From positions 1-45,409 of the forward strand of contig JAAYAN010000136.1 in assembly GCA_012719345.1 (NCBI GenBank): a stretch of DNA of 45,409 bases, written 5' to 3'. Shown here piece after piece: positions 1 through 45,409 of this stretch. Source of the stretch: Ignavibacteria bacterium (GTDB lineage: Bacteria > Bacteroidota > Ignavibacteria > Ignavibacteriales > Melioribacteraceae). The notes below the pieces were generated by a model. The model had not been told where the DNA came from, did not search any database, and saw only the letters and a list, made by a program, of their open reading frames with translations. A program made the position numbers and the translations under genes. The number at the start of each line of letters is the position of its first letter. The stretch's first letter is position 1.

Positions 1-19
1 AAATGATAATCATAATATC

Positions 20-1027
20 TTATTTGTAAGCAGTAACAGGTTCAATTGTGCCGTCAGGTCTGTATTTAATTTCGGCAACTTTAACACAGCGCAAATGAGT
101 TCTGCCGCCGGAAAGAGTACTGTCGTGATAGAAAATATACCATTTGCCTTTAAATTCGCAGACAGAATGGTGATTAGTCCAGCCGATTACCGGATTAAGC
201 AATATTCCTTTATAAGTAAACGGCCCGTATGGATTATCGCCGATTGCATAGCAAATATTATGTGTATCGCCTGTTGAATACGAAAAATAATATTTTCCGT
301 TGTATTTGTGCATCCAGGGAGCTTCAAAATATCTGCGGTCGTGATCTCCTGCGCGAAGAGGTTTTCCGTTTTCATCAAGAATAACCACATCGCTGGGTTT
401 TTCGTCAAATTCAAGCATATCGTCGGTAAGGCGTGCAACCTTTCCGCAAAGAGCAGGCTGGTCGTCGGCAGGTTCGAGATCGTAAGGAGATTTAACATCT
501 TCAATAAATTTGCCTGTCTGCCAGCGCTGAAGCTGTCCGCCCCAGATTCCGCCGAAATACAGATAAGCTTTACCGTCGTCATCAACAAACGAACAAGGGT
601 CTATGCTGAAACTGCCTTTAATTGCTTCGGGCTGAGCTTTGAAAGGTCCTGCTGGATTTTTACTTGTGGCAACGCCGATGTAAAAAGCGCCGTTTTTAGC
701 TTTTGCCGGAAAATACAAATAATAAGTTCCGTTCTTATAAGCAGCATCGGGAGCCCACATTTGTCTTTCTGCCCACGGAACATCTTTAACGTGCAAAGCA
801 ACATCGTGAAGAGTGGCTTCCTTGTCTTCCGGTGTATTCATCGAAAGAACGCGGTAATCTTCCATTCCGAAATGTCCGCCGAAATCGTCTTCTGGTATGC
901 CCGCATCAATATCGTGCGAAGGATAAATGTAAATTTTGCCATCAAATACGTGAGCAGAAGGATCTGCGGTGTAAATACTTTTTACTAAAGGTTCTGTTAA
1001 GGGTACTAATTCTTTTTCATTTGCCAT
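20..1027 (-). CDS. Glycoside hydrolase family 43-like protein
   Basis: Predicted glycosidase of the five-bladed beta-propeller GH43 fold (arabinosidase/xylosidase type), 335 aa, close to single-domain family length. The three acidic positions typical of the family are visible: Asp22 in ADPSAHVFDGKIYIYPSHD (general base), Asp143 in SIDPCSFVDDDG (pKa modulator) and Glu235 in YFEAPWMHKYNGKYYFSYS (general acid). There is no signal peptide, so it probably acts in the cytoplasm on imported oligosaccharides. ATG start at 1027. It stands alone on the minus strand, with 283 AT-rich bases separating it from the pentapeptide-repeat gene. The exact substrate cannot be read from sequence; arabinan/xylan-type side chains are the family norm. 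Confidence 0.9.
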   Translation of the reverse strand: MANEKELVPLTEPLVKSIYTADPSAHVFDGKIYIYPSHDIDAGIPEDDFGGHFGMEDYRVLSMNTPEDKEATLHDVALHVKDVPWAERQMWAPDAAYKNGTYYLYFPAKAKNGAFYIGVATSKNPAGPFKAQPEAIKGSFSIDPCSFVDDDGKAYLYFGGIWGGQLQRWQTGKFIEDVKSPYDLEPADDQPALCGKVARLTDDMLEFDEKPSDVVILDENGKPLRAGDHDRRYFEAPWMHKYNGKYYFSYSTGDTHNICYAIGDNPYGPFTYKGILLNPVIGWTNHHSVCEFKGKWYIFYHDSTLSGGRTHLRCVKVAEIKYRPDGTIEPVTAYK

Positions 1028-1310
1028 AATCTTTTACTTTTATAGTTAATAATATTGGTTTTTACTGAAGCTTAAAATAAACACTTTTTTGTTTAAAGGC
1101 AAAGAAAACCGAGATTAATATTGATTTGATGAAATCTGAACCTTGAATAGTTTTTTTACTTTTTTCTTCAAAAAATCATATCTGCAGAATGAAAATAAAT
1201 TCTGCGGTCACCTGTTTTACTAGGATTTTCAATGAATTATTATTTCGGGTTCGTCTTTCCGATAAGAATTTCAATTTTTCTCCCGTTTTGTTTTCATATT
1301 CGCTGATGCA

Positions 1311-1892
1311 TTAAATTGTATTATCAATTATTATGTTGTATTTATCTAAAAGTCCTTGAATTCCTGAGACTGAGAACTTTGCCTTTTTTATCCGGTTTTG
1401 CTCCGGGTCGATTGAATAATTAAACGAAGTGCGGAAATCTGCTTTTTCTAAAATTGTGTTGTTAAAAGCAGTTCTCGATAAATCGCAATTATCAAACTTG
1501 GCTTCGGTTAAATCGGCAAATGAAAAATCGGTTTCCTGCAAAACACAATTAGTAAAAACAGTTTTTCTAATTTTTGTTTTGAAAAAAGTTGAATGGTTTA
1601 ATAAACAGTTTTCGAAACTGAAAGAAAGTCCGAAATCGCTGCAGTTTTCGAAGTGAAGCCCGAGCATTTTGCAATCTTTAAATTCAGCATCCCTGAAAAC
1701 AGTCATATCTAACTTTGCCATACTCAAGTTACAGCCCGTAAACTCACAGTCAATAAACTTATATTCCGAAAGATTAAAATCTGAAAAATCGCAGTTATCA
1801 AAACAGCAATTTTCATATTCTCCTTTTTCCAAAGGGCTTTCTTTGAAATCAATCTTTTTGAAAGTCTTTTCTTGTATGTATTCTTCGTGCAT
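1311..1892 (-). CDS. Pentapeptide-repeat protein (Qnr/McbG-like)
   Basis: 193-aa protein built almost entirely of pentapeptide repeats of the A(D/N)LXX/CXFXX type (for example CDFSDFNLSEYKFIDCEF, then ADLTEAKFDNCDLSRTAF), expected to fold as a right-handed quadrilateral beta-helix. The organisation, with one break near the middle (around SFSFEN) and a C-terminal tail GIQGLLDKYNIIID, resembles the Qnr/McbG group, whose members bind DNA gyrase and can shield it from quinolones or microcins. Drug resistance is not demonstrated by the sequence, and chromosomal relatives often have unknown roles. Cytoplasmic, no signal peptide. It lies at the 3' end of a run of minus-strand genes. Confidence 0.85.
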   Translation of the reverse strand: MHEEYIQEKTFKKIDFKESPLEKGEYENCCFDNCDFSDFNLSEYKFIDCEFTGCNLSMAKLDMTVFRDAEFKDCKMLGLHFENCSDFGLSFSFENCLLNHSTFFKTKIRKTVFTNCVLQETDFSFADLTEAKFDNCDLSRTAFNNTILEKADFRTSFNYSIDPEQNRIKKAKFSVSGIQGLLDKYNIIIDNTI

Positions 1893-1972
1893 AGTTTGCT
1901 TTTAATTTTGTGAATTAATAAATTGAGCAACGTTTGAGTGAATGTGCCGTTATTATGCCCAGCTTTTTTTTT

Positions 1973-2926
1973 TTATAATCCTAATTTATCCATTTTATCT
2001 TTCTCAAATTTGCTATCTTCTCCTGGATATCTCAATTCAAATCCTCCCTTTTGAAATGCTTGCATCCATATTAAACTTTGTTCGGATGGTATGGCATTTG
2101 GTTCTTCAGAGTAAATAGTGTCTTTAATAGCTTCGATGTAATCATCAATTAACCATCCCTCACTTTTGAATTTTTCAATTAAATCATTTAAAAACAATGC
2201 AGAAGTTAAATTGAAATGTAATAAAACTGTGTGTTTTATCTGTCGGTTATTAATCTGTGTTGAAAGATTATTATAATACTGAGCCCTCTCGAAAATATGA
2301 TTGATGTAATATTCGCGAAATCCAGTAATATCGACATCAGGATTCTGTTCTAACCTATCCATTAACCTCATATTTATATACCAATCAGATGCATCAATTG
2401 TTACCCAACCTTGTTTATATGAAGTTAGTTTCAGGTATGAATTAATGCTATCTCTTTTAGCAATTGTGTTGCCTCCTTTTAAATATGGGAAACGAAATAT
2501 TCTTTTAAAATTTTTATATCCGGAAATTAATGAATCGCATTTTTGAATATCCTTAACGAATTTTTCACATGTCATCAAAGTGTCATTGTAGTTGAAATGA
2601 TTGTATGTGTGGTTTGCAATTATATGCCCGTCTTCGTCCCATTTCTGTAAAAGTTGTTTACCTTCTTCACTATCCATAATACTCCCCGCAACAAACCAAA
2701 CTGCATGAAGCTGATTATCTTTCAATTGTCTTCTTATCATTGAATTCCATTCCGAATTTTTAAATGTAAGTTTATCTTTTGTTGAACCATCGTCAAACGA
2801 AAATGAGACACATGGTTTCTGAGCATAGGCATTATTATTCAATGCGAGAAAGATGAAAACTAATGCAAGAATTACAATAATTTGTTTCATATTAACCGTT
2901 GTTATTTTAGATATGTTTTTTTTCAT
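1973..2926 (-). CDS. Secreted polysaccharide deacetylase (NodB/CE4-like)
   Basis: 317-aa exported protein with a NodB homology domain. All five CE4 motifs can be traced: SFSFDDG (Asp45, Asp46), the metal pair His106/His110 in HTYNH, RFPY (Arg145), DASDW (178-182) and LLHF (His237). A signal peptide is evident, with hydrophobic residues 14-29 followed by NNAYAQ. The second Met (residue 13, position 2890) would give a more standard signal peptide and is a credible alternative start. The family removes N- or O-acetyl groups from chitin-like polymers, peptidoglycan or surface glycans; the substrate here is unknown. The reverse complement of the upstream intergenic DNA contains a hairpin-rich segment. 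Confidence 0.88.
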   Translation of the reverse strand: MKKNISKITTVNMKQIIVILALVFIFLALNNNAYAQKPCVSFSFDDGSTKDKLTFKNSEWNSMIRRQLKDNQLHAVWFVAGSIMDSEEGKQLLQKWDEDGHIIANHTYNHFNYNDTLMTCEKFVKDIQKCDSLISGYKNFKRIFRFPYLKGGNTIAKRDSINSYLKLTSYKQGWVTIDASDWYINMRLMDRLEQNPDVDITGFREYYINHIFERAQYYNNLSTQINNRQIKHTVLLHFNLTSALFLNDLIEKFKSEGWLIDDYIEAIKDTIYSEEPNAIPSEQSLIWMQAFQKGGFELRYPGEDSKFEKDKMDKLGL

Positions 2927-2984
2927 CTTATCAATATGTCCTATTCTAAATATTGTCTCAACAGAGGTCTCCTAAACGGTTTGC

Positions 2985-3098
2985 AGTATGATGTGGTGTG
3001 GGAGTTTAAAGCGATTTCCTATTTGCGCTGCCTGCTGGAGCGGCAGCACAGGCAGGTTTACACCGACTTTTTTTACGAACTACAAACCCTCGCATACT
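2985..3098. repeat. Imperfect nested inverted repeat between two minus-strand genes
   Basis: The spacer between the deacetylase and the small membrane-protein gene holds three nested arm pairs: AGTATG 2985-2990 with CATACT 3093-3098, GGTGT 2995-2999 with ACACC 3060-3064, and TGCCTG 3029-3034 with CAGGCA 3049-3054. The core is clearly richer in G+C than the flanks. It could be a structured mRNA element, a degenerate terminator or a recombination-site remnant. No consensus integron attC core pair was found. Confidence 0.45.
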
Positions 3099-3130
3099 AA
3101 TGAAACTCTTATTGGCTATACCGCGGGTAT

Positions 3131-3748
3131 TTATTTATTCAATTTTAGCGTTTTAATAATAGTCATTTTTGTCAGCCAATACTGAAAACCTATCAAAAAT
3201 AATCCACCTATTATTATGAATCCCAAAAGCATAGGAAGTGTAATATCAAATGACAAATTGAACATCCCTTTTAAATTACTGGCTGTATATTTATCAATCA
3301 ACGCAATAGTTGCAGATAATAAACATATAAGACTAATTATTAATGATGTAAATATTGATACCTTTCTAATCTCTCTTTGTATAGTTTCATTATTGGCTTG
3401 TTGGAAAATTAATCTCCTTCCCCAATAATATCCAGCAATTATCCCTAAAATTGGATGAAAAATAGGGACACCCATAAAAAAACCAAAAAGACACGTACTG
3501 TAAAAAATATAAACTCCTATAAGTACTTTTAGAGATATTTTAAAATAATTATTACCCAGAAAATGTTTTATTATAAAATCAATTAATAGTCCGAAAAGCA
3601 GACCACTAATAGCTATTATCATAACAACTTTATTATTTTTAATAAATGGCAGAGATGACCACCAAAAAAGTAAAAAAGTAAAAATCGGAATTACTGCTCC
3701 AAATACTATCCCTAAAATCCATTTATTTGCTTTTTCCATTGTAGTCAT
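3131..3748 (-). CDS. Small multi-pass membrane protein, unknown function
   Basis: 205-aa integral membrane protein, not recognised as a known family. About five hydrophobic segments are visible: roughly residues 11-30, 41-60, 72-92, 95-108 (weaker) and 130-150, plus 172-192. A polar, basic loop (GRRLIFQQANNETIQREIRKV) lies mid-protein. No catalytic motif is apparent. The gene is flanked on both sides by inverted-repeat-containing spacers, which gives it a cassette-like appearance. A start at Met4 is also possible. Confidence 0.7.
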   Translation of the reverse strand: MTTMEKANKWILGIVFGAVIPIFTFLLFWWSSLPFIKNNKVVMIIAISGLLFGLLIDFIIKHFLGNNYFKISLKVLIGVYIFYSTCLFGFFMGVPIFHPILGIIAGYYWGRRLIFQQANNETIQREIRKVSIFTSLIISLICLLSATIALIDKYTASNLKGMFNLSFDITLPMLLGFIIIGGLFLIGFQYWLTKMTIIKTLKLNK

Positions 3749-3784
3749 TTTAAATACCTGCTAACTTTGTTTTTATGCACTCCC

Positions 3785-3816
3785 GATTTACATCGGCACA
3801 AGTTATTGTGTAAATC
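3785..3816. repeat. Inverted repeat upstream of the membrane-protein gene
   Basis: Perfect 8-bp arms GATTTACA (3785-3792) and TGTAAATC (3809-3816) around a 16-nt loop. The loop contains a competing stem, CACAA/TTGTG. It sits in the 131-bp spacer between two minus-strand genes, so it could be a weak terminator for the upstream gene or a regulatory hairpin in the leader of the downstream one. Confidence 0.4.
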
Positions 3817-3879
3817 TCTAAAATCCATAAGTTATTCTGCAATAAGCTTATATTAAAACAAAATTATAACTTTATTTCG

Positions 3880-4788
3880 TTATTCTTTTCCTGCACAACC
3901 CGGACCATAATCTGGTTTCCAATTTGTTGGCTGTTCATCAGTCCGGTTAACAAGAACAGCCTGTATCTCTTGTATCCATCCAGCTTTGATTGCAAAAAAT
4001 TCAGCTACAAGTCTGCTGTGAGTTGTTGCCTCGCTTCTGCTGTTCATACCTTCCTTAATTCCAAACCGTACTATAGATAAAACCACACCGCGCTCTTCAT
4101 CAACTACAGGATACCTGCGGTCCCAAATATTGCGTTCCTTAAAGAAACCTGTGTCAAACCCTTTTGCTGTGGATTCATACTGACCATCTTTAACCATTCC
4201 GGTTGTCTGCATCCCATTTTCATATCTTCTTGAATCTGGCAATAAACGGGCAGGTCTGTATTCAGGCCAACCGTTAGTCTGAAATGCACGCCAGTAACTT
4301 TCTGCTGTGCCAATTAAATCGTAATAAGAATCCTGCTCGACTTCGCGGATAGAAAGTTGATACGACGGAGAAACTTCATTGAGATTATCTACTCCCCAAA
4401 GTCCGTCAGCTTCACCCTTGTTGCATTTTATTGTCTCGATCTCAACAATGCTTTCATCCTGAATTTTCATACGCAGCATATACATTGTTTTCGATCCGTC
4501 GGAATTCTTAATTACAGCTTCGGTGCCGGTATCTCCCAAGCGTGTATTTACAATATCGAAACGGTAAACAATACTTTCCGCCCCATCCCAGAATGTTTCG
4601 GCGAGTGGTTTCACATCCCCATTTAAAGTGATTTTTACATCTTTTGCAAGCGGTACTGCCGCCGGATTATTGTCTACAAGTGCTTTGAAATAAGTATCTA
4701 CATAACTAATCAAAGTTTCGCGATTGTAATTGCCGCGGGCTGAAATTCCCGCCATCAATAAAAGCATAAATAAGGTAATTCGAATCAT
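3880..4788 (-). CDS. Secreted DUF8021/NTF2-like domain protein
   Basis: 302-aa protein with a short signal peptide (MIRITLFMLLLMAGISARG). The N-terminal part reads YVDTYFKALVDNNPAAVPLAKDVKIT..., then ...LAETFWDG, a pattern I associate with DUF8021, an NTF2-like domain common in secreted fungal proteins and scattered in bacteria. A second related-looking segment, ESYWRAFQTNGWPEY (around residues 163-177), starts a similar unit, so the protein may contain two NTF2-like lobes. No catalytic residue set is known for this domain. The family assignment is from memory of the motif and is moderate. Confidence 0.65.
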   Translation of the reverse strand: MIRITLFMLLLMAGISARGNYNRETLISYVDTYFKALVDNNPAAVPLAKDVKITLNGDVKPLAETFWDGAESIVYRFDIVNTRLGDTGTEAVIKNSDGSKTMYMLRMKIQDESIVEIETIKCNKGEADGLWGVDNLNEVSPSYQLSIREVEQDSYYDLIGTAESYWRAFQTNGWPEYRPARLLPDSRRYENGMQTTGMVKDGQYESTAKGFDTGFFKERNIWDRRYPVVDEERGVVLSIVRFGIKEGMNSRSEATTHSRLVAEFFAIKAGWIQEIQAVLVNRTDEQPTNWKPDYGPGCAGKE

Positions 4789-4910
4789 AAGCGCCGCCTT
4801 TTATTTTGGTTATTAATATAGTAAGAACCATTTGAGCAAATTATCAGTTAGCTGTATTTATCAAAATAGTTATCAGTCTCGAAACAAGTGTTTGTTATAA
4901 CTTGTGTATT

Positions 4911-6365
4911 TTAAATATTTCGTTTTTGTTTCTGCATAATTGTATTCTTCCCAACTGTATAAGCATACAAAGCTGATGGTAAAAAATGTAATTTCATCTC
5001 TTTCAAATCTTTGCTTCCGCTTTTATCAATAGTGGTTACTAAAGCAGACTTAAGGTTATTATTCTCACAAAAGTGCATTAATGATTTTAATTCACCTGAA
5101 TTTTCATAATACCGATTACTCCACTTAATTTCCAATGCCCATAATGGTTTAAAATTTTCAGGGGACAATCCAACCATATCAACTTCTCCTTGTACTCGTC
5201 CGGAGGTCCATCTGGCATACCAAGGCTCAAACCATTCTCTTTGCAACCATTGTGCATAAATAGCAGTTTCAACCATTGCTCCCATCAATTTATCAGTAGC
5301 CTGCAAAGGAGTAAACAATGCGCTTCTCAAAGATGGATTTGTCAAGTATATTTTAAAATAATTAGCCCGACTAAATTTTTTAGCATTATTATCAATCCTG
5401 TGAACAATTTTAATCAAAAAGGCGGCTTCTAAATACTGTATATACTTTTTAATAGTATTTTTTTCAACCCCTCCGGATGATTGACTTAATGCCTCAAGCG
5501 AAAATTCTTGTCCGGAATTATAAGCTATACTGGTAAAAAGAGAATTTAATTCCTGTACGTCCTGTATGCCATATAAACTAGGTAAGTCTCTCAGTAGAAC
5601 TTTGTCTATTATATCAGATTTTATAAATCGAGATGGATTGACTTGTAATTTTTCAGAAAATATTATTTCCGGATAACCACCATAATTGATATACTTAAGA
5701 AAATGTTCATTCAACAATGCAATATTTGTAGATTCGAAAAAGCTAGTAGCATTACCATCCCATTCTATTTTTGCAGGAATTATAAGGTGTTGTAATTGTA
5801 ATAAATGAATATACTCATTAAAAGTCAAAGGAGGTAACATAAAATCAGTAAACCTGCCTGCACCGCTTTCATTACTTTTAAGTTTAAGGGCAGCAGCAGC
5901 AGAACCACTGACAACAAACTTAACATGTGGATAACTATCAACTAAAGATTTAAGATGAACTTCCCAATCTTTTAAATATTGAATTTCATCAAAAAAAACG
6001 TACCAGCCTTTTGGTTCAGATTTACCCGTTGCTTTTAAACAAGTCTTAAACAGATGTTCTAATGGCATTTTGTTATAAAATGGATTCTCTACAGAGACAA
6101 ATGCAATTTTATGCGGAGAAATTCCACTTGATAACAATGAATCTATTGCGTGATAAATCATTACTGTCTTTCCAACTCGTCGTGGTCCCATTAATATAAC
6201 AGCTCTCTTGATTGAAATATCCTCAACAAGAGGATAAAACAAATCAAAATACAAGCGTTTTTGCATCTTTGAATAATCCTCATCCACCATACCTGTTGCC
6301 CACCAAGGATTTTCTTGTTTAAGTCGGTCAAGAACCTGTTCTTCTGATAAAGGTAGTAATGCCAT
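4911..6365 (-). CDS. AAA ATPase with DUF4143 domain
   Basis: ATP-binding protein of the AAA_14/DUF4143 group, 484 aa from the chosen ATG. The Walker A motif GPRRVGKT (residues 60-67) and Walker B VFFDE (Asp126) are intact, and VVSGSAAAA follows as a sensor-like strand. A winged-helix-like segment comes next (around residues 290-340). The C-terminus has GEVDMV...ALEIKWS, the D...ExK pattern of a PD-(D/E)XK nuclease-like fold that DUF4143 proteins usually carry. An in-frame ATG 33 bases further upstream (6398) exists, but MALLPLSEEQVLDRLKQENPWW matches where family members usually begin. Cellular role unknown; such genes are frequent in accessory regions. Confidence 0.88.
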   Translation of the reverse strand: MALLPLSEEQVLDRLKQENPWWATGMVDEDYSKMQKRLYFDLFYPLVEDISIKRAVILMGPRRVGKTVMIYHAIDSLLSSGISPHKIAFVSVENPFYNKMPLEHLFKTCLKATGKSEPKGWYVFFDEIQYLKDWEVHLKSLVDSYPHVKFVVSGSAAAALKLKSNESGAGRFTDFMLPPLTFNEYIHLLQLQHLIIPAKIEWDGNATSFFESTNIALLNEHFLKYINYGGYPEIIFSEKLQVNPSRFIKSDIIDKVLLRDLPSLYGIQDVQELNSLFTSIAYNSGQEFSLEALSQSSGGVEKNTIKKYIQYLEAAFLIKIVHRIDNNAKKFSRANYFKIYLTNPSLRSALFTPLQATDKLMGAMVETAIYAQWLQREWFEPWYARWTSGRVQGEVDMVGLSPENFKPLWALEIKWSNRYYENSGELKSLMHFCENNNLKSALVTTIDKSGSKDLKEMKLHFLPSALYAYTVGKNTIMQKQKRNI

Positions 6366-6398
6366 ATTATTATAATTTAATTTAACACTAAAATACAA

Positions 6399-6701
6399 AA
6401 TAATATTATTTAATCAATGTTATTTTGTCATTATTGTTAAAATAAGAAATATATCGTTTATTCTTTATCTTAAAAACCATTTGCCTTTTTAAGGTATTAC
6501 TTGCTATATAGGCTTTAATGACTTAAAAAAATACTAACTTGTAAACAGTTTTGGAAAATAAAAATTACCCTCCCGTAAAACGGATTTGCTGTGCTTAAAA
6601 TCAAGCGTGTTTTACTAAAAAACTCTTTGCCAAAGCGTATTATTTTGCTGTTAGGATAAACAATTGAATAATATTAAATTTGTATTAAAAAAACTGTAAT
6701 T
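6399..6701. other. AT-rich divergent intergenic region
   Basis: Roughly 300 bases between the divergently transcribed ATPase and TPR-barrel genes. It must hold promoters for both. TAAATTTG at 6675-6682 matches the Bacteroidetes -7 element TAnnTTTG, but no TTTG sits at the usual spacing upstream, so no promoter is called. No RNA gene or repeat was seen. Confidence 0.4.
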
Positions 6702-9566
6702 ATGATAAAGATTCTCAGATATTTTACATTCGCACTGATACTCTTCAATTTCCTTCCGGCGCAGGTTAATAAAAACAGTCTTAAAGAAACAGCCCTTTCG
6801 CATATGAATGCTGGACGTTACGGCGAAGCCATTGATATTTTGAACAAATATATCGCATCAAATCCCCGCAACCCCGAAGGCTATAATTTACGCGGATTGT
6901 GTTACGAAAAGCGCGAACAATTCCTTAATGCCTCATCCGATTTGCGGATTGCCCGCAAGCTTGCCCCCGAGAACACCGAATACCGACGGAATTACGCACG
7001 CATTTTGGAAACCTGGCATAAATTGCTTTACCAGACTATTGAAGGGCGCAAACGTGAAATTGCAATTAATGCCGCAAAAGCCGAAAATTACCTTGAAATT
7101 GGTAAAGCTTACCGCGGACTTGAAGACTGGCCGGAAGCTGAAATTTGGTACGATGAATATGTTAAGCGCGACGACCTCGCTTCTCCCGATGAGATTATCC
7201 GCTACACCGAAATTTTAATGATGACAAAAAATCTTGCCAAAGGCGAAAAAATCCTTAAAAAATACGTGGAACGCCACCCGGATGACTGGCGTTTATGGAG
7301 TCGCTATGGTTATTTTACCTTATGGCAGGGTAAATATAAAATTGCCGAAGATGCATTCGTAAAAGCTCTGGAATTCAAACCGTTCTTTAAAGAAGCAGTT
7401 GACGGACTTGACCTTGCACGAAGACAAGGATACATTCAGCCTTATACGGGCGGCGGCGATAAAAAAGGCAAAGTGTTTTTAATTGATAAATATTACGCAA
7501 TGCTTAAGAGAAACCCCGATGACGATAAAACCAGATTTCTTCTTGTTGATGAGCTGATTAAATACAAAAGAATTGAAGAAGCTTATAAGGAACTTCAAAT
7601 ATTAAAAGACCGGTTTGAAGAAGACAAAAAGTTCCAATCCAAATGGGAATATATAACCGATTACCGCGATAAAGAATATAAGAAAGCAATAACCGAGAAT
7701 GAAGCCCGGCTGAGGAAAAATCCCTCGGACAAAAAAGCGCTGATTAAAGTTTTGGATTATTACGGCTATCTTGAAATGTTTGAAGAAGCTGTTAACGCAA
7801 TCGAGAAATATTATGCAGCCGCAAAAAACGACGATGATCCTGTCCTTTTATATAAATATGCTCAATACTCTGCCTGGAACGGCGATAACGAAAAAGCTGC
7901 CGGCGTAACCGATAAACTTCTGGAAATTTCGCCGGAAAATACCGATTACCAATTCTTCCGCGCACAATTAAGTATTTGGATGAATCGCGATTTGGATAAA
8001 GCCGAAATGTATCTCGAAAATTATATTCAAAAATTCCCGAACAGCATCGAAGTGCTGATACTTCTGAGCAATGTAAAAATGTCGCTTTACAAACTAGACG
8101 AAGCAAACCTGCTGATTGAAAAAATTAAAGAATTGCAGGCTGACGAGTACGAAATTGAAAATCTTGAAAGTAATTTTGAAATAGCAAAAATGAAATTTGA
8201 AGAAGATCGTACGTTTGGAATTCTTCAGCAGGGACGCGAGCACGTTCTTCAGCAGGAATGCCAAGAGGCTCTGCCTTTTTATATCGATTATATTGAACTT
8301 GCCGGAGCCGACAGTTCTCTTAAAAAAGAGTTAGGAGATGTTTATTTTTGCGCCAAAGAATATAATAAAGCTTTATCGGTTTACGATTCTCTTCTTTCTG
8401 CCGGTTATAACTACGATGTAGCTATGCAGCGGGGCAAAGTTCTTTTCGAAAAAGGTGACTCGTTAAATGCTGTTGCAGCTTTTAAAAATGTAGTTGAAAG
8501 AGAACCCAAAGATTTTGAAGCTAATCTTTATCTTGGCGATAGTTATACTAAAACGCGCGATTATGATTTTGCAGAAGCAATTTACGATTCCCTGCTGACA
8601 GGAGATATCGATACAGCGCAAACACGGCTTGTTATGCTCCGAAAAAGCTGGCTGCCCAAACAGACAAGTCTTGCACTGTTCGGTTCATTCCCTATTTATG
8701 CCGGGTTGGCGCCGTCTTTTCTTTTCTACAGCGATAATATAAATTTCAGGCTTTTCAAAGCAGGCGCGCGTCTCGAAGCTGGAATAAATCAGTATATCGC
8801 ACTAGGGGTTTCTTTTTATCAATCCATTATAAAATATTCGTCCGCCAAACAAAATTTCAGCACAATTACAGGACATGTTTTTATCCGCCCATCGCAGACT
8901 TTTACACTTGGTTTCGGTTTCGGAGGAATTACGTCCTCACAAACTTCGGCTAAAACCGAAGTGGAAGCTTTTGCCCGTTACAATGCTGAAGGAAAATTTT
9001 CGATACAAGGAACTTATCAGCGCACCGCCGCTTCGCTTATGATGTATTCCGGGAATCTGATAAATACCGATTATTCCGGCGATATGCTTAAACTTGAGAT
9101 GGAATATTTGCACAAAACAGGACTAATTTTAAGCGGATATTTCAAATATATTAAACTCACAGACGAATTAAAAAACGAAGGCAACGATCTTCTTTTAAGA
9201 ATAGGGAAAAGATTTGAAGACGACATTTACCGTATCGGTTACGAATATTTTTATTCTAATTATAAAATAAATACTCTTTTGCATTACGGAAAACAATTGT
9301 ATTATTCACCTCAGAATTTTGAATCGCATTGCATTTGGGGCGAGTGGGTAATAGAACGCGAAAAAGAGTACGAAATAAAGCTGAACGGCAAAGCAGGCTA
9401 TGTGCCAGTAAGCGAATTTCTGATTCGTGAAGCCGGTGTTGATATGAAATATCAGGTGGAAAGCAATTTGAACTTTAACGGAAAAATAACTTTAGGAAGT
9501 ACTTCAAGAGATAATTCAAGTTATAATTTCGTTTCGGGAACTCTGGCTTTATATTGGAATTTCTGA
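6702..9566 (+). CDS. TPR-repeat protein with C-terminal outer-membrane beta-barrel
   Basis: 954-aa exported protein. An N-terminal signal peptide (MIKILRYFTFALILFNFLPAQ) is followed by about fifteen TPR-like helical pairs (residues about 28-650, for example MNAGRYGEAIDILNKYIASNPRNPEGYNLRG). From about residue 665 the sequence changes to alternating aromatic/polar strands and ends in LALYWNF, the terminal aromatic typical of outer-membrane barrels. The architecture resembles TPR-YaiO proteins and, more loosely, the exporters PgaA and BcsC, where a periplasmic TPR superhelix feeds a barrel. I infer a role in envelope assembly or polysaccharide passage, but no synthase lies next to it. The 5' third is richer in G+C than neighbouring genes. 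Confidence 0.8.
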   Translation: MIKILRYFTFALILFNFLPAQVNKNSLKETALSHMNAGRYGEAIDILNKYIASNPRNPEGYNLRGLCYEKREQFLNASSDLRIARKLAPENTEYRRNYARILETWHKLLYQTIEGRKREIAINAAKAENYLEIGKAYRGLEDWPEAEIWYDEYVKRDDLASPDEIIRYTEILMMTKNLAKGEKILKKYVERHPDDWRLWSRYGYFTLWQGKYKIAEDAFVKALEFKPFFKEAVDGLDLARRQGYIQPYTGGGDKKGKVFLIDKYYAMLKRNPDDDKTRFLLVDELIKYKRIEEAYKELQILKDRFEEDKKFQSKWEYITDYRDKEYKKAITENEARLRKNPSDKKALIKVLDYYGYLEMFEEAVNAIEKYYAAAKNDDDPVLLYKYAQYSAWNGDNEKAAGVTDKLLEISPENTDYQFFRAQLSIWMNRDLDKAEMYLENYIQKFPNSIEVLILLSNVKMSLYKLDEANLLIEKIKELQADEYEIENLESNFEIAKMKFEEDRTFGILQQGREHVLQQECQEALPFYIDYIELAGADSSLKKELGDVYFCAKEYNKALSVYDSLLSAGYNYDVAMQRGKVLFEKGDSLNAVAAFKNVVEREPKDFEANLYLGDSYTKTRDYDFAEAIYDSLLTGDIDTAQTRLVMLRKSWLPKQTSLALFGSFPIYAGLAPSFLFYSDNINFRLFKAGARLEAGINQYIALGVSFYQSIIKYSSAKQNFSTITGHVFIRPSQTFTLGFGFGGITSSQTSAKTEVEAFARYNAEGKFSIQGTYQRTAASLMMYSGNLINTDYSGDMLKLEMEYLHKTGLILSGYFKYIKLTDELKNEGNDLLLRIGKRFEDDIYRIGYEYFYSNYKINTLLHYGKQLYYSPQNFESHCIWGEWVIEREKEYEIKLNGKAGYVPVSEFLIREAGVDMKYQVESNLNFNGKITLGSTSRDNSSYNFVSGTLALYWNF

Positions 9567-9636
9567 TAATTAATCCTTGTTAAAAAACTTTTTTTAGAAT
9601 CGATAGTAATTTCAAATTATTTTTTACAGGAAACTA

Positions 9637-10557
9637 ATGCCGGCAGAACTTAAACCGATTACAGCAATTGTCCCTAAAAAGGAAATCGATATAGTAAAAA
9701 CGGTTTTCAAGGAATTGAAGGACAGGCTGCCTAATCTGGAATATACTCCTTTCAAATACGGAAGGCTCGGAGATAAACACATCATCAGCTTTAAAGTTGA
9801 TGCCGGCTATTTTAACCTTTTTGTTGAAAAATTCACTTTTAATAAGATTAAAATCCTTTTTCTGGAAAAAGAACAAAAGGAAATTGCGGATAGAGCTGAG
9901 GCTATATCAAATAAATCTTCCGATGCAAAATCTGTTGATTGGACAGCGCTTAAAGAATTGAAATCGAATACCTCGCAGAAGAGTATGGCACAGATTGATT
10001 CTTTTATTAAAAACGGCGATTATACACGTCTTCTTGCAATATCGCGTGACATAAGTCAATCTAAAGAAATTATTGAACGGGCAGGAAAAAACATTTCCGT
10101 AGCCATTAACAATGCAATTGAACGAGAAAGACAAAAATCGGAATCTTCACGGATTGGAGCCGAGGAAGCAATTGATAATCTTATAGCAATTGCAGGCGAT
10201 AAAACTTTAAAAAATATGGGACAGACAGAGCTTGCTAAAATAGCAGGACAAATGGCGATAAACCTATGCTGCACGCATCGGAAACATCTCGACAGGCTTA
10301 TAGATATTGCAAATAGTAATGCTGTACCCTATCTTACAAGCGTTAAAGCAGCAATACAACTCGGTGATATTTTAATGGACAATCAGAATGATTATGCAGA
10401 TGATCTTTCGCTTGCAATACGAAAACTTAATCTTCGCTGGCTCGAAAATGCTTACGATATTGTAAGGTATAACCTCGATCCGCACGAAATTGAGACATTC
10501 TATTCTTTTACAATATTTCTAGATCAAAAGCGTAATGCTAAATTTAATCCCCCCTAA
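9637..10557 (+). CDS. Conserved-looking cytoplasmic protein, unknown
   Basis: 306-aa soluble protein I do not recognise. Residues 1-75 look alpha/beta (MPAELKPITAIVPKKEIDIVKTVFKELKDRL...). The rest is predicted mostly helical, with a charged stretch around 145-165 and the run CCTHRKHLDRL near residue 211. There is no signal peptide or membrane segment. It begins 70 bases after the TPR-barrel gene and is followed by another small unknown gene, so the three may form one transcript. No catalytic motif seen. Confidence 0.65.
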   Translation: MPAELKPITAIVPKKEIDIVKTVFKELKDRLPNLEYTPFKYGRLGDKHIISFKVDAGYFNLFVEKFTFNKIKILFLEKEQKEIADRAEAISNKSSDAKSVDWTALKELKSNTSQKSMAQIDSFIKNGDYTRLLAISRDISQSKEIIERAGKNISVAINNAIERERQKSESSRIGAEEAIDNLIAIAGDKTLKNMGQTELAKIAGQMAINLCCTHRKHLDRLIDIANSNAVPYLTSVKAAIQLGDILMDNQNDYADDLSLAIRKLNLRWLENAYDIVRYNLDPHEIETFYSFTIFLDQKRNAKFNPP

Positions 10558-10647
10558 ATATATTCTTCATTGTTACGATAGTAGCATTAGCGATTCAGAG
10601 AATTAAACAAAATCTGATTGAAACTGAAAAAAGAAAAGAGACCGGAA

Positions 10648-11016
10648 ATGATTGAACTTAACATACCATTGAATGCCGCAATATTACTTCTGATGGAAAG
10701 AATGCAGGGGGAATTTGATATACGCGTGCGAAAAGGCAATTACCCCGGTCTGCAGATAACTGACCTTGATAATCACGATTTCAACAATCTTGCTGAAGTT
10801 GCTGCCTTCGATTTAGTTTTTATGCTTCCTGCCGAAATATTTGAAGAAGAAAACAACCTTAGCGAGGTTATTGTTAAAGCGCTCAAAGGAGTTTCGGAAA
10901 AATACGGTAAAAAAATGTTTGAAGAATATACCGAATATAACGCCGCTAAACTTATTAGTCCGATAAAAACGCTTTTTCACTATTCAAATACAAAGAAAAG
11001 CCACCTTTATAATTGA
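10648..11016 (+). CDS. Small hypothetical protein
   Basis: 122-aa acidic, soluble protein beginning MIELNIPLNAAILLLMERM. The ATG at 10648 follows a purine-rich stretch; an in-frame TTG 30 bases upstream would add a Lys/Glu-rich tail and is less likely. The sequence has no recognised motif. It is probably an alpha/beta fold with a C-terminal helix pair. It sits between another unknown gene and the helicase gene, all on the plus strand. Confidence 0.55.
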   Translation: MIELNIPLNAAILLLMERMQGEFDIRVRKGNYPGLQITDLDNHDFNNLAEVAAFDLVFMLPAEIFEEENNLSEVIVKALKGVSEKYGKKMFEEYTEYNAAKLISPIKTLFHYSNTKKSHLYN

Positions 11017-11085
11017 TTGACAAATCTTTCACAAACTATATCCATAATATTTATTTGCGTATATTTGATAATTGAAATTTTATCA

Positions 11086-11092
11086 AACGGAG
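11086..11092 (+). promoter_or_regulatory. Ribosome-binding site deciding a TTG start
   Basis: AACGGAG lies 6 bases before TTG at 11099. The same motif precedes the ATG starts of glnA (37153), the ferredoxin gene (38777) and trxB (42390), which supports TTG 11099 over the upstream TTG at 11072 as the helicase start. Confidence 0.7.
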
Positions 11093-11098
11093 ATTTAT

Positions 11099-12496
11099 TT
11101 GTTCAAGAGAATATTACGCATTATCGGTATCGGTAAAGAAGAAAAAGAAGAATCTATAAAACCTGTTAAAACGGAAACTTCAGAAACACCAGTTTTAAAA
11201 GTTGAAAAACCGGCACCAGAAAAAGTTAAGGAAAATAAAAAACCGGTCTACTCTCCCCGTAAAACTCAAACGAAAACCGAAAAACCTGAACCGGGTTGGG
11301 ATATTTCCCAATATAAAGTAGAAAATGCCGAAGGGAAAAAACGATTTCACGATTTCGATCTGCCGTTAAATATAATACATGCAATATCAGATTTAGGTTA
11401 CAAATATTGCACCCCGATTCAAGCCGAACTTTTAACTGATACACTGAATGGAAAAGACGCTTTCGGACAGGCGCAGACAGGTACTGGAAAAACTGCAGCT
11501 TTTCTCATCTCAATTTTAACCCGGATTATTAAAAACAAACTTCAGCAAAAACCGAAACCCGGAACCCCCCGGGCTTTAATTCTTGCCCCTACACGCGAAC
11601 TTGTTATTCAAATTGCAAAAGAAGCTTCTGTTTTATCGAAGTATGCAAAAATAAAAATAATTTCCGTTTATGGCGGAATGCACTACAAAAAGCAAAAATC
11701 TTTGCTCGAAAACGAAATATTTGATATTGTTGTAGCAACCCCCGGCAGACTTTTGGATTTCTGCAAAACAAAGGTTATTCATCTTAATAAAGTTGAAATA
11801 CTAGTGCTTGATGAAGCAGACAGAATGCTTGATATGGGTTTTATTCCTGATGTTAGGGAAATTATAAAAAAAACTCCTCAGCGCGGAACAAGACAGACTT
11901 TATTTTTCAGCGCGACAATTTCCGATAGAGTTAAAAGGCTTGCACATAGCTGGACAAACAATCCTTCCTTCGTTTCAATTGACCCCGAGCAGGTTACTGT
12001 CGATTCGGTCGAACAATATTTTTATCTTGTTGAACGAAGTGAAAAAATGCTTATTATCGCAAATCTTATCAAATCGCGAAACATTCAAAAATCAATTGTA
12101 TTCTGCAACCGAAAAGACGAAACCAGAGTTGTTGGTGATTATCTTAACAAAGCTGGGATTAAGTGCGAAATTCTTTCGGGTGATGTTGAGCAGCGAAAAA
12201 GGCTGGCAACTTTAGAAAAATTCAAAAACGAAGATATCCGGATACTTGTTGCTACCGATATTGCCGGAAGAGGAATTCACGTTGACAATGTTAAATATGT
12301 TTTCAATTACTCGCTGCCCGATGACCCCGAAGATTATGTTCATCGCATCGGAAGAACCGGAAGAGCGGGCGAGAAAGGCATTTCGGTAAGTTTAGCAGGT
12401 GAGGATGATTCGTTTGCAATTCCAGCAATCGAAAAGTTTACAGGGAAAAAGTTCGATTATCAGTATCCGCCGGATGAACTGCTGGTTAAATCGTAA
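11099..12496 (+). CDS. DEAD-box RNA helicase (RhlB/RhlE type)
   Basis: ATP-dependent RNA helicase, 465 aa. From the TTG start, a basic, Lys/Glu/Pro-rich N-terminal extension of about 80 residues leads into the two RecA-like domains. Visible motifs are Q-motif (YCTPIQAEL), I AQTGTGKT (125-132), Ia PTREL, Ib TPGR, II DEAD (238-241), III SAT, V DIAGRGIH and VI HRIGRTGRAG. It ends soon after motif VI with no long C-terminal tail. It likely acts in ribosome assembly or RNA decay. The last 37 bases overlap the 3' end of the convergent formiminotransferase gene. Confidence 0.95.
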   Translation: MFKRILRIIGIGKEEKEESIKPVKTETSETPVLKVEKPAPEKVKENKKPVYSPRKTQTKTEKPEPGWDISQYKVENAEGKKRFHDFDLPLNIIHAISDLGYKYCTPIQAELLTDTLNGKDAFGQAQTGTGKTAAFLISILTRIIKNKLQQKPKPGTPRALILAPTRELVIQIAKEASVLSKYAKIKIISVYGGMHYKKQKSLLENEIFDIVVATPGRLLDFCKTKVIHLNKVEILVLDEADRMLDMGFIPDVREIIKKTPQRGTRQTLFFSATISDRVKRLAHSWTNNPSFVSIDPEQVTVDSVEQYFYLVERSEKMLIIANLIKSRNIQKSIVFCNRKDETRVVGDYLNKAGIKCEILSGDVEQRKRLATLEKFKNEDIRILVATDIAGRGIHVDNVKYVFNYSLPDDPEDYVHRIGRTGRAGEKGISVSLAGEDDSFAIPAIEKFTGKKFDYQYPPDELLVKS

Positions 12497-13497
12497 TAAC
12501 TTTTCAGTATTTTCTTCTCCGGATCGAAAAGAACTTTATCGTTAAGTCCAAGATTAAAAACAGCGGATTGTATTATTTCATTATCCGAAAATGAACCGCT
12601 GTTGTCGTTCCTGCTCAGATAAAAATTTCCTGCTTCTTTTATCGCTTCTTCAGGTATCAGACCGATAATTTCACTTCCCGTAACAGAAATACCCAATTCG
12701 GCAGCAAGCCTTTTTGTTTCTTCATATACGTGATGCACAGAAGTGATTTTATAATTTATAAGATTAAACGAAACTTGCGCGCAATTGTATTCCGGCACAA
12801 ACCAGCCGATTGCTTTGCAGTTTTTAAATCTTCCTTGAACTTCGTTTACACTTCCATCCGAATTTTTAACAAAACGTTTTTCACGCAGTATTCCGGCAAT
12901 AGTCGAGGCGGCTTTTGTGTCGGTCGAGTTCAGATTTATGTTATAAGCTATCAGGAAATTCCTTACACCGATAACTGTAGCCCCGGTTTTAGGATTAAAA
13001 ACATCGGGACCGAAATCCGGTTTCCATTCCTGCAGTTTCATTTTATCGGCAAAGCCTTCGTAATTTCCTTTTCTTATTTCGGCTAAGTTTTTTCTTTGCG
13101 GATTCGCCGCAGAATTCTCGTAAAGATAAACCGGAATAGAAAGTTCATTCCCGACTTTTTGGGCAATTCTCATTGAAATATCAACACATTCTTGCTCATT
13201 AATTCCGTGCAAAGGAATTAAAGGGAATACATCTGTTGCCCCGATGCGCGGATGAGTTCCTCTGTGTTTGCGCATATCAATTTCTTGTGCAGCTGTTTTG
13301 ATCGATTCGTAAGCTGCTTTTTCAACTCCTTCGGGCGAGCCGGCAAACGTGATAACTGTCCGGTTTGCATCAAATCCGGTATCGATATGAAGCAGTTTAA
13401 CGTCCGGAATGGATGTTATTGAATTTGCTATTTTATCAATTTTATTTTTATCGCGCCCTTCCGAAAAGTTAGGAACGCATTCAATTAGTTTTGTCAT
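12460..13497 (-). CDS. ftcD: Glutamate formimidoyltransferase
   Basis: Transfers the formimino group between formiminoglutamate and tetrahydrofolate in histidine degradation and one-carbon metabolism. The N-terminus IECVPNFSEGRD is the hallmark of the formiminotransferase N-subdomain. HRGTHPRIGATDVFPLIPL contains the conserved catalytic histidine region, and GARGVGVRNFLIAYN-like GATVIGVRNFLIAYNINL is present. At 345 aa it is transferase-only, without the cyclodeaminase domain found in the bifunctional enzyme. No other hut gene is present here. It starts at ATG 13497, six bases from the stop of the T9SS esterase gene, so the two are probably cotranscribed. The tail overlaps the helicase gene convergently. 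Confidence 0.93.
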   Translation of the reverse strand: MTKLIECVPNFSEGRDKNKIDKIANSITSIPDVKLLHIDTGFDANRTVITFAGSPEGVEKAAYESIKTAAQEIDMRKHRGTHPRIGATDVFPLIPLHGINEQECVDISMRIAQKVGNELSIPVYLYENSAANPQRKNLAEIRKGNYEGFADKMKLQEWKPDFGPDVFNPKTGATVIGVRNFLIAYNINLNSTDTKAASTIAGILREKRFVKNSDGSVNEVQGRFKNCKAIGWFVPEYNCAQVSFNLINYKITSVHHVYEETKRLAAELGISVTGSEIIGLIPEEAIKEAGNFYLSRNDNSGSFSDNEIIQSAVFNLGLNDKVLFDPEKKILKSYYDLTSSSSGGY

Positions 13498-13502
13498 ATC
13501 TT

Positions 13503-14837
13503 CTATTTCGCGAGCATTATTTTTTTAACCTGATTGAAACTGCCTGCGCTTATTTTAACTAAATAGATTCCGCTCGAAAGGTCGTTAGCTGTGAATTTTA
13601 CTTCGTGCTTTCCGGCATCTTGCGTTTCATTTACAAGTGTTGCAACTTCCTGACCGAGGAGGTTGAAAACCTTGAGGGTAACGAACCCCTCCTGCTTCCT
13701 CCCCTTTACTAAAGGGGAGGACTGAGGTGGGGTTTTGTATTTAATTATTGTTGAGGGATTGAAAGGATTCGGGTAAATACTTTCGATGCCGAATTCGTAT
13801 TTTGTGTAGTCGGTGCTTTCTTCAACATCCAAAATAACTCCGTTATCCAGAATAACTTGATTGGATGCTTCGCTTTCCTGAAACTGATAATTAACGCCAG
13901 TCACTTTGAAAGTATCGGAATAACTGGTAAGCGGAAATTCAAAAATTGTTTTGTCAAATTCGGTAGTGCTAATCAATCCGCTTTTGTTATATATTTTGTA
14001 ATACCATATTTTATCGGCAATTTGATTGTCAATTCTTATATCATTCCAGGTTAGCTTAACCCGATTATCGGCAACTGATCCGGTAAGTTCGATAATCCCG
14101 GTCGGCTTCTCATAAACCGTATCGTTTTTAGAAAATGCAAACATCCAGTCCTTCCACGCGGGTTCGCCCTGAGCAACATCCCAAATTTCGTGTCCGTAAC
14201 CTGGGTAGCTTTTGTATCTCATTTTCTTCGCGCCGATATAAACCAATTCCTCATAAACCCTTTCGGTTAAATCGGGTGTATTTATTTCATCCAATTCTCC
14301 GTGGAACATCCAAAAAGGAGTGTGTGAAATATTTTCTGCCCAGTGCGCCTGTCCGCCGCCGCAGACAGACATAGCCGCTGCAAACTTACCGGAAAATTTA
14401 TGGAGCAAATCAAATGTCCCTTCGCCGCCCATCGAAATTCCGTAAACATAAATTCTGTTTGTGTCAATCGGGTAACTTTTAACCAGGCTATCCAAAACGT
14501 GAATAGCAACAGTCATCGGCTCGGTTAAGTTTTCCCACCAGCCGCTCCAATCTCCCCAGTCTTTCGGGGTTCTTGGTGAATAAACAAAACAGGGATTAAC
14601 AGATTGAACTTCGGTGTCGTACCAATTCAGATAAACCGGATAGTTGCTCCCGAATCCGTGCAAATACATTATAAGCGGATAGAATTTTGCGCTGTCTATT
14701 TTTGCAGGATAAAATACTCCGAACTTCAGCTTCCCGTTTTGCGCTTCGTAATAAGTTTTCGGAAGAAGCTGCGAATAAATATTATGTGAAAGAAGACTGC
14801 CTAATAAAACTGCAAAGATAAATTTTTGAATTTTCAT
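13503..14837 (-). CDS. Secreted esterase/peptidase-like alpha/beta hydrolase with T9SS sorting domain
   Basis: 444-aa exported hydrolase. A signal peptide (residues 1-22) leads into an alpha/beta-hydrolase domain like those of PHB depolymerase/feruloyl-esterase-like proteins, with Ser135 in GISMGG, Asp183 in HGELDE and His216 in YGHEIWD as the likely triad. An Ig/Fn3-like linker follows (about 235-325). The C-terminal T9SS type A domain has the core YPNPFNPSTIIKY and VTLKVFNLLGQEVATLVNE, ending KKIMLAK, so the protein is expected to cross the outer membrane. Residues 369-385 (TPPQSSPLVKGRKQEGF) are encoded by a palindromic DNA insert in the middle of the sorting domain. Substrate unknown. Confidence 0.85.
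   Translation of the reverse strand: MKIQKFIFAVLLGSLLSHNIYSQLLPKTYYEAQNGKLKFGVFYPAKIDSAKFYPLIMYLHGFGSNYPVYLNWYDTEVQSVNPCFVYSPRTPKDWGDWSGWWENLTEPMTVAIHVLDSLVKSYPIDTNRIYVYGISMGGEGTFDLLHKFSGKFAAAMSVCGGGQAHWAENISHTPFWMFHGELDEINTPDLTERVYEELVYIGAKKMRYKSYPGYGHEIWDVAQGEPAWKDWMFAFSKNDTVYEKPTGIIELTGSVADNRVKLTWNDIRIDNQIADKIWYYKIYNKSGLISTTEFDKTIFEFPLTSYSDTFKVTGVNYQFQESEASNQVILDNGVILDVEESTDYTKYEFGIESIYPNPFNPSTIIKYKTPPQSSPLVKGRKQEGFVTLKVFNLLGQEVATLVNETQDAGKHEVKFTANDLSSGIYLVKISAGSFNQVKKIMLAK
13685..13735. repeat. Palindromic element inserted in frame within a CDS
   Basis: The core is a perfect 23-nt palindrome (13698-13720): arms CCTCCCCTTTA and TAAAGGGGAGG around one central C. The outer flanks AACCCCTC (13685-13692) and GAGGTGGGGTT (13725-13735) are also nearly complementary. 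It is much richer in G+C than its surroundings and keeps the host reading frame open. It looks like a member of a dispersed REP/palindromic-element family; no second copy is in this window. Confidence 0.8.
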
Positions 14838-14863
14838 ACTTGCCTTTTATTAATTACTGAAAT

Positions 14864-16045
14864 CTATTCGGTCTCATCATCCCTGTATTTACGCTTTTTA
14901 CTGCCTTCGTAACTGTCAATCTGCAAAAGAACTCCCTCGAGTTTGCCGTTTACAAGCGGAATTCTCCTCGAAGTTCTTAATCCGATATGTTTGCGCAAAG
15001 AGGGTTCGCCCGTATAAATAAACGCGGATGTGCCCGTGCACTTGGTCTTCAGGAAATCGCCCAGTTCCTTATATAAATCTTCAACCTGCGCTCTTTCGCC
15101 CATTCTTATTCCATAAGGAGGATTAACCACCAAAACGCCGTTTTCGAACTTTGGAATATGCTGAAAAGGCTGAGCGGTTAAAGCCACAGTTTCCGAGAAA
15201 GGCAGACGGGAAAGGTTCTCGCGGACGGTTTTAAGAATTGCCTGTACTTTATCGCTGCCGGAAATAATACCTTTGGGAAGCGGACGCATTTTGCTGTCCT
15301 CCTCTTTCTTAAACTTTTCCCACAGCTTTATATCAAAATCGGGGAGATAAAAGAAACCGAAGTTTTTCCTTAAATATTGCGCAGGAATACGGCAATAATG
15401 CATCAGCGCCTCGCACAAAATTGTTCCCGAACCGCACATACAATCCAGCAAAGGCTTTTCGCCGTCCCACTTGCTTAAGCGGATTATTGCAGCGGCAAGC
15501 GTTTCCTGCATCGGCGCTTCACCTGCTGCAAGCCGGTAACCACGCTTATGCAGCGATTCTCCCGATGTATCAAGACTTAATACCGCTTCGTCTTTTTCGA
15601 TAAAAAGATTGAACCGCACGTTAGGAGTAACAGTATTTACATCCGGGCGTTTGCCGTATTTCGCGCGGAAATAATCGGCGATTCCGTCTTTCAAAACCTG
15701 CGAAGCATATAGAGAATTTGTGAACGCGCTTTTATTTATCGAAGAATTTATGGAAAAAGTCTGGTCAACCTTGAAAATTTTATCCCATTCAATTTTAGAA
15801 GCCATTTTCATTATTGCTTCGGCATTGCGGCAGTGAAATGTTTTCAGAGGGGCAAGAATACGCGAAATCGTCCGCGAAGTGTAATTAATCCTGTAAATAG
15901 TTATTTGGTCGGCTTCAAAGTAAATTCCGCGATAAGCAATTTTTGTGTTTTGCGCTCCAAGTTCAATCAGTTCTTGCTCGCAAAGTTCCTCCATCATTCC
16001 CGGAACCTGCGCAAAGTAAGTTTTCTTCTCTAAATATTCAAACAT
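14864..16045 (-). CDS. THUMP-domain rRNA guanine-N2 methyltransferase (RlmL/YpsC-like)
   Basis: 393-aa class I SAM-dependent RNA methyltransferase. The N-terminal ferredoxin-like plus THUMP region (about 5-155) binds RNA. The catalytic domain carries motif I LLDCMCGSGTI and motif IV NPPYG, the signature of N2-guanine methylation of 23S rRNA (RlmL, m2G2445). Length matches the single-domain YpsC/RlmL-N group, without the second RlmK methyltransferase domain of E. coli RlmKL. ATG at 16045. It ends 27 bases upstream of the esterase start, so it may be the first gene of a transcript with the esterase and ftcD. Confidence 0.9.
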   Translation of the reverse strand: MFEYLEKKTYFAQVPGMMEELCEQELIELGAQNTKIAYRGIYFEADQITIYRINYTSRTISRILAPLKTFHCRNAEAIMKMASKIEWDKIFKVDQTFSINSSINKSAFTNSLYASQVLKDGIADYFRAKYGKRPDVNTVTPNVRFNLFIEKDEAVLSLDTSGESLHKRGYRLAAGEAPMQETLAAAIIRLSKWDGEKPLLDCMCGSGTILCEALMHYCRIPAQYLRKNFGFFYLPDFDIKLWEKFKKEEDSKMRPLPKGIISGSDKVQAILKTVRENLSRLPFSETVALTAQPFQHIPKFENGVLVVNPPYGIRMGERAQVEDLYKELGDFLKTKCTGTSAFIYTGEPSLRKHIGLRTSRRIPLVNGKLEGVLLQIDSYEGSKKRKYRDDETE

Positions 16046-16278
16046 CAGGTTATTCCTATTAAAAGTATTTTCGTAAAAACAAATATAGGGAAAGCAATTA
16101 TCAATTATGAATTACAAATTAAGAGTTATGAATTGAAAAGCTTGGGGCATAAATGAAGACTATGGAAGTTTAACGAATTATTGAAATTTCAGACTTGGAA
16201 GCAGTTATAAATACAAAGCAATTTGATTGAATTTGAATCTGCCCGAAGCGTTATTCTAAGCGAAAATGGAGCCCATAT

Positions 16279-16299
16279 AAAAAGCCCGGCGGGCTTTTT
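16279..16299. terminator. Bidirectional rho-independent terminator hairpin
   Basis: Perfect 9-bp stem: AAAAAGCCC (16279-16287), loop GGC, GGGCTTTTT (16291-16299), with A/T runs on both sides. It is suited to ending transcription of the minus-strand carbonic-anhydrase-like gene whose stop is at 16410. Confidence 0.7.
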
Positions 16300-16378
16300 A
16301 AAAAAGCCGGTGATGATTTTTTAAAACCCGGCGGGCTTTTATGCAAGAGCCGGGCAGCTTTTCATATAAACCCGGCGG
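16300..16378. repeat. Further copies of CCCGGC-type hairpin motif
   Basis: After the first hairpin come GCCGG at 16306, CCCGGCGGGC at 16327-16336, GCCGGGC at 16349-16355 and CCCGGCGG at 16371-16378, each bounded by A- or T-runs. Alternate copies are complementary (CCCGGC with GCCGGG), so several competing hairpins are possible. It looks like a duplicated and decayed terminator or REP-like element. Confidence 0.6.
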
Positions 16379-16409
16379 ATAGTTTAAAAATCATCAAGAA
16401 CAATTGAAA

Positions 16410-16949
16410 TCACTCCTTAACCAAATACAATTTATTGTCTTCAACAAGGTACATCATCGGCACGATTTTAATTTTAGGATAACGTGAGCGAAGTCGTTTT
16501 GCTTCGCTTAATACAAAATCAATTTCGTTTCCAATTTCAAACAAAGGTGAAAACTGGTTGAAATGTTCTTCGGCAAATTCTCGGTTCCAACCGGCTTTTT
16601 CTGTTAATCCATCAATAAATTGTTCTTTTTTTGAATGCAGATTTACCATTCCGCAATGATTATGAGCGAGCAGTGCTATGTGTTTCACTTCGCCTACAGC
16701 AATTGCGTAGGAAACTTTGAATTCGCTGTGCCTCAGATTTGCCCCGCCCGAACGGATGATATACGCGAAGTTTTCGGGAATATGAAGATGTTTCCGGTTA
16801 TCCATACACATCCCTATCAGTAGCTGTGCTTTTTCGTAATTGGAAAAAGCTTTTCCAAGATTGTGATATTCGAGAAGATTTCCAATAGGTGTGTTTTTAT
16901 ATTCTTCCGGTACATCCTGTTGAGTTGAAATAGGAAAAAGTCTGTTCAT
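16410..16949 (-). CDS. Beta-carbonic-anhydrase-like protein
   Basis: 179-aa protein with the zinc-site pattern of beta-carbonic anhydrases: CMDNR (Cys48, Asp50, Arg52; CxDxR dyad) and HNHC (His96, Cys99; HxxC). RSGGANLR and VKHIALLAHNHCGM occupy the expected strand positions. It is shorter than classical enzymes (about 200-220 aa) and resembles small carbonic-anhydrase homologues of uncertain activity, so CO2 hydration is likely but not certain. The start is placed at ATG 16949; an in-frame TTG lies 6 bases upstream. Cytoplasmic, single gene between hairpin-rich DNA and a 60-bp spacer. Confidence 0.8.
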   Translation of the reverse strand: MNRLFPISTQQDVPEEYKNTPIGNLLEYHNLGKAFSNYEKAQLLIGMCMDNRKHLHIPENFAYIIRSGGANLRHSEFKVSYAIAVGEVKHIALLAHNHCGMVNLHSKKEQFIDGLTEKAGWNREFAEEHFNQFSPLFEIGNEIDFVLSEAKRLRSRYPKIKIVPMMYLVEDNKLYLVKE

Positions 16950-17009
16950 AAACAATTTTGCCTGATTTAATTATATGACAATTAATATTAAATCAAATTT
17001 ACTAACGAT

Positions 17010-17594
17010 TTACAATTTTTTAAAGTTCACAGAATAATAAAAGAGACTGCCGGATTCATTATCTTCTTTAAAACCAAAATCGGAAAAAAGTTTTTTAATC
17101 TCTTCCAAACTCATTTTATCAGGATCGCCTGCAGTTTCCGAAATTGAAACAAGTCCCGCGGGTTTAAGAATCCTGTGTATTTCTTTAATATATGTTTGTT
17201 TTTCTTCAATTTCACTAAACACTGTTACCATATAAACAATATCGAAAAAATTGCTTTCAAACGGGAAAGTCTTCCCGTCGGCGATATAATACTCAACATT
17301 TTTTAAACCTTTTTTCTCAATTCTTTTCTTTGCATAATCTAGCATTTCCTTTTGAATATCGAATAAATACAATTTCTCATTTTTTATCTTTTCCGCCACT
17401 TTTATACTGAAATATCCAGGTCCCGAACCGATTTCAAGAACTTTGGTATCGCTTCTAAGATTAAGCAAACTGATAAGTTTTTTGGGCGAAAACACAATAT
17501 TTCTTATTGGTAATAGCAGCGTAAAAGCGTATTTTGCCGGGAAAACACCTTTGCCGGAGAAACTTTTTCTATCAATATTCTTTTCTACATTCAT
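17010..17594 (-). CDS. Class I SAM-dependent methyltransferase
   Basis: 194-aa methyltransferase of the Methyltransf_11/UbiE-like group. Motif I VLEIGSGPGYFS (around residues 51-62) binds SAM. YLFDIQKEMLDYAKKRI holds the acidic residue that contacts the ribose, and the motif near DGKTFPFESNFFDIVYMV is also typical. The substrate is unassigned; such small enzymes act on lipids, quinones or small molecules. ATG at 17594. A perfect 18-bp hairpin separates it from the upstream minus-strand hydrolase gene, so it is probably transcribed independently. Confidence 0.88.
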   Translation of the reverse strand: MNVEKNIDRKSFSGKGVFPAKYAFTLLLPIRNIVFSPKKLISLLNLRSDTKVLEIGSGPGYFSIKVAEKIKNEKLYLFDIQKEMLDYAKKRIEKKGLKNVEYYIADGKTFPFESNFFDIVYMVTVFSEIEEKQTYIKEIHRILKPAGLVSISETAGDPDKMSLEEIKKLFSDFGFKEDNESGSLFYYSVNFKKL

Positions 17595-17620
17595 ATAATT
17601 TTATAACTATTATAAATTAA

Positions 17621-17659
17621 AAATAGAAATCAATAAGTCCAACTTATTGATTTCTATTT
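17621..17659. terminator. Perfect 18-bp AT-rich hairpin
   Basis: AAATAGAAATCAATAAGT (17621-17638), loop CCA, then its exact complement (17642-17659). It lies between the methyltransferase start and the stop of the beta-lactamase-like gene, 32 bases past that stop in the direction of transcription. A terminator is the simplest reading, although the low G+C stem is unusual. Confidence 0.6.
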
Positions 17660-17691
17660 AACTTTCTTAATTATGCTGATAAAGCGGGTTT

Positions 17692-19017
17692 TTATTGTTC
17701 TTCTTTTGTAAAGTTATATGTTCCGCCGCCTTGTTTTAAGATCATTTTTTTATCATTTGGAATAAACTCTATCTCAATTCCTGCAATATCATATTTAAAC
17801 TTATCTTTTTCAAAAGGTTCAAGAAGAAATGCAGCTTGACCTGTTGCTTTAGCAAACAATGATTTGTTTTGCTTACTTATCGAAATTTTTAAAGGAATTT
17901 GAGAAGAAGAATAAATTCCCAAATATTTTTCTAAGTCTTCGGGACTTACTTCAAAAGTTGTAAAGACAGGAATATCGTAAGGTTTACTAAATATTGCGCT
18001 AAGTACTGCAATTGATATATTATTGGAAGTGTAATTCGCTCCGTTAGAAACCAAAGCGTAGGAAACTTTATCATCAGGAAAATAACAAAGTACAGAAGAA
18101 AAGCCGTCAATTCCGCCGGTATGGCCAAAAGCGGTTTTATCATAGAATGGAATTTGGAAAAGTCCCATTCCAAAATTATCCTTAATAGTTGTCATTTTAT
18201 CAAGACTTCCCTTTGTAATTATTTTTTCGCTAAACAAAGCTTCGCTGAATTTCACTAAATCGGTGGGAGTTGAGATAATACCTCCTGCTCCTAAAGGGAT
18301 TGAGATATCAGTTTCCGATTCTATTTCCCAGTTACCTGTAAAACTGTACGAATTACATTCGCTATTTTTTGTATTGATTCTTCCGCCTAAAGAAGTATTA
18401 TTTAGTCCTATAGGTTTAGCTATATATTCAAGTATTATTTCGGAATATGGTTTATTAAATGTCTTTTCAAGAATATAAGTAAGCAAGATAAAATTTGAGT
18501 TACTATACTCAGCTTTGCTATCAGGTTCAAAATCGCTTCCTGCTTTTGCAATAATTTCTATCATTTCGTTTTCAGTCTTTGCTTTAGTATTCCAAGTTGA
18601 ATAATCCTTATCTTCTGTAAAATCGTGTATTCCGCTTCTGTGGCTTAGTAATTGATTTATTGTAATTTTATCAGAATTTATAATAGCTGGGAAGTATTTA
18701 TTAATTGTTTGATTCGGAACAATTTTCTCCATTTCAATTGCTAAAAAGACCAAAGCGCTGGTAAACATCTTCGAAATTGAGCCAATACGGTATTTCGAGT
18801 TTTCGCTTGCCTTAATATTATTCTCTGCATCAGCGAAACCAATAGTTTTGGTATAAACAATTTCACCATTTTTAGAAACAGCTATGCTGCCCATAAACTT
18901 ATTGTTCACTTCCAGTGCATCAAAATATTTGTTAAGCTTCTCTGTATCAAAATATTGCTGTGCAAAGCAAACATTTAAGAGTAAAATCTGCAGAATTAAG
19001 ATATTTTTTTTTGTCAT
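17692..19017 (-). CDS. Secreted serine hydrolase, class C beta-lactamase family
   Basis: 441-aa exported protein of the beta-lactamase/AmpC-EstB family (PF00144). A signal peptide (residues 1-19, ending NVCFAQ) is present. Active-site motifs are SISK (Ser80, Lys83), YSN (Tyr171, Asn173) and HTGG replacing the KTG box, all in order. A lipocalin-like C-terminal extension of about 90 residues follows the catalytic domain (from about EVSPEDLEKYLGIY). Members include D-alanyl-D-alanine peptidases and esterases; true beta-lactamase activity is not implied. Single gene with 350 bases of spacer upstream. Confidence 0.88.
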   Translation of the reverse strand: MTKKNILILQILLLNVCFAQQYFDTEKLNKYFDALEVNNKFMGSIAVSKNGEIVYTKTIGFADAENNIKASENSKYRIGSISKMFTSALVFLAIEMEKIVPNQTINKYFPAIINSDKITINQLLSHRSGIHDFTEDKDYSTWNTKAKTENEMIEIIAKAGSDFEPDSKAEYSNSNFILLTYILEKTFNKPYSEIILEYIAKPIGLNNTSLGGRINTKNSECNSYSFTGNWEIESETDISIPLGAGGIISTPTDLVKFSEALFSEKIITKGSLDKMTTIKDNFGMGLFQIPFYDKTAFGHTGGIDGFSSVLCYFPDDKVSYALVSNGANYTSNNISIAVLSAIFSKPYDIPVFTTFEVSPEDLEKYLGIYSSSQIPLKISISKQNKSLFAKATGQAAFLLEPFEKDKFKYDIAGIEIEFIPNDKKMILKQGGGTYNFTKEEQ

Positions 19018-19367
19018 TTTTCTTCCTTTATATTTAATGAATTTAAGTTGTTTTATTAAAATTGCATTTAAGATTTAAAAGTATTTTTTAGAAACTTAGA
19101 TTTCGTTTTAACCTTAGAAATATTGTTTTTCCAATTCTCACAGATTCCTTAAACAATTAACTGGTTAAAAACATCGTTTACAATAAAAAACAAAACAAAC
19201 GATTTTTAATTTAAAAGCATTTTTCTTCATAAATATTTCCAGATTTTTTATGAACTTTTGACATAAAAAATAACGGGCAGGTTACAATAAATCGTTCTAA
19301 AAGATAAATATTTTTATAAAGGGAAGGTATATACCTAAAGATTTAATAGGATGGATTAAATGTAGTT
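19018..19367. other. AT-rich intergenic region
   Basis: 350 bases between two minus-strand genes. It presumably contains the promoter of the serine hydrolase and the end of the DUF1287 transcript. No convincing hairpin terminator, RNA gene or open frame was found. Confidence 0.4.
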
Positions 19368-19952
19368 TTATTTTCCATACCTGAAATGCCCTGTAATTTC
19401 AAAATCGAAAAGGCAGTCCTCAAGAACCTGACCTGCCCCTATGTTGTGAACAATAAGGTATCTTTTCCCATCGGCAGATTTTTTATTTACAACAATTCCT
19501 ATATGCGGAACATTGCTGCTTAAATTCCAGCATACCAAATCACCCGGAAGATAATCTTTGGGGTTACTCGTAATTATTTTCACTTCTCCGAATCTTTTGA
19601 AAAAAACCATCATATTGGGAACGCGGCGATGGTCGATGTTTTTATCAGGTTTTTTCAAACCCCATATTTTAGGATAAAGATTAAAATATGATTTCATATC
19701 CTCGTGGATTTCTTTTTGTAAATCGATGCCGAGTTTACGGTAAGCGCGTATAACAACATCTGTACAAACGCCTTTATCTGCCGGAATATCTCCGTTAGGA
19801 TAGAAAATTGAAAAATACCGCGGATCGTATGTAACATTCTGTTTTGTAAGTTCTATTGCTGCTTCGGAAAGACGGCTGAAAAAATCGTCGATCGGATTAA
19901 AAACTCTTAGAAATAATATTGTACCCAGCAGTAATATTTTAGATAAAGCCAT
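19368..19952 (-). CDS. DUF1287 protein, predicted NlpC/P60-like cysteine hydrolase
   Basis: 194-aa exported or membrane-anchored protein with an N-terminal hydrophobic segment (residues 4-17). The DUF1287 signature is clear: ADKGVCTDVVIRAYRKLGID (Cys63), the WGLKKPDKNIDHRRVPNM motif, GDLVCW and NVPHIGIV. The conserved Cys and His suggest a papain-like/NlpC-P60-type hydrolase acting on peptidoglycan or a related amide; the activity is inferred from fold prediction known for the family. It starts 5 bases after the MBOAT stop, so it is the last gene of the acylation run. Confidence 0.85.
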   Translation of the reverse strand: MALSKILLLGTILFLRVFNPIDDFFSRLSEAAIELTKQNVTYDPRYFSIFYPNGDIPADKGVCTDVVIRAYRKLGIDLQKEIHEDMKSYFNLYPKIWGLKKPDKNIDHRRVPNMMVFFKRFGEVKIITSNPKDYLPGDLVCWNLSSNVPHIGIVVNKKSADGKRYLIVHNIGAGQVLEDCLFDFEITGHFRYGK

Positions 19953-19957
19953 AGTTC

Positions 19958-21442
19958 TTAAAACTGAAAATAAATGAACGGCTGAATATCTGCAGATTTA
20001 AATTGAATTACAAGCCAAATAACAATTGTAAGAATCAGCGACAATGTAAAAAGATTTACTTTACTGAATAACGTGGATATCTTGTTTTCAATTTTTTCGG
20101 GAGTGAAATGAAAAAACAAACCGATCACCATAAGTATTAAAACTGTTGTATATCCTTCAGCAAATTGACTTAAAACTTCGGGATGGAAATAATTAAATAT
20201 TTGATCAAGCACTTCTATTGCTGTTGAGAAAGACTCAGCACGGAAAAAAATCCAGCAAAAACTTACAAGGTGAAATGTAATTATTATCCCGGCAAGGCGT
20301 AACATTTTATTGCCTGCAATTTTTTCGGGGATATTAAAATACTTTTCAATTACAAGAAACAATCCGTGTATTCCGCCCCAAAAAACAAACTTCCACGACG
20401 CCCCGTGCCAAAGTCCGCCAAGCAGCATTGTAACCATAAGATTAAAATATCTTTTAATTTTACTGCAGCGGTTGCCCCCTAGCGAAATGTATAAATAATC
20501 GCGCAGCCATGTAGAAAGCGAAATATGCCAGCGCCTCCAGAACTCGGTTATGGAAGCCGCTTTGTACGGTGCATTAAAATTATCTGTAAGCCGGAATCCC
20601 ATAAGCATTGCCAACCCAATTGCCATATCCGAATAACCCGAAAAATCGCAAAATATCTGAAGCGCGTAGCCATAAACAGCAAAAAGATTTTCGAGTCCCG
20701 TATACCTTGCGGGCAGTTCAAAAATACGGTCAACAAAATTTACGCTGATGTAATCTGCAATTATTGCTTTTTTAATTAATCCGAGAATAATAAGATAAAA
20801 AGCTTTCCCTATATCCTGCCGTATAAGTTTTTTTTCTGACGGTATCTGAGGAAGAAAATCGGCTGCTCGTACTATCGGTCCTGCAACAAGCTGTGGGAAA
20901 AAGGAAACATAAAACAGAAAATCAATAAACTTTTCTTCCGGTTTCAGATGATTCCGGTAAATATCAATAGTATAACTCATAGACTGAAATGTGAAGAATG
21001 AAATTCCTACCGGAAGGAAAAGATCGAGTGCGTTTATTTGCGAACCCGAAATTGTATTAATCTGCTCAATAAAAAAGTTTGTGTATTTAAAGTAGCCGAG
21101 GATGGAAAGATTTGCAGTTAAACTTAAAATGAGAAGCAGCTTTCTTTTAATTGCCGAAGAAGAAACAGTAATATATCTTCCGGCATAAAAGTCTATCATT
21201 GCGCTAATTATCATAAGATAAAGATAAATGCCGCTGGACTTGTAATAAAAAAACAGCGAAAAACAAAGCAGATAAAAAGTACGCGCTTTTTTGTTACCGA
21301 CAAGAAATTGGTAAAATAAAAGACAAACCAAAAAGAAAAAAAGGAAAAAACCGCTGTTAAATATTAAAGGTTCAAAAGGATTATACGAAAGAACAGCTTT
21401 CCATTTTTCTAAAGAAAATAATTCACTTGGTATATTCAGCAT
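19958..21442 (-). CDS. MBOAT family O-acyltransferase (AlgI/PatA/DltB-like)
   Basis: 494-aa multi-pass membrane protein that should move an acyl (usually acetyl) group across the inner membrane to a glycan. Around ten hydrophobic segments are visible. SLGGNRCSKIKRYFNLMVTMLLGGLWHGASWKFVFWGGIHG contains the invariant MBOAT histidine (WHG). DFSGYSDMAIG and NFNAPYKAASITEFWRRWHISLS are the other family blocks. ATG 21442 is chosen; the longer frame would begin with TTG 24 bases upstream. It overlaps the SGNH gene by 20 bases, which implies translational coupling. Its SGNH partner argues for extracytoplasmic polymer O-acetylation. Confidence 0.92.
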   Translation of the reverse strand: MLNIPSELFSLEKWKAVLSYNPFEPLIFNSGFFLFFFLVCLLFYQFLVGNKKARTFYLLCFSLFFYYKSSGIYLYLMIISAMIDFYAGRYITVSSSAIKRKLLLILSLTANLSILGYFKYTNFFIEQINTISGSQINALDLFLPVGISFFTFQSMSYTIDIYRNHLKPEEKFIDFLFYVSFFPQLVAGPIVRAADFLPQIPSEKKLIRQDIGKAFYLIILGLIKKAIIADYISVNFVDRIFELPARYTGLENLFAVYGYALQIFCDFSGYSDMAIGLAMLMGFRLTDNFNAPYKAASITEFWRRWHISLSTWLRDYLYISLGGNRCSKIKRYFNLMVTMLLGGLWHGASWKFVFWGGIHGLFLVIEKYFNIPEKIAGNKMLRLAGIIITFHLVSFCWIFFRAESFSTAIEVLDQIFNYFHPEVLSQFAEGYTTVLILMVIGLFFHFTPEKIENKISTLFSKVNLFTLSLILTIVIWLVIQFKSADIQPFIYFQF

Positions 21443-22817
21443 ATTTTTCAATAAGGGTTTTAGCAAACATCTCGCCTATTTTATCGGCGCCGGTTTTATT
21501 AAAGTGTGTAAAATCGCTGTGCGCATAAGCCGGTTTGTTTTTAACCCATTTTACCATCGAATTTTGTCCGCCCATTGCTTCAAATGTATTCCAGAAAGCG
21601 ATATTTGTTTCCTTTGATATTTCTTTCTGCATATCAATCAAATCCTTAATTACAGGATCTGTTACAAATGCACTGCCTTTTTTTGCACTTTTATCGCTTA
21701 TACCCATCATAATTATGCTTGTTTCGGGGAATGATTTTTTTAACAATTTTATTCCTTCGGAAAACTTTTTCTTAAAATCACTGTAATCCGATTTTTTCAT
21801 TGCAACTGCATTAAGTCCGAATTGAAGAACAATAAGCTTGTAGTTCTGTAATTTATTCAATTCTTTCAAACTATTTTCCGAAAGCTCCGAAAGAGCTGCT
21901 CCGGTGTTTCCGCGATATGGATAATTGTCAATAATAATTCCGGAATTCGATTCTAAAGAAATTCCTGTAACCGTAAGCGACTCGGATGGCTTAAATTTAA
22001 ATTCGGCTTTAACAGCGCTTTTATCCAGATTTTTAACAGCCTCGGTAATTCCGGAAGCTTCTGTCAGATTTATATCTTCTTTATTTTTATCATTAATTGT
22101 AATTGTTACTTTCGATTTTCCGCTTCCGCTGAATAATATTTTTGCAACACTGAATTCGCTGCTGCTTTTATAATCTTTACGCAGCTCATAACTTACACTG
22201 CTTCCTTCAGCAGGAATAAAAACTTCGCCGTTAAGACTGTAAACGTATTTTTTGCTTTTCTTGCCGAATAAAGAATATGTCTGCCAATCATCCGAAAATT
22301 TATGATTGCTGGTTAAACGGAACTTTGTATCCATTGAGGTAACAGACATAAATCCTACACCCTTGCCACCGAATTTTTGCTGAAGTATTCTGCGAAATTC
22401 GGCTGTAATGTAATCACCTTCTATTATAGAATCACCTATATGTGCAATCCGAACACCAGATGAACCTGAATTTTTAAGTGCATCCAAAAAGTATTTCAGC
22501 TGCTCAGTATTCCCTTCTATTTTAACCTGCCTTACAAGTCCGTTAATATTTTGATAAGTGATATAATTCTTATTTAGATCAACCTCAGGCATTATTCCTG
22601 CTTTTAAAATAACGGGATTTTCCGCATTATCGGGATTAACAATCCTATTGCTCTCAGTTTCAGCATCAGGAAAATCTGAAAAAAGATTAAATTCTTTAAT
22701 ACTCATTCCAAACACTTCGGCATCTTCCGGAATATTTGAAATTGAGAAAAGCATTAAAACTGTAAGTAAAATTACATAAAGCGGAAATCTGTATGTCCGG
22801 GAGTTTTCGTTCAGCAT
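21423..22817 (-). CDS. Membrane-anchored SGNH/GDSL hydrolase-like acyltransferase
   Basis: 464-aa protein with one N-terminal membrane anchor (residues about 11-27) and an extracytoplasmic SGNH domain. Block I is IAHIGDSIIEGDY (Ser130) and the catalytic block V is HSDFTHFN (Asp435, His438). The inserted region 165-270 is beta-rich and may be a carbohydrate-binding module. In PatA/PatB, DltB/DltD and AlgI/AlgJ systems, an MBOAT protein hands the acyl group to such an SGNH protein; the direct overlap with the MBOAT gene suggests the same division of labour. It overlaps the upstream coiled-coil gene by one base (TAATG). Confidence 0.87.
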   Translation of the reverse strand: MLNENSRTYRFPLYVILLTVLMLFSISNIPEDAEVFGMSIKEFNLFSDFPDAETESNRIVNPDNAENPVILKAGIMPEVDLNKNYITYQNINGLVRQVKIEGNTEQLKYFLDALKNSGSSGVRIAHIGDSIIEGDYITAEFRRILQQKFGGKGVGFMSVTSMDTKFRLTSNHKFSDDWQTYSLFGKKSKKYVYSLNGEVFIPAEGSSVSYELRKDYKSSSEFSVAKILFSGSGKSKVTITINDKNKEDINLTEASGITEAVKNLDKSAVKAEFKFKPSESLTVTGISLESNSGIIIDNYPYRGNTGAALSELSENSLKELNKLQNYKLIVLQFGLNAVAMKKSDYSDFKKKFSEGIKLLKKSFPETSIIMMGISDKSAKKGSAFVTDPVIKDLIDMQKEISKETNIAFWNTFEAMGGQNSMVKWVKNKPAYAHSDFTHFNKTGADKIGEMFAKTLIEKYAEYTK

Positions 22818-25168
22818 TATTTCGATTCCTTTTCGCTCTTCTTATTTTTTGTCTGTATTGTTTTTTCACTTGAAAGCAATTGCGAAACTTTCAGCTGCAG
22901 ACTTTCTTTCTGCATTTCGTAGTTGGCAGTTTCGCTTTTCAATTCTTTCAACCGTTTTTCCGATTTTTTTATCTCTGTGCGTAAAGAATCCAATGTCGAC
23001 TCCATTTCCCTAATTTCCTTTCCGATGGTATTTCTGTTTTCTTCCGCATCATGATATGTCATTTTAATCTTTTCCGAAATTTGCTTTAATTCCGATTCAA
23101 ATACACCTTTTTTATTTTCAAGTTGATCAGCATCACTTTTCAAATCAGCAAGTATTTTACGGGCTTTTATTTCTTTTTCTCCCAGTTTGTCAATTTCGAT
23201 ATTTATATCTTCTTTCTCTTTTTTGAGATCAATTATTGCTCTTTCGGTATTGTAAATCTCTTTATTCATTAAATTCAACTGTCCGGCAAGATGACTCACA
23301 TTCGAATTCAGCTCGTTCAGTTTCTGCTGATTTTCTTCATAATTGCCGCGGCTTTCGTTTAATTTTTCTTCCAACATCTTAATTTCATTTGTCTTGCCCG
23401 ATATCAGCTCGTTCAAATTATTAACCTGCCCCGATATGCTTGACTCAAGATTTTTAACTAAATCTTCAAGCTCCGATTTTCGTTTTTCCAGTTTTTCAGC
23501 ATCTTCAGATAAAAAATTTATTCTGGCAGAAATATCGTTTTCACTTATGTTTTTAGCTCCGCTTACCTGAAATTCATTTAGGTCGTTTTCAATCTTTGCT
23601 TTTTCGTTTTTTAAAGATTCAATTTCAAGCTTGTTACTTTCATTTTCCTTTCTGCTGAAAACCAAATCTGCTTCAATTTCCGATTTTTCGTTCCTTAGAT
23701 TAAATATTTCTTCAAGCAGAAGTTCTTTTTTATTTGTCAGCTCTGCAAACTGCGAATCCTTTTCGCCTATTTGAGATATCAGAGCAGCAATTTCTTTTTC
23801 GATGTTGCTTTTAATATCTTCATTTACTGTAATTTTTTCCGAAAGTCTTTTAATTTCATCGGACTTTCTGTTTTCTTCATTTTTAAGATTTTCTATCCTA
23901 TCATTAAGATTTTTTTCTTCTTCTTTAAGTCTCTCAATTATTTTATCTAAACCTTTCGTTTCACCGGAAAATACAGTAGAATTTTCTTTTTGGAATTTAA
24001 TTTTTTCTTCCAATTCGTTCAAAATTTCTTTTTTCTTATCAATTTCAAGATCTAATTTATTCTCTTCCTGCCGTAATTCTGCAAGCGATATTTCAAGTTC
24101 TGTTACACTTTCCTCAAGAAAATCTTTCTTTTCCTTTAGCCCTTCGTCAAGTATATCAGAATTCACTTTACCAAATTCAATAGTTTCGGTTAAATTTTCA
24201 ATTTCGCTCTGCAATCCGGTTTTCTTTTCGCTTAATTCACTTATTTCTTTTGCAAGTTCTTCACTTTCAGTCTTAAGATTTTCGATTTTTTCTTCTTCTT
24301 GAATTATACTTTCGCGGAGATTTTCTAATTCGTTTGATAAAGATTCTTTTTCTTTACTTTCAATTTTAAATTCATCCATTTCATCAAAAGTAATGGATTT
24401 CGAAATTTTTTCATTGTTCAAGTTTTCCATTTCTTTTTTAAGTTTTTCAACACGCTCAACCAAGTCGGCTTCCTGATTTTTTAATTCATCTATCCTGATG
24501 TTTGCTTCTTCAATCTGCAGTTGAAGTCCGCTTGCAGTACTTTCAGTTTCTAAAGTCTGCTGAAAATTTAAATTCTCTATCTGTCTGTTCAAATCCTCAA
24601 TTGTATTTTTCAAAGAGCTGTTTTCTTCCAAAAGCTCAGCTTCTTTTATTTGCAGGTTTTCAAAAGAACCTTTTTTCTCTTCAATATCTTTTTTTAATTC
24701 TTCGATTTGACTGTTTATTTCGTTTTGTTCGTATTCATTTTTAGCAGCCAATTTTGCTTCTGCTTCTTTAATTTGCTTATTTAACGAGCCGAACAAAATT
24801 CTTAATCGGCTGACTTCTTCGGCAAGATTTTTTTGTTCTTCTCTTTGTCCTGCAAGTTTTTGCTCAATATCGTCCGATTCTTCTATTAGTCCGTTATTAC
24901 TGTAACTGGAATTTTCATCATGGTTTATCTGGCTGATATTATCCAACCCTGAAAACAATTTTTGTTTTTCTTCCTGAGCATTTTTTATCTCAAGTTTTAA
25001 TTCTTTTTCTTCACGGGATAACTGAGCAATTTCTTTGCGGAGTTCAGTTAGTTTTGTTTCGAAATTCTCAACCGATTTTAATCTATTTATTTCATTTTTA
25101 AGTTCTTCGTTTTCCTGCTGAAGAATTTCAAATTCTTTTCCTGGTTTCGACCTTGAAAGAAGTCCCAT
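22817..25168 (-). CDS. Long coiled-coil protein, unknown
   Basis: 783-aa protein composed almost entirely of heptad-patterned Glu/Lys/Leu/Asn-rich helix from about residue 12 to 775 (for example EFEILQQENEELKNEINRL). There are a few short breaks, near the SSYSNNG stretch (about 88-95) and VFSGETKG (about 408). It lacks Walker motifs, so it is not an SMC/Rad50 ATPase, and it has no signal peptide or membrane segment. The N-terminus MGLLSRSKPGK is short and basic and could contact membrane or a partner. Translational coupling (TAATG) to the SGNH and MBOAT genes suggests a cytoplasmic scaffold for that envelope system; this is inference. Confidence 0.75.
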   Translation of the reverse strand: MGLLSRSKPGKEFEILQQENEELKNEINRLKSVENFETKLTELRKEIAQLSREEKELKLEIKNAQEEKQKLFSGLDNISQINHDENSSYSNNGLIEESDDIEQKLAGQREEQKNLAEEVSRLRILFGSLNKQIKEAEAKLAAKNEYEQNEINSQIEELKKDIEEKKGSFENLQIKEAELLEENSSLKNTIEDLNRQIENLNFQQTLETESTASGLQLQIEEANIRIDELKNQEADLVERVEKLKKEMENLNNEKISKSITFDEMDEFKIESKEKESLSNELENLRESIIQEEEKIENLKTESEELAKEISELSEKKTGLQSEIENLTETIEFGKVNSDILDEGLKEKKDFLEESVTELEISLAELRQEENKLDLEIDKKKEILNELEEKIKFQKENSTVFSGETKGLDKIIERLKEEEKNLNDRIENLKNEENRKSDEIKRLSEKITVNEDIKSNIEKEIAALISQIGEKDSQFAELTNKKELLLEEIFNLRNEKSEIEADLVFSRKENESNKLEIESLKNEKAKIENDLNEFQVSGAKNISENDISARINFLSEDAEKLEKRKSELEDLVKNLESSISGQVNNLNELISGKTNEIKMLEEKLNESRGNYEENQQKLNELNSNVSHLAGQLNLMNKEIYNTERAIIDLKKEKEDINIEIDKLGEKEIKARKILADLKSDADQLENKKGVFESELKQISEKIKMTYHDAEENRNTIGKEIREMESTLDSLRTEIKKSEKRLKELKSETANYEMQKESLQLKVSQLLSSEKTIQTKNKKSEKESK

Positions 25169-25319
25169 TTTCCAACACTCCTATATTTTTTTATAATCTT
25201 GCTTAATATAAAAAATTATAATTATATTCGTATATTTTTTTGGAGTTTAAAATAGAAAATTTTTAAATATTAACTATTTATTTCTTTTAGAAAGCGTAAA
25301 ACGGAGATTTTGTATAAAA

Positions 25320-25655
25320 TTAATTTTGGAAAGAAATGCCTCTGCCGCGAATAAGATTACGGAATTTTTCATCGTCCTCTACAGTAAAAGCAATTCTTCT
25401 TCTTTTATTCTTTTCAAAAAGGAGATATAAAAATTTACGCTTGGACCTGAGGCTGTCGAAAGGATACCAAGTTTTAAAATCATCTGTTCCCATCAGCTTA
25501 CTTTCCTGATTAGAAAATGTTTTTTTTATGACCTGGATTTTCTCGATGCGGCTTAATTTAATCATTTTTGAAGCAAAAGTTGGAATATAATATTTTTTAA
25601 ACAAGATATCGTCATCTGTTAATTTAATCAGATTATCCTCATAAACTTGTTCCAT
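25320..25655 (-). CDS. Small protein, possible PH-like fold, unknown
   Basis: 111-aa soluble protein, basic, not confidently recognised. The sequence alternates short strands (NLIKLTDDDILFKKYYI, MIKLSRIEKIQVIKK, KRKFLYLLFEKNKRRRIAFTV) and ends with a helix (DDEKFRNLIRGRG). This is the order expected of a bacterial PH-like domain. It starts at ATG 25655 and ends 151 bases upstream of the coiled-coil gene on the same strand. Confidence 0.6.
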   Translation of the reverse strand: MEQVYEDNLIKLTDDDILFKKYYIPTFASKMIKLSRIEKIQVIKKTFSNQESKLMGTDDFKTWYPFDSLRSKRKFLYLLFEKNKRRRIAFTVEDDEKFRNLIRGRGISFQN

Positions 25656-25783
25656 ATTGCATTCCTTAAAATTATTATTTAATTGAAAGCAATATATTTT
25701 AATATTTCTACAAAAGCAAGCCTAACATTATAATTTAGAATACAGTGTTTTCCTAAAATAATTAGTAAAACTTTATTAAATCT

Positions 25784-25837
25784 AAATCCGCCATTAAATA
25801 ACATAATAATAGCGGATCCGTCAAAAACCGGATAAAT
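25784..25837. repeat. 54-nt dispersed hairpin repeat, copy A
   Basis: It begins AAATCCGCCATTA and ends CCGGATAAAT. It shares 48 of 54 positions with the copy at 32905-32958. The arms ATCCGCCATTA and TAATAGCGGAT (one mismatch) can pair, and a second small stem ATCCG/CGGAT follows. It lies in the spacer between rfbA and the 111-aa gene. Confidence 0.85.
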
Positions 25838-25952
25838 TTACTAACAAAATCTACACATTCCTGAAAAACATCCCGATAAAATCTGGATTACCCAAAATAG
25901 CCAATAAAAAAAACTCAACCATAATATTATTTATTCTAATGACTTTTTTGGG

Positions 25953-26816
25953 TTAAAGATTTTTCAATACTGCTGTCAGATAGTCTTTATATAATGATCT
26001 CGGAATCGATTTAAGCAATTCGTTGAACTGTTCTGTGCTTATAAATCCTTTTTTTAATGCTATTTCTTCGATGCAAGCTACTTTTAAACCCTGCCGGTCT
26101 TCAATAACACCGAAAAAATTACTTGCCTGCAGCAAAGATTCGGGCGTACCTGTATCAAGCCATGCAACTCCGCGTCCTATTAAATTAACATTTAATCTGC
26201 CTTTATTTAAGAATACTTTATTTACATCTGTAATCTCAAGCTCGTTTCTTCCGGAAGGTTTAAGATTTTTAGATATTTCTAAAACGGTATTATCGTAAAC
26301 ATAAAGTCCCGGAACAGCAAATTCCGACTTGGGACTGTCTGGTTTTTCTTCAATAGATAAAGCTTTGCCTTCGGAATTGAATTCTACAATTCCATATCTC
26401 TGGGGATCTTTAACACGATATGCAAAAATCGTAGCTCCATCCGATTTCTGCAATGCATCGTAAAAGAAATTGAGTTTGCCGTAGAAAATATTATCACCTA
26501 ATATTAAGGTTACGCTGTCGTTCCCAATAAATTTTTCACCTATTATAAAAGCTTCTGCAATTCCCCTTGGTTCTTCCTGAAGAGCGTACTCAATATTAAG
26601 TCCTATTTGATTGCCGTCTCCGAATAACAGCTTATATAACGGAATGGTTTCACTGTTAGAAATAATAAGTATATCTTTTATTCCGCCAAGCATCAAAATA
26701 GATAACGGATAATAAATCAATGGCTTATCGTATATTACAGTCAGCTGTTTACTGTAAACTTTAGTTATCGGATATAAGCGTGTTCCGGCGCCGCCTGCAA
26801 GAATTATTCCTTTCAT
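25953..26816 (-). CDS. rfbA: Glucose-1-phosphate thymidylyltransferase
   Basis: Makes dTDP-glucose from glucose-1-phosphate and dTTP, the first step of dTDP-sugar (for example rhamnose) synthesis for surface glycans. 287 aa, full family length. The N-terminal nucleotide-binding loop GGAGTRLYPIT (residues 8-18), the SKQLTVIYDKPLIYYPLS block, LILGDNIFYG with the metal-binding Asp, and AWLDTGTPESLL near the C-terminus are all present. ATG at 26816 follows GAGG at a good distance. rfbB/C/D are not in the window. It begins 7 bases after the secreted-protein gene stop. Confidence 0.95.
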   Translation of the reverse strand: MKGIILAGGAGTRLYPITKVYSKQLTVIYDKPLIYYPLSILMLGGIKDILIISNSETIPLYKLLFGDGNQIGLNIEYALQEEPRGIAEAFIIGEKFIGNDSVTLILGDNIFYGKLNFFYDALQKSDGATIFAYRVKDPQRYGIVEFNSEGKALSIEEKPDSPKSEFAVPGLYVYDNTVLEISKNLKPSGRNELEITDVNKVFLNKGRLNVNLIGRGVAWLDTGTPESLLQASNFFGVIEDRQGLKVACIEEIALKKGFISTEQFNELLKSIPRSLYKDYLTAVLKNL

Positions 26817-26822
26817 TTTTCC

Positions 26823-27608
26823 TCAATCGGTTGCTATTATGTATGCTGAATTAATTATTTTTTTATTATCGTTATATAACGTGATTTTATACTCGCCTTT
26901 TTGCGGTAATTTTACCTTAAAAAAAGTATATTCCCATTCTTTATTTGTTTTTAATTTCTTTGATGAAACAAACTCGGTAAATTCGCTTGTGTTATCTTTT
27001 TTTTGCCAAATATCAGACAGAATATATTTTGTATTCAAAGGTTTATCCGCTTTAATGTAAACATAAATAAAACCATCGTTTCGAGAAAGACGGGCATATT
27101 TTATAAAATCAATAGGTTTTTCATCAATAATTCTTTCGCATATTATAATTTGAGTGTCTTCATAATATGTACTGCTAACTTCAACTTCATTTCCTTTCTC
27201 AAAAGCAGCTTGCTTTACGTTTATTTTAGCTTCCGCAATTTTTCTCCTTTCAGGAGTTTTGAAAGTAATTCGGTATTCGCCGGAATTAATAAATCTGTAA
27301 TTGTATTTTACGAAGTTCAATTCATTAATATTTCGCAAAACCTTGCTTTCAAGAGGTTCATATTTGTTCCCATCCTTTATCTCAATATACAGATAAACTA
27401 ATTCTCTTAACTCTTTTTGATTTTTTAAAAGAATATGAAAATACTCCGGACCTTGTCGTAAAGTTATTTCCTCAATCGGATTTACCGGATCGCCTTTATC
27501 TGTTACATTATAACAAAAATATATTTGCTGAGATGATACAATTCCGCTAAACATAGAAACATAAATTGCAAACAAAAAGATAACCTTGAATATTTTTATT
27601 TTAGTCAT
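26823..27608 (-). CDS. Secreted protein of unknown function
   Basis: 261-aa exported protein with a signal peptide (hydrophobic residues 9-22, then SSQQ). The mature part is predicted beta-rich, with two sandwich-like halves: about 30-130 ending in EYRITFKTPERRKIAEAKINV, and about 140-260 ending in GEYKITLYNDNKKIINSAYII. The repeated GEYxITxxxxxxK pattern suggests two related Ig-like units. No catalytic motif. Close spacing to rfbA suggests cotranscription. Confidence 0.65.
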   Translation of the reverse strand: MTKIKIFKVIFLFAIYVSMFSGIVSSQQIYFCYNVTDKGDPVNPIEEITLRQGPEYFHILLKNQKELRELVYLYIEIKDGNKYEPLESKVLRNINELNFVKYNYRFINSGEYRITFKTPERRKIAEAKINVKQAAFEKGNEVEVSSTYYEDTQIIICERIIDEKPIDFIKYARLSRNDGFIYVYIKADKPLNTKYILSDIWQKKDNTSEFTEFVSSKKLKTNKEWEYTFFKVKLPQKGEYKITLYNDNKKIINSAYIIATD

Positions 27609-27877
27609 ATTAAATCAATAAAATTTTAAATGTAAGGTGTAAATTTAACAAATCATTATAATTAATCCTTAATTACATTTTTTTATCAAAATTCTTAACC
27701 AATTTTTGCTTTTATTTGAATGTGATAAAAATCAAAATAGTAAATAAATATTTTACGCTTGCCTGTTAAAAAACACTAAATTTTAATCACTTAGCGGATT
27801 TTAAAATCTGTATATAATTTATCAATTCAAAATCAACTTGAAATTGGCAGCGTTTAATATTAGATTTTCAATCAAAT

Positions 27878-27884
27878 TACGGAG
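27878..27884 (+). promoter_or_regulatory. Ribosome-binding site deciding a TTG start
   Basis: TACGGAG, a one-base variant of the AACGGAG used by four other genes here, lies 7 bases before the TTG at 27892. This favours that TTG over an in-frame TTG 54 bases upstream. Confidence 0.65.
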
Positions 27885-27891
27885 TAATAAC

Positions 27892-29295
27892 TTGAGTTTT
27901 TCTGAAGAGTATTACGATGATAGCCCAAATCCGGCTTCCGATAGCGAAGATTTGCAGTCGAAAGTAGATATTTGCAAGGAATACGTTTCAGCCGGGCAAA
28001 TTTATGCTTATCTGGATAATATTGAAGAAACAATACAGATGTGCATGGAGTACGATTACAATTCGGATGGAATTTATCTTGTTGATGCAGTTTTAGAAAT
28101 TGCCCCTTACAACAGCGAATTCTGGCAGTATAAAGGTATTTTGCTTAATAATATTTTCGAATTTGAAGAAGCATATTATTGCTTTAACAGAGCTTTATCG
28201 CTAAACCCCAGCGATGTTGAATCTTTAATAAACAAATCAATTACAGAAGACAACCTTGGAATAACCGAGGAGGCAAAGGAATCTCTGAGAAAAGCCCTTG
28301 AGCTTGAGCCCAACAATGAAGAAGCAATCTATAATTTGGGAATAATCAAAATAAGACAAAATAATTATCGAGAAGCTGTTAACGATTTTACACGTGCTGT
28401 AGAAATTGATCCCGAATATACGGAAGCTTGGTTTGAACTTGGTTTTTGCTACGAAAACATTGAAAGATTTGATGAAGCCCTGCATGCATACGATAAGTTT
28501 CTTGAATTTGAGGCATATAACTCTGCCGGCTGGTATAACCGAGGTATTGTCCTTATCCGGATGGCAGATTTCCGCGAAGCGATAAAAAGCTTTGAACTAT
28601 CCTTAGCTATTAAAGAAGATTTTACAAGCGCCTGGTTCAATTGCGGAATCTGTTATGCCAACACAGGAAATTTTGAGCAGGCAAAATCAGCATTTAACAA
28701 AGCAGCTCAATTGGATGACGAAGATGAATCCATCTGGTACAATCTTGCCGAAGTTTATCTTGAGTTGAAAGATTATAAAAATGCGCTTGCTTGCTTTAAT
28801 AATGCAATAAAACTAGATGAAGAATATTTTGAAGCGCTTTTGGAAAGAGGTTATTGCCATCTGATGATGAAAAATAAAAAGATGGCATTTAAAGATTTAT
28901 ACGATGCTCTTATTCTCATTAATTCAGATTATAATGATTTCGAATTACAAACGGATAAAGAAAAAAAATTAAGAGTTTCTCTTATTCAAAACTCTATAAA
29001 AAAGAATCTTAAAAGTGCAGAACTATGGGCTGAACTTGGTGAAGCACATTTTGATGCAGGACAGTTGAATGAAAGCATCGAATCTTTCAATAAAGCTCTT
29101 AAGCTAAATAATAAAAACGCAAAAGCACTTTACGGCAAAGCAAAGAGCGAATTATACGACGGAAGAATCAGCGAGTCAGTATATAATTTCGGGAATGCCT
29201 TCCTTATAGATCAGGAATTAAAAAAAATATTTGAAAAAGAATTTCCTGATATTCTTTCATCGCGCTTGTTTAACGAACTTATTTTCAGCAATTGA
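27892..29295 (+). CDS. Cytoplasmic TPR-repeat protein
   Basis: 467-aa protein, beginning MSFSEEYYDDSPNPASDSEDLQ from the TTG start, with at least nine tetratricopeptide repeats (about residues 75-440). Repeats such as AWFELGFCYENIERFDEALHAYDKFLEFEAYNSAGWYNRG show the W/L-G-Y-A-P pattern clearly. There is no signal peptide, so it is likely a cytoplasmic scaffold. Its N-terminal 70 residues are acidic. It ends 17 bases before aroE and probably shares its transcript, but no functional link to shikimate synthesis is evident. Confidence 0.85.
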   Translation: MSFSEEYYDDSPNPASDSEDLQSKVDICKEYVSAGQIYAYLDNIEETIQMCMEYDYNSDGIYLVDAVLEIAPYNSEFWQYKGILLNNIFEFEEAYYCFNRALSLNPSDVESLINKSITEDNLGITEEAKESLRKALELEPNNEEAIYNLGIIKIRQNNYREAVNDFTRAVEIDPEYTEAWFELGFCYENIERFDEALHAYDKFLEFEAYNSAGWYNRGIVLIRMADFREAIKSFELSLAIKEDFTSAWFNCGICYANTGNFEQAKSAFNKAAQLDDEDESIWYNLAEVYLELKDYKNALACFNNAIKLDEEYFEALLERGYCHLMMKNKKMAFKDLYDALILINSDYNDFELQTDKEKKLRVSLIQNSIKKNLKSAELWAELGEAHFDAGQLNESIESFNKALKLNNKNAKALYGKAKSELYDGRISESVYNFGNAFLIDQELKKIFEKEFPDILSSRLFNELIFSN

Positions 29296-29312
29296 TTTAA
29301 CCAGGATTAAAA

Positions 29313-30203
29313 ATGGATATACAAAAGCGGCTTGACAACGCTACACAGGTAATTGGAGTTATAGGTCACCCTATTAAACATTCGTATTCGCCCCTTATGC
29401 ACAATACTGCTTTCGTTCTTGACGGATTAAATTACATTTACCTGCCTTTTGATGTTCATACTTCAAACCTTAAAGCTGCCTTAAAAGGTATGATTGCATT
29501 CGGTTTTGTTGGTTTTAATGTTACCATTCCTCATAAAGAAAAAATCATAGAGTTTATGAACGATATATCGGAAGAAGCTTCTGTAATAGGAGCAGTAAAC
29601 ACTATTGCTAACGAAAACGGCAAACTTCACGGATATAATACTGATGTTAACGGCATTACGGAAACTTTGCTTCCATTTAAAGATGAATTAGCAGATTCGG
29701 AAATAAGCGTTATTGGAGCAGGCGGAGCAGCCCGGGCTGTTATCTATGCTTTGATAAGAACATTTAAAGTTTCGAAAATTAATATTATTAATCGCACATT
29801 TCAAAAAGCTGAATCGCTGAAAGAATATTTTTCCGCTAAAATGCACTATGAAAGTTTTTCTACTTACGAGCTTATGCCGCCTGATATTGTTAAAGTTTTG
29901 GGGAACAGCAAACTAATTGTAAATACAACTTCAATTGGGATGTTTCCAAATATTGACGATACTCCTACAACAATAGGCGAGTCTTTTAATGAAAGACAAA
30001 TTGTATTTGATATTATTTACACACCCATTAAAACCAAATTTTTGCAGACTGCCGAAAAAAACGGAGCAATAATATTAAACGGCTTAAGAATGTTTGTTGA
30101 ACAAGGCGCCCGTTCTTATGAAATATGGACGGGAAATAAAATGCCCGTCGATCCGGTTTACCATACCCTGCTTGCAAATCTTCAGAACGATCAGAAAATA
30201 TAA
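29313..30203 (+). CDS. aroE: Shikimate dehydrogenase
   Basis: Reduces 3-dehydroshikimate to shikimate with NADPH in aromatic amino-acid synthesis. 296 aa. The substrate-binding segment IGHPIKHSYSPLMHN, the catalytic lysine in FNVTIPHKE, and NTDVNG with the conserved Asp are present. The NADP-binding glycine loop is VIGAGGAARAV and the C-terminal EQGARSYEIWTG carries the conserved Gln. ATG at 29313. The stop codon forms the first bases of a strong terminator hairpin. Confidence 0.96.
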   Translation: MDIQKRLDNATQVIGVIGHPIKHSYSPLMHNTAFVLDGLNYIYLPFDVHTSNLKAALKGMIAFGFVGFNVTIPHKEKIIEFMNDISEEASVIGAVNTIANENGKLHGYNTDVNGITETLLPFKDELADSEISVIGAGGAARAVIYALIRTFKVSKINIINRTFQKAESLKEYFSAKMHYESFSTYELMPPDIVKVLGNSKLIVNTTSIGMFPNIDDTPTTIGESFNERQIVFDIIYTPIKTKFLQTAEKNGAIILNGLRMFVEQGARSYEIWTGNKMPVDPVYHTLLANLQNDQKI

Positions 30204-30229
30204 GCCGGATACCTGATCCGGCTTTTTTT
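30202..30229 (+). terminator. Rho-independent terminator of aroE
   Basis: AAGCCGGAT (30202-30210), loop ACCTG, ATCCGGCTT (30216-30224), followed by a T-run. The stem begins inside the aroE stop codon. Also within reach of the convergent aminotransferase gene end. Confidence 0.88.
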
Positions 30230-30231
30230 AT

Positions 30232-31425
30232 TTATTTTAATTTTAAGACGACTTCTTTCAGTCTTTTTACAGCTTCCACAAGATTTTTCATTGATGTTGC
30301 ATACGAAAATCTAATGCAGTTTTCAGCTCCGAATGCACTGCCTGGAACTGCAGCAATCTTTGCTTCGTTAAGGATAAACATCGCAAAATCGTATGAATTT
30401 TTAATCTTTTCGGTTCCGAAGGATTTTCCGATAAGTCCCGAAACATCTGGGAAAAGATAAAACGCACCTTCAGGTTTGTTACATTTTATTCCTTCTATCG
30501 AACTTAATTCTTTATGAAAGAAATCTCTTCTTTTTTCAAATTCCACACGCATTTTTTCAACTTCGCTTTGATCTGCATTTAAAGCTTCAACTGTGGCATA
30601 CTGCGATATTGAACAAGCATTTGAAGTGCTATGGCTTTGAATTTTATTAATTCCGTTTATAACATCGGCAGAACCGGCAGTATAACCTACTCTCCAGCCG
30701 GTCATCGAATAAGATTTTGAAACTCCGTTAATAACAATTGTTCTTTTTTTAATTTCTTCGCTAAGAGATGCAAAACTTACAAATTCGAAATTATCATATA
30801 CAAGTTTCTCGTATATTTCATCGGCAATTACATAAAAATTATGTTTTAAAACAACTTCGGCAAGAGATTCAAGTTCTTTCTTTGTATAAGCGCTTCCGGT
30901 TGGATTTGAAGGATTACATAAAATTAAAGCAACAGTTCTGTCTGTTATAGCCGCCTCAAGTTCGGCCGGTGTAATCTTAAAATTATTTTCCAGTTTTGTA
31001 TTTACATAAACATTTTTTCCTTCTGCCATATTAACCATTTCGGGATATGAAACCCAGTATGGAGCGGGAATAATTACTTCGTCATCTTTATCGCAAATTG
31101 TAAGAACAGTATTGTAAACACTTTGTTTTGCACCGTTCGATACAATTATTTCGTTTATTCCAAAATCAAGATTATTATCTTTTTTAAGTTTGGCAGCTAT
31201 TGCTTTTCTTATTTCAATTGAACCGGAATTTATTGTGTATATTGTCTTGTTTTCATTTATCGCTTTTATTCCGGCGTCTTTTATATGCTGCGGTGTAGGG
31301 AAATCGGGTTCTCCCACGCTTAAATCAATAACGTCTGCACCTTCCGATTTCATTTGTTTTGCTTTTGCTGCAACTTTCATAGTTGGTGATTCGGTTATTT
31401 TACTAATTCTTTCTGCAATTTTCAT
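30232..31425 (-). CDS. aspB: Aspartate-type aminotransferase (class I, PLP)
   Basis: 397-aa PLP-dependent aminotransferase of fold type I, subgroup I-beta/gamma. The Schiff-base lysine is in VSKSYSMTGWRVGY. NPSNPTGSAYTKKELE, VIADEIYEKLVY (PLP-contacting Asp and Tyr) and the C-terminal IRFSYATSMKNL (substrate-carboxylate Arg) are intact. Members convert aspartate and 2-oxoglutarate, and some also act on prephenate, which would fit its position beside aroE, although the two genes converge. ATG at 31425 follows GAGG. Confidence 0.93.
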   Translation of the reverse strand: MKIAERISKITESPTMKVAAKAKQMKSEGADVIDLSVGEPDFPTPQHIKDAGIKAINENKTIYTINSGSIEIRKAIAAKLKKDNNLDFGINEIIVSNGAKQSVYNTVLTICDKDDEVIIPAPYWVSYPEMVNMAEGKNVYVNTKLENNFKITPAELEAAITDRTVALILCNPSNPTGSAYTKKELESLAEVVLKHNFYVIADEIYEKLVYDNFEFVSFASLSEEIKKRTIVINGVSKSYSMTGWRVGYTAGSADVINGINKIQSHSTSNACSISQYATVEALNADQSEVEKMRVEFEKRRDFFHKELSSIEGIKCNKPEGAFYLFPDVSGLIGKSFGTEKIKNSYDFAMFILNEAKIAAVPGSAFGAENCIRFSYATSMKNLVEAVKRLKEVVLKLK

Positions 31426-31547
31426 CTTAACCTCAATAATTTATTTATTTGCTCTATTAACTATTGGCAAATATAATTTTAATCATGACAAAAGGAAATT
31501 TATTTTAAGTACATTACATTTTTTTCTTTTCATCTCACTAAAACAAA

Positions 31548-31577
31548 AAAGCCCCGAACCTTTGAGAACGGGGCTTT
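31548..31577 (-). terminator. Rho-independent terminator of the YbaK gene
   Basis: Perfect 9-bp stem AAAGCCCCG (31548-31556) and CGGGGCTTT (31569-31577) with a 12-nt loop. On the minus strand it is followed by a T-run. It lies 22 bases past the ybaK-like stop. Confidence 0.85.
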
Positions 31578-31599
31578 AACTTTTGTGAACGAAAACAAT

Positions 31600-32073
31600 T
31601 CACACCAAAACTTTTGATGAAAATCTTATAATTTTGGGCTTAACAAGACTTTCGTAATCTAAATAGTTCATTTTAATCAATTCAATATGAGTTCCTGCAT
31701 TAAATGCAATTTCCTCGTCATCTACAAGAGAAGCGGCAACAAAAGTATCAATTCCGTAAAGATTTCCGAAAGGAGGCATTGCTCCCACTTCGCAGCCGGG
31801 AAATGCATCTTTAAATTCCTGTTCGTTTGCCAGTCTTACTCTTTCGGCGCCAAGAGCATCTTTAAGCAATGTGAAATCTACTTTATAGGTTGCGGGTAAA
31901 ACAGTCATCGCAAGCCTTCCGTCAACTTTCACTATTACTGTTTTTGCAATTTTTCTGCCTTTTATATGGGAATATGCTGCTATTTCCTGAGCTGTATAAG
32001 CAGGGGAATGAGTTATAGTTAAATATTTAACCTTGTTAAGGTTTAGATATTCTTTTAATCTTGTAGCCGGCAT
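31600..32073 (-). CDS. YbaK/ProX-type aminoacyl-tRNA deacylase
   Basis: 157-aa protein of the YbaK/EbsC/ProXp superfamily, which clears mischarged tRNAs (for example Cys- or Ala-tRNAPro). Visible landmarks are the lysine in GRKIAKTVIVKVDGRLAMTVLPATY, the region EVGAMPPFG and the C-terminal FNAGTHIELIKMNYLDYESLVKP. The latter two fit the branch annotated as 'deacetylase YbaK-associated' in many genomes. The exact tRNA target cannot be told. ATG 32073 follows GGAGG at 6 bases, a canonical ribosome-binding site. Confidence 0.88.
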   Translation of the reverse strand: MPATRLKEYLNLNKVKYLTITHSPAYTAQEIAAYSHIKGRKIAKTVIVKVDGRLAMTVLPATYKVDFTLLKDALGAERVRLANEQEFKDAFPGCEVGAMPPFGNLYGIDTFVAASLVDDEEIAFNAGTHIELIKMNYLDYESLVKPKIIRFSSKVLV

Positions 32074-32270
32074 ATTTACCTCCAGTTAATTTATTAATTA
32101 ATCTGGCCCTTTAGTCCGGTAAAAACTTCCAATCCGTTTCCGAATTACGGGTCTTTCAGAAAACAAAGTATGAATTTACAAATTAATAATCAATGGATTA
32201 GGAGAGTGTATTCGATTAGTAGTAAGTTATAAGTGTAATTATTTACATATTTAATTATTAAACGGCCGAT

Positions 32271-32294
32271 GTAATTTTTTACACCGGCTGTTAA
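32271..32294 (-). terminator. Imperfect hairpin, probable terminator
   Basis: AACGGCCG...GTAA (32271-32284) pairs imperfectly with TTAC...CCGGCTGTT (32281-32294). It lies just past the stop of the minus-strand lumazine-binding-like gene; no strong T-run follows, so rated moderate. Confidence 0.45.
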
Positions 32295-32316
32295 GTTATA
32301 TTTTTTGTTTAAATCT

Positions 32317-32751
32317 TTATTTTTTGAGCTCAATAGTATAAGTTCTCGAAACAATTTTCCATTCGCCCTCTACCTTTGCAAACGAAAGGTACTCAGTCTG
32401 TTTTAATTTCGAGTCTGTTATAGTAATTTTTGCCATTGCTGTTTCGTCATTAATATCAATGCTCTCAATTTTGTAATCTCTTTTCCATCCGCCAATTTTA
32501 CCGGATTTGACTTGGTCAATAAAAATATCTTTATCACTTGAGATTACCTTATTGGTAATTTTATTAACACATACAATTGAAGCGTCATCATAAATAATGG
32601 CTTCAAGTCCTTTGGCATTTTTTGTGTCAGTATTACCCACGTATTCTTTTATTACAGTTTCTATTTCCCCTGCATCAACAGGATTAAAACCTGCAAAAGC
32701 TGATATGTTAAAAATAACCGCAAATAAAGAAATTATTATTGTTGCTTTCAT
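32317..32751 (-). CDS. Secreted lumazine-binding-like (NTF2-fold) protein
   Basis: 144-aa exported protein with a signal peptide (MKATIIISLFAVIFNISAFA). The mature part follows the Lumazine_bd_2 (NTF2-like) pattern: AGEIETVIKEYVGNTDTKNAKGLEAIIYDDASIVCV, then ETAMAKITITDS and LSFAKVEGEWKIVSRTY. Homologues are widespread secreted proteins of unknown function; ligand binding by the cone-shaped fold is presumed. ATG 32751 is preceded by AAGGGGTG, which decides against a longer frame starting at 32826. Confidence 0.8.
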   Translation of the reverse strand: MKATIIISLFAVIFNISAFAGFNPVDAGEIETVIKEYVGNTDTKNAKGLEAIIYDDASIVCVNKITNKVISSDKDIFIDQVKSGKIGGWKRDYKIESIDINDETAMAKITITDSKLKQTEYLSFAKVEGEWKIVSRTYTIELKK

Positions 32752-32904
32752 TGTAACACCCCTTTTTTTAATGAAAAATATTTTGTTTGCAGATTGGGAC
32801 GCAGGTATATCTTTCTTGTTCGACAAAAATTATTAATTATAAGTGTAAAAATTATTCTCCCTTATATATATACTTGTTATGCTCTTAAAATATACCATAA
32901 ACTC

Positions 32905-32958
32905 AAATCCGCCATTAGAAAACAAAATAATGGCGGATCCGTTAAAAGCCGGATAAAT
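32905..32958. repeat. 54-nt dispersed hairpin repeat, copy B
   Basis: Same length and orientation as the copy at 25784-25837, differing at six positions. Here the arms ATCCGCCATTA and TAATGGCGGAT are perfectly complementary (11 bp). It is in the divergent spacer between the lumazine-binding-like and sugar-kinase genes. Confidence 0.85.
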
Positions 32959-33032
32959 CTTTTTAATTGCCCATCTGCAACAATATTTCCAAATTTTTCA
33001 TACTTTTGCATTATTATTTTATCAGGACAGGA

Positions 33033-33956
33033 ATGAAATATCACATAGGAATTGATGCCGGCGCAAGCAAATCGAAACTTGTGATGACAAATGATTCTCT
33101 TAAAAAGATTATTGAAACGAAAGGCGGAGCTGCAAATATTCTAAAGCAAGGTAAGGAAAAGTCTGCCGAGACTATTTGCAATTTAATTTTGAAATCCTTA
33201 AAAATTGCAAAAATTACCAACCCGGAAATTGAGTGCATAACAGTGGGAGCAGCCGGTGCGGGCCGAAAGTCGGATGCTAACGAATTCCAGAATATTTTAA
33301 GCGAAAAATTGGAAGAAAAAAATATTAATTTCAGTAATCTTTTTATAATCAGCGATGCTGAAGCTGCTCTTGAAGGAGCTTTCAATGGAGGACCGGGTTG
33401 TATTCTGATTTCGGGAACAGGATCAATAGCCTATGGCAAAGATCCTAACGGAATTATAATACGGGTAGGTGGTTTCGGCAGAAACATAGGAGATGAAGGA
33501 AGCGGTTTCAGTATAGGAAGTAAAGGCATAAATGAATTTTCGAAACAAATTGACGGGAGGCACCCTAAAACTATTCTTTTCGATATTTTTTCCCTGAAAT
33601 TAAAAATATCTTCATCCGAGGATCTGATAAATCTGGTTTATTCAAGTAATTATGATTTGTCTTCTGCAGCCCCTCTGGTTATTGAATCTGCCGAAAAAAA
33701 AGACCGCCTCTGCCTTCAAATTCTGAACGATGAAGTTGACGAACTGCTTTCACATATCCGTACAGTTAAAAGCAGAATTGCAGCACCGTCAATGAAATTA
33801 TGCCTTTCGGGAAGCATTTTAAATACAAATAATTATTTTTCAAAAATTTTTCGGCAGAAAATAAAATTATTGAACCCCGAAATAGTTATTATCGAACCAG
33901 CATTCCCTCCGGAAATAGGAGCTATTGTTTACGGACTAAAATCAAAACCTTTATGA
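33033..33956 (+). CDS. BadF/BadG-type sugar kinase (GlcNAc/MurNAc kinase-like)
   Basis: 307-aa ASKHA-fold ATPase of the BadF/BadG/BcrA family that includes N-acetylglucosamine kinases. The phosphate-1 loop is GIDAGASKSKLV (residues 5-16). SDAEAALEGAF with the catalytic Asp, GCILISGTGSIAYG (phosphate 2) and RNIGDEGSGFSIG are the diagnostic blocks; the adenosine motif is LCLSGSIL. ATG 33033 puts the nucleotide loop at the N-terminus as expected. The stop overlaps the next ATG (ATGA), coupling it to the AmpG-like permease and suggesting a role in salvaging cell-wall amino sugars. Confidence 0.87.
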   Translation: MKYHIGIDAGASKSKLVMTNDSLKKIIETKGGAANILKQGKEKSAETICNLILKSLKIAKITNPEIECITVGAAGAGRKSDANEFQNILSEKLEEKNINFSNLFIISDAEAALEGAFNGGPGCILISGTGSIAYGKDPNGIIIRVGGFGRNIGDEGSGFSIGSKGINEFSKQIDGRHPKTILFDIFSLKLKISSSEDLINLVYSSNYDLSSAAPLVIESAEKKDRLCLQILNDEVDELLSHIRTVKSRIAAPSMKLCLSGSILNTNNYFSKIFRQKIKLLNPEIVIIEPAFPPEIGAIVYGLKSKPL

Positions 33957-35266
33957 AATTAAAAAAACGCTCTCCTTGGTCGTGGATACCATCGCTGTAT
34001 ATTGCAGAAAGTGTACCCTATACAGTTGTAATTGTAATTTCAACAATTATGTATAAACGACTTGATGTATCGAATACCGAAATAGCATTATATACCGCTC
34101 TCCTTTATCTTCCGTGGGTGATAAAACCTTTATGGAGTCCTTTTATTGACATTTTCAAAACAAAACGGCATTGGATTCTTATAACTCAGCTTATAATGGG
34201 TGCTGCTTTTGCAGGGATTGCTTTTTCGCTCGTTTCTGATGATTTTTTCAGATACTCGCTTGCGCTTATGTGGCTTGTTGCATTCAATTCGGCTACCCAC
34301 GATATTGCTGCCGACGGGTTTTATTTAATTGAATTATCATCAGGGGATCAGGCTTATTTTGTAGGAATAAGAAGTACTTTTTATCGTCTCGGGATGATAT
34401 TTTGCCAAGGTGCATTGGTTATTTTTGCCGGATATCTTGAACAGCATTCTTATCTGTTGGAAAAATTAAATTTTGAAATTCCTCAGATAAAATTTGCCTG
34501 GCTGGTTACTTTTCTAATTTTAAGCTTGTTCCTACTATCTCTTGCGCTTTATCATTATTTTTTCATTCCAGTAAATCTACTGGATAAATCTTCCGACAAA
34601 AAGAATTTTTCTGAAATTATATCCGATTTTTTCAAAACCTTCCTGCTTTTTTTTGAAAAAGAAAATATATGGCTGGGAATAGCATTTGTTTTAATTTACC
34701 GCCTCGGAGAATCGCAGCTCGTAAAACTTGCCGCACCCTTTCTTCTTGATGCAAAAAGCAAAGGCGGTTTAGCGCTTAATACCGGTGATGTAGGATTGAT
34801 ATACGGTACAATTGGTATGATTGCTCTTTCAGCCGGCGGGATACTCGGAGGAATTGCAGTTGCAAAAAAAGGTTTGAAATACTGGATTTGGTGGATGCTT
34901 GTTGCAATAAATTTACCAAATCTGGTTTATGTTTATCTTTCGTTTTCGTTAAGTTCATCTTTTTTTATTATTAGTTCGTGTGTTGCTATCGAACAATTTG
35001 GCTATGGATTTGGGTTTACTGCAATTATGATGTATATGATGATGATAGCAGAAGGAAAATATAAAACGGTTAATTACGCAATTGCAACAGGATTTATGGC
35101 TTTAGGTATGATGCTTCCGGGCAGCATAAGCGGATGGATTCAGGAAATGATAGGATATAAATTATTTTTTATTTGGGTAGTAATTGCTACAGTTCCGTCA
35201 TTTATTCTGGCAAATTTTTTAAACTTTGATGCTCAATTCGGTAAAAAAACAACCGAAAATAGATGA
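33953..35266 (+). CDS. AmpG-like MFS permease
   Basis: 437-aa major facilitator with about twelve membrane segments. The N-terminal WSWIPSLYIAESVPYTVVIVISTIMYKRL and the loop LPWVIKPLWSPFID resemble AmpG and acetyl-CoA transporter relatives. THDIAADGFYL corresponds to the conserved AmpG motif with D-x-x-A-D. AmpG imports GlcNAc-anhydroMurNAc peptides during peptidoglycan recycling. The 4-base overlap with a sugar kinase gene supports that substrate class, though the exact ligand is inferred. Confidence 0.87.
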   Translation: MKLKKRSPWSWIPSLYIAESVPYTVVIVISTIMYKRLDVSNTEIALYTALLYLPWVIKPLWSPFIDIFKTKRHWILITQLIMGAAFAGIAFSLVSDDFFRYSLALMWLVAFNSATHDIAADGFYLIELSSGDQAYFVGIRSTFYRLGMIFCQGALVIFAGYLEQHSYLLEKLNFEIPQIKFAWLVTFLILSLFLLSLALYHYFFIPVNLLDKSSDKKNFSEIISDFFKTFLLFFEKENIWLGIAFVLIYRLGESQLVKLAAPFLLDAKSKGGLALNTGDVGLIYGTIGMIALSAGGILGGIAVAKKGLKYWIWWMLVAINLPNLVYVYLSFSLSSSFFIISSCVAIEQFGYGFGFTAIMMYMMMIAEGKYKTVNYAIATGFMALGMMLPGSISGWIQEMIGYKLFFIWVVIATVPSFILANFLNFDAQFGKKTTENR

Positions 35267-35340
35267 TAAATCGAACTTCATTTTCAGTGACTGTGTTTTA
35301 TTTATATTAAACAGATTATAATCTAAAGGATGAGGGTCCT

Positions 35341-36507
35341 ATGAAAATTCACGAATATCAGGCAAAAAGAATATTAAAAGAATTTAACGTCCCTTCTCCA
35401 AAAGGATACTTCGCTAAATCTGTTAAAGGTTCTGTAAAATCCGCCGAAAAAATAGGCGGGAATGTTTGGGTGGTTAAAGCTCAAATTCATGCCGGAGGAC
35501 GGGGTAAAGCAGGAGGCGTAAAAATAGCAAAATCTTTATCCGAAGTAGAAAAGTTTGCATCTTCAATGCTGGGTTCAACTCTTGTTACACTCCAAACAGG
35601 AGCCGAAGGAAGAAAAGTAAAAACTATCCTAATTGAACAAGGATTAAACATTGAAAAAGAATTTTATGTGGGAATAACCCTCGACAGATCTGTTTCCAAA
35701 AATGTATTGATGGCTTCAACTGAGGGCGGCGTTGAAATAGAAAAGGTTGCATCCGAAACACCTGAATTGATAATTAAAGAAATTATTGAACCTTCCTTAG
35801 GACTTCGAGAGTTTCAGTCGCGCAAAGTTGCTTTTGCAATGGGACTAACCGGAAATCAAGTTAAAGGTGCTTCTGATTTTTTAATGCGGCTTTACGAAGT
35901 CTATATAAAAACCGATGCTTCAATTGCTGAAATAAATCCCCTTGTTTTAACAAAAGAAGGAGAAATACTTGCTTTGGATGCTAAAATAAATTTTGACGAC
36001 AATGCCATTTTCAGACATCCTGAAATTTACAAACTGCGTGATTTTAATGAAGAAGAACCTCTTGAAATAGAAGCTTCGAAAAATAAGCTGAATTACATTA
36101 AACTTGACGGCAATGTTGGATGTATGGTTAACGGAGCCGGTTTGGCAATGGCAAGCATGGATATAATAAAACTTTCTGGCGGAGAACCCGCTAATTTTTT
36201 GGATGTAGGCGGCGGAGCTAATAAAACAACAGTTGCTAACGGTTTTAAAATCATTTTATCGGACCCGAATGTTGAAGCAATGTTAATAAACATTTTCGGC
36301 GGAATTGTAAGGTGCGACCGCGTTGCCCAGGGAATTATTGATGCTATTAACGAAGTACATATTAATGTTCCCGTTGTTATACGTCTGGAAGGGACAAATG
36401 CCGAAGAAGCTAAAATTTTGCTTAAAAATTCCGGACTTAATTTTTCGGTAGCTTCAACTCTTCATGATGCAGCCGAAAAAGTCACTTCTATTATTTCCTC
36501 AAACTGA
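35341..36507 (+). CDS. sucC: Succinate-CoA ligase, ADP-forming, beta subunit
   Basis: TCA-cycle enzyme subunit that couples succinyl-CoA cleavage to ATP formation. 388 aa, the standard length. The N-terminal ATP-grasp has MKIHEYQAKRILKEF and AQIHAGGRGKAGGVK; EINPLVLTKEGEILALDAKINFDDNA gives the metal ligands. The C-terminal domain carries NGAGLAMASMDIIKLSGGEPANFLDVGGGA and FGGIVRCDRVAQGI. The ATG is preceded by GGATGAGGG. sucD is not adjacent, so the alpha subunit must be encoded elsewhere. Confidence 0.97.
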   Translation: MKIHEYQAKRILKEFNVPSPKGYFAKSVKGSVKSAEKIGGNVWVVKAQIHAGGRGKAGGVKIAKSLSEVEKFASSMLGSTLVTLQTGAEGRKVKTILIEQGLNIEKEFYVGITLDRSVSKNVLMASTEGGVEIEKVASETPELIIKEIIEPSLGLREFQSRKVAFAMGLTGNQVKGASDFLMRLYEVYIKTDASIAEINPLVLTKEGEILALDAKINFDDNAIFRHPEIYKLRDFNEEEPLEIEASKNKLNYIKLDGNVGCMVNGAGLAMASMDIIKLSGGEPANFLDVGGGANKTTVANGFKIILSDPNVEAMLINIFGGIVRCDRVAQGIIDAINEVHINVPVVIRLEGTNAEEAKILLKNSGLNFSVASTLHDAAEKVTSIISSN

Positions 36508-36693
36508 TTTTTATTTGTTTCATATAATAATGCAGCATCTGATAATTAAAAAAATAAAACTTCATTTTTATGGGCATTCGGTTAATTTATAATTAGAATC
36601 TTCATTTTTCATAAATTTTTTGTTGCATATCAAAATACTTTGCCTTATATTTTGAGCCATAATAAATATATGTCCTAATTTATTAAGGTGATT

Positions 36694-37140
36694 ATGTTAG
36701 ACACAGTAGACATTAAAATCCTGAATATCCTTCAGGAAAAAGGCAGAACAAAACGGAATGAATTGGCAGAAGCCGTTGGTTTATCATTACCCTCGCTAAG
36801 CGAGAGATTACGAAAACTGGAAAAAAAAAATGTTATTGACGGTTATTTTTCCAAGCTCAACAGGAAAATGTTCGGTTACGATATTATGGCTTTTATAACA
36901 CTTGTTATGGGTACTTCCCAAAGCTATGAGGAACTTGCAAACCGGGTTGCTGAAACTCCCGAAATACTTGAATGCCATGCAATTTTAGGAGACGGCTCTC
37001 ATATTCTTAAAGCAATTGTAAAAGATACTTCTTCTTTGGAAGCTCTTTTACGCAAAATACAATCCTGGCCCGGAGTTAACAGAACATTAACCAGTTTTGT
37101 ACTATCAACACTAAAAGAAACAACTAAGTTAAATATTTAA
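36694..37140 (+). CDS. Lrp/AsnC-family transcriptional regulator
   Basis: 148-aa regulator with an N-terminal winged helix-turn-helix (residues about 3-55, DTVDIKILNILQEKGRTKRNELAEAVGLSLPSLSERLRKLE) and a C-terminal RAM ligand-binding domain (about 65-145, VMGTSQSYEELANRVAETPEILECHAILGDGSHILKAIV). Start ATG 36694 follows AAGGTG; an in-frame GTG 6 bases earlier is part of that site. It stands 24 bases before glnA, so it probably senses an amino acid and may regulate glutamine synthesis. No operator was identified. Confidence 0.92.
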   Translation: MLDTVDIKILNILQEKGRTKRNELAEAVGLSLPSLSERLRKLEKKNVIDGYFSKLNRKMFGYDIMAFITLVMGTSQSYEELANRVAETPEILECHAILGDGSHILKAIVKDTSSLEALLRKIQSWPGVNRTLTSFVLSTLKETTKLNI

Positions 37141-37164
37141 TAATTATAATTAAACGGAGTATTT

Positions 37165-38592
37165 ATGGATGGCTCTATTAAAACCCCAAAAGATGTTATG
37201 AAGTTTGTAAAAGACAATAACATTAAATTTGTTGATTTTAAATTTATGGATTTCCCGGGTCAGTGGCAGCATACAACCAAACCGATTGGCGAATTTGACG
37301 AAGATATATTTACAAGCGGTGTAGGATTCGATGCTTCTTCAATAAGAGGATGGAAAGCAATTAATGAAAGCGATATGATAATTGTACCCGATCCGACCAC
37401 TATGTTTCTTGATCCTTTTATTAAAGCACCAACTATTTCGCTTGTTTGCGATGTAATTGACCCTATAACAAAGGAAAAATACGAAAGATGCCCGAGAAAC
37501 ATAGTTCAAAAAGCAGAAGCATATTTGAAATCAACCGGAATTGCCGATACTGCTTACTACGGTCCCGAAGCAGAGTTTTTTATATTTGATGATGTAAGAT
37601 ATGACAATTACCAAAACGGAACTTTTTATCAAGTCGACTCTGTTGAAGGCTCGTGGAATACCGGTCGCGAAGAAAGTCCGAATTTAGGTTACAAACCAAG
37701 ATACAAAGGCGGTTACTTTCCTGTTCCTCCAACAGATTCACTTCTTGATTTAAGAAATGAAATGTGTACAAATCTTATAAATATGGGTATTTCGGTTGAA
37801 GTTGCACATCACGAAGTAGCCAGCGGCGGACAGTGTGAAATTGGTTTGAGATTCCTTCCGATGCTTAAAATGGCGGATACATTATTGCTTTTTAAGTATG
37901 TTGTTAAAAATACAGCTTTCCAAAACGGAAAAACTGTAACATATATGCCAAAACCAATTTTCGGCGACAATGGAAGCGGTATGCATATTCACTTAAGCTT
38001 ATGGAAAGAGAACAAACCTTTATTTTACGGCGACGGTTATGCTGGTCTTAGTGAAACTGCTTTACACTATATCGGAGGAATTCTTAAACACGCTGCTTCT
38101 CTATGTGCTTTTACAAATCCTACAACAAATTCTTATAAAAGACTTGTCCCAGGTTTTGAAGCTCCTGTAAACCTTGCTTATTCGCAAAGAAACAGAAGTG
38201 CATCTGTTAGAATACCAATGTACAGTAACAGTCCAAAAGCTAAACGTGTTGAATTCCGCTGCCCGGACGCTTCGTCAAATCCATATCTTGCTTTCACAGC
38301 AATTATGATGGCAGGACTCGACGGAATTCAAAACAGAATTGATCCCGGCGAACCTTTGGATAAAGATATTTATGATATGGCTCCCGAAGAATTGGCAAAT
38401 GTGCCTAATACTCCTGGAAGTCTCGAAGAAGCATTAAAAGCTCTTAAAGAAGATCACGAATATCTGCTGAAAGGAAATGTATTTACAGAAGACGTAATTA
38501 ATGCTTGGATCAGTTATAAAATGACAAATGAAGTTAAAGCTATGGCTTTAAGACCTCATCCTTTTGAATTCCAACTGTATTACGATATATAA
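37165..38592 (+). CDS. glnA: Glutamine synthetase, type I
   Basis: ATP-dependent synthesis of glutamine from glutamate and ammonia. 475 aa, GSI length. Present are the N-terminal latch loop [29 protein letters not shown] (metal Glu), the ammonium/metal motif [30 protein letters not shown] and [19 protein letters not shown]. Tyr403 in DIYDMAPEE lies where GSI-beta enzymes are adenylylated, so GlnE control is possible. AACGGAG lies 5 bases before the ATG. A strong terminator follows the stop. Confidence 0.97.
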
Positions 38593-38621
38593 TAATTTGA
38601 AATGCACCCCTTTTTTCACAG

Positions 38622-38651
38622 ACCCCGGATTTCCGGGGTTTTTTTATTTTC
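38622..38651 (+). terminator. Rho-independent terminator of glnA
   Basis: 8-bp stem ACCCCGGA (38622-38629), 2-nt spacer, TCCGGGGT (38632-38639), then a run of T residues broken by one A. Thirty bases past the glnA stop. Confidence 0.9.
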
Positions 38652-38788
38652 TTTTTCCCTCGTTTGCTTTAAATATTATTATTGAATTGCATAAATCCAA
38701 TATTTTCGATAATATACTAAAGGTATCTTTTAATATTTAATAAAATTGATATAATCGCTTTATTTTAAAACTTAAAAACGGAGTAAAT

Positions 38789-39121
38789 ATGGCAATAATG
38801 ATAACCGACGAATGCATAAACTGCGGAGCCTGCGAGCCCGAATGCCCTAATACAGCCATCTACGAAGGCGGTGCAAATTGGGAACTTGGCGGAAAATCGT
38901 ATGGCGATGGAGATGCTGCTCCTTCGGGCACTAACGGATTTTTTTCGAATGATCATTTCTATATTGTTCCTGATAAATGTACTGAATGCAAAGGATTTCA
39001 CGATGAGCCGCAATGCGCAGCAGTATGTCCTGTTGATTGTTGTGTGCCTGATCCAAACCATGTTGAAGATGAAGCTACTTTGCTAGCCCGCAAAGAACAT
39101 CTCGACTCGCTTGGAAGATAA
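38789..39121 (+). CDS. 2[4Fe-4S] ferredoxin, Chlorobium/Allochromatium type
   Basis: 110-aa electron carrier with two cubane clusters. The first binding motif is [12 protein letters not shown]; the second is [18 protein letters not shown], in which eight residues separate the second and third cysteines, as in the Alvin-type and Chlorobium ferredoxins. A middle insert ([13 protein letters not shown]...SNDHF) and a C-terminal helix after VCCVPDP-like [24 protein letters not shown] complete the fold. It is a single-gene unit: AACGGAG 5 bases before the ATG and a strong terminator directly after. Likely donor to ferredoxin-dependent oxidoreductases. Confidence 0.95.
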
Positions 39122-39140
39122 ATTATAATAGTTTTATTCG

Positions 39141-39180
39141 GGCTTTTTAAAAGAATACTTCTTTTAAAAAGCCTTTTTTT
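39141..39180 (+). terminator. Rho-independent terminator of the ferredoxin gene
   Basis: Perfect 15-bp stem: GGCTTTTTAAAAGAA (39141-39155), loop TAC, and its complement (39159-39173), followed by seven T residues. Confidence 0.92.
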
Positions 39181-39198
39181 AATGTTTGATGATTAAGA

Positions 39199-40047
39199 AT
39201 GAGAATCGGCAAATATAAATTAAATTTGGTTGAAGCCGGAACAATGATGCTTGACGGAGGCGCAATATTCGGTGTAGTCCCAAAATATTTTTGGAAAAAA
39301 GATTTTGCTTCTGATGAAAACAACCGGATAAAACTAACCGCTCGTTGTTTGCTGGCGACTTCTGAAAATAAAAAAATTCTTATTGATACCGGAATCGGAT
39401 CCGGCTGGGATGAAAATTTCCGCAAAATTTACCAAACCGGAGATGATATTTTACAGCAATCTCTTAACAATCTGGGTATAACTGCTGATGAAATTACAGA
39501 TGTTTTTCTTACACATCTACATTTCGATCATTGCGGAGGTGCGGTAGTCTGGAATAACGGCAAATTGCATCCTGCCTTCCCTAATGCAAAATATCACGTT
39601 CAGAAAAAACAGTTCGAGTGGGCGCTGAATCCCTGCGAAAGAGACAACGCCAGTTATTATGCTGATAGATTTATACCTGTTTTCAATTCAGGATTATTAA
39701 ATTTTACTGAAGGCGGTTTTCAGTTTGATGATGAAATTTCTGTACAGGTTGTTAACGGTCATACTTTTGCTATGCAGATGATAAAATTTTCCGACTCAAA
39801 GAATATTGTACTTTTTGCAGCCGATTTCCTTGCCACTTCTTCTCATATTCCGCTCCCATATATTATGGCATACGACCTTCAGCCGCTTATAACTTTGCTC
39901 GAAAAAAAATCAATTTTAACCAAAGCTGTTGAAGAAGATTGGAAAATTATTTTTGAACATGATTGTAAAACTGCCGTGGCAACTCTTCATTTAAATGATA
40001 AAGGTTTCGGAATAAAAGAAAGATTTTCGGGTTTGTCAGATGATTGA
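39199..40047 (+). CDS. Metallo-beta-lactamase-fold hydrolase
   Basis: 282-aa MBL-fold metalloenzyme. The metal-binding motif FLTHLHFDHCGG (HxHxDH) is intact, GHTFAMQM supplies the next His, FAADF the bridging Asp, and the C-terminal FEHD the last His. An N-terminal strand-rich region with ILIDTGIGSGW is typical. The group includes lactonases and other hydrolases with this two-metal site; the substrate is unassigned. It overlaps the Rieske gene by 8 bases. Confidence 0.9.
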   Translation: MRIGKYKLNLVEAGTMMLDGGAIFGVVPKYFWKKDFASDENNRIKLTARCLLATSENKKILIDTGIGSGWDENFRKIYQTGDDILQQSLNNLGITADEITDVFLTHLHFDHCGGAVVWNNGKLHPAFPNAKYHVQKKQFEWALNPCERDNASYYADRFIPVFNSGLLNFTEGGFQFDDEISVQVVNGHTFAMQMIKFSDSKNIVLFAADFLATSSHIPLPYIMAYDLQPLITLLEKKSILTKAVEEDWKIIFEHDCKTAVATLHLNDKGFGIKERFSGLSDD

Positions 40048-40375
40048 AAATGACGGATATTTTAACATCTGCAAGGAATCTGATTTAGTTGAAAATAAAG
40101 GCAAAAGATTTATTTTTAACGACATTGAAATTGCAGTTTTTAAATACAATAATAAAATTTATGCATTAAATAATTTCTGCCCTCATCAGCTTTCGTCGGT
40201 TCTTTACAAGGGATTTATTGAAGATGGATTTATAACCTGTCCGTTGCACGGATGGCAGTTTAATCTCGCCGATGGTTTTATTAAAGGCGGGAAAAACGGT
40301 GTGAAAAGTTATGATGTTAAAATTGAAAATGGAAATGTATTTATAAATATTACTGAAAAAAAATATTCCTGGTAA
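40040..40375 (+). CDS. Rieske [2Fe-2S] ferredoxin-like protein
   Basis: 111-aa single-domain Rieske protein. The cluster ligands are in FCPHQLS (C-x-H) and CPLHGWQF (C-x2-H), separated by 16 residues. Length fits NirD/BphF-type soluble Rieske ferredoxins. Redox partner unknown. It overlaps the MBL gene start-to-stop by 8 bases and the queG GTG begins 2 bases after its stop, so all three are one transcript. Confidence 0.93.
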   Translation: MIENDGYFNICKESDLVENKGKRFIFNDIEIAVFKYNNKIYALNNFCPHQLSSVLYKGFIEDGFITCPLHGWQFNLADGFIKGGKNGVKSYDVKIENGNVFINITEKKYSW

Positions 40376-40377
40376 TT

Positions 40378-41301
40378 GTGAGTATCCTGAATAATCAAAC
40401 TGTAATTGATGCTGCCCGAAAAGTTGGATTTGATCTAATAGGATTTTCCGAATTCTGCATGTTAGCCGGAGAAATAGAAAATCTGAAAAAATGGCTTCAG
40501 AAGGATTATCATGCAGGAATGAAATATATGGAGAATAATTTAGATAAGAAGGCTGATATATCGCTTATTCTTCCTGAAGTAAGAAGTGTTATTTCGCTTG
40601 GAATTAATTATTACAAAGACGATAAATTTTCCGGATTAAAAAATAAAGGAAAGGTTTCGCGATATGCCTGGGGTAAAGATTATCATTTTGTAATATGGGA
40701 AAAAATCGATGAACTGATTCAAAATCTCAAAAAAATTGATGCTGAATTTAAAGCTGTTAGTTATGTGGATACCGGACCTGTGATGGATAAAATGTGGGCG
40801 GTAAAATCGGGACTCGGCTGGCAAGGGAAAAATACAAACATCATTTCGAAAGAAATTGGCAGTTGGTTTTTTATCGCAAATATTTTATGCAATAGAACTT
40901 TTGATTACAGCATTCCGGAAACTGATTTTTGCGGGAAATGCACCGCCTGTATGGATGCTTGTCCCACTGGAGCAATTACCGAACCTTACATAATCGATTC
41001 CAACCGCTGTATTTCATATCTTACTATCGAAAACAAAAATGACATTTCGGAAAAATTTAAAAATAAATTTGATAATTGGATTTTCGGATGCGATATTTGC
41101 CAAGATGTTTGCCCTTGGAATATTAAGTTTGCAGTTGAAACTAAAAGCCCTGATTTTTCAAAAATTCAAAACAAAGAAATAGATTTAAACCAAATTATGA
41201 CAATGACAAATTCTGAATTCAAGGAAAAGTTTTTTGAAAGTCCGATAATGAGAGCCAAACTTAAAGGACTAAAAAGAAATGGCGAATTTCTTTCAAAATA
41301 A
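40378..41301 (+). CDS. queG: Epoxyqueuosine reductase
   Basis: Last step of queuosine tRNA modification: cobalamin-dependent reduction of epoxyqueuosine. 307 aa. The N-terminal catalytic domain has ISLGINYYKD and YVDTGPVMDKMWAVKSGLGWQGKNTNIIS, including the active-site Asp. The C-terminal region carries two 4Fe-4S motifs, CGKCTACMDACP and CDICQDVCPWN, linked by the usual SNRCISYLTIE segment. It starts with GTG. The HEAT-like C-terminal tail of longer QueG proteins is absent. No other que gene is nearby. Confidence 0.95.
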   Translation: MSILNNQTVIDAARKVGFDLIGFSEFCMLAGEIENLKKWLQKDYHAGMKYMENNLDKKADISLILPEVRSVISLGINYYKDDKFSGLKNKGKVSRYAWGKDYHFVIWEKIDELIQNLKKIDAEFKAVSYVDTGPVMDKMWAVKSGLGWQGKNTNIISKEIGSWFFIANILCNRTFDYSIPETDFCGKCTACMDACPTGAITEPYIIDSNRCISYLTIENKNDISEKFKNKFDNWIFGCDICQDVCPWNIKFAVETKSPDFSKIQNKEIDLNQIMTMTNSEFKEKFFESPIMRAKLKGLKRNGEFLSK

Positions 41302-41365
41302 CTAATCAGTGTTAAATATTTGTCTTCTTTTTTTTATTTTTATAACTAATAAATCAAAAAATATT

Positions 41366-42325
41366 ATGAGAATATTGTTTCACTCAAACGCCATTTCCGT
41401 GCGAGGGACAGAAGTTGCCTTATTCGATTACGCGCATTTCAACGAAGAAATTTTAGGAAACAAATCAATTATTGCAGCTAATAGGAACAATCAAAATAAT
41501 CATCCCGAGGCTGTGAAAAAGTTTGAGAAAAGATTCGGCAATATCTTTTGGTATAACGATTTAAAAGAATTGAACAAGATAATTTCCGAAACTAAATCGG
41601 ATATTTTTTATGCGATAAAACACGGAAACCGTGATGGAATTCTTGTGGACGGGGCGAAAAACTGTATTCATTGCGTATTCCGAGAAATTGAACCGCACGG
41701 CGATGTTTATGCCGTTATTTCGGAATGGATGAGTAAAGTGGTAACCGGCGGAAAATGTGATTATGTTCCGCATATATTAAATCTTCCCGATGTGAAACTT
41801 CATTTTCGGGAATATCTTAAAATTCCTACGGACGCGGTTGTTTTTGGAAGATACGGCGGCACTGACACTTTTGATATAGATTTTGTAAAAGAAACAGTTA
41901 AAACAATTGCCCGCGAAAGGAAGAATATTTATTTCATTTTTATGAATACCGAAAATTTTCTGGATGGCGAGTATTTTGAAAACATTAAATTTGTTGCAGG
42001 CACTGCAGACGATAAAGTTAAAGTTGTATTCATCAATACCTGCGATGCGATGCTGCACGCTCGTTTACGCGGTGAAACCTTCGGTATTGCGGTAGGCGAG
42101 TTCTCAATTAAAAATAAACCAGTTATTACATTTGCGCGTTCCCCCGAACAGGCGCACTTTTGGCATCTTAAGGAAAAAGGAATTTACTATTTTGATGACG
42201 AACAGCTTTTTAATATTTTATTAAGTTTTAAACCAAATAATAAATATAATTACGATGCTTTTTCGCAGGATTTTTCCCCCGAAAAAGTTATGCAGAGATT
42301 TAAAGATGTTTTTATTGACGGATAG
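41366..42325 (+). CDS. Glycosyltransferase-like protein (GT-B fold)
   Basis: 319-aa soluble protein beginning MRILFHSNAISVRGTEVALFDYA, the usual first strand and loop of GT-B glycosyltransferases. The second half has VFGRYGGTDTFDIDFV and LHARLRGETFGIAVGEFS, matching the donor-sugar-binding region of family 4-like enzymes with the E-x(2)-G-x(2)-E-type acidic spacing only loosely kept. Specific sugar and acceptor unknown. The frame extends 57 bases further upstream, but the chosen ATG sits directly before the Rossmann strand. Confidence 0.75.
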   Translation: MRILFHSNAISVRGTEVALFDYAHFNEEILGNKSIIAANRNNQNNHPEAVKKFEKRFGNIFWYNDLKELNKIISETKSDIFYAIKHGNRDGILVDGAKNCIHCVFREIEPHGDVYAVISEWMSKVVTGGKCDYVPHILNLPDVKLHFREYLKIPTDAVVFGRYGGTDTFDIDFVKETVKTIARERKNIYFIFMNTENFLDGEYFENIKFVAGTADDKVKVVFINTCDAMLHARLRGETFGIAVGEFSIKNKPVITFARSPEQAHFWHLKEKGIYYFDDEQLFNILLSFKPNNKYNYDAFSQDFSPEKVMQRFKDVFIDG

Positions 42326-42401
42326 ACTGAATGCTTTCTGAATCTCTAAATCGTTTTATGAATCTTATCTTCAGTGGATTAATTGAATTAACGGAGAATA
42401 T

Positions 42402-43352
42402 ATGTCAGGAAAAAATCATCACAAAGTTATAATCATCGGTTCCGGTCCCGCCGGATTAACAGCAGCAGTTTATGCTTCGAGAGCAAATTTAAATCCCATA
42501 ATTTTTGAAGGAATACAACCGGGCGGACAGCTTACAATTACAACCGAAGTGGAAAACTTCCCGGGATTTGAACAGGGAATTCAGGGTCCTGAGTTAATGG
42601 ATATTATGCGTAAACAAGCTCAGCGCTTCGGAGCAAAAAGTCTGTTCAAAGTTGTAACTTCAGTAGATTTTTCAAAACGCCCTTTTACTGTTAAAACTGA
42701 AGATGAAACTTATACCGCCGATGCAATAATTGTCTCTACAGGAGCAACTGCAAAACTTATGGGTATTCCATCGGAAAGCAAATATATGGGTTACGGTGTT
42801 TCGGCATGCGCTACCTGCGATGGTTTTTTCTTCCGCAACTTAAAGATATTTGTTGTTGGAGGCGGAGACAGTGCGATGGAAGAAGCAAATTATTTAACCC
42901 GTTTTGCTTCCGAGGTAACTGTAATTCATCGACGCGAAGAATTCCGCGCCTCAAAAATAATGCTCGAACGCGCGCAGAAAAATCCTAAAATAAAATTTAT
43001 GCTTAATACAGTTATTGATGAAATATTAGGTGTTGATGAAAACGGAAGAAAGATGGTTACTTCTGCACGATTAAAAAACACAAAAGATGGCTCGACTGAA
43101 GTAGTCCCCGTTGACGGTATTTTTATGGCAATAGGTCATAAACCTAATACCGAATTGTTTAAAGGTCAGCTTAATATGGATGAAACCGGTTATTTAATTG
43201 TAAAACCAGGGTCGACTTATACAAATATTGAAGGTGTATTTGCTGCCGGAGACGTTGCCGACAAAACTTACCGTCAGGCAATTACAGCATCTGGAACAGG
43301 AGCAATGGCTGCAATTGATGCAGAACGCTGGCTTGAGAGTGTACAAGAGTAA
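42402..43352 (+). CDS. trxB: Thioredoxin-disulfide reductase
   Basis: NADPH-dependent FAD flavoenzyme that reduces thioredoxin. 316 aa. The FAD-binding loop is GSGPAGLTAAVYASRAN (residues 13-29). The redox pair is Cys136/Cys139 in ACATCDG. The NADPH loop is VVGGGDSAMEEA with HRREEFRAS, and the C-terminal FAD block is GVFAAGDVADKTYRQAITASGTGAMAA. AACGGAG lies 5 bases before the ATG. Hairpin-rich DNA follows the stop. Confidence 0.97.
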   Translation: MSGKNHHKVIIIGSGPAGLTAAVYASRANLNPIIFEGIQPGGQLTITTEVENFPGFEQGIQGPELMDIMRKQAQRFGAKSLFKVVTSVDFSKRPFTVKTEDETYTADAIIVSTGATAKLMGIPSESKYMGYGVSACATCDGFFFRNLKIFVVGGGDSAMEEANYLTRFASEVTVIHRREEFRASKIMLERAQKNPKIKFMLNTVIDEILGVDENGRKMVTSARLKNTKDGSTEVVPVDGIFMAIGHKPNTELFKGQLNMDETGYLIVKPGSTYTNIEGVFAAGDVADKTYRQAITASGTGAMAAIDAERWLESVQE

Positions 43353-43364
43353 GATTTATGAGCA

Positions 43365-43393
43365 GAGTAAGGGTAACTGAATTTCCCTTACTC
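43365..43393. terminator. Shared terminator hairpin between trxB and the convergent barrel gene
   Basis: GAGTAAGGG (43365-43373) and CCCTTACTC (43385-43393) form a 9-bp stem. Further GAGTAAG-like words on both sides (43346 onward, and to about 43410) extend an imperfect stem, and a T-run follows at about 43411. Confidence 0.75.
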
Positions 43394-43415
43394 TTACCTC
43401 TTACTCATACTCTTT

Positions 43416-44036
43416 TTAGTACACAATTCCCAAATTCAGCGAGAGCATTTTATCCTCAGAATCGTTGAATATTACGTGATACATTGGATAAACCACTACT
43501 CCAAAACCGTCAAAAACTTCAAACATAACACCGGCGCTTAAATCGATACCCGCGGAAGATTCATTCATAGCATCTGCCTTCCAAATATAACTGCGACTCA
43601 TACCGCTATGATACTCTCCGCTATACGACCAATTACGGCGGGTATAATAAAATCCTGCGCCTGCCTGACCATAAAATTTAATACTTGATGACTCAGAATC
43701 ATTAAAAATATACCGGAAAGAAGGCATTATTTCGCCATGCTGAAGATATCCGCTTAGTTCAACATTGCCGTCAAAACTCGGCACAACTTCATCCATAAAT
43801 TTTTCTTCGTTAACTGTACTCCAAGTATAACCAATACGGAATCCCAAATAGCAATTATCGGCAACTTTAAAAAATCCATCTGTCTTTACTGTATATCCCG
43901 TATTCCATAAATCACTATCCTCTGCCTGCGGGAAAGATACTCCGCCAGTTGTTGAAAAGTGGGTTCCAATTTGTGCTTGAATTGATGTCAGGACGAAAAA
44001 AGCGCTTAATAAAAACGCTGTAAGACGTAAATACAT
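43416..44036 (-). CDS. Small outer-membrane beta-barrel protein
   Basis: 206-aa exported protein. A signal peptide (MYLRLTAFLLSAFFVLTSIQAQ) precedes alternating aromatic strands (GFFKVADNCYLGFRIGYTW, SIKFYGQAGAGFYYTRR, GFGVVVYPMYHVIF) ending in SLNLGIVY, with the terminal aromatic of an OMP. About eight strands fit an OmpX/OmpA-like small barrel. No enzymatic motif. AGGAG lies 6 bases before the ATG. Confidence 0.8.
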   Translation of the reverse strand: MYLRLTAFLLSAFFVLTSIQAQIGTHFSTTGGVSFPQAEDSDLWNTGYTVKTDGFFKVADNCYLGFRIGYTWSTVNEEKFMDEVVPSFDGNVELSGYLQHGEIMPSFRYIFNDSESSSIKFYGQAGAGFYYTRRNWSYSGEYHSGMSRSYIWKADAMNESSAGIDLSAGVMFEVFDGFGVVVYPMYHVIFNDSEDKMLSLNLGIVY

Positions 44037-44203
44037 AACAACTCCTGTTTCTTAGTTTAATTTGTAGTAATTTTATTTGAATTTACTGTTTACCCAATAT
44101 GAACTGAATCAATATAAATGAACTAAAGTAATATCGTTATATTTTTACTAAATTGACAATATTTTCTTGCTTCATCCCTTATAAATATTTTGGTTGGTAA
44201 AAT

Positions 44204-44233
44204 AAGAGGGGAATTTTGCCAAATTCCCCTCTT
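44204..44233. terminator. Rho-independent terminator of the DUF4038 gene
   Basis: Perfect 13-bp stem: AAGAGGGGAATTT (44204-44216), loop TGCC, AAATTCCCCTCTT (44221-44233). It sits 13 bases past the minus-strand stop at 44246, with a short T-run on that strand. Confidence 0.85.
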
Positions 44234-44245
44234 CATAATTTAATA

Positions 44246-45409
44246 TTAGTTTTCGCTTATCAATTTTATCTTTGCCGCCCAGTCTCTATCCGATTTTTTC
44301 TTTTTACCCGGAAAAGGAGGAAGCTTTATTTTTCCGCTTCTGTCGGATTTAACTGTTACCGCTTCTTTCCACTCTCCGGTTATTGTATCAAACCAGTAAA
44401 GTTGATATTCTGATTTTTTCTTGAAATTTTGAAGAACTGGAATAACCGATTGATTTTCGAAATATAAAAGAGCAAGGTCACGTTCAGAATTTGTAAGCAT
44501 ATAAGACCATCCGTCAAGTCCTTTTTCAGGACTTTTAGGAGCTTTATGCGGGTTAACATCACTCCGTGCAGGTACAAGATTTATATATTTATCCTTTTCG
44601 GATAAAACAAATTTTTGCAAATGCTTCATATAATTTGCTGATTCGTATTTTAATGCGTCCCAGATATGCGGGCGCATTCCTGCCGGTTCCCCGGTTGTTG
44701 TAACATCGTATGCTGCGGTTCCGTGAACGTGCCCCGAAAGTCCGCCAGAAAGAACCGATCCGTACATCTGCGCTCTTGCAAAGTAATTATCACGTTCCGA
44801 ATTTGCCGGCGGTCTTTCTCCGTTAGGCATATTTATTTCGTGATCCCAACCGGTGTAATATGGTTCAAAATTAATTGCAGGATATGGAGGATTCAAGTTG
44901 AAAATCTGCTCCAGCGAATCAGCCACACGGTGATCGCGGGGTTTATTTCCCACGCTGTGCATAGTAAGCCAAGGGCAATCGTCAGCGTGACCGAACTGCA
45001 TATAAGTTGAGTTGCTTATTAAAGTCGTAACAGGCTGACCAAAAGGCATATGTCCGTATTTATTTAAGTGATAAATAAGCGCTTCGTTAAATTCATCGGC
45101 AGTTATGCTGTATAATTGAGGAATCCAGTCAAGGTGAATTTTGCTGTAAATAAAATTATATGCGCCGTAACGCGAACTTAAATACTGTACAAATCTTGAA
45201 TACGATTCATTGAAATCGAAATAAGCTTTCCAAGTGGGACACATATCTCTTCTAACAGTTTCGAGAAGTGGAACAAATCCTTGTTCGGAAAGATATTGCA
45301 TCTTTTTATCCAGACTTTTAAAATATTCCGGAATTATTCTTTCAAAATCTGCAACGCCTGGATGTTTTTCTGACATTTTGAATGGAATATTTCCATACTC
45401 ATCGCGCAT
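44246..45409 (-). CDS. DUF4038/apiosidase-like (GH140-type) glycosidase, 5' end truncated by the window
   Basis: 387 residues visible; the coding frame reaches the right edge, so the true N-terminus is probably outside even though the last codon happens to be ATG. The TIM-barrel part has FERIIPEYFKSLDKKMQYLSEQGFVPLLE and YLSSRYGAYNFIYSKI, typical of DUF4038. NFEPYYTGWDHE carries a candidate catalytic Glu, and GGLSGHVHG is a further family-like block. A C-terminal beta-sandwich follows (about 300-385, LALLYFENQ...YWFDTITGEW), matching the collagen-binding-like DUF that accompanies this family. Plant cell-wall glycan degradation is likely. Confidence 0.8.
   Translation of the reverse strand: MRDEYGNIPFKMSEKHPGVADFERIIPEYFKSLDKKMQYLSEQGFVPLLETVRRDMCPTWKAYFDFNESYSRFVQYLSSRYGAYNFIYSKIHLDWIPQLYSITADEFNEALIYHLNKYGHMPFGQPVTTLISNSTYMQFGHADDCPWLTMHSVGNKPRDHRVADSLEQIFNLNPPYPAINFEPYYTGWDHEINMPNGERPPANSERDNYFARAQMYGSVLSGGLSGHVHGTAAYDVTTTGEPAGMRPHIWDALKYESANYMKHLQKFVLSEKDKYINLVPARSDVNPHKAPKSPEKGLDGWSYMLTNSERDLALLYFENQSVIPVLQNFKKKSEYQLYWFDTITGEWKEAVTVKSDRSGKIKLPPFPGKKKKSDRDWAAKIKLISEN

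Follow-up and report, generated by a model that had tools for sequence, protein, structure and literature searches.

A palindromic DNA element of about 51 bp lies in frame in the C-terminal T9SS sorting domain of an esterase gene. The turn that receives it is filled in many sister proteins of the same genome by this element (family A) or by unrelated palindromes, so that one protein loop seems to be a safe harbour for repeated DNA. The explanation we favour, at a probability of about 0.8, is repeated insertion or exchange of palindromes at the DNA level into a tolerant T9SS turn, family A being one of several families involved.

The window, i.e., the whole 45,409-nucleotide stretch analysed, encodes on its minus strand a 444-aa esterase/alpha-beta hydrolase (positions 13503 to 14837; ORF prediction and Pfam matches to Abhydrolase_2, Peptidase_S9, Hydrolase_4, and Por_Secre_tail). 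Its C terminus is a T9SS type A sorting domain (13515 to 13778, minus strand) recognised both by PF18962 (Por_Secre_tail, residues 354 to 441, E = 9.7e-11, 42.3 bits against a cut-off of 27) and by TIGR04183 (38.6 bits, cut-off 23), and measuring 264 bp compared to 228 bp in many domains without an insert. The in-frame palindrome that the sequence-only reading had located at 13685 to 13735 is real, one base away, at 13684 to 13734. Its outer arms are AACCCC...GGGGTT, and on the minus strand it encodes TPPQSSPLVKGRKQEGF, flanked by IIKYK and VTLKVF in an uninterrupted reading frame. The inverted repeat consists of two 25-nt arms (13684 to 13708 and 13710 to 13734) that are 84% complementary around a 1-nt spacer. 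Within it lies the inner hairpin core TCCTCCCCTTT-ACT-AAAGGGGAGGA (13697 to 13721; in full, TCCTCCCCTTTACTAAAGGGGAGGA), a perfect 11-bp stem on 3 nt or, alternatively, 12 bp on 1 nt, which pattern searches found repeated in the genome and in relatives. On the gene strand the element folds at -33.2 kcal/mol versus a shuffle mean of -17.0 (z = -5.75; none of 200 shuffles equalled it). Its G+C content of 0.569 (gene, 0.410; window, 0.352) had been called sharply different from that of the gene, which is truer of the window, where 1% of 51-bp stretches reach it, than of the gene, where 6% do, stretches overlapping the element included. Perfect stems of at least 11 bp (loop of at most 9) occur at five places in the window, and only the 13684 to 13734 palindrome lies within an ORF of at least 100 aa. 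The four further strong palindromes, between such ORFs (16278 to 16300, 17621 to 17659, 39141 to 39173, and 44204 to 44233), look terminator-like or may be repeats; no Rfam family was detected in the window.

An AlphaFold2 model of the window domain, computed with 47 relatives (mean pLDDT 84.6), predicts strands at 18-25 and 39-47 on either side of the insert, with the lowest mean confidence (61) in the insert's block 31-40. This fits an insert accommodated in a tolerated turn between beta strands, in keeping with the earlier suggestion that the added residues might be tolerated as a loop. A PDB sequence search with the domain profile gave no match; in the fold search, the sole match at E ≤ 0.001 was a Brr2 helicase region, with the T9SS substrate complex 8glk_D at rank 24 (26% identity).

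If the palindrome is a repeat, as the sequence-only reading supposed, further copies should exist in the genome (4.02 Mb, 323 contigs), and they do. The 19-base core was found with at most three mismatches at 18 loci, 13 of them at one and the same junction within T9SS domains (7 with the family A core and 6 with a variant, A2). The family A copy on contig C240 sits in a sorting domain shortened at the front. The six A2 loci correspond to five sites, because an insertion sequence has split one of them, with L015 as one side and L016 as the other. This element, 1,447 bp long and carrying a DDE transposase (PF01609), interrupts an A2 palindrome within a T9SS gene, leaving core on both sides (L015 from about 1500, L016 to about 1520; G000:C147:14676-16174). 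Four of the five core loci outside T9SS domains adjoin DUF559 genes. A stricter gapped core pattern matched 12 places: six in T9SS domains (contigs C113, C118, C145, C177, C240, and C261), four adjoining DUF559 genes (C46, C164, and two on C284), and two elsewhere (C98:3458 and C284:4715). All the T9SS copies read use one reading frame. The outer arms of the window copy are inverted relative to its sibling copies in the genome, as is probably also the case in another species (L141); the two orientations point to an event at the DNA level.

Family A is not alone at this site. TIGR04183 matched 83 loci in the genome, all of which were examined; 65 of them yielded 67 rows in a motif search, and the 18 loci without a row include the fragments L088 and L096, which do carry A and A2. 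Removal of two rows lacking the second motif (L042 and L091) and of four duplicates left 61 distinct domains. In 32 of these the stretch between NPFNP and the second strand has its standard length of 20 residues; the loop is longer in the other 29. Perfect stems of at least 7 bp were present in 19 of the 29 lengthened loops, in none of the 32 standard loops (Fisher P = 7e-9), and in 5 of 70 control stretches downstream in the same 29 domains (P = 4e-9); at a threshold of 6 bp the contrast was weaker (21/29, 3/32, and 17/70, respectively). Apart from A and A2, the occupants, which we grouped by eye into families A to G, include a CCTGCCGGCAGG type (B), a CCCCTCTCGAGAGGGG type (C), a GTAG-tagged GTAGAGACG...CGTC type (D), TGATGCAAACTTTGCATCA (F), and others, and in L094 a B element is nested within A. 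The family E loops (L046 and L058), repeat-like in look, were rejected as palindromes by the stem test.

Searching named-species genomes for a relaxed pattern of the filled site yielded 51 matches in 47 stretches; a stem of 7 bp or more immediately precedes the match in 29 of them and is missing in 18. Five of the stemless stretches (L117, L122, L130, L151, and L152) read as decayed or cut palindromes. The other 13 (L107, L110, L113, L116, L119, L124, L127, L128, L133, L137, L144, L147, and L149) were discarded as filled sites, being ordinary loops or unrelated proteins. The filled sites come from MAGs titled Melioribacteraceae, Ignavibacteria, Ignavibacteriales, Ignavibacteriaceae, Ignavibacteriae, Bacteroidetes, and Bacterium BMS3Abin04. 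The same residues without a DNA palindrome, which would have spoken against the element as read from the sequence, were not seen at the filled sites read in these genomes, which keep the palindrome either intact or with single pairs broken. One sorting-domain loop (L139, about 3600 to 3700; JACAFB010000011.1) has an apparent extra inverted repeat nested in the stretch after a decayed palindrome, with the reading frame kept.

Arm plus junction were matched in 7 of 391 genomes of the class: within T9SS loops in six (G000, the host of the window, which has the same family code as G016, and G016, G336, G052, G257, and G361), and in G110 at a place that lacks a T9SS motif and is 98 bp away from a DUF559 match. 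The core TCCCCTTT-N3-5-AAAGGGGA occupies 21 places in G016 (17 T9SS loops, 2 T9SS remnants, 1 by DUF559, and 1 other) and 13 in G336 (9 T9SS loops, 1 remnant, 2 bracketing DUF559, and 1 in a methylase-like ORF), DUF559 adjacency and L302 having been assigned in this survey from coordinates and translation. These two related genomes show the same concentration of palindromes in the loop, and the T9SS copies read in them use a single reading frame even though other frames of the element are also open. The insert is mostly TSSPLxKGRTEEGF in G016 and TPPSSSPLxKGRNEVGF in G336. In two genomes selected for their many DUF559 genes, 20 longer-span sorting domains were examined and 18 gave readable loops, three of which carry a 9-bp stem (L322, L323, and L334, the last in a loop of standard length); several long loops there look like ordinary variation. 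The loop hot spot is unequally filled between genomes.

DUF559 is a Vsr-like nuclease family, and its genes have a palindrome-rich neighbourhood. We looked at 45 of 54 DUF559 loci, dropping weak or partial ones (L052, L219, L226, L229, L231, and L233 to L236), and based the statistic on the 29 with a frame of less than 200 aa ("stand-alone"). In 22 of these 29 loci a hairpin of 9 bp or more containing two G4/C4 runs was present within 250 bp, versus in none of 29 control hydrolase loci from the family genomes (98 kb; Fisher P = 6e-10), a comparison for which the hairpin criterion was set after the first loci had been seen, the controls are unmatched in intergenic length, and L155, the window gene, was left out. 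Hairpin density was 1.16 per kb near DUF559 (27 in 23 kb), compared to 3 in 65 kb farther away; 6 of the 16 loci with longer frames had such a hairpin somewhere. The family A core occurs in at least 17 of 86 genomes of the order, at no fewer than 78 places, 75 of them among the matches listed. Outside G000, G016, and G336, at least 9 of 34 listed cores have a listed DUF559 match no more than 500 bp away versus 0.05 expected, and in these three genomes at least 5 of 41 versus 0.045, the expected values assuming uniform placement and ignoring that palindromes avoid genes. These associations suggest a DUF559 nuclease as a candidate partner of family A palindromes. Seven Y1_Tnp matches were found in the window's own genome, none of whose loci has a family A or A2 hairpin; one of them is a Y1_Tnp remnant (L319, about 121 to 380; G000:C56) that has GTAG-tagged palindromes of family D both at it and behind it.

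Which palindrome fills the loop has little to do with the ancestry of the domain. On a maximum-likelihood tree of 59 domains built with the loop omitted, 28 of whose 56 inner branches are weak, occupant kind required 27 changes, compared to a mean of 27.0 with shuffled labels. There were as many changes as rows for A (6/6), A2 (4/4), B (4/4), C (4/4), and D (5/5), and starred branches alone force five changes for family A. The sister of the window domain is an empty domain (support 100/99). Occupant kind is thus mostly uncorrelated with domain ancestry, while the empty and lengthened states are mildly clustered (15 changes versus 19.8 in shuffles, only 11 of 500 of which were that low). Near-identical domains can hold different palindromes: L065 and L086 agree at 98.5% over the 66 bp upstream of their inserts and at 94.8% over the 174 bp downstream, and L079 and L086 at 92.7% (123 bp) and 94.3%, respectively. 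L065, L069, and L086, three of the four members of the near-identical group, are near contig ends, so their assembly is less safe.

The favoured reading would work as follows. A family A palindrome would enter in frame at the turn between neighbouring beta strands, replacing a few loop residues, and the turn would be a landing place shared by unrelated palindrome families that enter many times in different T9SS proteins. Arrival may be by transposition-like insertion or by very short-tract exchange, with secretion presumably still working, and we propose that in-frame copies are kept by selection because the loop tolerates extra residues. DUF559 nucleases are put forward as the family A partner, the association being seen and mobilisation proposed. 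The repetition, the single site, the several families, the independence of occupant and ancestry, and the two orientations are direct observations. Several points stand against the favoured reading. The window gene offers no clean empty site: searching 57 family genomes with the hydrolase part gave some match in 47 (best outside the own genome, E = 8.7e-36, 40% identity) but no orthologue with a sorting domain, and the NPFNP...LxVYN motif was present at none of 29 hydrolase loci of relatives (L156 to L184). The closest empty paralogue (L037), 87.9% alike downstream and 68% upstream of the site, is also compatible with recombination inside the loop. Inspection of ten paralogue pairs by eye revealed no target-site duplication, the inserts replacing loop residues. 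The mild clustering on the tree, the 10 of 29 longer loops without a 7-bp stem, and the 5 of 70 control stretches with one likewise count against it, as does the reliance on MAG data with three domains near contig ends.

Alternatively, each family might have been inserted only once or a few times, with duplication or gene conversion then spreading the palindrome-bearing domains among T9SS genes. The junctions and insert variants common within one genome (G016 and G336), the identical reading frame, and the clustering of empty and lengthened loops would all agree with such copying. We nevertheless consider it rather doubtful, since the DNA after the insert has diverged far more at third codon positions (agreement 0.54, 0.59, and 0.58 over the next 54 bases in three genomes) than the insert itself (0.84, 0.93, and 0.81; 17/17, 8/10, and 5/7 T9SS copies passing the filter). 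Conversion would need tracts of roughly the length of the element itself, and the independence of occupant kind from the domain tree and the domains alike on both flanks of different inserts (L065/L086 and L079/L086) also speak against it. A role of the hairpin near the mRNA 3′ end, kept to protect or pace the message, might draw on the strong gene-strand fold and on arms that are much less variable than the three loop bases, which take 11 forms. However, in 40 distinct in-frame A copies, counted in one reading frame and with cores at least 18/22 alike to the consensus, 14 of 440 stem pairs are broken, every one by a one-sided change, and a paired change was found in one copy only, which we read as decay after arrival. 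The hairpin is also absent from many domains, making an RNA role improbable. That the inserted residues extend the sorting signal functionally and were selected for this is, if anything, more improbable still: they are in frame, at a single site, and in many presumably secreted proteins, but the peptides at that site are unrelated, 32 of 61 domains have the standard loop, copies decay one-sidedly, and the distribution is patchy across the class and includes the G110 copy beside DUF559 without a T9SS motif.

As to how family A moves, an IS200-like tyrosine transposase (RAYT), as for classical REPs, would render the DUF559 neighbourhood incidental. The seven Y1_Tnp matches and the remnant with tagged family D lend this some weight, and 25 of the 34 listed A cores in other genomes have no adjacent listed DUF559 gene, so that most are not next to a known one. 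It appears unlikely to us given the absence of family A and A2 from all seven Y1_Tnp loci, the missing GTAG tag, and the excess of cores within 500 bp of DUF559.

Among known systems, Rickettsia palindromic elements are described as about 150 bp long and located in unrelated metabolic genes (PMC10969869), and in Di Nocera et al. R. conorii RPE sequences are reported to end in CGTC, RPE-4 and RPE-6 being shorter CGTC REPs (PMC3733652). The Rickettsia likeness proposed from the sequence holds insofar as these, too, are palindromic repeats in frame in protein genes, apparently tolerated, with several families per genome. It does not extend further: going by the published descriptions, family A is set apart by its length of about 51 bp, by AACCCC/GGGGTT arms in place of a CGTC end, and by its confinement to one fixed loop of one domain family, which is shared with unrelated palindromes. 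Its filled sites were in Ignavibacteria- and Bacteroidetes-titled MAGs, not in Rickettsia, within the pattern search of named-species genomes. REP elements are described as short palindromes with paired units and known intragenic copies (PMC3733652). Family D, GTAG-tagged and found at a Y1_Tnp remnant, resembles them, whereas family A has no GTAG and lies beside DUF559 rather than Y1_Tnp genes. The same source reports different intragenic REPs at approximately one coding site of recB in Xanthomonas campestris and X. oryzae (PMC3733652), i.e., in one gene of two species, in contrast to many paralogues of one genome and several families here. MITEs are nonautonomous repeats able to make in-frame fusions (PMC10969869), with a size range of 70 to 300 bp (PMC3733652); family A has outer arms but is shorter, and shows no target-site duplication by eye. 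In sum, family A behaves like RPEs and intragenic REPs yet lacks the tags and the partner characteristic of them.

What is new is the common harbour for unrelated palindromes in one protein loop and the DUF559 neighbourhood of palindromes. No palindromes in T9SS sorting domains appeared among the matches listed in the open-access literature, and no link of DUF559 to palindromic repeats other than CRISPR in its titles and opening abstracts, subscription papers lying mostly outside that search. Protein-coding palindromes are mostly known dispersed over unrelated genes. Here, many from unrelated families gather in a single loop of a domain present in numerous copies, so that tolerance and turnover become measurable in many natural replicates within one genome, and the DUF559 association provides a concrete, testable partner for untagged palindromes. 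More speculatively, and we hold this only tentatively, DUF559 nucleases could be dedicated mobilisers of an entire class of palindromes with G/C arms and no tag, forming with them a nuclease-based equivalent of the RAYT-REP pair, with the T9SS turn serving as a genome-wide safe harbour at the protein level that these and RAYT-type REPs would enter again and again, constantly remodelling the secretion tags of the organism.

Two minor observations concern contig C57 of G336. A DUF559 gene (L306; G336:C57:20838-21332) has on each side a two-hairpin unit (AACCCCTCC-hairpin-hairpin-GGGATGGGTTT), the two being almost identical, an arrangement resembling a compact mobile unit. A methylase-like 673-aa frame (L307), about 1.7 kb from a DUF559 gene with palindromes on both sides, contains a family A palindrome read in frame (NPSFALPFGKGEGWVGF) as well as another peptide of similar look (NPPSLPPFNKGRGGAG).
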